Below, piece after piece: positions 1 to 39,125 of a stretch of 39,125 nucleotides of DNA. This stretch comes from a virus. Below the pieces are notes generated by a model. That model ran no database searches. It was not told the origin of the DNA and worked only from the letters and a program-made list of their open reading frames with translations. The DNA is taken from positions 1-39,125 of the IMG/VR virus record IMGVR_UViG_3300006119_000024; one strand, written 5' to 3'. Numbering within the stretch: the stretch's first letter is position 1; each line of letters starts with the position of its first letter. The position numbers and the translations under genes were made by a program.

Positions 1-410
1 GTGACACCTGTTTCCGGGTCTTGGGTAAATACCGATAATTCCTTACGGGCTTCGGAATGTGCGATCAAAGCCTGAGCGTGGGGGTTGCCCAAAATAGATT
101 CAGCCATGCCCTGAACTTTGTCCGCTTCAGTGCCAGTGAGGACACGTTCGGACGAATGGATTTTGCAAGCATCCTTGTAAGCCGATGAACGCCGGTCGGT
201 AATGTTCTTCAATAGAACGTATTCAGACGCAAATCGATCAGGCTCCAAGATCGCCGTGTGAATCGCAGTACCCATCTCCATAGATCGGGTGGCTTCAGAC
301 GGTGGCTTGAACTTGTAATGTGCCGGGGATCGGGCAATCAATGAAAGCCCGGAATTGCTGATGCCTTCAGCCGCGTGATAAGCGGCGTTTTCCATGTCTT
401 CGATAATCAT
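1..410 (-). CDS. RecE-type PD-(D/E)XK exonuclease, partial
   Basis: Reading the minus strand from the ATG at 410 gives about 136 codons that stay open to the left edge, so only the N-terminal part is present. The translation contains AYHAAEGISNSGLSLIARSP, then MGTAIHTAILEPDRF, and reaches a DPETG stretch just at the edge. This order (GISxS.L..I..SPAHY, then GTA.H..ILEP) is typical of phage exonuclease VIII (RecE/DUF3799) nucleases, which resect double-stranded DNA 5' to 3' for recombination with an annealing protein. The catalytic PD-(D/E)XK residues would lie mostly beyond the edge and are not seen. It diverges from the gene at 513 and has its own probable promoter (TTGACA and TAGATT on the minus strand, 17 bp apart). 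Family recognition is by eye; a partner single-strand annealing gene would be expected to the left. Confidence 0.8.
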   Translation of the reverse strand, partial: MIIEDMENAAYHAAEGISNSGLSLIARSPAHYKFKPPSEATRSMEMGTAIHTAILEPDRFASEYVLLKNITDRRSSAYKDACKIHSSERVLTGTEADKVQGMAESILGNPHAQALIAHSEARKELSVFTQDPETGV

Positions 411-455
411 TATCTACTCCTGATGGTTGGTTAAACTGACAACGCTTGCCAGTGG

Positions 456-489
456 TTGCCAATCTAAACGAACGGATTTAGACTGTCAA
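456..489. promoter_or_regulatory. Overlapping divergent promoters with a dyad
   Basis: On the minus strand a perfect -35 TTGACA (484-489 complement) and TAGATT -10 (461-466 complement) are 17 bp apart and point at the RecE-like gene. On the plus strand TTGCCA (456-461) and TAGACT (479-484) are also 17 bp apart and point at the HTH gene at 513. An inverted repeat TCTAAA-N8-TTTAGA (463-468 and 477-482) sits in the middle and covers both -10 regions, as an operator would. The motifs are seen; promoter and operator activity is inferred. Confidence 0.5.
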
Positions 490-512
490 CTATTCAACCA
501 AGAGGATAAAAA

Positions 513-686
513 ATGTTGACTATTGATGAAATACGAAAGCGTCTGGAGGACAGGCGTTTGGACGTGGTGTCGAAGCGTACCGGCATTCCGGTGACTTACC
601 TGTACAAGTTCCGCGAAGGATCATTTCAGAATCCGGGGCATGAGCGGGTCAGGGTGTTGAGTGAGTATTTGGAGGAAGTGAAATGA
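513..686 (+). CDS. Small helix-turn-helix protein (Cro-like)
   Basis: This 57-residue protein starts at an ATG behind a purine-rich AGAGGATAAAA site. It begins MLTIDEIRKRLEDRRLDVVS and continues with KRTGIPVTYLYKFREG, which fits a short helix-turn-helix (a helix, the turn around TGIP, then the recognition helix VTYLYKFREG). Such minimal HTH proteins in phages usually act as Cro-like repressors or transcription regulators. It is the first gene of the rightward operon and sits beside a dyad covering two divergent promoters, so autoregulation or a switch role is plausible. Its stop codon overlaps the ATG of the next gene (ATGA at 683-686), suggesting translational coupling. The HTH call is by pattern; DNA target and role are inferred. 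Confidence 0.65.
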   Translation: MLTIDEIRKRLEDRRLDVVSKRTGIPVTYLYKFREGSFQNPGHERVRVLSEYLEEVK

Positions 687-946
687 GTAACGAAGAAAAA
701 ATTAGAGAAGTGATCAATGACGCCATGCGTAGGGCAGGGAAAAAATCAATCAACTCACAGAAAGAAAGCATGGAATACGAACTGATCCTTTCAAAAAAGA
801 ATGGCGCCTGTGCGAAGGCCATTATCACTGGCGATGAAATTTTTAATCGCGACATGAATGAGGCCGTGAAGATTCTGCTGGATGTGGTGGAGGATATGGA
901 TTTGGTGATAAGGAATCAGTTTGTGCTGAGGAAGATAGATGACTAA
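683..946 (+). CDS. Hypothetical protein, 87 aa
   Basis: I do not recognise this protein. It starts MSNEEKIREVINDAMRRAGK at an ATG overlapping the preceding stop codon, with GGAGGAAGTG just upstream acting as its ribosome binding site inside the HTH gene. The protein is highly charged and predicted helical, with no cysteines clustered for metal binding apart from one Cys, and no signal or membrane segment. The last part (NEAVKILLDVVEDMDLVIRN) reads as an amphipathic helix. Its end overlaps the next gene by 8 bp. Its position in the early operon next to an HTH gene suggests an early accessory role, but nothing in the sequence defines a function. Confidence 0.7.
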   Translation: MSNEEKIREVINDAMRRAGKKSINSQKESMEYELILSKKNGACAKAIITGDEIFNRDMNEAVKILLDVVEDMDLVIRNQFVLRKIDD

Positions 947-1238
947 AGAAGAATACTACAAGCAATTCCCCGTCATAAGCCTTCTGCAGATAGGCCAAGG
1001 GAAAGGCAGTGGAATTGCATCCATGCCCTACATCCGATACGACAAATACCTTGATCTCATCGAGACACTGAAATGGATTTCAGAAGCCGATGATCTTCAA
1101 ATAATCAAAACGGTATCAACGGTTGTTTTGGCAACACATAATGAACCAAGCCTTCTATATCCTTTTGACAGAAAATGCGTTGATCTCCTAGTGGCTTGGG
1201 AGAAGGAGCAGGACGATAAGATGGAGCTGGAGGACTAA
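939..1238 (+). CDS. Hypothetical protein, 99 aa
   Basis: This is an unrecognised soluble protein starting MTKEEYYKQFPVISLLQIGQ. The ATG lies inside the 3' end of the upstream gene, with a GGAAGAT site before it. Composition is mixed with several aromatic residues and an acidic C terminus (EKEQDDKMELED). There is no metal-binding cluster and no membrane segment. Its stop codon TAA overlaps the ATG of the next small gene (TAATG at 1236-1240), so the early genes from 513 to 1411 form one coupled chain. Function unknown. Confidence 0.65.
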   Translation: MTKEEYYKQFPVISLLQIGQGKGSGIASMPYIRYDKYLDLIETLKWISEADDLQIIKTVSTVVLATHNEPSLLYPFDRKCVDLLVAWEKEQDDKMELED

Positions 1239-1411
1239 TGGGGTTTTTTATGCAGCTTATAGTTCTTGTGTTTTTAGTATCCGTTGTAGCAATGGCTATT
1301 TTAAACAATCATCTGAATTGGAAATGGCTATGTAAAAATGCGGGTTGGCATCAAGAACCAAAAAGAACGAGGTTTGATGGGTGTTCTTTGACGGGAAAAT
1401 GTCCAAGATGA
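1238..1411 (+). CDS. Single-pass membrane microprotein, 57 aa
   Basis: The ATG at 1238 overlaps the previous stop codon (TAATG) and a reading frame of 57 residues follows. It opens with MGFFMQLIVLVFLVSVVAMA, a clear hydrophobic segment, followed by a short soluble tail with two Trp, three Cys and basic residues, ending in SLTGKCPR. The likely topology is one membrane helix at the N terminus with a small tail. The Cys residues (LCKNAG, DGCS, GKCP) could bind metal or form disulfides. Comparable small membrane proteins in early phage operons sometimes act in exclusion or host take-over, but nothing specific is seen here. The gene is supported by stop/start coupling and by filling the gap before the helicase. 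Confidence 0.55.
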   Translation: MGFFMQLIVLVFLVSVVAMAILNNHLNWKWLCKNAGWHQEPKRTRFDGCSLTGKCPR

Positions 1412-1456
1412 GAAAAGTATGTAATGCAGGATAGTCAAGGAAATTGGTTTTAAATT

Positions 1457-2866
1457 ATGCAACTAAGACCCTACCAAACTGACCTCATCGCCAAAGCCCG
1501 CCAATCCCTACGCGACCACCAGTCCGTCCTGATGGTAGCCCCTACCGGAGCCGGGAAAACGGCTTTGACGGTTCACATGATGGCAACAGCGGCCAGTCGC
1601 GGCATCAGTTCCATATTTTGTGTTCACCGGGATACGTTACTGGCACAGACCAGTCGGGCATTGTGGGAGCAGAAGGTTGAGCATGGCGTTATTGCGGCAG
1701 GTCGCGGCATGAGTCCGCGCATTCCGGTGCAGGTTGCATCGGTTCAGACTTTAGTGCGCCGATTGGATCGCGTATCGGAACCCGGATTGATTGTCATTGA
1801 TGAGGCGCATCGGGCGGCGGCTGAAACGTATCAGAAGATCATACGGGCTTATCCCAAGTCGCGTGTGGTTGGCCTGACTGCAACGCCACAGCGAACTGAT
1901 GGCAAAGGGCTATCCGATATCTTTCAGGGAATGGTCGAAGGCCCTACGGTTGCCAGCCTGATCCGTGACGGATATCTGTGTCCGTATGTCATTTTCGGAG
2001 TCAGTAAACCCGTGGAAACGGCCAGTTTGAAGAAGCGCATGGGGGACTATGTGGCTGAAGAAATTGAAGCCATCATGGATAAACCCTCCATTACCGGGGA
2101 TGCAGTGGCCCACTACAAACGTCACGCCAATGGCAAACGATGCGTGGTGTTTTGCGCTACGCTGAATCATGCCAGACACGTTTGTGAAGCCTACAACCAA
2201 GCGGGTGTGACCGCTGAACATATTGACGGTAACACGTCATCCGCAGAACGTCAGGCGATCCTTGCGCGAGTGAAATCAGGAGAAACGCTCGTCTTGACCA
2301 ATGTGGAATTGGTGATTGAAGGCGTAGACGTTCCCGCCATCGAAGCAGTTCAATGGCTCAGGCCAACGGCATCCCTCATTATCTGGTGTCAAGGGAATGG
2401 GCGTGGATTCCGTCAGGCGCATGGAAAGGATCATCTGATTATTCTGGATCACGTCCAAAACTATGCGCGGCATGGTCTACCAGACGATGAGCGTCAATGG
2501 TCGCTTGAGGGTGATCCGAATCGGGGCAAGCGAAAAAAAGCTGACCCGGATGAAATGAGAATCAAACAATGTGAGAAATGCTATGCCATCTTCAATCCCG
2601 GTCCAACCGAGTGTCCGTCATGCGGCGAACCCATCCAAGGAAAACCAAGAATCATTGAAGTCAATGAAGGATATCTTGAACAGTTGGATATTGAGTCCAT
2701 CCGTCGAACACAACGAAAGGAGCAAGGAGGCGCAAGAACGCTTAGAGACTTGGTGGAACTCGGCAAACGCCGGGGATTGAAAGACCCTGCGGGATGGGCG
2801 GCGCACGTTTATGCCGCAAGGACCGGGGCGAAACCTGATTTTAGTGCGGCTAGGGGGTATTTGTGA
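1457..2866 (+). CDS. SF2 DEAD/DEAH-box helicase
   Basis: This 469-residue protein is a superfamily 2 helicase of the SSL2/type III restriction-like group common in phages. Visible motifs in order are the Q-like LRPYQ at residues 3-7, Walker A APTGAGKT (28-35), Walker B IDEAH (about 114-118), motif III GLTATPQR (about 140), motif V TNVELVIEGVDVP, and motif VI QGNGRGFRQ (about 312-321). A C-terminal zinc-binding pair CEKC and CPSC follows (about 373-389). It should use ATP to unwind or move on duplex DNA in replication or recombination. The stop codon overlaps the GTG start of the next gene (GTGA at 2863-2866), and that gene in turn overlaps the nuclease gene, so the three are probably co-translated. 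Motif identification is firm; the exact DNA substrate is not known. Confidence 0.92.
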   Translation: MQLRPYQTDLIAKARQSLRDHQSVLMVAPTGAGKTALTVHMMATAASRGISSIFCVHRDTLLAQTSRALWEQKVEHGVIAAGRGMSPRIPVQVASVQTLVRRLDRVSEPGLIVIDEAHRAAAETYQKIIRAYPKSRVVGLTATPQRTDGKGLSDIFQGMVEGPTVASLIRDGYLCPYVIFGVSKPVETASLKKRMGDYVAEEIEAIMDKPSITGDAVAHYKRHANGKRCVVFCATLNHARHVCEAYNQAGVTAEHIDGNTSSAERQAILARVKSGETLVLTNVELVIEGVDVPAIEAVQWLRPTASLIIWCQGNGRGFRQAHGKDHLIILDHVQNYARHGLPDDERQWSLEGDPNRGKRKKADPDEMRIKQCEKCYAIFNPGPTECPSCGEPIQGKPRIIEVNEGYLEQLDIESIRRTQRKEQGGARTLRDLVELGKRRGLKDPAGWAAHVYAARTGAKPDFSAARGYL

Positions 2867-3642
2867 ACATTCTAAGTTTAGGCGCTGGCGTTCAATCCAG
2901 TACGCTTGCTTTGATGGCGGCCAAGGGCGAAATAGGCCCAATGCCTGATGCCGCGATTTTTGCGGATACGGGTTGGGAACCGCGCAAGGTCATGGAATAT
3001 CTGGATTGGCTTGAAACCCAGTTGCCGTTTCCTGTTTATCGAGTAATGCACAAAGACGGTCTCTTGAATGCGATTAAAGGCGATGGACGGTTTGCTGCGG
3101 TTCCATTTTTCATGTCAGGGGGGGGCATGGGGCAACGCCAATGCACTGCTGAATACAAACTCACGCCGATCAGGAAAAAAACTCGTGAATTGCTTGGATA
3201 TGAACCACGAAAACGCATACCAGAAGGATCGGTGACAATGTGGATTGGTATCAGCCTTGATGAATCTATTCGCATGAAACCGTCACAGGACAAATGGATT
3301 AAAAATCGGTGGCCTTTGATCGAACTCAACATGACGCGATGGCATTGTTTGGAGTGGATGGATAAGAACGGCTATCCGATGCCGCCAAAGTCATCCTGCC
3401 TTGGTTGCCCCTATCACTCAAACAAGCAGTGGGTTGAGATTAAACGAGATTCGCCTGAAGAATGGTTGGAAACAATAGAGATTGATCGGTTGATTAGAAA
3501 CAGGGCATCCGAAATGAAGGATCAGCAATTTATGCACCGATCATGCAAACCGTTGGATCAAGTCGATTTCAGCATCATCGAAAAACAACCGGATATGTGG
3601 GAGGGGTTTGGCAACGAATGCGAAGGGATGTGCGGGGTATGA
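2863..3642 (+). CDS. PAPS-reductase-like (ATP pyrophosphatase fold) protein
   Basis: The 259-residue product starts at GTG inside the helicase stop. Its N terminus MNILSLGAGVQSSTLALMAA carries the PP-loop like G-x-G-V-Q-S-S-T signature of phosphoadenosine phosphosulfate reductase-like proteins, and FADTGWEP follows as in that family. A CLGCPYHSNKQW motif lies near residue 180, giving a CxxC pair. Family members adenylate or activate a substrate with ATP; phage and DndC-related members are linked to nucleic-acid or sulfur chemistry rather than sulfate assimilation. A sulfate-assimilation role is unlikely because no partner genes are present. Tight coupling to a helicase and a VRR-NUC nuclease suggests a job in DNA metabolism or defence avoidance (inference). 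The family call is confident; the reaction is unknown. Confidence 0.82.
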   Translation: MNILSLGAGVQSSTLALMAAKGEIGPMPDAAIFADTGWEPRKVMEYLDWLETQLPFPVYRVMHKDGLLNAIKGDGRFAAVPFFMSGGGMGQRQCTAEYKLTPIRKKTRELLGYEPRKRIPEGSVTMWIGISLDESIRMKPSQDKWIKNRWPLIELNMTRWHCLEWMDKNGYPMPPKSSCLGCPYHSNKQWVEIKRDSPEEWLETIEIDRLIRNRASEMKDQQFMHRSCKPLDQVDFSIIEKQPDMWEGFGNECEGMCGV

Positions 3643-3980
3643 ACGAACACGACCTACAAAACCGCATCCTCCTAGCCCTCTCCGCATCAGGTGCAACCGT
3701 CTGGCGACAAAACACGGGCCTTGCGTGGGTGGGTGAGCCGGTTCAACTGGCGAATGGCGATGTGCTTCTAAAAAATCCGCGTCGATTGCACGTTGGATTG
3801 TGCAAGGGATCAAGCGATATTATCGGATTGCATGAAGGTCGGTTCATTGCTTGTGAGGTCAAAGCCAAAGGCGGCAGAGTCACTCGCGAACAGGAAAACT
3901 TCATAGCGCAAGTCAATGCCAACGGGGGTTCTGCCGGGATTGCTTGGAGCGTTGACGATGCGTTGAGGTTGATAGGATAA
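3639..3980 (+). CDS. VRR-NUC domain nuclease
   Basis: I choose the ATG at 3639, which overlaps the previous stop codon (ATGA), giving 113 residues. The protein shows the VRR-NUC core of the PD-(D/E)XK fold: GSSDII with Asp60, then ACEVKAKGG with Glu73 and Lys75, then a helix containing Gln85 (TREQENF). Stand-alone phage VRR-NUC proteins are structure-selective nucleases, often acting on branched DNA and frequently encoded next to SF2 helicases, exactly as here. The start fits the family length of about 100 residues; an upstream in-frame extension to 3543 would overlap the previous gene heavily and has no supporting motif. This is the last gene before a strong terminator. Confidence 0.88.
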   Translation: MNEHDLQNRILLALSASGATVWRQNTGLAWVGEPVQLANGDVLLKNPRRLHVGLCKGSSDIIGLHEGRFIACEVKAKGGRVTREQENFIAQVNANGGSAGIAWSVDDALRLIG

Positions 3981-3993
3981 TAGGACTGTCGGC

Positions 3994-4085
3994 GTGGTAC
4001 CCGATAGAAAGCCCTGAATTGAAGATGCGTCCCGGTCGTTTTGGATTGGGAGTACCACCGCGTCTTCACTTGAGGGCTTTTTTTT
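3994..4085 (+). terminator. Long hairpin terminator with competing upstream helix
   Basis: Positions 4008-4029 pair with 4059-4080 over 22 positions with only two mismatches and one wobble, followed by eight T residues (4078-4085): a strong intrinsic terminator for the operon ending with the VRR-NUC gene. The helix continues with TCCC (4030-4033) pairing GGGA (4048-4051). This leaves GTACCAC (4052-4058) as a bulge, which is perfectly complementary to GTGGTAC at 3994-4000 upstream. The second pairing is either a pseudoknot or, more likely given the short 7-nt linker, an alternative fold. Terminator role is well supported; a regulatory switch is inference. Confidence 0.75.
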
Positions 4086-4098
4086 GCCCGGAGGTTTT

Positions 4099-4398
4099 AT
4101 GACGATTTGCCACGGATTGACTATGGAGCAAGGCTTACCAGAAGAAATATGTTGCTTTCAGTGCAACCAAACAATGACATTTGGAACAAGTGGGATTGCT
4201 TATTTTGGTTATTCATCTGCTATCTATGTTTGCGGAAAATGTTCACCCGGATTTGCTGCTGGAATACTTCATGATGCTAGTCGATTAGACTCATTTCTTC
4301 ACATTAACGAAAGACACGCAAACTACATTTATGACGCAAACATCCTTGCTCAAGAAAATCGACAAATTACAAAAACATACGGAGGGCTTGATGATTGA
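4099..4398 (+). CDS. Hypothetical Cys-rich protein, 99 aa
   Basis: The start is the ATG at 4099, six bases behind a clear GGAGG site; the upstream TTG belongs to the terminator region. The protein starts MTICHGLTMEQGLPEEICCF and holds two cysteine pairs, CCFQCN near residue 18-21 and CGKC near residue 45-48, which look like a small zinc ribbon. The C-terminal half is helical and mixed in charge (INERHANYIYDANILAQEN). Such small zinc-ribbon proteins are common in phages and may bind nucleic acid or protein, but I recognise no family. It begins a new transcription unit after the terminator and its end overlaps the next gene by 8 bp. Confidence 0.7.
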   Translation: MTICHGLTMEQGLPEEICCFQCNQTMTFGTSGIAYFGYSSAIYVCGKCSPGFAAGILHDASRLDSFLHINERHANYIYDANILAQENRQITKTYGGLDD

Positions 4399-4537
4399 AG
4401 GCGACTTTGAAGGCGACTTTGAATTCAAGTTCGACAATGTAGTTATTGACCAAGAAACAACACCGGAGGAAGCCGCTGAAGAAATAAAAGAAGTGTTTAA
4501 TGAAGAATGGATTCAGAAGTTAAAGCAGTTTTTGTAA
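4391..4537 (+). CDS. Hypothetical acidic protein, 48 aa
   Basis: I prefer the ATG at 4391, placed just after a strong GGAGGG at 4381-4386, giving 48 residues. A start at 4331 would be in frame but would overlap the previous gene by 68 bp without a comparable ribosome site. The protein is strongly acidic, starting MIEGDFEGDFEFKFDN, with a predicted C-terminal helix (EEIKEVFNEEWIQKLKQFL). Small acidic phage proteins often bind host DNA-binding or nuclease proteins as DNA mimics, but that is only a possibility here. No family recognised. It is followed by the folded leader of the primase gene. Confidence 0.6.
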   Translation: MIEGDFEGDFEFKFDNVVIDQETTPEEAAEEIKEVFNEEWIQKLKQFL

Positions 4538-4550
4538 TGTAAACTTCCCA

Positions 4551-4613
4551 ATGCACCTAGGGTAGCTCCCGAAAAGCCGTCACCGTCATGGTCTGGTGCA
4601 TCTTTTTTGACGG
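4551..4613 (+). promoter_or_regulatory. Structured leader before primase gene
   Basis: ATGCACC (4551-4557) pairs perfectly with GGTGCAT (4595-4601), closing a 37-nt loop; T-rich DNA (4603-4608) follows. Inside the loop GGG (4560-4562) can pair with CCC (4568-4570), and the hexamer CCGTCA occurs twice in tandem (4577-4582 and 4583-4588). Either copy is perfectly complementary to TGACGG at 4608-4613, directly before the start codon at 4617, allowing an H-type pseudoknot over the ribosome binding region. The loop closely resembles the one at 19382-19418. It could be a weak terminator, a translational switch, or both. Pairings are seen; function is inferred. Confidence 0.55.
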
Positions 4614-4616
4614 ACA

Positions 4617-6644
4617 ATGGCAGACGGAACCATGACAGATATCACGCATTTGTTCCCTGAGATTGTCAGGGAATTCTTAGGCAACGAACCCACAGAAACA
4701 TTCAAAGGCGGCAGAGAACTGCGGTTTGGTTCGCGCCAATCTTTGTCCATTGATCTGGACAAGGGTCGATGGTTTGACTTTGAACGTCAGATCGGTGGAA
4801 ACATCCTTGAATTCATCATGGATCAGGCCGGGATGGATGCCACATCCAAGGCAATGAAATGGCTAGAAGATCAAGGAATGATTCCAAAGACCGAATTCAT
4901 ACCCAAGCCAAAACAGAAGCAAAATGGAACGCTTCAATCGACGTACAACTACGTTGATGAGAACGGAGAATTGCAGTATCAAGTCCTCCGCTATGCCAAC
5001 CCGCGAACCTTTAAGCAGAGGGCCTCTGACGGGACATGGAGCATCAAGCATCTGACACCGATCCCTTATCGACTGCCAGAGATGCTTGCCCAACAAAACA
5101 CCATTTTGATTGTTGAGGGCGAAAAGGATGTAGACAATCTTTATGAGTTAGGACTTACCGCAACATGCAACAACGGTGGCGCTGGTAACTTCAAGGATGA
5201 ATTAGTTCCGTGGTTCACCAATAGAACCGTCATCATCATCCCAGATAATGATGAGGCAGGGCAAAAACACGCGCAAGATGTAGCCAAAAAACTGCATCCG
5301 GTTGTGACATCTATTCGCATCATCAATTTGCCGGGACTTGGCCCCAAGGGCGATGTATCCGACTGGATACAAATGGGGGGCACAAGAACCCAACTCATTG
5401 ACATTTGTAAGGCAGCGCCCTTTTGGGAGCCACCGCCGGATGTTGAAATAAATTCCCCTCATGTCACCAATTACTTTGAGCCATTGCCTCATTGCAATGA
5501 CAAGGGAAAGCCACTGGTTCACATCGACAACTTGCGCGAAATCCTTTACAGGTTGCAAGTCAACATCCGCTACAACGTCATCACAAAAGAGGATGAAATC
5601 CTGATTCCCGGTCAATCATTTACGATGGACAACAAGGCCAATGCCACGCTGGCATGGATTGAATCCGAATGTAGCCGTTTCGGATTTTCAACATCCAAGG
5701 TTTCAGAATTCATTGTCTACCTAGCCGATCAGAACCTATACAACCCAGTGGCAACATGGATTGAGTCCAAGCCGTGGGACGGGGTGTCTCGGTTGGAAGA
5801 CCTTTACAACACCATCTATTGCGTCAAGAACTCTGACAACGACCTTAAAGAAGTTTTGATGCGTCGATGGCTTATATCTGCCATTGCCGCAGCATTCAGC
5901 CCTGTTGGGGTAGCCGCTCCCGGCATCTTGGTGCTTCAGGGAGATCAATATCTAGGAAAAACAAAATGGTTCAAGTCTTTGGTCCCGGAAGAAATGGACT
6001 TGGTAAAAGATGGATTTATCCTTGATCCATCAAATAAAGATTCAGTCGAACAAGCATGTTCATTCTGGCTAGTGGAATTGGGAGAGCTAGATGCGACATT
6101 TAAAAAATCAGATATCGCCGCACTAAAAGCATTTATCACCAATAAATCAGATGTATTCAGAAAGTCATATGCCAGAAAGAAATCACAATTTGCACGGCGC
6201 ACTGTATTTTTTGGTTCAGTGAATAATAAGAACTATTTAAACGATCCTACAGGCAATAGACGTTTTTGGACGATTGAATGTGCAGACATAAAGCATAGTC
6301 ACGGTATTGATATGCAACAGCTATGGGCTGAAGTTTTGCATCATTGGCGAAATGGAGAATCATATTTTTTGACGCCAGAAGAAATGAATAAACTAAATGA
6401 ACACAACGAAGATTTTACAGTCATGCACCCCATAGCTGAAAAAATTGCCACGAAGTTGGCATGGGATGATCCTGCATCACTATGGACTTGGAGAACTGTT
6501 ACGAGCGTTTTGGAGAGCGTTGGAATTGATAAGCCGAATCCATCTGATGCAACATCAGCGGGAATTTACATACGGCGCATGAATGGAGGGAAAGGCAAGA
6601 GATCGAATGGGGTTGGCTATGTTCTGGTCCCTAACAACAAGTAA
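4617..6644 (+). CDS. TOPRIM primase / VapE-type helicase
   Basis: This 675-residue protein combines primase and ATPase parts. The N-terminal 80 residues (WFDFERQIGGN near residue 50) resemble the DNA-binding region before TOPRIM domains. The TOPRIM motifs are ILIVEGEKD (about 162-170) and IPDNDEAG (about 206-213), with DVSDWI after. The C-terminal half matches virulence-associated E type P-loop proteins: LQGDQYLGKTKW (about 440-451), WLVELGELDATFKKSD, and TGNRRFWTIE near 545. It should lay primers and unwind at the phage replication fork. The start could be 4617 or the in-frame ATG at 4632; neither has a strong ribosome site, which fits control by the folded leader. The repeats just downstream (6648-6722) may be its DNA target (inference). 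Confidence 0.9.
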   Translation: MADGTMTDITHLFPEIVREFLGNEPTETFKGGRELRFGSRQSLSIDLDKGRWFDFERQIGGNILEFIMDQAGMDATSKAMKWLEDQGMIPKTEFIPKPKQKQNGTLQSTYNYVDENGELQYQVLRYANPRTFKQRASDGTWSIKHLTPIPYRLPEMLAQQNTILIVEGEKDVDNLYELGLTATCNNGGAGNFKDELVPWFTNRTVIIIPDNDEAGQKHAQDVAKKLHPVVTSIRIINLPGLGPKGDVSDWIQMGGTRTQLIDICKAAPFWEPPPDVEINSPHVTNYFEPLPHCNDKGKPLVHIDNLREILYRLQVNIRYNVITKEDEILIPGQSFTMDNKANATLAWIESECSRFGFSTSKVSEFIVYLADQNLYNPVATWIESKPWDGVSRLEDLYNTIYCVKNSDNDLKEVLMRRWLISAIAAAFSPVGVAAPGILVLQGDQYLGKTKWFKSLVPEEMDLVKDGFILDPSNKDSVEQACSFWLVELGELDATFKKSDIAALKAFITNKSDVFRKSYARKKSQFARRTVFFGSVNNKNYLNDPTGNRRFWTIECADIKHSHGIDMQQLWAEVLHHWRNGESYFLTPEEMNKLNEHNEDFTVMHPIAEKIATKLAWDDPASLWTWRTVTSVLESVGIDKPNPSDATSAGIYIRRMNGGKGKRSNGVGYVLVPNNK

Positions 6645-6647
6645 GAC

Positions 6648-6722
6648 GCACTTGGTAGCACTGGTCGCACTGATCTAAGTCATTGATTATTAACCTATAG
6701 TGTAACCTAGTGTAACCTTTTT
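6648..6722 (+). repeat. Two adjacent triplets of short direct repeats
   Basis: The first set is contiguous: GCACTTGGTA (6648-6657), GCACTGGTC (6658-6666), GCACTGATC (6667-6675). After 15 bp the second set is also contiguous: TAACCTATAGTG (6691-6702), TAACCTAGTG (6703-6712), TAACCTTTTT (6713-6722). An AT- and purine-rich stretch follows to 6759. The arrangement lies in a 115-bp gap directly behind the primase gene and resembles iterons or a multi-site operator. Repeats are seen; function is inferred. Confidence 0.55.
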
Positions 6723-6759
6723 AAGAATAATAAAGTAAGAGAAAAAAAGGAGATATATT

Positions 6760-6855
6760 ATGGATGATGGTCGTATAAGAGATTTTTATAGCCCTATAGA
6801 AAAATGGCGTTATGATGCCCTTGGTTGCACTGAAATGGCTACAACCCATGATTGA
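6760..6855 (+). CDS. Small ORF, 31 aa
   Basis: A 31-codon frame begins MDDGRIRDFYSPIEKWRYDA behind one of the best ribosome binding sites in the window (AAAAAAAGGAGATATATTATG, positions 6742-6762 region). It overlaps the next gene by 8 bp, whose own start lacks a good site, so it could act as a coupling leader that loads ribosomes for the gene at 6848, or as a real small protein. The peptide is charged and aromatic with no recognisable domain. The first gene downstream of the repeat array and probable promoter region. Confidence 0.5.
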   Translation: MDDGRIRDFYSPIEKWRYDALGCTEMATTHD

Positions 6856-7069
6856 CGCGACTTTCAGCCAGTGCAGCCTCTGCGCCACCAACAAGCCCAT
6901 CTACCAGTTCAACAACACCTGTTGCCGCGCACGATTTCTGATCGAACAGCCCACTAGGGCATATCGGCAGGACTGGCTGAAGCGATGGGAGAAGGAACTA
7001 GATGCTGAGACGATGGACGAAATTAAGCGATTGACAATCAAGCTGTGGGAGGCTAAAACCGCGCCATGA
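6848..7069 (+). CDS. Hypothetical Cys-containing protein, 73 aa
   Basis: I choose the ATG at 6848, which overlaps the end of the 31-codon frame and so could be translationally coupled; the in-frame ATG at 6812 is an alternative with no better site. The protein starts MIDATFSQCSLCATNKPIYQ and has CSLC and CC, which together might hold a zinc ion, then a basic and acidic helical tail (DWLKRWEKELDAETMDEIKR). Small proteins of this kind often stand before terminase genes in phages, but I recognise no family. Function unknown. Confidence 0.6.
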   Translation: MIDATFSQCSLCATNKPIYQFNNTCCRARFLIEQPTRAYRQDWLKRWEKELDAETMDEIKRLTIKLWEAKTAP

Positions 7070-7082
7070 CTGGGATAAAGCC

Positions 7083-7319
7083 ATGAGACACCAAGCAGAA
7101 TACAGACCGACTTGGAAATCCGTATCGGAATATCCACCTCCCAACGGAACCAAGATATTACTCAGGACAAAATACGGAACTGCCATCGTTGGGCAGTATT
7201 ATCCTGAAGGGGAGTTTGAATACTGGTGTGGTTTACCGACGATGGGACCAAAGCGTAATTCAATAGACGATGCAACACAGGAGGAGTGGGATGCCATTCC
7301 AAACAAAAATAGAATTTGA
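7083..7319 (+). CDS. DUF551-like small protein
   Basis: The 78-residue product has the pattern WKSVSEYPPPNGTKILLRTK near its start, followed by GTAIVGQYYPEGEFEYWCGL. A Trp, then a Pro-rich turn, then beta strands ending in an aromatic patch is the layout of the small DUF551-type domains found in many phages, whose function is not known. The match is by general pattern, not by any catalytic residue. The ATG at 7083 lies 11 bp behind the previous stop, with GGGATAAAGCC upstream. The end overlaps the small terminase gene by 29 bp. Confidence 0.55.
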   Translation: MRHQAEYRPTWKSVSEYPPPNGTKILLRTKYGTAIVGQYYPEGEFEYWCGLPTMGPKRNSIDDATQEEWDAIPNKNRI

Positions 7320-7674
7320 TTCCAGTGATTGGGAACAGATTGAAGAATTGTGTTTAATACAAGCTACAGGTGAAGAAATAGCCAGAGTCATGAGGGTTTC
7401 TTATGACACATTGGCAAGAAGAATTAATGAAGAATATGGGGTATCGGCTGCGGACTATATAAAAGAACTCGCGGCCCCCGGACTTACTTCACTACGTCGA
7501 GCGCAATGGAAAAATGCAGTCGAAGGAAATAATGCCTCAATGCAAATCTGGCTCGGAAAGCAATACCTGAACCAGAAGGACAAGGAAGAAATCGACCAGA
7601 ATACGACCGTTCGCGTGATCGATGAATCCAGCACTAGAGGCGATGAAGACCCCAATGTGGTGATTAGTGATTGA
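7291..7674 (+). CDS. Terminase small subunit
   Basis: I choose the ATG at 7291 because GGAGGAG (7279-7285 region) lies just upstream; an earlier in-frame ATG at 7270 has no such site. The 127-residue protein has an N-terminal helix-turn-helix (LIQATGEEIARVMRVSYDTL) and a C-terminal segment SLRRAQWKNAVEGNNASMQI followed by WLGKQYLNQKDK, a signature common in phage small terminase-like proteins. It should recognise the packaging site in the phage DNA concatemer and recruit the large subunit, whose gene starts within its 3' end. The packaging site itself is not identifiable from sequence here. Confidence 0.82.
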   Translation: MPFQTKIEFDSSDWEQIEELCLIQATGEEIARVMRVSYDTLARRINEEYGVSAADYIKELAAPGLTSLRRAQWKNAVEGNNASMQIWLGKQYLNQKDKEEIDQNTTVRVIDESSTRGDEDPNVVISD

Positions 7675-8962
7675 ACGACAGGTCATCCTCCCTGCGCTTC
7701 ATCCGGGGCAAAGGGCCATCGTCAATAACGCCGCACGATTCAATCACGTTTGTTGCGGTAGACGCTGGGGCAAGACGTTCATGCTCAATCGAATGTCATC
7801 ACAGCTTGCCGCTAATGGCATGAATGTCGGCATCTTCACGCCCAGCTACAAATACCAATCTGAAATTTACCGCGAAGTTCACTCCACGCTTAGGAGAATC
7901 AAGGCTGAATCCAATAAGACCGAAGGCATCATCCGAACCATCACAGGTGGCCAAGTTGATTTTTGGTCATTGGAAAACCCGGAAGCAGGACGTGGACGCA
8001 AATACCATCGGGTGCTGATCGATGAGGCGGCATTCGCCAAAGACAGCGAAATGCAGATTACATGGGAACGGGCTATTGAACCGACCCTTCTGGATTACAC
8101 GGGCGATGCGTTTGCATTCTCAACACCCAAGGGTGTAAACCCGGATAACTGGTTCTATCAGATCAGTGAATCCAAGCAATGGCGCAAGTTCACGGCCCCT
8201 TCATCAACGAACCCATACCTGCCAGCGCATGAACTGATTGCCATCAAAGAGCGATCACACCCGCAAGTTTGGCAACAGGAATACCTTGCTGAATTCGTAG
8301 ATTGGTCTGGGGTATCGTTCTTCAGGCTTCCCGATATGTTGGAAAATGACCGGCCATTGCAAGAACCCATCAAGATCATGGGTGGTGTTTTCGCCGTAAT
8401 CGACTCTGCGTTAAAGTCAGGAACCGACCACGATGGTACGGCTGTCATGTATTGCGGCATCCAACCCGGATACATGAGCGAAGACCGATTGCCGCGCCTG
8501 ATCGTTCTGGACTGGGACGTGCGCCAGATCGAAGGCGATCTCCTCATCAAGTGGTATCCAGAGATTGATGCGCGGCTTGAGAAGCTGGCCGTTGAGACTC
8601 AGGCAGTCCGGGGGAACATCGGCGCATTTGTGGAAGACAAAGGCTCAGGCACGATCATGCTTCAGCAAGCACAGCGCATGGGCCTACAGAAAGTCCACGC
8701 CATCGAATCTAAACTGACCAGTGTAGGTAAGGATGAAAGGGCTTTGGCCGCATCGCCCTATGTGGCATCAGGTCAGGTAAGATTAACCCGTCATGCACAC
8801 GATAAGACTTTGTGCTATAAGGGCGTTACTCGAAATCACTTCCTGACTCAGATTCTGCAATTCAGATTGGCCGATAAGGATGCGGCTAGGCGGCAGGATG
8901 ACATTCTCGACGTTTTTTGTTATTCGACTATCCTAGCCTTGGGCGGGAACATGGGTATCTAG
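7667..8962 (+). CDS. Terminase large subunit
   Basis: The 431-residue ATPase-nuclease starts at GTG overlapping the small-subunit gene. Walker A is GRRWGKT (residues 31-37), Walker B is VLIDE (116-120), and AFSTPKG provides the coupling motif. The C-terminal nuclease half shows the RNase H-like acidic residues in AVIDSALKSGTDHDGTA (near 245-260), FVEDKGSGT (about 318) and DDILDVFCYS (about 412). It pumps DNA into the prohead through the portal and cuts the concatemer. Length is usual for short phage large terminases. The portal gene follows after one base. Confidence 0.95.
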   Translation: MIERQVILPALHPGQRAIVNNAARFNHVCCGRRWGKTFMLNRMSSQLAANGMNVGIFTPSYKYQSEIYREVHSTLRRIKAESNKTEGIIRTITGGQVDFWSLENPEAGRGRKYHRVLIDEAAFAKDSEMQITWERAIEPTLLDYTGDAFAFSTPKGVNPDNWFYQISESKQWRKFTAPSSTNPYLPAHELIAIKERSHPQVWQQEYLAEFVDWSGVSFFRLPDMLENDRPLQEPIKIMGGVFAVIDSALKSGTDHDGTAVMYCGIQPGYMSEDRLPRLIVLDWDVRQIEGDLLIKWYPEIDARLEKLAVETQAVRGNIGAFVEDKGSGTIMLQQAQRMGLQKVHAIESKLTSVGKDERALAASPYVASGQVRLTRHAHDKTLCYKGVTRNHFLTQILQFRLADKDAARRQDDILDVFCYSTILALGGNMGI

Positions 8963-8963
8963 C

Positions 8964-10403
8964 ATGGCAGAGATCGACGTTTATGGCGGCGGCGCAATCA
9001 ATGACAATTCTCCGCTGTTGCAGATTCTTAAGGCGAGTGAAATAGCCGCAGGGAATTCGCTTTCCTATGAACTCTGCAAGCTGATCTACCTTTATCACCC
9101 GCTGGGTAAAAAGACCGTTGATTCCCCCATTGCTAGGGCCATGTATAAACGCCGGGAGATCGTCGTTAAGGAATCTCCTGAGTGCGTTATCGAACGATTC
9201 AATGACGTTTGGGATAGTCTACAGGCTGACTACTACATTGCCGACTGTGAGCGCCTTGCGCGTATCTACGGCATTTCTTCGCTTGCCGTTCTTCCGACTT
9301 CTGATCGGTTCAAGACCTCTGACCCTGTAACGCCAGAACAATACTGGTCCGGGGAATTCCGCTTTAACTCGCTTGATCCCTTGAACACTGCTGGATCACT
9401 GGTCGGTATATTGAACCCGAATGATCCTGAGTTCCTAAAGTACGAACAAATCGCCGTAATGGGCCAGCCCTATCACCGTAGCCGGACCCATATCCAGCTT
9501 TACGAAAACCCGATTTATCTCAGCTATACGGGTTCAGCGTTTGGCTTTGTAGGCCGTTCCGTATTTAGCCGCGCCCTATACCCATTGCAGTCTTTTGTGC
9601 AATCGATGGTTGCTGATAACCTGATGATGGTGAAATCCGGGGTCATGGTTGCCAAAATCAAGCAACCGGGATCAATCATTGATCGTCTGATGGCGGCGGC
9701 TCAGGATGTGCGACTCAATATCCTCAAGATTGCCCGTACCGGTAACACCATCAGCATCATGCCTGATGAGGCCATTGAATCTCTGGACCTTAACAACCTG
9801 ACCTATCAGGATCAGCGCAAGAACATTCTTGAGAATATCGCCCTGTCGCTAGATATGCCCCCCTCATTCCTAACCGGCGATTCACTCAGCCAAGGATTCG
9901 GTGAAGGCTCAGAAGATGCCAAGCTAATTGCTGGGTACATTGATCGCGTCCGACTGGATATGGACCCGATCTACAAATACATGGACAACATCGTCATGCA
10001 CACGGCATGGAGTCCTGATTATTTCCAGTCACTTCGGAATCGTATTCCCGAATATCGGAACATCAGTTACGAACAATGGTTCACGCAATGCAAGCGGTCT
10101 TTCCAAGCCATCTGGCCTGAGGCTCTTGAGCCTGACAAGAAAGAACGCACCGATCATCAGAAGAATATTTATACGTCTGTGCTTGAGGTCTACAACACCA
10201 TTGGCGGTGAATGCACCGGCCAGAACAAGGCACAACTTTTGGATTGGGTGATTGGCAACTTAAACGAAGCGGAAGACCTTTTCCCGAACAAGTTGTCACT
10301 GGATACGGACGAAATTGCATTCCGCTCCATTCTTGGGCTTGATGAGCCGCCAGAAGAAAACGACGAAACAACACCCGAAGTTCCGGGGCTTCACGTCCAC
10401 TAA
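8964..10403 (+). CDS. Portal protein (DUF1073 type)
   Basis: This 479-residue protein follows the terminase by one base and matches the DUF1073 portal family by pattern: IADCERLARIYGISSLAVLP, then FNSLDPLN, then the long helix region with IMPDEAIESLDLNNLTYQDQ and the conserved PPSFLTGDSLSQGFGEGSED. Portals form the dodecameric ring at the head vertex through which DNA enters and to which the tail attaches. The family shares its Pfam name with the anti-CBASS protein Acb1, so automatic labels may mislead; no paired HxT phosphoesterase motifs are seen. Its stop overlaps the next start (TAATG). Confidence 0.88.
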   Translation: MAEIDVYGGGAINDNSPLLQILKASEIAAGNSLSYELCKLIYLYHPLGKKTVDSPIARAMYKRREIVVKESPECVIERFNDVWDSLQADYYIADCERLARIYGISSLAVLPTSDRFKTSDPVTPEQYWSGEFRFNSLDPLNTAGSLVGILNPNDPEFLKYEQIAVMGQPYHRSRTHIQLYENPIYLSYTGSAFGFVGRSVFSRALYPLQSFVQSMVADNLMMVKSGVMVAKIKQPGSIIDRLMAAAQDVRLNILKIARTGNTISIMPDEAIESLDLNNLTYQDQRKNILENIALSLDMPPSFLTGDSLSQGFGEGSEDAKLIAGYIDRVRLDMDPIYKYMDNIVMHTAWSPDYFQSLRNRIPEYRNISYEQWFTQCKRSFQAIWPEALEPDKKERTDHQKNIYTSVLEVYNTIGGECTGQNKAQLLDWVIGNLNEAEDLFPNKLSLDTDEIAFRSILGLDEPPEENDETTPEVPGLHVH

Positions 10404-11179
10404 TGACGTATCTTCAAAGGATCAGAAAGATCATTCAGAGGGCCATTGAAGAAGGCCCTTCTGAGTTTCTGTACCTTGAACTCATAGCGGCACTGGAAGC
10501 ATACGAACCGTTCATCAATGTTCAGGATCGGCTTGAGAAGATTTGGATTCGCGAAGTTGAGCGTGAAGGATTGCTGAAACTGAACAAAGGCGTTACTGCA
10601 TTTGACCTTGCTTCCATACGACCCCAACTACGGGACGAACTGGAACGCAGGATCATGTTCTCGGTATCCCTCATCAAGCAAAACAAGCAAAAGGCAACCG
10701 AAACCACGTTACAACGATTCAATGGCTGGCTGTCATCCTTGCCAGCCGTTCCCGAAGTCAGAGAAGCGCAATTATCCGATATCCGGGAAACCGCAAAAGA
10801 TATTGCAAAGCCTTTGAAGCAACTTCCGTATGATGAACGTCGAGTTGCCATTGACCAATCCCAAAAACTCATATCCAATCTGAATCAAATCGTTGCGTTT
10901 GATTGTGGCGCTATTGGTGCGTATTGGCATTCACACTGGAAAGAAGCCAATTATGATTACCGAGAAGACCACAAGGAATTGGACCAGAAATTCTTCCTGA
11001 TTCGTGATTCTCAAGCGATGCGTGATGGGTTCGTGAAAAAGGGCGGACATGAATATCTTGAAGATTTGCCGGAACAACCTGGAGAGGCGATATTCTGTCG
11101 GTGCTATTATGAATACGTCTATCGGCTTAATAGGGTTCCCGAAGAATGCTTGACGGAGAAAGGTAAAGATGCCATTTAA
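10403..11179 (+). CDS. Head morphogenesis / minor capsid protein
   Basis: The 258-residue product sits directly behind the portal gene and overlaps it by one base. The C-terminal part carries the conserved block WHSHWKEANYDYREDHKELD, then FFLIRDSQA, then GEAIFCRCYYEYVY, which is typical of Mu gpF-like head morphogenesis proteins. The N-terminal half is helical and mixed. These proteins are present in few copies inside or at the portal vertex and help prohead assembly or are ejected with DNA. The gene order portal, head morphogenesis, protease matches the standard late head operon. The end overlaps the protease gene by 11 bp. Confidence 0.82.
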   Translation: MTYLQRIRKIIQRAIEEGPSEFLYLELIAALEAYEPFINVQDRLEKIWIREVEREGLLKLNKGVTAFDLASIRPQLRDELERRIMFSVSLIKQNKQKATETTLQRFNGWLSSLPAVPEVREAQLSDIRETAKDIAKPLKQLPYDERRVAIDQSQKLISNLNQIVAFDCGAIGAYWHSHWKEANYDYREDHKELDQKFFLIRDSQAMRDGFVKKGGHEYLEDLPEQPGEAIFCRCYYEYVYRLNRVPEECLTEKGKDAI

Positions 11180-12629
11180 GTCAGAATCCCAGCGCAAGGC
11201 CATGTATGCCGCGTCAGAGGGTAAATCCACGCTGGGTATTCCTGAAGCCGTTGGCAAAAAATTTGTTGCTCATCGTAATGATGAAACCGGCGAAGAATCC
11301 AAAGGCATTCAGCCGGAATTCAACGAACTTTCCATCATGGAAGCCATTCGGGATAAGCGACTTGCAAGCCCTCAGCAATTTGGTGACGTAGCACTCTGGG
11401 CTATTCGTGTGACGGGTACGGGCTATGCCCTCCGATCCTCCGGTGAAATTGGATACAAATCCCCCGCCGATTACTTAACCCAAGAATTTATGACTCGCTG
11501 TCAGGGCTTGCCGGTAGTTTGGGAGCACCCTGAAGAATTGCTTTTAACCACGGATTCATTCCGTAATCAGATCATTGGCACTTCAGTCCTTCCATATATC
11601 GAAGGTGATGAAGTTTGGACAATCGCTAGAATCTATGATAAAGAGGCATCTAAATTGATGCAGGGGGAGCAGTTAAGCACCTCTCCAGCGGTTAGCGTTT
11701 CCAACTCGGCCATCAAAATCGGGAATGTCCTCATTGAAGGCAATCCCGTGTACGTAGACCATATCGCCGTATGCCAGAACGGTGTCTGGGATAAGCAAGG
11801 GGAACCGACTGGCGTAAGACTTGATTCTATGACTCATGAGGACAAACCAATGGAAGAAGAAAGCAAGGGCGAAGACCTGCGCGGCATGATCTCCAGCTTG
11901 CTGGAAGAGCATTCTTCGCGGATCGACGCAAAGTTTGATGAAGTTCACAACCGCATCGATGAGATGTTTGGTAAAAAGGACGATGATGACAAGGCCGATG
12001 AAGGTCTTGACCCCGAAGAAAAGGAAGAGGTCAAGGAAGAAATCGAAGAAGCACATCATGAAGTAGATTCTGCCGACGACATGAACAAGTGCGACGACGA
12101 TAATGATGACCGTGAAGAAGTGGAGTTGAAAGAAGTGAAAGACGATTCCGCACGTGCTGATTCTCTTGAAATTAAGGCGCTTCGCCGCGAACTTGCCGCG
12201 ATGAAAAAGGCAATGGCTCCTGCCGCTTATGATGAGCGCGAAGAAATTGCCAAGGCTATTCATCGTGCCGATTCAGTATTCATGGCAATGGGCGAAACCA
12301 ACAAGGTTACGCACGTTCCGGGTGAATCTGCCTTTGCATTCCGCAAGCGTATTGCCGCGAGACTGTCTAAGTTCAGTGATCGCTTCAAGGACGTTGACGT
12401 TAGCAAGATTGCTGATGCAAAACTGTTTGCGCCGATTGAAGATGCCATCTATGCGGACAGCATCGAATACTCAAAGGCTCCCCCGATCAAGGCTGGCACT
12501 GTCCACATGATCGAAAAGAAGATGGGCAACCTGTCCGTCTGGGAACCGTCTGCAAACTCTGATCCTCATGGTTGGATGGACACGTTCTCGAACGGCGTCA
12601 CCTTCCGTGGCGGCTTCATCAACAAGTGA
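11169..12629 (+). CDS. Prohead protease-scaffold fusion (DUF2213-like)
   Basis: This 486-residue protein opens with MPFKSESQRKAMYAASEGKS, a leader often found on phage head proteins. Residues about 50-210 resemble the DUF2213 prohead protease region (RVTGTGYALRSSGEIGYKSP and LPVVWEHPEELLLTTDSF, later STSPAVSVSN). Residues about 220-330 are extremely acidic and Glu/Asp/Lys rich with coiled-coil character, the usual look of an internal scaffold. The C terminus holds SVWEPSANSDPHGWMDTFSN. The protein probably guides shell assembly and then cleaves itself and other head proteins. I do not assign catalytic residues. The decoration and major capsid genes follow. Confidence 0.75.
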   Translation: MPFKSESQRKAMYAASEGKSTLGIPEAVGKKFVAHRNDETGEESKGIQPEFNELSIMEAIRDKRLASPQQFGDVALWAIRVTGTGYALRSSGEIGYKSPADYLTQEFMTRCQGLPVVWEHPEELLLTTDSFRNQIIGTSVLPYIEGDEVWTIARIYDKEASKLMQGEQLSTSPAVSVSNSAIKIGNVLIEGNPVYVDHIAVCQNGVWDKQGEPTGVRLDSMTHEDKPMEEESKGEDLRGMISSLLEEHSSRIDAKFDEVHNRIDEMFGKKDDDDKADEGLDPEEKEEVKEEIEEAHHEVDSADDMNKCDDDNDDREEVELKEVKDDSARADSLEIKALRRELAAMKKAMAPAAYDEREEIAKAIHRADSVFMAMGETNKVTHVPGESAFAFRKRIAARLSKFSDRFKDVDVSKIADAKLFAPIEDAIYADSIEYSKAPPIKAGTVHMIEKKMGNLSVWEPSANSDPHGWMDTFSNGVTFRGGFINK

Positions 12630-12641
12630 GGATAAACCATC

Positions 12642-13250
12642 ATGGCTAACATTCCATTTAATCCTTATGCCATCACCAATGTGCAGGACTCCTTCAGCGT
12701 CCAGTCACAGGGCTATTGGCAGGGTGATGTTCTGGCTGATCCTGCCGCACGTTTCCAGCTTGTTGCTGGCGTTGTAGCGGCGGCTGAAACCCTTCCCATG
12801 TGGGGCGGCGTTGCTATCTATGAAGCAACTCCTCCGGCAAACTCTGCATCTACCGGTCAGGGTCCGACCATTGGTCGCGCCGCTTCTGCCGCTACCCTTG
12901 CAGGTTTCACCACCTATCAGGGTACTTTCGCGGCTCCGGTCACTCCGTCATCTACCGCACCGCTTCAGGCTTCTGGCGGCGGCTTCAACTTTGTCCGTCT
13001 GGGTTCACTCAGCCGCATCGTTGTCGCTTGTAACTCAGCAGTCATTGCCCTTGCCGGTACGGACAACCCGCAGACCTTTGGCTGGGATGCTACAAATCAA
13101 CAGCTCGTTGCCGCTGGCGCTGGTACGTTTGATTTCAAGGCAACTCTGGTCGCAGTAAATGCTGGCAACTCAGCTACCGTTGTTTACAACGGCACGACTG
13201 GCGCGGCTACTTGGAACACCACCGGCAACGTGGCCGTCATTCTTATCTAA
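12642..13250 (+). CDS. Capsid decoration-like structural protein
   Basis: The 202-residue protein starts MANIPFNPYAITNVQDSFSV behind a GAGGATAAACC site. It is rich in Ala, Thr, Gly and Val, lacks charged helices and reads as an all-beta virion protein. Its position between protease-scaffold and major capsid genes is where head decoration or cement proteins usually lie; such proteins bind the outer shell and strengthen it after expansion. The codon use (many C- and T-ending codons, as in the capsid gene) is typical of a highly expressed structural gene. The function is inferred from position and composition. Confidence 0.7.
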   Translation: MANIPFNPYAITNVQDSFSVQSQGYWQGDVLADPAARFQLVAGVVAAAETLPMWGGVAIYEATPPANSASTGQGPTIGRAASAATLAGFTTYQGTFAAPVTPSSTAPLQASGGGFNFVRLGSLSRIVVACNSAVIALAGTDNPQTFGWDATNQQLVAAGAGTFDFKATLVAVNAGNSATVVYNGTTGAATWNTTGNVAVILI

Positions 13251-13262
13251 AGGAGCATAGCG

Positions 13263-14288
13263 ATGGCGAATATCACTAATGGCTTCGTGCAGATCAACCC
13301 GAACTTCACGATGCCTGAACTTATCATCCAGTACCAACAGCCTTCAGGTGCGTTCCTTACGCTCCCCGGCGGTACTATCATGCCGCGCCTGTCTCCTACG
13401 GACCTCGCGGTTTACGTCAAGCGTCTGAATGTGAAATCTTCATTCCTCGCGAACCAGAACGTAAGCAATCAGCTTCCGTCTTGCGCGATTGATGCGACTC
13501 AGATCAGCACCCCGACCTACCTGCTTCGTGCAAGGGCGATCTACGATCACCATGACATTGCTTACGCAAACGTCTGGGGCTTCTCGCTTCCCGATGCACA
13601 GCGCCTTGCAATGCGTCAGGGTATTTTCCAAGGTCTGCGTCAGGGCCTCCTGTATGGCTTCAACAGCCAGAACACGGGTGAAGGTCTTCTGAATGCTCCG
13701 GGCGCAACCAAGACCACCCTGCCGCCGGATTCATTCGGCAACACCACTGTTGTCACCTATGACAATGGTCAGATGGCGCAGTTTATCCTTCAGCAGATCG
13801 TACAGGCCAAAACCCGTATGAATCAGCTTGGACAACCTGCCCGTGTGGTTATCGTTGGTCCCCAGCGCGTTATCGGTCAGTGGCAGTATTCAATCGTACA
13901 GCTCACTTCCGTACAGCGTCCCGGCGCGGGTTCATTCTCCACTTCAGCAACCATCGAACACGTTGGCGGCTGGAATGGTGACGAAATCGAATTCGGTTTC
14001 GATGACACCCTCATCGGTCAGGGCCAGAGCGGTACGGATGCCGTTCTTCTCGTTATCCCGGAAATCAAGGTTCCGTTTGTTGGTTCACAGCCGAACACCA
14101 ATGAGTTCAGCAAACTGCAACCCGGATTGGAAGCCACTACCTTGATGTTGACCGATTTGGCCGCACCCAAGGAAATCCCTGTCCCAATCGCGGGAGGCGC
14201 ATTAGATGTATTGTCTGAAATGCGAGCGACGCCCGGATGGGGGATTAGAAGTCAAGGTGTTGTAATTTTGTCAATGCAATACTCATGA
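13263..14288 (+). CDS. Major capsid protein
   Basis: The 341-residue product follows an AAAGGAGCATAGCG ribosome site. It resembles DUF2184-type major capsid proteins: an N arm with FTMPELIIQYQQPSGAFLTL, then RARAIYDHHDIAYANVWGFS, MRQGIFQGLRQGLLYG, and a C-terminal stretch with TDLAAPKEIPVPIAGGALDV. Length and position after the protease and decoration genes fit an HK97-fold shell protein. It would be the most abundant virion protein. Two hairpins and a free-standing HNH gene follow immediately. The identification rests on context plus the general pattern. Confidence 0.85.
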   Translation: MANITNGFVQINPNFTMPELIIQYQQPSGAFLTLPGGTIMPRLSPTDLAVYVKRLNVKSSFLANQNVSNQLPSCAIDATQISTPTYLLRARAIYDHHDIAYANVWGFSLPDAQRLAMRQGIFQGLRQGLLYGFNSQNTGEGLLNAPGATKTTLPPDSFGNTTVVTYDNGQMAQFILQQIVQAKTRMNQLGQPARVVIVGPQRVIGQWQYSIVQLTSVQRPGAGSFSTSATIEHVGGWNGDEIEFGFDDTLIGQGQSGTDAVLLVIPEIKVPFVGSQPNTNEFSKLQPGLEATTLMLTDLAAPKEIPVPIAGGALDVLSEMRATPGWGIRSQGVVILSMQYS

Positions 14289-14289
14289 T

Positions 14290-14339
14290 TTAGCAAAAAC
14301 GTTTGCTAAGTGTTACCCGGCTCAATAAAATGGGCCGGG
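14290..14339 (+). terminator. Two hairpins behind the capsid gene
   Basis: TTAGCAAA (14290-14297) pairs with TTTGCTAA (14302-14309) around a four-base loop. A second, GC-rich stem CCCGGCTCA (14316-14324) pairs with TGGGCCGGG (14331-14339) with one wobble around ATAAAA. No T tract follows, so strong intrinsic termination is unlikely; partial termination, mRNA 3'-end protection of the capsid message, or the flank of an inserted HNH gene are possible. Stems are seen; role is inferred. Confidence 0.5.
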
Positions 14340-14358
14340 GAATCACTTGGAGACGGGA

Positions 14359-14916
14359 ATGAAAGTTTGCAAAATATGCGAAAATGAAAAGCAAGATTCA
14401 GAATTTAACGCGCATCCAAAAACAAAGGATAGGCTTGATTCTCGATGCAAAAATTGCAAGCGAGAAAAATATTTAAGCGAAAAGGATTTAGTTTGCAAAA
14501 GGCAAGCAGAAAGAAGGAAGCGTGATCCAGAAGGACTGAAAGCAAGACAAAGAATTTCACAAGCAAAATACTTGGAAAAAAACCGAGAAATTTGCTATCA
14601 ACGAATTAAAGATTGGGCGCAAGAAAATCCAGACGCGGCCAAATCAAAAACTAGGAACTATGTGGCCCGAAAACGTAATGCAGAGGGCATCCATTCAAGC
14701 AAGGATATTGCTGATATCCTTCAATTGCAGAATGGCAAATGCAAGGTATGCGAGGTAGATGTGTCGGCTGGCTACCACGTGGATCACCTCATTGCTTTAG
14801 TCAATGGTGGAACAAATTGGCCGTCTAATCTTCAGATTCTTTGCCCCTCATGCAACACTAGCAAAGGCGCGAAGGATTTTGATGAGTGGTTAAATAGCAG
14901 GGAAAAAAATGGCTGA
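14359..14916 (+). CDS. HNH endonuclease, free-standing
   Basis: I choose the ATG at 14359 (GGAGACGGG just upstream), giving 185 residues. The N terminus holds CKICENEKQDSEF and CKNCKREKY, a zinc-binding pair, followed by a highly basic helical region. The C-terminal HNH motif is CKVCEVDVSAGYHVDHLIAL with VNGGTNWPSNLQILCPSCNT after it, containing the His-Asn-Cys arrangement and zinc cysteines. The base composition is visibly more A-rich than the capsid gene before it. Position beside a major capsid gene is common for homing endonucleases, which cut an allele lacking the insertion. Its last 8 bp overlap the next gene, so it is integrated into the late operon. No intron or intein is seen. Confidence 0.88.
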   Translation: MKVCKICENEKQDSEFNAHPKTKDRLDSRCKNCKREKYLSEKDLVCKRQAERRKRDPEGLKARQRISQAKYLEKNREICYQRIKDWAQENPDAAKSKTRNYVARKRNAEGIHSSKDIADILQLQNGKCKVCEVDVSAGYHVDHLIALVNGGTNWPSNLQILCPSCNTSKGAKDFDEWLNSREKNG

Positions 14917-15406
14917 TTTATACATAGCAAACGTCACCGAACAGAATTTCACCTTCCATTGGCGCGAACCGGAAGCCCCTAGAATTTTCTCGCTTGATAT
15001 TGCTGGCGGCTCTCAGGTTAAGGTGCTTACTGAAAAATCACCTGAAATTGTTCAGTCCGTGATTGAGCATCACAAGATTTATGGTCTGGTCGATGAGGCT
15101 GGCGCAAAGAATGCGACTCGCAATGGCCAGAAAGTCCATTTGGTTTACAGCACCAAAGGACCGCTTTCAGCAGATATCTATGAACTGGCTCAAGAGGTCA
15201 ATGACGATATCGCGGCAGATCAGGTTCAGCTTGCCAAAGAAAAGGCGGCTTATGCTTTTGGCAAGATCATTGAGCAGGATCAAACGGGCCTTTCCGAAGG
15301 TGTCCGTGAAGTAGAACTTGAAATTGTTGAAGAAAAACCGAAGGACATTGGTCGTAAGGACAAACCTCTCGTTAATCAGAAGTTCAACACCAAGATCAAG
15401 AAGTAA
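14909..15406 (+). CDS. Structural/connector region protein, 165 aa
   Basis: An unrecognised 165-residue protein starting MADLYIANVTEQNFTFHWRE. The N-terminal 65 residues look like beta strands (FSLDIAGGSQVKVLTEKSPE), the rest is charged and helical with a very basic tail ending NTKIKK. It lies between the capsid gene (with the HNH insertion) and the head completion genes and is probably a virion or assembly protein of the head-tail interface. The start is 8 bp inside the HNH gene. Before the HNH insertion it probably followed the capsid gene directly. Confidence 0.68.
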   Translation: MADLYIANVTEQNFTFHWREPEAPRIFSLDIAGGSQVKVLTEKSPEIVQSVIEHHKIYGLVDEAGAKNATRNGQKVHLVYSTKGPLSADIYELAQEVNDDIAADQVQLAKEKAAYAFGKIIEQDQTGLSEGVREVELEIVEEKPKDIGRKDKPLVNQKFNTKIKK

Positions 15407-15407
15407 C

Positions 15408-15881
15408 ATGAACGGACCTACTCTGGCTGGCTATCTTGAATTCCTGCGTAACATCGTAGGCATCAATACCACCGTCCTTCCGGATGGTTCGCCTATCATT
15501 GAGTGGTCCTATAACTATGCGGTCAATCTGGTCTGGGAGGTGCTTCGGTATCTCCCATCGCCGCCAGATCAATTTCTTTACACCACTGCGGTCTACAATC
15601 TGGCCACCAGTTTTTTGTTGGCGAATGGGCAAGACCCGACTGGGCTTCCAGTAAGCCAGCAATTCTTTGGGCCATATCAGCAGAAATACAATCTACGTGC
15701 TTTTGTGGGCGGTGTGATTCAGTCGGCATCCGACGAATCCACTAGCAGCTCAATGGTCGTTCCAAAGGCGTTTGACGCACTGACGATTCAAAACCTTCAG
15801 AATCTGAAAGACCCCTATGGCCGTCAGTATTTGGCGATTGTTCAGTCTCTTGGCTCGCTCAGCCTGATGGGGATCGCGTGA
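15408..15881 (+). CDS. Head completion / connector protein
   Basis: I choose the ATG at 15408, one base after the previous stop; the frame is open further upstream but that part lies inside the previous gene. The 157-residue protein starts MNGPTLAGYLEFLRNIVGIN and is predicted mainly helical with aromatic turns (YNYAVNLVWEVLRYLPSPPD). It occupies the position of the head completion or adaptor protein that extends the portal channel. No catalytic motif. It overlaps the following gene by GTGA at 15878-15881. Assignment is from position and size; I do not recognise a named family with certainty. Confidence 0.65.
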   Translation: MNGPTLAGYLEFLRNIVGINTTVLPDGSPIIEWSYNYAVNLVWEVLRYLPSPPDQFLYTTAVYNLATSFLLANGQDPTGLPVSQQFFGPYQQKYNLRAFVGGVIQSASDESTSSSMVVPKAFDALTIQNLQNLKDPYGRQYLAIVQSLGSLSLMGIA

Positions 15882-16291
15882 AACTCATCTTCGGGGTCGA
15901 GAATATTGCTTATGAAACGGATGGCGTAACCACGGGTGACGTTGCGAATTGGCTTGAGAATAAGTACGGCATCATGAATGCCTATGTCGGCATGAACAAA
16001 AAGTTCATCGGCATGGAAGTGATGCAAGAGATTTTGGGCGTAAAGAATAGACAGCCACAGCATGACATGAGCGCCATTGCCAAGTCGCTGAAGCAAGCCA
16101 TCTCAATGCAAGCGTTTAATGGTGTCTTGCCCGGAGTACCCACCAAGGCATCAAGGATGGGCGTCAGTTCACGATTCAAAAGCGGCAAGCGTCGAGGAAA
16201 GTCAAAGGTATCTGGTGTTCCTAGGCCATCATTTATAGATTCAGGCATCTACCAGGACTCCATTCGCGTGGTGTTAGATGAATCCAAGTGA
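15878..16291 (+). CDS. Head-tail joining / tail completion protein (gp10-like)
   Basis: The gene starts at GTG overlapping the previous stop. The 137-residue protein is basic and ends with the characteristic RPSFIDSGIYQDSIRVVL pattern of HK97 gp10-like or tail completion proteins, preceded by a flexible Lys/Arg-rich loop (RFKSGKRRGKSKVSG). Such proteins form the hexameric or dodecameric ring that joins the finished head to the tail. It lies between the connector protein gene and the gene for another 306-residue structural protein, and overlaps the latter by 14 bp. Confidence 0.65.
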   Translation: MKLIFGVENIAYETDGVTTGDVANWLENKYGIMNAYVGMNKKFIGMEVMQEILGVKNRQPQHDMSAIAKSLKQAISMQAFNGVLPGVPTKASRMGVSSRFKSGKRRGKSKVSGVPRPSFIDSGIYQDSIRVVLDESK

Positions 16292-17198
16292 CCTGACCGG
16301 CAATTTCCCGAACAACTCTCTTGGGGCCGTACTGAATACGGGCCTTACGGTTCTTGACCAGTCGCAAGAGATTGAGTTTGTTTATTACTACCGAGTGATC
16401 CTACCCTATGACGGGTATGTGTTCTGGGTGCGCGATCTTAGCAAGCAACCGATCATGGTGGCCGGTTCATTGCATTACCAGACGGATCAAAAGCAAGAAC
16501 TCGACAAGACTTCGGCTTATCAGAATGTGGTGTTTACCACGCCTGTAGAAGTTGCCGATTTTAATGACCTGCAACCATCGGAAATGCTTTTCGGGCAGTA
16601 TGATGACTTTGAGTTTTCCTTCTCAAGTCATGCGAACCGTTATGAGCAAGCGAATCTTTGGCACTACATCGGACAGGCTGTCTATCCCGAAATGCGGACA
16701 CAGATTCTGCAATCGGCGCAAGATTTGCCGCCTTCCCCTGTGGTATCTAATTCATTGCCGATTTGGATTGCGCTAAACGATTACGCACCGGTCTATCCTT
16801 CGTTTCTTGTTCCTGAAAACCTTACACCACCTTACATTGTGTGTGACATTCAGCAAGAAGACACCACCATGCTACAACCGATTGCATGGACGGATGGAGA
16901 CAACACCTATCAACTCATGAAGGACCGTGTAAGGTTCATCACTTATGGGCTGATTAACCGAGACATTCAGAATTTCGTCCAGTATCTTCTGAATAATTCC
17001 CTGCAAGGAACCTACGGCATCATGCAGGGCGGCATCACCGTGAGAGACGGTAAGCGGATTCAATCCGAAATGAACGTATTGGCCCAACAGAAATACATCG
17101 AGATGGAAATTTCATATAACCAATCTGCGGTGTACGATATGGCAGTCCAATACATTCAGACCGTTCTGCCGATTGATTTTTATCTGAACCCTGCATAG
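16278..17198 (+). CDS. Head-tail interface protein, 306 aa
   Basis: This 306-residue protein starts MNPSDLTGNFPNNSLGAVLN and is rich in Tyr, Phe, Gln and Pro, with many beta-prone stretches (IEFVYYYRVILPYDGYVFWV). It contains no enzymatic motif. The place between the tail completion gene and the sheath gene suggests a tail terminator or neck component, or a protein that is needed for tail assembly. Similar proteins are annotated only as phage structural proteins as far as I recall. The start has no strong ribosome site and probably depends on translation of the overlapping upstream gene. Function uncertain, coding status firm. Confidence 0.65.
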   Translation: MNPSDLTGNFPNNSLGAVLNTGLTVLDQSQEIEFVYYYRVILPYDGYVFWVRDLSKQPIMVAGSLHYQTDQKQELDKTSAYQNVVFTTPVEVADFNDLQPSEMLFGQYDDFEFSFSSHANRYEQANLWHYIGQAVYPEMRTQILQSAQDLPPSPVVSNSLPIWIALNDYAPVYPSFLVPENLTPPYIVCDIQQEDTTMLQPIAWTDGDNTYQLMKDRVRFITYGLINRDIQNFVQYLLNNSLQGTYGIMQGGITVRDGKRIQSEMNVLAQQKYIEMEISYNQSAVYDMAVQYIQTVLPIDFYLNPA

Positions 17199-17207
17199 GA
17201 GATTACC

Positions 17208-17507
17208 ATGCCCCAAGGCCCTTTCCAGACTACCGTTTTAAGCGTAGCCAATAAGTCAGCACTCGACATCACCACCGCAACCGTTGTTAAGGCCAGCAAT
17301 GGTTTTGTTGTTCGCGTCAGCGTCATTGTTGCCGGTTCTACCGTTGGAACCGTTAATGATGCGGCTACCACCGGAGCCGCCGCTGTTGCCAATGAAATCG
17401 CCGCTATTCCGAACACCGTTGGAACCTATGCGATTGAATTTCCTTTCGCAAATGGCCTCGTGATCGTTCCCGGAACCGGTCAGACCGTTTCCGTTTCTTA
17501 CAGCTAA
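17208..17507 (+). CDS. Small Ala/Thr/Val-rich structural protein
   Basis: A 99-residue beta-rich protein starting MPQGPFQTTVLSVANKSALD, with the ribosome site AGGAGATTACC. It is almost free of charged residues and dominated by Ala, Thr, Val, Gly and Asn, like virion surface proteins. The gene at 37862 has a similar size and composition, but I cannot establish homology by eye. It sits directly before the tail sheath gene. It might decorate the tail or head; there is no direct evidence. Confidence 0.65.
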   Translation: MPQGPFQTTVLSVANKSALDITTATVVKASNGFVVRVSVIVAGSTVGTVNDAATTGAAAVANEIAAIPNTVGTYAIEFPFANGLVIVPGTGQTVSVSYS

Positions 17508-17517
17508 GGGGTAAATC

Positions 17518-18909
17518 ATGGCCTATTACAACCGCATTGTGCAGGTCAACGTCTCTGAGACGGTTGCGCCTCTGCCTAATCGGTTGCAACAAACTGCCGC
17601 GATTGTTTCTATGGGTGGCACGACCATTCCTACAGGAACGACGCAGTGGATTGCGGCTCCCGGTCAGCTTAACGATTACCTGATTCCCGCCTACGACATT
17701 TCAGCGATTAGCTGGACCACGGGCGTTGTCACGGTAGTTACTACCAACCCGCATGGTATCCCTGTTGGGTCAACCACGAACATCGTTGTTGCTGGCGTTA
17801 CGCCAACGGCTTACAACGGCAATTTCGTTGCGACTAGCGTAAACACCACGACCCTGCATTATTCGATTGCAAGCAATCCGGGCGCAGAAACCGTTCTTGG
17901 AACTGTTCAAGTTGGACCGCAAGTGGATTTGATCGCAGATGATGCAACTTGGTGGGCGCAAGGCAACCTTGGAACGGGTTATTACGTCTATGAAACTGGT
18001 TCCGCTGTAACGACTACCGTCATCAGCGAAGTCACTGCATACCTGACCGCTAACCCGCAGACGATCTATAACTGGATTTTCCTGCCGGGAATGGATGCGG
18101 ATCATGCGAACCTCAGAGCATTCTTCCTGTTGCACAACACGCTGAATGCGCTGATTAAGTTCTGGTTGCCGGTATCTCAATCAACCTATACGTCATGGGA
18201 AGGTGAAAACACCCTTCAGAACGTATTCGTCATGATTGAATCACCGAGTGCCGACTTTGCTACGGAATCGGACGTTACCGCACCGGCGCAGTATTACACT
18301 GCATTTGTGCCGACTCCGACCAACCGTTTGCCACCGGCGCAATACACCTACTTGAGCGCAGTCACAGCGTATACGCCGATCACTCAGGCGCTGATTACGA
18401 CCTTCCTGACCAACCACATCAACTTTGTGGCTACCGGCGCAGAGGGCGGCATCAGCAATACCATCCTGATTGATGGCAAGACGCTGAATGGAACTCCGTT
18501 CAACGTGGCTTACTCCATTGACTGGGTACAGATTCAGTCAAACCAAGCCATTTCCAACGCAGTCATCAACGGTTCAAATAACCCATTGTCTCCGCTTTAC
18601 TACGACCAGAACGGCATTGACCGTTTGCAACAGGTTGTAGTTCAGGTAGGCAACACGGCTATTGCATCCGGGCTTGCGCTGGGTCAGGTGATTCAGGTAG
18701 ACCTCGATCCTACGGTTTTTGCGACCAATGTAGGGCTTGGCGTTTACGCTGGTAACTTCGTTGTGAATGCGGTCCCGTTCAATATCTATACTGCGTTGAA
18801 TCCGTCTGATTACGCCAACCAAATTTACGGTGGTCTTCAGGTGGCTTACACGCCTCAGTACGGATTTGAGACGATTGTCTTTAACCTGAATGTCACGCAA
18901 TTTGCCTAG
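17518..18909 (+). CDS. Tail sheath protein (DUF3383-like)
   Basis: The 463-residue protein begins MAYYNRIVQVNVSETVAPLP and ends YTPQYGFETIVFNLNVTQFA. Its size, the place before a tube-like gene and the layout agree with DUF3383-type tail sheath proteins, which polymerise around the tube and contract on infection. Residues about 62-125 (from ISWTTGVVTVVTTNPHGIPV) form an extra beta domain with the NPHG and AYNGNF turns seen in FCCH-like insertion domains; a related insertion is present in the baseplate J protein. Removal of the insertion leaves a continuous sheath. Sheath identity makes this a contractile-tail phage; the call is by pattern and gene order. Confidence 0.8.
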   Translation: MAYYNRIVQVNVSETVAPLPNRLQQTAAIVSMGGTTIPTGTTQWIAAPGQLNDYLIPAYDISAISWTTGVVTVVTTNPHGIPVGSTTNIVVAGVTPTAYNGNFVATSVNTTTLHYSIASNPGAETVLGTVQVGPQVDLIADDATWWAQGNLGTGYYVYETGSAVTTTVISEVTAYLTANPQTIYNWIFLPGMDADHANLRAFFLLHNTLNALIKFWLPVSQSTYTSWEGENTLQNVFVMIESPSADFATESDVTAPAQYYTAFVPTPTNRLPPAQYTYLSAVTAYTPITQALITTFLTNHINFVATGAEGGISNTILIDGKTLNGTPFNVAYSIDWVQIQSNQAISNAVINGSNNPLSPLYYDQNGIDRLQQVVVQVGNTAIASGLALGQVIQVDLDPTVFATNVGLGVYAGNFVVNAVPFNIYTALNPSDYANQIYGGLQVAYTPQYGFETIVFNLNVTQFA

Positions 18910-18919
18910 GGAGTAGATC

Positions 18920-19366
18920 ATGGCAACTAATCCAAATCTCATCCCCGGCAACCTGAACCGAGTCCGAGCATCGGTTATTGTTCCGGGCAATGAAACCCTT
19001 AACATTCCGGCGCAATTTCAGGCAAAGGAAGGCATCGTTATTGCACCGCAGACTGCTGTGGTCACTCAGATGCAAGGCATGACCACCATCGTGAATTCTG
19101 AGGAGCCTTATCAGCTCATTCAGATCACGGTAGCGGTCATCAAGTCTTTGGCCATTTCAGCGCAGTATCTCAACGCCATCCAGAATTCCCCTGTATTGGG
19201 GAACATCACGGTGGTCCCGGATACGACTGTCATGCCGAAGTTCAGCCTGATTAACGCTTCAATTATTAACTGGAACCAGATCAGCATGGCAGGTCTTCAG
19301 CCTGACTTTACTCTGGTTATTCAGGGTCAATACAACACCAGTAACGACCTTTGGAATCTGGTTTAA
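18920..19366 (+). CDS. Tail tube protein
   Basis: The 148-residue product starts MATNPNLIPGNLNRVRASVI behind GGGAGTAGATC. It is beta-rich with no Cys and few charges, of the usual size for myovirus tail tube proteins, and directly follows the sheath gene, which is the canonical position. The N-terminal NPN.IPGNLNR pattern and the C-terminal strand FTLVIQGQYNTSNDLWN fit a protein that stacks in hexameric rings. It would line the channel for DNA. After it comes a folded intergenic element and the tail chaperone gene. Confidence 0.78.
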   Translation: MATNPNLIPGNLNRVRASVIVPGNETLNIPAQFQAKEGIVIAPQTAVVTQMQGMTTIVNSEEPYQLIQITVAVIKSLAISAQYLNAIQNSPVLGNITVVPDTTVMPKFSLINASIINWNQISMAGLQPDFTLVIQGQYNTSNDLWNLV

Positions 19367-19371
19367 CCAGT

Positions 19372-19428
19372 TAGGGCAGTCTAGGTAGCGCACCGAAAGC
19401 CCGTCATCCCTGCGGGTTGACTGTCCTA
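19372..19428 (+). promoter_or_regulatory. Structured leader before tail chaperone gene
   Basis: TAGGGCAGTC (19372-19381) pairs with GACTGTCCTA (19419-19428), ten pairs with one wobble, closing a 37-nt loop. In the loop GGT/ACC can pair near 19384-19394 and AGCCCG (19399-19404 region) can pair with CGGGTT (19413-19418 region). The loop shares TAGGTAGC, CCGAAA, GCC and GTCA in the same order with the 37-nt loop before the primase gene. No T tract follows directly, so termination is not the obvious role. Base pairs are seen; function is inferred. Confidence 0.55.
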
Positions 19429-19445
19429 TCCTTTCAGGGAATTCA

Positions 19446-19460
19446 ATGAAGGGAAATTGA
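19446..19460 (+). other. Four-codon upstream ORF (MKGN)
   Basis: ATG AAG GGA AAT TGA lies behind AGGGA (19436-19440) at normal spacing, and its stop ends one base before the ATG of the tail chaperone gene at 19462. The main gene has its own similar site AAGGGAAATTGAA, so the leader looks like an imperfect tandem copy of the start region. It might tune chaperone synthesis through re-initiation. Translation is not proven. Confidence 0.3.
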
Positions 19461-19461
19461 A

Positions 19462-19986
19462 ATGACCAAGATCAACAAAGAACTCAACATCGTTATCCGG
19501 TCTGAGGATGAAGATGGCAATCCTATCATTGCCCATCACACGCCTCTGCCGACTCCGGTTTACGATATTCAGAGAAAGCTGTTCACCGAAACCTACGATG
19601 AACTGGCTTCTATGAAGGTTCCTAACGCTATTTTGACCAAATCGGTATTCTTAGAAGCCGCAGAGAATATCGGGCGCTCTAAGGAGGCTCAGGAGCTTCT
19701 AGGGCAGATTCGCGGGGCTACATTGATCTACACATCTAAACCCGCTCTTTTTGACGTAGCGGAAGTTTCAGACGATGTGAAAGACGAAATCCTCTGCAAA
19801 CTGCTTTTTTTTATTGTTTTTCGGCGTCATGTATTCCCAAGTCGGTTCAGGGTCTGGTTTTCCACGATTCAGACTGCATTGGGCTTGGAGCTTACCTCCT
19901 CGAATGCTACGGAAGTGTTTCCTTCTACGACGATATCGACCACTCCCGAACCTATTGGCATTACGGACACTTCGTTGCCGATATGA
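19462..19986 (+). CDS. Tail assembly chaperone, unshifted form
   Basis: This 174-residue protein starts MTKINKELNIVIRSEDEDGN. It lies between the tube and tape measure genes, the universal place of tail assembly chaperones (lambda G/GT role): these bind the tape measure protein and hold it for tube polymerisation. The first 117 codons are the probable conserved domain (YDIQRKLFTETYDELASM; SVFLEAAENIGRSKEAQELL). At CTT TTT TTT (19804-19812) a slippery run would let part of the ribosomes move to the -1 frame and make a longer product. After the run the unshifted frame continues for 58 codons, longer than usual. The gene is firm; the exact end of the functional short form is not. Confidence 0.78.
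   Translation: MTKINKELNIVIRSEDEDGNPIIAHHTPLPTPVYDIQRKLFTETYDELASMKVPNAILTKSVFLEAAENIGRSKEAQELLGQIRGATLIYTSKPALFDVAEVSDDVKDEILCKLLFFIVFRRHVFPSRFRVWFSTIQTALGLELTSSNATEVFPSTTISTTPEPIGITDTSLPI
19805..19812 (+). promoter_or_regulatory. -1 frameshift slippery site (T8)
   Basis: A run of eight T follows C at 19804. In the chaperone frame it reads CTT TTT TTT ATT, so T TTT TTT is a perfect X XXY YYZ type heptamer at 19806-19812. A one-base backward slip continues in a frame that stays open to TGA at 20079-20081, which overlaps the tape measure ATG. This is where dual-product tail chaperone genes normally shift. Confidence 0.65.
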
Positions 19987-20081
19987 TGGAGGCGTTAAGG
20001 ACAACGCATTTTTCAAGTGTTGCCGGTTCAGATTGGGACGATGCCCTACACTTTCGTTCTCGTTACTCTAAGGTGTTCTGA
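19812..20081 (+). CDS. Tail assembly chaperone, -1 frame extension
   Basis: The -1 frame from 19812 encodes 89 residues up to TGA at 20079-20081, giving a fusion of about 206 residues with the upstream 117 codons. The extension contains GLVFHDSDCIGLGAYLLECY, later DDIDHSRTYWHYGHFVADMM, and ends HFRSRYSKVF. It has a balanced, acidic and aromatic protein-like composition, whereas the +1 frame is Arg/Leu/Cys rich. It fills the 95 bp between the end of the unshifted frame and the tape measure gene, and ends in an ATGA overlap as other genes here do. There is no need for an own start. As in lambda GT, the extension would contact tube protein (inference). Confidence 0.65.
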   Translation, partial: YCFSASCIPKSVQGLVFHDSDCIGLGAYLLECYGSVSFYDDIDHSRTYWHYGHFVADMMEALRTTHFSSVAGSDWDDALHFRSRYSKVF

Positions 20082-21871
20082 TGGCTGATATTACGTCTGT
20101 CTTAGAAATTGATATCAAGGATGACGCTTTCAGGGCGTTTAAGGCAGACCTTGACGCTATGAAGAAGTCTATGGGGACGATGGGCGGCGGCGCTACGGGA
20201 ACCGTCAGCGGCGCGAAGGCAAGGCAAGCGGCAAATGACTTTGACGCTTACAGCAAAGCCATGAAGAAAAGCACCGAAGCCCTTTTGGGGTTTACGACCC
20301 AGATGACGAAAACGGCTACCAACCTTGCCGTTGATTCGGGCAAAAAGCTGATCGGCGCATTCACTTCTCTTACCAAAACGATTGTCGGTCATGGGGGGCT
20401 TCTGGCGGGTATCGCGTCAGTTGCTTCTCTGGCCGGTATGGTCGGCGCGGCTGGAAGAACACAGCACCGGATGTATCAGGCTCAAGGACTTGGGTTTGGT
20501 GGTCCTCAGGATATTGCTCGATTGGGCGTGACCTTGGGTCAGCGCATGGACGTGGCTGGCGTTGCTGGTCATCTACAAGAGGAAATGGCTAAATCCGGAT
20601 CGCTTTTGGTTGCGGGATTATCTCGATTCTTGGGTGTCAGCCCTCAAGACCTAAAAGGCATGAGCAAGGATGAACTCATGTTTGGGTTTGCCGATTACGC
20701 GACCTCCCAAGCCGAAAGACCCGGAGGCATGATGCCATCCCAGATGGAGGCGGCAGGTCTTGGGTTTCTGGGTGTTCAAGGTCAACAGCGGATGCTGGCT
20801 ACTAAAAATGAAGCGGAAAGGCTTAGACGGGAAAACGAAGAACTCACAAAGCAAACTCAGCTTGCAAGTCCGGGCGCATGGCAGAAATTTAACCAGTTTC
20901 TGACTGGTGGGTTTTTGAAAGGCGAAACCGGCATGATGAACATCCTAACGCCATTGCTTGATCCCTTGATGGAAGTCGGTAAAGTGATTGGCAAAAAGAT
21001 GGAAGGCTCAAACGGAATATCTACCGTGGTCGATCATCTGCAAGCTGATTTGTGGGCCTTGCAGAATGCTCTAAGCACCGGAAATTGGGATGCGTTTTGG
21101 GACCGAATCAAAAAGGACATGAAGTCCGTATTTGATGCCATCATTGATGTTGCGGGTCCGGTTTTTGAGAAGATTGGAAATAGCCTAGAGCGGCACTTCA
21201 AGGAAGCCATCAGACCGCTTACCGAAGCGGCTGAGATATTCAAGCAAATGCTAACTCAGCTCAGTCAAAGCCCAATGGCAACCTTGATGGGAATCAGTCC
21301 GGTTGGCGCTGTTTCTAGTCATATTGCCTCTAACATGGACCTTGCAGGGCTTACGGGAAGTGAAGCGGCGGCAATGCGGAAAGGGTCTGCATATACCGGT
21401 CTATTTGAAAAATACGGCAAACAGGCGGGAGTTGACCCGACTATTTTGTACGGTATCGGCATGGCTGAAAGTCGTTTTAATCCTTTAGCGAAAAGCTCTA
21501 AAGGTGCTGGTGGCCTGATGGGATTTATGCCTAGCACTGCAAGTCAATATCGCATTGATCCCTATGACCCGGATCAAGCAATTCACGGCACATCCAAATA
21601 TCAAAGGCGCTTGCTAGAAATGTTCCACGGCGATCAGACCGCCGCTCTTGCCGCTTACAACTGGGGCGAAGGGAACGTACAAAAAGCACAACGCAGATAT
21701 GGCGAAGGATGGCTGGCTCATGCGCCTTCTGAAACTCAGCAATACGTTTCAAATGTGCGCCGATATGCTGAAATCGCTGGGCGCAACCTGCAAGTATCAG
21801 TCAGCGCACCGGCTGGCTCTGACGTGACTGTCAATCAAGTCCGCGCAACGGGAGCGGGTAAAGGCCCATGA
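20081..21871 (+). CDS. Tape measure protein with lytic transglycosylase domain
   Basis: The 596-residue protein starts at an ATG overlapping the shifted chaperone stop. The N-terminal part is helical (MADITSVLEIDIKDDAFRAF), with a hydrophobic Gly/Ala segment around residues 100-125 (GGLLAGIASVASLAGMVGAA). The C-terminal part from about residue 438 is an SLT-type lytic transglycosylase: DPTILYGIGMAESRFNPLAK with catalytic Glu near 463, then KGAGGLMGFMPSTASQY and ALAAYNWGEGNV. The protein sets tail length, and its enzyme part opens the peptidoglycan at DNA entry. A rule of about 1.5 angstrom per residue predicts a tail somewhat below 100 nm, minus the enzyme domain. Fusion of SLT to tape measure is known in other phages. 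Confidence 0.9.
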   Translation: MADITSVLEIDIKDDAFRAFKADLDAMKKSMGTMGGGATGTVSGAKARQAANDFDAYSKAMKKSTEALLGFTTQMTKTATNLAVDSGKKLIGAFTSLTKTIVGHGGLLAGIASVASLAGMVGAAGRTQHRMYQAQGLGFGGPQDIARLGVTLGQRMDVAGVAGHLQEEMAKSGSLLVAGLSRFLGVSPQDLKGMSKDELMFGFADYATSQAERPGGMMPSQMEAAGLGFLGVQGQQRMLATKNEAERLRRENEELTKQTQLASPGAWQKFNQFLTGGFLKGETGMMNILTPLLDPLMEVGKVIGKKMEGSNGISTVVDHLQADLWALQNALSTGNWDAFWDRIKKDMKSVFDAIIDVAGPVFEKIGNSLERHFKEAIRPLTEAAEIFKQMLTQLSQSPMATLMGISPVGAVSSHIASNMDLAGLTGSEAAAMRKGSAYTGLFEKYGKQAGVDPTILYGIGMAESRFNPLAKSSKGAGGLMGFMPSTASQYRIDPYDPDQAIHGTSKYQRRLLEMFHGDQTAALAAYNWGEGNVQKAQRRYGEGWLAHAPSETQQYVSNVRRYAEIAGRNLQVSVSAPAGSDVTVNQVRATGAGKGP

Positions 21872-23022
21872 GATACTACAAGATCACTTTTGTAGATCAA
21901 AAGACGGGACGTGGCGTTTCCGGGAATGATCCCAATTTCCCTGATACCTTCAGTTCGCACTTTGAGGACGGGACATTCAATCCGGGTGCTTTAGAAGTTG
22001 AGTTTGAAATCGCCAATGCTTTCGGTCATATGCTGTCCGCTCAAACGCACATCCGAATTCACAACCCGACTTTGACGATGGTCAGGGATTCAATTCAATA
22101 CAACAATTCCTATTGCGTCATTGAAGCAGGATTTAAGCAGGGATTGCCGCTTGCAAACCCATCACAGGCAGGGATCATTGGCGCTGGGGTCGTTCAGAAT
22201 ACGTTTGCCAATTGGTTGGGCACTGACCTTGTGCTGGATTTTCTTTTGTATCCTAGCGACTACTATGGCGATGTAAGCCTTGATTTGTCAGCGGGGACTG
22301 GCGTTGGGTCCGTTTCAAATCTTAGCTTTAGCTGGACTGAAGGTCCGTTGAGTGCCGCCATAGAAAACACGTTTAAGCCCTTTGGCGTTACGGTCAAAGG
22401 ATCAATCCGATCAGGGTTAAATACGCCTCCTCCGGGTGGAATTCAGGGATGGCAAGGCAACTTCCAAGGCTTCTCATCTTTTATCAGAAGCATGACCCGT
22501 GACTATCTGAATCCTCCCAATACGCAAACCACTGGGACCGCAACCAACACATCGGTAGGTGGCGGGAATTTTCAGTATTACTACGGCGTGATGATGCAAT
22601 GGCTTCCTAGCCAGAAATTGCTTTTGCTTCAGGACGGAACCCAACCGTCAGGCGCTATCAGTCTTGAATATCAAGAGTTCATAGGCCAACCCACATGGAT
22701 GTCTGATTCCGGGATGCTTCAATCCGTTCACCCGATGCGGGCTGATATCAATCTAGGATTCAAAGTAAAATACCCCAATAGTCTGCCCACTCAGGCCAAT
22801 CCTTCGCTTATCATCATCCGGGATCAATTTGTATCCCCATCAAGCGGTGAACTAATGGTCATGGGGGTTAGGCACATGGGCAGATTCAGAGATACATCGC
22901 CTACTGGATGGGTTACTTATGTGGATGCGGCACGTCCATTAAGGTTTAATCCGAATGAACCCGCGCCACAGTCAGAACGTGTAGGCTTTGTAACCGTTGG
23001 GCCACTTGAGACAGTGCAATGA
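21868..23022 (+). CDS. Baseplate hub protein
   Basis: The 384-residue protein overlaps the tape measure gene by 4 bp and starts MRYYKITFVDQKTGRGVSGN. It is beta-rich with the feature set of hub proteins (gp27 or gpD type): an N-terminal barrel with ALEVEFEIANAFGHMLSAQT, and repeated SLDLSAGTGVGSVSNLSFSW strands. Its place between the tape measure and spike genes supports a hub role: it forms the trimeric platform between tube and spike. No catalytic motif is seen. The exact family is not recognised by name. Confidence 0.68.
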   Translation: MRYYKITFVDQKTGRGVSGNDPNFPDTFSSHFEDGTFNPGALEVEFEIANAFGHMLSAQTHIRIHNPTLTMVRDSIQYNNSYCVIEAGFKQGLPLANPSQAGIIGAGVVQNTFANWLGTDLVLDFLLYPSDYYGDVSLDLSAGTGVGSVSNLSFSWTEGPLSAAIENTFKPFGVTVKGSIRSGLNTPPPGGIQGWQGNFQGFSSFIRSMTRDYLNPPNTQTTGTATNTSVGGGNFQYYYGVMMQWLPSQKLLLLQDGTQPSGAISLEYQEFIGQPTWMSDSGMLQSVHPMRADINLGFKVKYPNSLPTQANPSLIIIRDQFVSPSSGELMVMGVRHMGRFRDTSPTGWVTYVDAARPLRFNPNEPAPQSERVGFVTVGPLETVQ

Positions 23023-23648
23023 CCCCCGTTAATTCAACAGTCAATACGGCTTTTTCCCTAGCGTATGAATGGAGTCCTATTCTGTTCACGGGTGGACTGT
23101 TTTCATGGTCCCCGATGGGAATTCCGATCATTGCCATCACGCAATCCATTTCCGTTGCCGGGACCGTAACGTCATCCATCCTTGATGGCGGCAACATTCA
23201 GCCTTTTGCCCAGCCGCTTTTCACATGGCGTCCTATGCCGGGATCAACGCTATGGGAATCTGAAATTGCTGAGTATCCGTTTTATACCAATCAAATAGCG
23301 GCTAATGCTCAGGTTCAAAGGCCCCTTAGGGTTTCTATGCTGGGTCACGCCCCTGCCGGTGGCGGTACGCCGTGGTCATTGAAGCTGGCAACTATTTTTG
23401 CCCTTCAAGGATTGATTCAGGCGCATATCAATGCTGGCGGCACGTTTACCGTCATGACTCCAAGCTATGTCTACAGCAACTGCCTTCTGACGAATTTTGT
23501 TGATGTTTCATCGGGCGAAACCAATCAACCGCAGGTTTCTTGGCAGATGGATTTCGTTCAACCATTGCTGACGTTGCCGCAATCTAACGGCACATTGAAT
23601 ACGTTCTATCAAACTGTCGCTAATGGCGGCCAGTCATTGCTGGGTTAA
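23019..23648 (+). CDS. Baseplate-associated protein, 209 aa
   Basis: An unrecognised 209-residue baseplate protein that overlaps the hub gene by 4 bp (ATGA). It starts MTPVNSTVNTAFSLAYEWSP and holds the Gly/Pro-rich segment LRVSMLGHAPAGGGTPWSLK and a C-terminal FVDVSSGETNQPQVSWQMDF, which remind me of proteins that connect tape measure and hub (DUF6046-like by general look). It is beta-rich with Trp residues and no membrane segment. Role inferred from position. Confidence 0.62.
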   Translation: MTPVNSTVNTAFSLAYEWSPILFTGGLFSWSPMGIPIIAITQSISVAGTVTSSILDGGNIQPFAQPLFTWRPMPGSTLWESEIAEYPFYTNQIAANAQVQRPLRVSMLGHAPAGGGTPWSLKLATIFALQGLIQAHINAGGTFTVMTPSYVYSNCLLTNFVDVSSGETNQPQVSWQMDFVQPLLTLPQSNGTLNTFYQTVANGGQSLLG

Positions 23649-23650
23649 TC

Positions 23651-23992
23651 ATGACGACATTTAACGTGCCAGAATCGTTTAAAACCGCCATCAATCTTCA
23701 GGTCACACTGGATGGGGCGGGTTATACGGCAACGATTGCATGGAATGTATTTGGCCAGCGGAATTACGTCACTATCTTGGATCAATTCGGCAATCGCGTT
23801 GTGACGATCCCGCTGATCGGAAGTCCCCCATCAGCCGATTACACGTACACCAACACCGATTTCGTACAAACGACCAACAATAAGACCATTACACTTGCAC
23901 TAAATCGACCGATTAACATCATTGCGGGTTATTTTCAGACTTCCGCGATGTATTACTATCCGCAAGATCAAACGTTAGTGGTCACGCCATGA
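23651..23992 (+). CDS. Baseplate plug-like protein, 113 aa
   Basis: The 113-residue protein contains the block YTATIAWNVFGQRNYVTILD followed by QFGNRVVTIPLIGSPP, and ends INIIAGYFQTSAMYYYPQDQ. This pattern (an immunoglobulin-like beta sandwich with NVFGQR.YV..D..GN) recurs in contractile-tail phages between hub and spike genes, where it is thought to belong to the baseplate. In some relatives an additional FCCH-like insertion follows PLIGSP; here that region is short. Coupled by 4 bp overlap to the spike gene. The function is inferred. Confidence 0.62.
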   Translation: MTTFNVPESFKTAINLQVTLDGAGYTATIAWNVFGQRNYVTILDQFGNRVVTIPLIGSPPSADYTYTNTDFVQTTNNKTITLALNRPINIIAGYFQTSAMYYYPQDQTLVVTP

Positions 23993-24621
23993 CAAATTTT
24001 GCTGGAAAACTTCCATACGTACAAAACCTTTCGCAGTCTGTTGACTATCGCAATGAAGCGAATCAACAGCAGATGGGATGGGAGCTTCCTTGCACTGTCA
24101 TTGCAATCAGTGACGATGGTTTGTTCGTGACGGTCAACTTTGAAATGGTGCAAAACGCCTTTCAGTTCCCTCAGATCACGATTCCTGTATTCATGAGCGA
24201 ATACGTGAGGCTTCCTATCCAAATTGGAACCAGAGGCTACACGACTTTTGTAGACGTTCCTACCGAACAGATTACAGCGGAAAAATCGACACCCGCCACA
24301 TTCAAGAATTTTGGCAACCTTAACAAGGTTCTGGTGTTTCAGCCCATTACCAATAAAGGATGGCCAAGCAACCCGGATATCAATGTCGTATGGATGTATG
24401 GTCCTAATGGCGTAACCATTCAGGATGAGGCCGAAAATTCTGTGGTCACGATAACGCCTACAGGAATCACGCTCAAAAGCGGAACGTCTTTCATCTCTAT
24501 CGCCAAAAATGGAGCGATTGACATTGAGGGAACATCAGTCAAGATCATGGGCAAGGATTTCCTGACGCATCATCATTCGGGTGTTTCTACCGGATCAAGC
24601 AATACGGGTAACGTGGTATGA
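23989..24621 (+). CDS. Baseplate spike protein (gpV-like)
   Basis: The 210-residue product has an N-terminal OB-like domain (GWELPCTVIAISDDGLFVTV), a middle region (FQPITNKGWPSNPDINVVWM), and a C-terminal beta-helix with repeated VVTITPTGITLKSGTSFISI strands. Near the end FLTHHHSGVSTGSS gives a His cluster like the metal-binding apex of Phi92 gp138 and P2 gpV spikes. It should form the trimeric needle that pierces the outer membrane, consistent with a Gram-negative host. The position after the hub is standard. The His cluster is seen; iron binding is inferred from the family. Confidence 0.85.
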   Translation: MTNFAGKLPYVQNLSQSVDYRNEANQQQMGWELPCTVIAISDDGLFVTVNFEMVQNAFQFPQITIPVFMSEYVRLPIQIGTRGYTTFVDVPTEQITAEKSTPATFKNFGNLNKVLVFQPITNKGWPSNPDINVVWMYGPNGVTIQDEAENSVVTITPTGITLKSGTSFISIAKNGAIDIEGTSVKIMGKDFLTHHHSGVSTGSSNTGNVV

Positions 24622-24986
24622 GATGTTGGGGCCGGACCTATCACACTGATGGCACTTACACATGGAACGAAGTCACAACGGATGCCAATGGCTATAACGA
24701 TGCCGTGTACGTCACCGCTTTGGCTCAGGTGCTTCAGCTTAATCAGAATGAATCACCTTTCTGGGCAAACTATGGCATTCCGGCCATTCAAAGCGTTACC
24801 ACGCAAGTGTTCCCAGACCTTGCCGTTTATTTCACTCAGCAACAATATGCGCGATACTTTGCATCGCTTAAAATCAGCAAAATCAATGCGCTGAATCAGT
24901 ATCAAGTGCCGACCCCTGTGTATCAGGTGAACATCATCACCCAGCAGGGTTCCATCATTAACTTCAACGTGCCGATACCGACATGA
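24618..24986 (+). CDS. Baseplate wedge protein (gp25/W position)
   Basis: The 122-residue protein starts MRCWGRTYHTDGTYTWNEVT and holds ESPFWANYGIPAIQSVTTQV, which is typical of small wedge proteins that precede baseplate J proteins. The overlaps on both sides are 4 bp, so it is translated with spike and J genes. By size and place it corresponds to T4 gp25 or P2 gpW. The classical EPR-type wedge motif is not evident, so the family assignment is by context. Confidence 0.65.
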   Translation: MRCWGRTYHTDGTYTWNEVTTDANGYNDAVYVTALAQVLQLNQNESPFWANYGIPAIQSVTTQVFPDLAVYFTQQQYARYFASLKISKINALNQYQVPTPVYQVNIITQQGSIINFNVPIPT

Positions 24987-26404
24987 GCCTACCCATCATA
25001 ATGACTTCTGCGGGGCTTCAGCCTCAGTCCCCCACAAGCCTGAATCAGCAAATCATTGCTGGGGCCGTTGCTCTTGATCCCGGATTGACTGCCAATCTTC
25101 CGGGTACGCTGATTGAAGATATCGCATCAACAGATACCGGGGCTTTAGTCCTGATTGATTCGGCACAGGTTGAAACCGTCAACAGCATGACCCCTTACGG
25201 GGCGAACCTATTTATCCTGAATCAGCTTGGTCAGATTTATGGAGTCCAACAAGGGCTTGGCACCAATGTTTCTGTTTATCTGAAGTTCTCAGGCACTCCG
25301 GGGTTCGTTATCAATGCCGGTGTTCTGGTTTCTGATGGAACGTACCAATACCTGACTCAAGAGGCATCCGTCATTCAATCAGGCGGTACTAGCAACTCCG
25401 TTTATGCTGTAGCGACCATTTCGGGTTCATGGGCCGTACCGGCTGGAACCGTAACGAATATCCTGTCATCTATTCCCACCGGGATCACGCTAACGGTCAC
25501 TAACCCGACTACGGGCATTCCTTCCAGCGGCGTTCAATCACCCGATGATTATCGATCACAAGTTCTGAATGCGGGGCTTACGTCATGCTCTAGCACGATC
25601 ACGGCCATTAAAACCTATTTGCAAAGGGTTCCGGGTGTCATTTCAAGTCTGATTAGCGTCAGGCAGTCCGGTAGCAAATGGGAAGTCATTGTAGGTGGCG
25701 GCGATCCGACCGCCGTTGCAGATGCCATTTTTCAATCCTGCGGCGATCCCAGCTCATTGACTGGATCGGTCATGTCCGTAACGGGAGTGACAACCGGAAG
25801 TACGACCACGATAACGACCAATCTGGTGACGGGGTTTACGATTGGTGAATCTATTACGATTGCTGGAACCACGGGCCTTACCGGAGTCAATGGGGCGCAC
25901 ACCATTACGGCGCTTCCTGATCCATTCTCGTTCACCTTTGGAACATCATCTTCAGGCACATGGACAGGTGGTGGATCGGTAACGGTAGGATCAACAGGGA
26001 CCATTCCTAGGAATCAAAACGTCACGATTTACGATACCCCGGATTCCTATGTAATCCCGTTTGTGACTCCGGTCCAGCAACCCGTTCTGGTTCAGATTTC
26101 ATGGAAGACCAGTTCGACCAACACCATTTCAAATACGGCCGTTCAGACGCTTTCGGCTCCGGCCATTGTGTCTTACATCAACAGCCTTGGTCCGGGCCAA
26201 CCGATCAATGAATACGAACTGCAGTACGTGTTCCAAGAGTCCATCAATTCCGTAGTCCCAACGCCATTACTGACCTATATCAGCATTCAAATTACGTTGA
26301 ACGGTGTCATCACTCCGGTTGTAACGGGAACAGGAATCGTAGTCGGTGATCCAGAAGGTTACTATTTCATTGGTACTTCAGGCGTGACCACGGTGAAATT
26401 ATGA
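24983..26404 (+). CDS. Baseplate J-like protein
   Basis: The 473-residue protein shows the baseplate J pattern: LNQQIIAGAVALDPGLTANL near the start, a stretch NQLGQIYGVQQGLGTNVSVY, GFVINAGVLVSDGTYQYLTQ, SPDDYRSQVL, and AIKTYLQRVPGVISSLISVR. It forms the wedge layer that surrounds the hub and triggers sheath contraction. Residues about 263-338 (from VMSVTGVTTGSTTTITTNLV to GGSVTVGST) look like an inserted beta domain of the same kind as in the sheath protein; the flanking J-like sequence continues afterwards. Overlaps by 4 bp with both neighbours. Confidence 0.85.
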   Translation: MSLPIIMTSAGLQPQSPTSLNQQIIAGAVALDPGLTANLPGTLIEDIASTDTGALVLIDSAQVETVNSMTPYGANLFILNQLGQIYGVQQGLGTNVSVYLKFSGTPGFVINAGVLVSDGTYQYLTQEASVIQSGGTSNSVYAVATISGSWAVPAGTVTNILSSIPTGITLTVTNPTTGIPSSGVQSPDDYRSQVLNAGLTSCSSTITAIKTYLQRVPGVISSLISVRQSGSKWEVIVGGGDPTAVADAIFQSCGDPSSLTGSVMSVTGVTTGSTTTITTNLVTGFTIGESITIAGTTGLTGVNGAHTITALPDPFSFTFGTSSSGTWTGGGSVTVGSTGTIPRNQNVTIYDTPDSYVIPFVTPVQQPVLVQISWKTSSTNTISNTAVQTLSAPAIVSYINSLGPGQPINEYELQYVFQESINSVVPTPLLTYISIQITLNGVITPVVTGTGIVVGDPEGYYFIGTSGVTTVKL

Positions 26405-27096
26405 CCTTGCCCACCGCTCCCGTAACGGCAACCAAGACGATCCCTTCGTATCTGTATTTTCAATACATAGACGATCCCGATCTTCCCGCCCTTATAGCGT
26501 CTTACAACCAACAAACGCAAAACTACGTTACTTGGTTCGCGGCTATCAATCTTCCGGTCTATACGGGCCTTACAGGGGCGTTGCTAGACTGGATTGGGCA
26601 GGGAATCTATGGACTTCCACGGCCTAGCCTTTCATCTAGTACTATCTCAGGAATGATTGGTCAGATCGGGTCCGTGAAGCATCATGGGGCCATCGGTCCC
26701 AGTGGTCCGACACCCAATATCGTCAGTGCAATCAGCACAACGCAGATTTATCAAACTCAGAACAACTACGATACGCCGGATGATATTTATAAGCGCATTC
26801 TGACATGGTGGTTTTTTAAGGGTGACGGAAAGAACTTTTCGATTCCTTGGTTAAAGCGTCGAATTGCCCGATTCCTGTACGGCACCAATGGTACAAACAT
26901 TTGTCCTGCTTGGAATCCCGGCATCAGCGTGACGTTCAATGATGCAACTTCACCACTCCCCACTTGCACGATTACGCTCACGGCATCTAATTTAACGGGC
27001 GTAAGCTCTAACCTTCTGACTTATCTGCAAGTTTGTATCGCTGATGGCGTATTATTGCTCCCATTCCAGTTCCAATACACGGTGACTATCGCATGA
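26401..27096 (+). CDS. Tail protein I / baseplate wedge
   Basis: The 231-residue product follows the J gene with a 4 bp overlap and precedes the first fibre gene, the usual place of P2 gpI or Mu gp48-like proteins. It starts MTLPTAPVTATKTIPSYLYF and carries YTGLTGALLDWIGQGIYGLP and TPDDIYKRILTWWFFKGDGK, helical parts, then a C-terminal beta region with LQVCIADGVLLLPFQFQYTV. Such proteins bind J on one side and the fibre N terminus on the other. Assignment is by context and pattern. Confidence 0.75.
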   Translation: MTLPTAPVTATKTIPSYLYFQYIDDPDLPALIASYNQQTQNYVTWFAAINLPVYTGLTGALLDWIGQGIYGLPRPSLSSSTISGMIGQIGSVKHHGAIGPSGPTPNIVSAISTTQIYQTQNNYDTPDDIYKRILTWWFFKGDGKNFSIPWLKRRIARFLYGTNGTNICPAWNPGISVTFNDATSPLPTCTITLTASNLTGVSSNLLTYLQVCIADGVLLLPFQFQYTVTIA

Positions 27097-28085
27097 CCGC
27101 ACTCATCGAACTTTACGCGAATAACGCTTATTCGACGCTCTCTGGCGCGATATCCAATACCGCAACCTCTCTCACTTTGGCTACGGGAACGGGAAGCAGA
27201 TTCCCTTCTCCGGTTGTTGGAGCGCAATTTTTCCGACTAGACCTGACTAGCGCATCGTCACCTAATACGATTTTTGAGATCGTCTATGTAACTCAGAGAT
27301 CGGGCGACACCCTGACTATCCAGCGCGGTCAAGAAGGCTCTACCGCTCAAGCATGGGCAATTGGTGATTTGTGCGGCAACGAGCCGACAGCCGGGATGTT
27401 CAACCAATTCGTTCAGCCTTGGGTTGGTACGGATACCGGGGTTGCCAATGCGTATGTGGTCAGCACTCCTCAGCATGAATCAGCGTATTACTCTGGAATG
27501 CCGTGTACGTTTACGACGATTCACGCCAGCACTTCTACGGCTCCTACCCTGAATCTAAACAGTTTGGGTGCGGCCACGATTAAAAATGCAGACGGTACGG
27601 CTATTCTTTCAGGTCAGATTCCTGCAAATACTCCAATCTCTGTTGTCTACAATTCTGCTGATACGTCTTGGAGGCTTCAATCTCCGATTGGCATTCCCAC
27701 TGGATTGATTCCCGGACGAGCCGCTGGGATTGATCCCTCTGGCCGCATCACTTCCGCTCTATCCACTCTTGTTCAGCTTAATATGTTGAGCAATTGGGCA
27801 GAACCAATTCAATCACAAATTGGTTCGCCGGGATTTACTATCGGTCCACAAGGTGTCCTAATGCAATGGGCCACAGGCACTTCTTCAACATCTGGCGATG
27901 TAGTCACATTTGCCGAAGCATTCCCTAATGCTATAAATACTGTGTTCATCAGTATTTCAACCGCTGATTCAGTGACACTTGCAGGTAACGGGTATTGTGG
28001 ATATCAAATTCTTAACAACCAACAAGTTAAGATTTTTTCTGTAAATGGTACCCCTGCTGTTAGCGTCATGGCGATAGGATACTGA
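27093..28085 (+). CDS. Tail fibre protein with gp53-like C terminus
   Basis: The 330-residue protein overlaps the gpI-like gene by 4 bp and starts MTALIELYANNAYSTLSGAI. The N-terminal 100 residues (DTLTIQRGQEGSTAQAWAIG) are of the type that attaches fibres to the baseplate. The middle contains LNLNSLGAATIKNADGTAIL, a common shaft motif. The C terminus, with GVLMQWATGTSSTSGDVVTF and AFPNAINTVFISISTA, matches the gp53-like tail fibre tip domain. It probably contacts the host surface or acts as adaptor for the larger fibres further on. It is the first of four fibre-type genes. Confidence 0.8.
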   Translation: MTALIELYANNAYSTLSGAISNTATSLTLATGTGSRFPSPVVGAQFFRLDLTSASSPNTIFEIVYVTQRSGDTLTIQRGQEGSTAQAWAIGDLCGNEPTAGMFNQFVQPWVGTDTGVANAYVVSTPQHESAYYSGMPCTFTTIHASTSTAPTLNLNSLGAATIKNADGTAILSGQIPANTPISVVYNSADTSWRLQSPIGIPTGLIPGRAAGIDPSGRITSALSTLVQLNMLSNWAEPIQSQIGSPGFTIGPQGVLMQWATGTSSTSGDVVTFAEAFPNAINTVFISISTADSVTLAGNGYCGYQILNNQQVKIFSVNGTPAVSVMAIGY

Positions 28086-28086
28086 T

Positions 28087-28320
28087 ATGAACGCACTCAT
28101 TACGTTTTTGATCGAACAGCTTGCAGGATTCATTCTTGGATCAGACATATTTGAAAGAATTGTTGCAACCGTTCTAAGATGGGCCGACAAAGAAATCTCA
28201 GGCGCAGAGAAGCGCAAGGGAGTGCTTGATGAGCTTGAAATCATAGGCTTGGAATTAACGGAATCGCTTGCCAATTTTGGTGTTGAGCTTGCCGTACAAT
28301 ATCTAAAGAAAAAGGCGTGA
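28087..28320 (+). CDS. Hypothetical helical protein, 77 aa
   Basis: This unrecognised 77-residue protein starts MNALITFLIEQLAGFILGSD. It is nearly all helical; the N-terminal 18 residues are hydrophobic and amphipathic and may touch the membrane, the rest is charged (RWADKEISGAEKRKGVLDEL). It lies one base behind the fibre gene and one before the endolysin gene in the lysis cassette, so it may be a lysis regulator or holin partner. Nothing more can be said. Confidence 0.62.
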   Translation: MNALITFLIEQLAGFILGSDIFERIVATVLRWADKEISGAEKRKGVLDELEIIGLELTESLANFGVELAVQYLKKKA

Positions 28321-28321
28321 T

Positions 28322-28744
28322 ATGGTCACAGCCAAACAATGTCTTGCAAAATGGGGCGATCCAGCCGCCAATGAACGTAAATTCATGGTGATGTGGGATG
28401 TTCCGTCAGAACTTGAAATCGGAGTCATCCCCAAACGGATTTACTGCAACAAAATCATGATTGCGCCTTTGACCAAAGCATTCCAAAATCTCATCCAAAC
28501 GGGGCGTGTAGAGGAACTCAAGACATGGAACGGATGCTTCAACATTCGGAAGAAGGTTGGTGGAACAACTTCTAGCCTCCATTCTTGGGGAATTGCAGTC
28601 GATCTCAATGCCGCTTGGAACGGATTTAATAAGCCCCCTACTTTGTCAGAAGGATTCGTTCAGTGTTTTATTGATGCGGGATTTGAATGGGGCGGTTATT
28701 GGAAGCGTTCAGATGGTATGCACTTCCAACTAAAGGAGATTTGA
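28322..28744 (+). CDS. Endolysin, M15 peptidase type
   Basis: The 140-residue protein carries the M15 (VanY/endolysin) zinc peptidase signature: SSLHSWGIAVDLNAAWNG with zinc ligands His87 and Asp94, and a third ligand His134 in RSDGMHFQL, with WGGYW just before. Family members cut the peptide cross-bridge of peptidoglycan (L-alanyl-D-glutamate or D-Ala-D-Ala bonds). The protein has no signal peptide and no wall-binding domain, so it should depend on a holin; the next gene is holin-like. Length is at the lower end of the family. All key residues are present. Confidence 0.88.
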   Translation: MVTAKQCLAKWGDPAANERKFMVMWDVPSELEIGVIPKRIYCNKIMIAPLTKAFQNLIQTGRVEELKTWNGCFNIRKKVGGTTSSLHSWGIAVDLNAAWNGFNKPPTLSEGFVQCFIDAGFEWGGYWKRSDGMHFQLKEI

Positions 28745-28745
28745 A

Positions 28746-28934
28746 ATGGGCGACAAATTAGGTTTTGCACTCAATGAGGCGAGCACATGGCGTGGACTGG
28801 TTTATCTCATAATGGCATTCGGCATACAGATCACCCCAGATCAACAAGGAGCAATCGTGACGGCGGGTTTATCAGTAGCGGCCGCTATTTCATTGTTCAC
28901 CAAGCGCAAGCCGCCAGAAGATATCTCGAAATGA
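28746..28934 (+). CDS. Holin-like membrane protein
   Basis: The 62-residue protein follows the endolysin gene after one base. It starts MGDKLGFALNEASTWRGLVY and has two hydrophobic segments, one around RGLVYLIMAFGIQI and one around GAIVTAGLSVAAAISLF, separated by a TPDQQ turn, with a charged C-terminal tail (TKRKPPEDISK). The ASTWRG.....AFG....PDQ..AI..AG pattern is typical of small phage holins. It should make lesions in the inner membrane and release the endolysin. A second gene with the same pattern lies at 38216. Confidence 0.75.
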   Translation: MGDKLGFALNEASTWRGLVYLIMAFGIQITPDQQGAIVTAGLSVAAAISLFTKRKPPEDISK

Positions 28935-29146
28935 ACAAATGGCTAGAAATTGCATTTTACGTAGGATGCGGGATCGTCACCACTTACGTAACCATGAGTT
29001 CAACGCTCTCACAGCACTCCTATCGTTTGGATAAACTTGAGCGTGATGTTTCTGACTATGCGGCAGAAGCCAAACAAGATCGGAAAGAAATGCGCGATCT
29101 TCTGGTTGACATACAGATTAAGCTGGCGCAACTGAGTAAAAAATAA
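28931..29146 (+). CDS. Membrane-anchored coiled-coil protein (spanin-like)
   Basis: I choose the ATG at 28931, overlapping the holin stop (ATGA), giving 71 residues. It begins MNKWLEIAFYVGCGIVTTYV, a membrane anchor, and continues with a charged coiled coil (HSYRLDKLERDVSDYAAEAK; DRKEMRDLLVDIQIKLAQLS). This is the topology of an inner-membrane spanin (Rz), although it is short, and it lies in the lysis cassette. Alternatives are DUF2730-like phage membrane proteins or an antiholin. The stop overlaps the following start. Confidence 0.6.
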   Translation: MNKWLEIAFYVGCGIVTTYVTMSSTLSQHSYRLDKLERDVSDYAAEAKQDRKEMRDLLVDIQIKLAQLSKK

Positions 29147-29489
29147 TGGCCGTTCCCACTCCCTCCTATAATTTTAAGCAAGGCGGAACCTTTTCTTTGG
29201 GTGGATATGCGTCTCTGCCAACAGGAAGTGGGTGGAAAGCGACTGCTGAATTGCGGGATGGCAATGATGCTTTGATTGCGGAACTTGTAGTGACATTGCA
29301 AGCCCCTACTGCCCCTGAGACGAAATGGGGGCTTTTGCTTTATCAGGACGCAACAGCAACAGCGACATGGCCGCTAGGCCCTCTTTATTGCGATATCCGA
29401 TTTGTTAATGGAACAACGGTGCTTCCAACCGCGACTTTTGTAGTCAATATCGTCCTCCGTATTACGACCTCCCAACCGACGCTAATGCT

Positions 29490-29493
<4 letters not shown>
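29146..29493 (+). CDS. Hypothetical beta-rich fibre-associated protein, 115 aa
   Basis: This unrecognised protein starts [20 protein letters not shown] and reads as an immunoglobulin- or BppU N-terminal-like beta sandwich ([40 protein letters not shown]). Similar small proteins are often encoded directly before phage fibre or collagen-like genes. It overlaps the collagen-like fibre gene by 4 bp, so a structural link to that fibre (cap or adaptor) is likely by inference. Confidence 0.6.
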
Positions 29494-31817
<2,324 letters not shown>

Positions 31818-31826
31818 GGCAATATC

Positions 31827-32972
31827 ATGGCCGCTTTGAATTTCCCCTCATCACCCACCGTTGGGCAAATCTACACCGCGAACGGCAAGTCATGGCAATG
31901 GAACGGAACCGCTTGGATTTCGTACAACCAGATCACGGCGCTTAACGGCATCACGATTGATAATTGCGTCATTGGCGGCACAACTCCTGCGGCGGGGACG
32001 TTTACGAATCTAGCCTATACCGGAACCCTGACCGGCGGTACGGGTGTTATCAACATCGGTTCGGGTCAGGTTTATAAAGATGCCTCCGGCAACCTTGGCT
32101 TGGGTGTTACGCCGAGTGGGTGGGCTAACGCAAAAGCAATGGACATTGCTAATTACGGATCAATCAGTACCGACCTAGTAAACGACGCCAATATATCTGT
32201 AGCTTGGAATGCTTACGCTACGGCGTATAACGCTTGGAAATACAAAAATACTGGTTCTGCGGCATCCCGATATGCACAAGAGGCAGGAAAGCATTATTGG
32301 TTCACCGCTCCCTCCGGCACAGCAGGAAACGCAATCTCCTTCACTCAGGCGATGACGCTGGATGCGAGTGGGCGTTTGAATTTAGGAGCTACAAGCAATG
32401 CTTTCGGTAATCAGCTATATGTAAGTGGTAGCACTTACCCAGCCCCACTACTGGGACTATACGACACTACCGCGAACAATCGCTCTGGTATAGGAATCTA
32501 CAATAATTCTTTTAATTGCGGGATTTGGCTTTCTGGCGATTATTTGCAAGTAACAAATTCCGGTTCCTACACTGGAACAACAGTTGAATTTTCTGTAAGA
32601 GCATCTAATGGAGTAATTTTTTCCAACTATCTGACAGGTGGCGCGACTACTCTTTCCGTTGATGCTTATGGGAATATCATTAGAACTATTTCAGACCGCA
32701 ACTTAAAAACCAACGATAAAGCAATTCCTTATGGCCTTGCAGAAGTCAACAAGATGCGCCCCATCATTCATGAGTGGACTCCAGAAGCTAACATGGGTGA
32801 TGGGAAATCTATTGGTTTTATCGCTCAGGAAATGGAAGAGATTATTCCTGAAGTTGTCAGCGGTGAAGAGACTAAAAGTCTCGACTATCCCAAGTTAGTA
32901 GCGGTGCTAACCGCAGCCATCCAAGAACTCTCCGCAGAACTCAACGAACTCAAAGCAAAGGTAAACGCATGA
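31827..32972 (+). CDS. Tail fibre with S74 self-cleaving chaperone domain
   Basis: The 381-residue protein starts MAALNFPSSPTVGQIYTANG, with KSWQWNGTAWISYNQI as an N-terminal domain related to the small WNGTAW modules of the collagen fibres. The middle is a beta-rich shaft (GSGQVYKDASGNLGLGVTPS; MTLDASGRLNLGATSNA). From about residue 288 follows a Peptidase_S74 intramolecular chaperone domain: ISDRNLKTNDKAIPYGLAEV, later SIGFIAQEMEEIIPEV and a C-terminal helix with KLVAVLTAAIQELSAELNEL. The domain assembles the trimer and then cuts itself off at the serine near residue 289 (known of the family). The mature fibre would be about 288 residues. Confidence 0.87.
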   Translation: MAALNFPSSPTVGQIYTANGKSWQWNGTAWISYNQITALNGITIDNCVIGGTTPAAGTFTNLAYTGTLTGGTGVINIGSGQVYKDASGNLGLGVTPSGWANAKAMDIANYGSISTDLVNDANISVAWNAYATAYNAWKYKNTGSAASRYAQEAGKHYWFTAPSGTAGNAISFTQAMTLDASGRLNLGATSNAFGNQLYVSGSTYPAPLLGLYDTTANNRSGIGIYNNSFNCGIWLSGDYLQVTNSGSYTGTTVEFSVRASNGVIFSNYLTGGATTLSVDAYGNIIRTISDRNLKTNDKAIPYGLAEVNKMRPIIHEWTPEANMGDGKSIGFIAQEMEEIIPEVVSGEETKSLDYPKLVAVLTAAIQELSAELNELKAKVNA

Positions 32973-33298
32973 GCAATACCTATACATGGGAATTTCCCGC
33001 CTTCGACTGCTACCCCACTGAAGCATCCCTGACCGATGTGGTGTTCAACATCCATTGGCGCTGCACGGCTGACGATGGCGAAGGGCATACCGCAACGATC
33101 TACAACACTCAGGCTGTTACCCATAGCCCTGAAGACCCCTTCACTCCATTCGATGAGATCACTTTCGATCAGGCTCAGGCTTGGGTACAGGGCGCAATGG
33201 GCATCGATCAGGTGACGGCATTGCAGGAAGCATTGGATAAAATGATTGAGGATCAGATTGCACCGAAAATGGTGACAAAATCTGCTCCGTGGGCGTAA
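32969..33298 (+). CDS. DUF7936-like small protein, 109 aa
   Basis: The 109-residue protein overlaps the S74 fibre gene by 4 bp. It starts MSNTYTWEFPAFDCYPTEAS and has the block DVVFNIHWRCTADDGEGHTA followed by PFDEITFDQAQAWVQGAMGI, a pattern found in phage proteins encoded after fibre genes (DUF7936 type as far as I recall; function unknown). It is acidic, with a beta half and a helical half. It could be a fibre assembly helper or virion protein. Confidence 0.65.
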   Translation: MSNTYTWEFPAFDCYPTEASLTDVVFNIHWRCTADDGEGHTATIYNTQAVTHSPEDPFTPFDEITFDQAQAWVQGAMGIDQVTALQEALDKMIEDQIAPKMVTKSAPWA

Positions 33299-33324
33299 CT
33301 TTAAATTAACAACAGGGATAAATT

Positions 33325-33477
33325 ATGATTCTTGATCTCGAAAAAGACGAAATCACTTCAATCATTGCCGTACTGGAACAGCTTCCTACTGGCTCTAATG
33401 CTTGGCCGTTGGTGCAGAAGATCAAGTTCCAGTTTGAAGAAGCCAACAAAGCCACCGAAGAAACCCCTGCCGAGTAA
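33325..33477 (+). CDS. Small helical protein, 50 aa
   Basis: A 50-codon frame begins MILDLEKDEITSIIAVLEQL at an ATG behind CAGGGATAAATT and ends 6 bp before the next fibre gene. It is helical and acidic with a Pro/Glu tail (EETPAE). The layout, two short helices around a P.G or P.NE turn and a polar tail, is similar to the 52-residue product at 37688 (FTAEQLQYVVKVLELRPFNE), so the two may be paralogues. Such short proteins are frequent between phage fibre genes. Function unknown. Confidence 0.6.
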   Translation: MILDLEKDEITSIIAVLEQLPTGSNAWPLVQKIKFQFEEANKATEETPAE

Positions 33478-33483
33478 ATCCTG

Positions 33484-36400
33484 ATGGCATCCATCGAAGT
33501 CATTACCGAAGCCCCTGATCTCATTGTCGAACTTGGGACATTCCTCCAAGGTCCACAAGGTCCTACAGGACCTACAGGTCCCCAAGGTCCCGGTATTAAC
33601 TTCAAAGGCCAAGTGGCAACCTATGCCGACCTTCCGACAGGTCCATCGGTCAATGACACCTATGAGACTCTCGACACCGGATTCTTCTGGGTCTGGAACG
33701 GTTCTGCATGGATTGATCTCGGAACGCTACAGGGACCGAGTGGGGCCACAGGCGCAACGGGTGCATCAGGAATTATCGGACCCACAGGACCATCAGGACC
33801 ACAAGGCCCTATCGGTGCGACCGGGCCATCAGGTTTTGTCGGGGAACGCGGTGCGTCAGGTGTTTCCGGCGCTTCCGGCCCCACCGGGATGCAGGGACCA
33901 CAAGGCGTTTCTGGCGTTCAAGGTATTCAAGGTATTCAAGGCATCCAAGGCCCTGAAGGTTCTATCGGGGCCACAGGGCCTAGCGGTTTAACCGGACAGC
34001 GCGGTGCGACCGGGGTAACCGGGGCATCAGGTTTGGTCGGCCCTACAGGATCAACAGGTGTTACCGGACCTCGTGGAGCAGCAGGACCTTCTGGACCTGT
34101 CGGCCCTTCGGGTGCGGTCGGCCCTACGGGTGCGTCAGGTTTGATCGGACCACGCGGGGCCACAGGTGCTACGGGTCCCGTTGGTGCTACGGGAGCTACC
34201 GGGATCGGAGCCACCGGCGTTACTGGACCATCAGGCCCAATGGGTGCTACGGGGCCACAGGGAACCGCGATCAAACTGAAAGGCTCCGTTGCGACTTACG
34301 CAGACTTACCGACCGGCGCATCATTGGATGATGCTTACATCACGCTCGATTCTGGCGATCTCTGGGTCTGGAATGGAACAACATGGTTTAATGCGGGAGC
34401 CATAGCGGGGCCTGTGGGTGCAACTGGACCTACCGGACCTTCTGGCGCGACTGGCCCTACAGGAATCGGATCAACAGGCGCTACGGGGCCAAGTGGATTG
34501 CAAGGTCTACAAGGTGTCACCGGCCCCGCAGGGAGTGTTGGTCCCACAGGCGCTACAGGTGCCATTGGTCCGTCAGGTGCTTCGGGTTTAGTCGGCGCAA
34601 CTGGCCCTAGCGGAATTGCAGGAGCTACAGGCCCTAGCGGCGCAAGTGGTGCCACAGGACCACAGGGCAATGTCGGCGTGACCGGCCCTAGCGGTGCGGT
34701 CGGCGCTACGGGCGCGACCGGACCTCAAGGTATTCAAGGCATCCAAGGAAATCAGGGTGCGGTCGGCCCTACAGGCGTGACCGGACCAGTCGGTGCAACA
34801 GGCCCTACCGGAATCGGCGCAACAGGCCCTACAGGTCCGTCAGGGCTTTCGGGTGCGCTTACTTGGTATAACACCACGCCTCCATCGAATCCGGCTTTAT
34901 ATCCCCTTTGGTGGGACACCGTAGGCGGCACACTTTATGTTTACTTTGCTGGTAATGGTACTGGTCCTGTATGGGTTGAGGCTGATTCTGGCATCATTGG
35001 GCCACAAGGATTTGTTGGTGCCACCGGACCTACAGGCGTTACCGGTCCTACAGGTGCAACTGGTGTTACAGGGCCAATTGGTGCTACAGGTTTGATCGGA
35101 CCTACAGGTGTTACCGGGGTGACTGGTCCTGTTGGAGCAACTGGTCCTGCGGGTGGCCCAACGGGTCCCACTGGGGCTACAGGACTTCAGGGTCCCACTG
35201 GACCTGCCGGGGCTAACGGCACCTCTATCGGTGTCAACGTCAAAGCGTACGGTGCTGTCGGGGATGGTGTGGCTGATGACACATCCGCAATTCAAAACGC
35301 AATCACTTCTAACCCAAATAGAACAATTTATTTCCCCGCTGGTCGTTATTTAGTTTCAAGCTTATCTATCACAACTGGTATAAATTTACTTGGGGATTCT
35401 TTTTACGCAAGTGCTATTGTTGCCAGTTCCTCAACAGGTGATGTAATAACGATAAGTTCTACTCAAACGTTTTTTGTGTCGAACATTGTATTTACATCTA
35501 ATGCCCAAAGAACAAGTGGATCTTATATAACTGTTAATCCAGCGTCTGGTGAAAACGGTAATAGTAGAATTACAAATTGCCAATTTATCGTCGGGGCAAT
35601 CGGGTTAAATTTTGTAAAAGCTTCTGGGTGGGTTGTTTTAGGATGCAACTGGAACAACTATACGACTGCTATCCAAATCCAAAACACGAATAACATTGAT
35701 TCAGGCGATTCTTGCATAACGAATTGCACATTTGCGTCGTCTATCGGCGGGATCACTATTTCTCAATATTCTTCTGGTGGTTTGAAAATCATCGGAAATA
35801 AATTTCTTAATGCGACCTATCACTACCTTGGTCAGTATTCGACAGGCGCTGGGAATCCAAGCACCTCAATTCTTGTTATTTCAGGAAATAGCTTAGAAGC
35901 CGCAGCATCATCATCAATTGCATTAAATACAAGTTCTAATTCATTTTCCCAAGTTGTCATCACCGGGAATCAGATGACAGTTAATGGGAACATCGGCATT
36001 CAGTTTGAAGGGGCAAACTTATCTAATGTCTACATCGGTGGAAATGAAATGGCTGTTGCATCTGGAAGCAAAGCTATTCAAATTAATGGTGGATCAGCAA
36101 TAACACTTGGGACAAATGCAATTTGTGGTCAGGGGGGGTCCACACAAGGTATTGGAATTTATAGTGGGCAAGTGTATGTATGCCCTCAAGCATTCACAAG
36201 CGTTCCGTCAAGATTTTTCGCACTTTCCGGTACGATCACATTTGCAGTAGGACAGGCCCAACAGGGAAGCGCAAGTGCTCCGATGTCATCCGCTACTTAT
36301 GGAAGTAATTTTTATAGAATTGCGACTGATCCTAGCACTGGAGGAACATTTAATAGAGTTAATTTTTCTCAAGCATTTCCGCAATCACCAACCGTCGTGA

Positions 36401-36561
36401 TAAGTTTATATGCTGGTAATGGTGAAAATGAAAATACAGGTGGTGCTGTAGGTTGTATACTGGGAGAAGTAACGGCGTCATACTTCGAGTGGTGGGCGTT
36501 TGGTTTAAACTCATCAGGACAAATTGATATAGTATGGGAAGCGTATTTAACAGGCCAATAG
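33484..36561 (+). CDS. Collagen-like tailspike with pectate-lyase beta-helix
   Basis: At 1025 residues this is the largest protein in the window. It starts [20 protein letters not shown], then alternates collagen-like rods ([20 protein letters not shown]) with two copies of a small module ([20 protein letters not shown] and [20 protein letters not shown], each followed by a WVWNG box). Another module with [20 protein letters not shown] lies near residue 460. After the last rod, from about residue 580, [20 protein letters not shown] begins a Pectate_lyase_3 right-handed beta-helix typical of tailspikes that bind or cut surface polysaccharide. The C terminus ([20 protein letters not shown]) resembles a fibre tip domain. 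A catalytic residue cannot be assigned. It probably defines host range. Confidence 0.88.
33551..35218 (+). repeat. Collagen-encoding DNA repeats, second fibre
   Basis: Gly-X-Y coding tracts fill about 33551-33592, 33733-34262, 34408-34855 and 35001-35218, interrupted by the small non-collagen modules. GGTATTCAAGGTATTCAAGG-like units recur near 33918 and 34729 and match those in the first fibre gene, giving patches of near identity between two genes. Confidence 0.78.
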
Positions 36562-36579
36562 AACTAAGGGAGGTTCAAC

Positions 36580-37683
36580 ATGGCTCGTTTACACCTATTG
36601 GGGTTGTTTCATACAATCCCTGCGGCAGATTTTTCACATTGTGCTTTCACGGGTCGCGTCGTTAGATTTGGGAAGATGATGCTTCCCTTTGGTCATGAGG
36701 TCATCGAATACAGCAATGCAGGGACAGAGGCCCAATCAAGTGAACACGTTGAAATTCTGGATGCGGAAACATTTGAACGGCTCAAGGCCCTCTACAAAGA
36801 AGAACAGCCCCATGAAGCAGCTTCAACGGATTCGAGTCTGTATCGAGAATTTTGTAAACGACTGGTTCCCGAGCTATCTATGCGCGTTCGCGATGGCGAT
36901 ATTATTTGCCATCCTTTTGGCATCACTCATTCAGATTTGGGTCAACGTTTTCCAAATGCTCATCATGTAGAGATTGGGATTGGCTACACCCAATGCGCGT
37001 TTCCGCTTCGGGTCTATGAAACCTATCAGTGGTGGTCATGGCATCAAGGCAAGGAACAGGTCGCGGGGAATGACTATCAATGGGTCTGCCCGATGGGGTA
37101 CGACATTGAGGACTGGTTGCCCTCTTACGATGATGGGAAGTACCTACTCTATTTTGGCCGACTGATCGATTGCAAGGGACTGCATCACATCAAGGAGATT
37201 GCCCGTCACGTTGATATGCCCGTTCGCTTGGTAGGTGAAGGCAACAAGGAATGGCTGGATCACTTTATGCAGGACGCTCCGATCAATATGACCGTCGAGC
37301 CGCCTGTCACCGGCAAGGACCGATCCGAACTTCTCCGCAACGCTTACGCCCTATTGATGCCTACGCGCTACTGTGAGCCTTTTGGAGGCGCGGGAGTCGA
37401 AGGGATGCTCTGCGGTACGCCTTTGATCGCTTCTGACTTTGGAGCCTTCTCAGAGACCGTTGTGCATGGATATAACGGCTATCGATGCAAAACCTTGGGC
37501 GATTGGCTTGAAGCTGTTCGAAACGTGCCTTCATTGAACCGCCGGGCGATTGCATCCACAGCCCGGAACAAGTATTCCCTGGAGGAAGTTGGCGCTCAGA
37601 TGGACAAAATCTTTCGACAGGTCGAAAATTTGAACCACAAAGGGTGGTATTCCACCGAACCGTCCCACGCGATCTGGTCTTAA
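36580..37683 (+). CDS. GT4-type glycosyltransferase
   Basis: The 367-residue protein starts MARLHLLGLFHTIPAADFSH behind GGGAGGTTCAAC. It has the two-domain GT-B layout: an N-terminal acceptor part, and a C-terminal nucleotide-sugar part with YLLYFGRLIDCKGLHHIKEI, MPVRLVGEG, and the E-x7-E motif EPFGGAGVEGMLCGTPLIAS (Glu266 and Glu274) followed by GAFSETVVHG. This is a retaining GT4 signature. It should transfer a sugar from a nucleotide donor to an unknown acceptor. It has no membrane segment. Lying 18 bp behind the collagen-like tailspike gene, it may glycosylate Thr residues in the fibres; host polysaccharide modification is the alternative. The fold call is firm, the acceptor is inference. 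Confidence 0.88.
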   Translation: MARLHLLGLFHTIPAADFSHCAFTGRVVRFGKMMLPFGHEVIEYSNAGTEAQSSEHVEILDAETFERLKALYKEEQPHEAASTDSSLYREFCKRLVPELSMRVRDGDIICHPFGITHSDLGQRFPNAHHVEIGIGYTQCAFPLRVYETYQWWSWHQGKEQVAGNDYQWVCPMGYDIEDWLPSYDDGKYLLYFGRLIDCKGLHHIKEIARHVDMPVRLVGEGNKEWLDHFMQDAPINMTVEPPVTGKDRSELLRNAYALLMPTRYCEPFGGAGVEGMLCGTPLIASDFGAFSETVVHGYNGYRCKTLGDWLEAVRNVPSLNRRAIASTARNKYSLEEVGAQMDKIFRQVENLNHKGWYSTEPSHAIWS

Positions 37684-37687
37684 TACT

Positions 37688-37846
37688 ATGAACTACTCAA
37701 TCAGATTCACAGCCGAGCAACTTCAGTATGTCGTTAAGGTTCTTGAGCTTCGCCCCTTCAATGAAGTGGCCGCGCTACTCATGAGCATCAAGCAACAAGC
37801 GACTGATCCCAAGGCTCCCGATCCTAAAACTCCCGACAACGGCTAA
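37688..37846 (+). CDS. Small helical protein, 52 aa
   Basis: A 52-codon frame starts MNYSIRFTAEQLQYVVKVLE just four bases after the glycosyltransferase stop. The FTAEQLQYVVKVLELRPFNE stretch followed by VAALLMSIKQQ is two helices around a RPFNE turn, then a Pro/Lys/Asp tail (KAPDPKTPDNG). The same layout is seen in the 50-residue product at 33325. Proteins with this pattern occur after phage fibre genes; no role is known to me. Confidence 0.65.
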   Translation: MNYSIRFTAEQLQYVVKVLELRPFNEVAALLMSIKQQATDPKAPDPKTPDNG

Positions 37847-37861
37847 CACTAAGAGGCCACA

Positions 37862-38155
37862 ATGCTCCCAATCACTCTTACCCAGACCGGCACAGGCTCA
37901 TCGACAACTTACAACGTCAATAGCTTTGTATCAGGGGTCAATATCGGATTCGGGTGCATTGCCACCGGGACCGTGACGTATACCGTTCAGCACACGTTCG
38001 ATGGAACCAACTGGTTCGATCATCCAGACGTTGCCTCTGAAACGACCAACGCCGATGGGAACTATGCTTTCCCGGTGGATCAGATTCGAGTCACCGTCAC
38101 GGCGGGAACGGGATCGGTTGCCATGACGATCATTCAGGCGGGAGTCAACGCCTAA
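37862..38155 (+). CDS. Small beta-rich virion-like protein, 97 aa
   Basis: This protein starts MLPITLTQTGTGSSTTYNVN behind AAGAGGCCACA and is all-beta and Thr/Gly/Val rich, with HTFDGTNWFDHPDVASETTN and VDQIRVTVTAGTGSVAMTII. This pattern is common for small phage structural proteins encoded after fibre or glycosyltransferase genes, perhaps a head or tail decoration. The size and composition recall the product at 17208 but homology cannot be shown by eye. Its stop overlaps an ATG that opens an 18-codon frame (38155-38211) ending 4 bp before the holin-like gene. Confidence 0.68.
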   Translation: MLPITLTQTGTGSSTTYNVNSFVSGVNIGFGCIATGTVTYTVQHTFDGTNWFDHPDVASETTNADGNYAFPVDQIRVTVTAGTGSVAMTIIQAGVNA

Positions 38156-38211
38156 TGGTTGGCGGGGGTTCAGTATCTGATTACGTCAACACGACTTCGG
38201 GACTCAGTTGA
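38155..38211 (+). other. 18-codon ORF, possible coupling leader
   Basis: An ATG overlapping the previous stop (TAATG) opens MVGGGSVSDYVNTTSGLS and stops 4 bp before the ATG of the second holin-like gene, which has no ribosome site of its own. It may serve to carry ribosomes into that gene, or be a tiny protein. Only the frame and spacing support it. Confidence 0.3.
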
Positions 38212-38215
38212 ATTG

Positions 38216-38413
38216 ATGAAAGAATATCTTTGGGCACGACTTGCGGAAACGTCGACATGGCGCGGGATTTTTCTCATGCTGTCGGCGTTTGGCGTTTACA
38301 GTTTTACCGACGATCAGAAATATGCCATTGAGGCATTGGCGGCGGCTTTGTTTGGGCTTAGTCACTTGCCTCCTGATCGGGTGTCCTTACCGACTCGAAA
38401 CAAGGATCGATAG
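38216..38413 (+). CDS. Second holin-like membrane protein
   Basis: I choose the ATG at 38216, giving 65 residues; longer in-frame starts at 38159 lack support. It starts MKEYLWARLAETSTWRGIFL and has two hydrophobic parts, RGIFLMLSAFGVYSF and YAIEALAAALFGL, with a DDQK turn and a basic tail. The pattern E.STWRG......AFG.....D.Q..AI aligns well with the holin-like product at 28746, so the two are probably paralogues. One could be holin and the other antiholin, or one may pair with the nested lipoprotein that starts inside this gene. Confidence 0.65.
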   Translation: MKEYLWARLAETSTWRGIFLMLSAFGVYSFTDDQKYAIEALAAALFGLSHLPPDRVSLPTRNKDR

Positions 38414-38594
38414 TCCTTACCCTTGGGTCGCAGATTGCACGACCACGCCGAGTAATGTTCTTAGCAAGAATGTCATCGACTTGATCTACAATCTCAATTT
38501 CAACATTCACTGCGAGTACGGTTATGACTATTCACGAAAGGATTTCTGCCCTGTTTCTGGAATTCGAGACTATCCTCCATTCATTGGCCAGTAG
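38322..38594 (+). CDS. Probable lipoprotein, Rz1-like, nested
   Basis: A frame different from the holin starts at ATG 38322 within it and gives 90 residues. The start MPLRHWRRLCLGLVTCLLIG is followed by Cys21: a basic n-region, a hydrophobic core and the lipobox LIGC, as needed for signal peptidase II and lipid attachment. The mature part has further Cys residues and ends DYPPFIGQ. It is the only frame that explains 38414-38523. A small lipoprotein nested in a membrane protein gene near lysis genes is the hallmark of Rz1-type outer-membrane spanins, but it lacks the usual Pro-rich body. The start codon has a poor ribosome site. Moderate support only. Confidence 0.48.
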   Translation: MPLRHWRRLCLGLVTCLLIGCPYRLETRIDSPYPWVADCTTTPSNVLSKNVIDLIYNLNFNIHCEYGYDYSRKDFCPVSGIRDYPPFIGQ

Positions 38595-38718
38595 TGCGGC
38601 AGAAGTGGCCCCGGTGGCCGAAGCCATTGAAGCCGTAGCGGCTCCCGAAGATATCGCCCCGACTGAAGCGGCGGCGGCTGTAGCGGAAAAGGTAGCAGAA
38701 GAGACTCCGGCGGCTTAG
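38524..38718 (+). CDS. Acidic Ala/Glu-rich protein, 64 aa
   Basis: The 64-residue product starts MTIHERISALFLEFETILHS with an amphipathic helix and continues with a low-complexity Ala, Glu, Pro and Val tail (EVAPVAEAIEAVAAPEDIAP). Such short acidic proteins are common at the end of phage late operons; the function is unknown. It overlaps the preceding lipoprotein frame by 71 bp and is the last plus-strand gene before the terminator. Confidence 0.55.
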   Translation: MTIHERISALFLEFETILHSLASSAAEVAPVAEAIEAVAAPEDIAPTEAAAAVAEKVAEETPAA

Positions 38719-38742
38719 AATCGCCTGTCTCTCCTTCAGAAG

Positions 38743-38769
38743 CCCCGGCTAATCACCGGGGTTTTTTTT
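38743..38769 (+). terminator. Intrinsic terminator at operon end
   Basis: CCCCGG (38743-38748) pairs with CCGGGG (38756-38761) around a 7-base loop and is followed by eight T (38762-38769). It ends the rightward late transcript. The stop codon of the converging minus-strand HNH gene lies in the loop (38749-38751). On the minus strand no T tract follows, so it works for the plus strand only. Confidence 0.88.
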
Positions 38770-39108
38770 GCAGTTAAAAACGCGCCTATCGAAAGTCGAA
38801 TTCTCCGGGGTGCAAGTCTGAGCGCATCCCTCGGGCTTACGCTCCCACTTGTCCTTGGCCTTCCCTTCGGCATAGGTCTGATATTGCATATTGACCGGGT
38901 CATCGATTCCACCGCACTCAAGCGCACAGACATGATCGACAACGTATCCCTTGCGTCCATGCGGGTAGCCTTCCCTCACATCGAAGTGATGTTTCTGAGT
39001 CTGACTCCGACATGAGGCTTCCGTTATTTTGGGATCGAATGCCAATATAAATGCCAAAAACAGCGTCATGGGCACTAAATCAGCGGTTTTGTTAAGGTGT
39101 AGGTGCAT
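38749..39108 (-). CDS. Exported HNH nuclease
   Basis: The 119-residue protein on the minus strand has a hydrophobic N terminus (MTLFLAFILAFDPKITEAS from Met14) that looks like a signal peptide, then an HNH-type motif: GYVVDHVCALECGGIDDPVN with Asp58-His59 and Asn73, followed by MQYQTYAEGKAKDKWER. Six cysteines in the mature part suggest disulfides and a periplasmic location. Start could be Met1 (39108) or Met14 (39069); neither has a clear ribosome site. Small secreted HNH nucleases occur in several phages and may degrade incoming DNA (superinfection exclusion) or host DNA; the role here is inferred. It is transcribed against all late genes and its end overlaps their terminator. Confidence 0.78.
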   Translation of the reverse strand: MHLHLNKTADLVPMTLFLAFILAFDPKITEASCRSQTQKHHFDVREGYPHGRKGYVVDHVCALECGGIDDPVNMQYQTYAEGKAKDKWERKPEGCAQTCTPENSTFDRRVFNCKKNPGD

Positions 39109-39125
39109 TATTTGATGTTGTGGTG

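Follow-up and report, generated by a model that had tools for sequence, protein, structure and literature searches.

The stretch of viral DNA analysed here (the window: 39,125 nucleotides, positions 1 to 39,125 of IMG/VR record IMGVR_UViG_3300006119_000024) poses a simple question: why would a transcription terminator carry, as a bulge in its hairpin, a seven-base sequence whose exact complement lies a few bases upstream? A preliminary description had pointed to a long hairpin at 4008-4080, to its bulge GTACCAC (4052-4058) and to the complement GTGGTAC (3994-4000), and sequence and folding agree that all three are exactly present. It had also pictured GTGGTAC as a free upstream strand, tied to the hairpin by a 7-nt linker and competing with it near the top of the stem, so that read-through towards the primase could be controlled as in attenuators. 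Here we report that the element belongs to an uncatalogued family of ~100-nt phage RNAs, pseudoknotted and lying right before a start codon, and that it probably acts in cis as a transcription attenuator for the next gene, which in the window is the open reading frame (ORF) at 4099-4398 and not the primase.

A loop-bulge kiss within a terminator

Folding places the parts in the order P1, P2 carrying P3, a loop-bulge kiss (PK1) and then eight T, with P1 directly adjoining the terminator hairpin. The strand once thought free is the loop of a hairpin of its own, P1, and the supposed linker is the 3′ arm of that hairpin. Since the strand is a conserved hairpin loop, a competing free strand is ruled out; the pairing is instead a kiss between the bulge and the loop of a separate hairpin, and belongs to a fold that is conserved. 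If it competes with anything, this would be the base of the stem or, where members have a linker joining P1 to P2, the entire P2 helix. The features of the locus are these:

3952-3981, + strand: promoter-like site TTGACG-18-GATAAT in the 3′-terminal part of the VRR-NUC gene, with 10 of 12 consensus matches
3986-4007, + strand: P1 hairpin, CTGTCGG (3986-3992) with CCGATAG (4001-4007), loop C-GTGGTAC; from the fold, with one-sided changes, conserved in alignment A2
3994-4000, + strand: 5′ strand of PK1, GTGGTAC, the P1 loop; pairs with 4052-4058, with compensatory changes in loci L012 and L003
4008-4080, + strand: terminator hairpin, P2 (4008-4029 with 4059-4080) bearing P3 (4030-4051); from the fold, P2 and P3 covarying in A2
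4025-4102, + strand: possible leader ORF of 25 codons, status uncertain, read from the sequence; its TGA overlaps the ATG at 4099
4052-4058, + strand: 3′ strand of PK1, GTACCAC, the 7-nt bulge between P3 and P2; from folding and comparison
4078-4085, + strand: T-run of the intrinsic terminator, eight T; from the sequence and a terminator scan
4090-4094, + strand: Shine-Dalgarno sequence GGAGG for the downstream gene; from the sequence, the layout being shared by relatives
4099-4398, + strand: downstream gene, a small CxxC/CxxC protein of 99 amino acids starting 13 nt past the T-run, probably the controlled gene

The 111-nt fold has an energy of -51.4 kcal/mol (z -5.3), which none of 200 shuffles equalled, and the G+C-rich hairpin followed by a T-run makes the element at 3986-4085 a predicted intrinsic terminator. 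The promoter-like site, of a kind expected 0.1 times in shuffles, would begin the RNA at or beside P1. Both GTGGTAC and GTACCAC occur once on the + strand of the 39-kb window; shuffling the 48 nt upstream produced GTGGTAC in 198 of 20,000 trials, so that the match alone has a chance of about 1%. A chance match is argued against most strongly by the compensatory changes in L012 and L003 and by the same architecture in dozens of phages.

These changes are seen among the relatives of the window RNA. The RNA of L013 is identical to it, while PK1 reads GTGAGAC/GTCTCAC in L012 and L081 and GTGGAAC/GTTCCAC in L003. All seven pairs are kept throughout, pair 4 as G-C or A-U and pair 5 as U-A, G-C or A-U, so the covariation between 3994-4000 and 4052-4058 that attenuation had led the preliminary description to look for is present, with other letters in two relatives. 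P2 and P3 covary as well: in the window-type alignment A2, 98.9% of cells are paired, with double changes at seven pairs, compared with 36-50% in slid controls. By BLAST, the window element gave only short matches at chance level in phage and plasmid records, and the RNA is absent from the primase-related Achromobacter phage Mano and Escherichia phage Bas97.

The RNAs at L012 (3490-3600) and L013 (3235-3345) are clearly different alleles, only 66-68% identical, set between the flanks of close phages that are mostly 86-100% identical. Selection for self-recognition was considered as a reason why their kissing loops differ, an effect inseparable here from exchange of RNA alleles by recombination.

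A family of pseudoknotted phage RNAs

To describe the family by structure, we required P1, a 7-nt loop and, 13-28 nt before a T-run, the complement of that loop unpaired within the terminator hairpin. A first, loose geometric scan was discarded, its control giving as many matches as the real sequence. The tightened descriptor gave ~19 distinct matches in 0.92 Mb and none in reversed sequence, and a scan of a third set, of viral contigs, gave ~40 rows vs 4 in the control. Together, descriptor and pattern scans yielded dozens of further members in phages of Proteobacteria and, we infer, of Verrucomicrobia and Bacteroidetes. In the commonest type P1 is GGC-CGURNNAA-GCC and the bulge is ..GCC-AA-UUNNYAC-C.

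Because the descriptor itself demands complementarity, PK1 was tested separately, with a DNA pattern that is unselected for pairing and leaves three positions free, the chance of full complementarity being 1/32. Among matches before a T-run, 39 of 41 were complementary at all three free positions, against 6 of 52 without a T-run; a pattern built for the predicted A-U variant gave one match before a T-run (L303), again complementary. The covariation score was 0.494 vs 0.157 when shuffled (alignment A1, whose 20 members were chosen with PK1 intact). Conserved bases that merely reflect a coding sequence are ruled out, since the leader reading frame shifts between members. In a probable Bacteroidetes-phage type (L090-L104), the complement lies in the terminal loop of the terminator hairpin, which makes the pairing a loop-loop kiss, and at least five different loop pairs are found there. 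The loops of the family are natural, mutually distinct kissing pairs.

Members that bear a linker between P1 and P2 have a second pseudoknot, PK2, formed by the linker and the P3 loop; examples are TGCGAAG/CTTCGCA in L006 and CAGACAC/GTGTCTG in L134. Over 20 representatives PK2 scores 14.45, whereas 1000 permutations average 9.4 and reach at most 11.1. The window type and the L148 group have neither linker nor PK2. By a rough steric estimate, which assumes 2.8 Å per pair and about 6 Å per nucleotide, the spacer from PK2 to P2 is too short for a complete P2 in about two thirds of linker-type members and long enough for PK2 and full P2 together in about one third.

No Rfam 15 family reached its gathering cut-off over the element in the window and 24 loci (most of the members shown), and a known Rfam RNA is thereby ruled out; searches by E-value gave sub-threshold matches only (NsiR1 at 15 of 39 bits, and miRNA models). 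Nor did we find a description of the family in the open-access literature. Phages with largely uncharted gene control gain in it a widespread RNA family that covariation supports and Rfam lacks. A model search of 388 sampled genomes of the phylum of L257 gave one match, so the RNA looks mostly phage-borne.

Some loci depart from the common layout. The contig of L134 holds two copies of the RNA 886 bp apart (G001 23647-23753 and 24533-24638), and L258 has a weak second copy in tandem. L148, L151, L165 and L167 have one kissing pair in common and a promoter-like TTGACA site; their RNA, strongly conserved in sequence and without a gene close behind, is possibly a free RNA.

Genes behind the RNA

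In divergent genomes the RNA immediately precedes the start of a co-oriented coding sequence, as a cis-regulatory leader does. Of 27 non-redundant members, 25 end at a distance of 0-20 nt from the start codon that follows. When all members are counted, 90% have, no more than 20 nt past the T-run, an ATG that opens an ORF of at least 60 codons, a layout shown by 13% of the 379 other terminators from these loci (p = 2e-30). So short a gap leaves little room for a promoter, and the next gene therefore probably depends on read-through.

In the window that gene is ORF 4099-4398; the primase named in the preliminary description lies farther on, at 4617, and has a terminator-bearing RNA of its own, of the int-alpA family. 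The PAPS label earlier given to ORF 2863-3642 found no Pfam match at E 0.001. ORF 4099-4398 is homologous to the CxxC gene behind the L006 RNA (28% identity, E 3e-11), which ties both subtypes to the same slot behind VRR-NUC. Elsewhere the genes change while the RNA stays, as comparison of loci shows, and even the window and L013, with their common RNA, do not have the gene behind it in common. The downstream genes include HNH, GIY-YIG, T5orf172, Bro-N, DUF1376 and HTH/DnaD-like (replication-type HTH) genes and one for a deoxyribosyltransferase-like protein; no ligand or gene theme was found among these protein families, and diversity of this kind suggests no ligand.

Marinomonas phage P12026 and Idiomarinaceae phage 1N2-2 have the gene for an HNH endonuclease starting 10-14 nt behind the RNA. 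In P12026 the RNA occupies 26407-26514 and the HNH gene follows after 14 nt. In 1N2-2 (L251, 8001-8612), RNA and HNH gene stand on the opposite strand inside a structural operon, placed as a mobile cassette would sit.

Four members lie in bacterial genomes, as prophage, and have no T-run, at least one of them beside a tape-measure-like gene. PK1 is kept with P2 and P3 in L255, L257 and L258, and PK2 also in L255 and L257; the Shine-Dalgarno sequence of L255 lies in the base of the helix. A change of output from termination to translation, if that is what these layouts reflect, is what a cis regulator would show.

Attenuation and its alternatives

Computation supports the family itself, the conservation of PK1 and PK2, the terminator and the position before start codons, and attenuation fits these results well on account of the covariation and of the start codon a few nucleotides past the T-run; where the preliminary description erred was in the geometry of the pairing and in the gene concerned. 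From the layout we infer how promoter use, read-through and regulation as such might be joined. RNA polymerase would start at or near P1, which would be first to fold; P3 and the bulge would emerge next, and the bulge would pair with the P1 loop to form PK1, the linker additionally pairing with the P3 loop as PK2 in linker-type members. If the full P2 helix closed before the polymerase left the T-run, transcription would stop, and if the pseudoknotted fold held P2 open, the polymerase would read through into the gene. Where the spacer is too short, as estimated for about two thirds of the linker-type members, only one of the two, pseudoknotted fold or complete terminator, would form at a time. 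The steric argument is weaker for the window type, which has neither linker nor PK2: P2 is longer than PK1 and P1 together, and only its lowest pairs need open. PK1 there contributes about -9 kcal/mol, compared with a cost of about 15 for unpairing the seven lowest pairs of P2, so the terminator wins at equilibrium unless a ligand, a protein or kinetics helps. A metabolite, a phage or host protein, and translation of a leader ORF are candidate triggers; through the predicted pairs the role of the RNA is directly testable.

The same observations may be read in other ways. The terminated ~100-nt RNA might itself be the product, a trans-acting small RNA or structural RNA with its own promoter, the gene behind it receiving leaky read-through as with RNA antitoxins upstream of a toxin gene. 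Promoter-like sites 6-17 nt before P1 in many relatives, which would put the start at P1, speak for such a product, as do the elaborate fold, the L148 group without a near gene, and the AbiF system of C. difficile, with its promoter, non-coding RNA, terminator and gene in that order (PMC12373285). We nevertheless consider it unlikely, since the proteins encoded behind the RNA are too unrelated for a single RNA-protein pair (a dedicated RNA-protein pair, as with type III or AbiF RNA antitoxins, is ruled out on the same ground) and start codons spaced as tightly as 0-20 nt are unexpected for a free small RNA. A constitutive terminator or insulator, with PK1 and PK2 only stabilising the 3′ end of the RNA or speeding the folding of the hairpin and a fixed partial read-through free of switching, would suit a terminator helix far more stable than PK1 and the many members that sit between co-directional genes, 5-48 nt past the upstream stop. 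Yet ordinary terminators need neither a conserved kissing pair nor a double pseudoknot to function, PK1 persists in prophage members that have lost the T-run, and PK2 and full P2 sterically conflict in many members, all of which makes plain termination quite improbable.

Control by a leader peptide would have a ribosome on a short internal ORF block the terminator and move on to the next gene where its stop codon overlaps the start codon. The frame from ATG 4025 in the window ends in just such an overlap, and in a probable Verrucomicrobia-phage group an AUG in or beside the PK2 strand opens a frame of ~28-36 codons that stops at or just past the next start codon or overlaps it. Such an ORF is conspicuous in that one clade but not general: none is present in L008, L092, L121, L134 or L303, the enrichment of ATG ORFs that run through the T-run is only mild (16/32 vs 68/238), and the frame across the conserved CAAUU varies among members, whose peptides are not conserved. 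Leader-peptide control of the family is accordingly very unlikely.

The cis-acting attenuator that we favour resembles several known systems. Like terminating riboswitches and attenuators, the family has a leader position, pseudoknots and a terminator as output, with the Shine-Dalgarno sequence in a helix in one prophage member; unlike them, its aptamer and terminator share one helix and its genes have no theme. Antisense attenuators of the pT181 type likewise combine loop kissing with a terminator ahead of a gene, whereas here both partner loops belong to the same RNA. The closest precedent found is the RCd22-AbiF leader of a C. difficile prophage (RF03085 motif), in which a promoter, a structured ~100-nt non-coding RNA and an intrinsic terminator precede a gene reached by read-through; the order of parts and the phage-borne nature are common to both (PMC12373285). 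However, the AbiF RNA acts on one toxin-like protein and the new family precedes unrelated genes, and its double pseudoknot is not a feature described for RCd22-AbiF in the portion of that report used here (PMC12373285). RF03085 matched no member tested.

A bolder proposal, possible but doubtful, is that these RNAs are phage sensors of a new class, switches with a double pseudoknot that stand before various early or accessory genes and respond to one shared cue of infection. The genes would be homing-type endonucleases, antirepressors and replication genes, and the cue may be, for example, a metabolite, a phage protein or the RNA's own copy number, read through loop kissing in trans. With the RNA preceding unrelated genes, its trigger would reveal a cue that many phages use for timing accessory and replication genes.

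The int-alpA RNA in the same window (RF02996) is likewise a terminator-bearing phage RNA, placed in the window and in relatives a few nucleotides ahead of a start codon, and differs from the 3986-4085 element in fold and in sequence; its model matches only 4550-4613 in the window (43 bits), not 3986-4085. Rfam types it as a small RNA, but its placement suggests a leader, and with both RNAs so placed, terminator-leaders before phage genes may be more general. The VapE-type primase ORF begins 8 nt past the T-run of this int-alpA RNA, and in L003, L006, L012 and L013 too the RNA lies 1-31 nt before the primase start.
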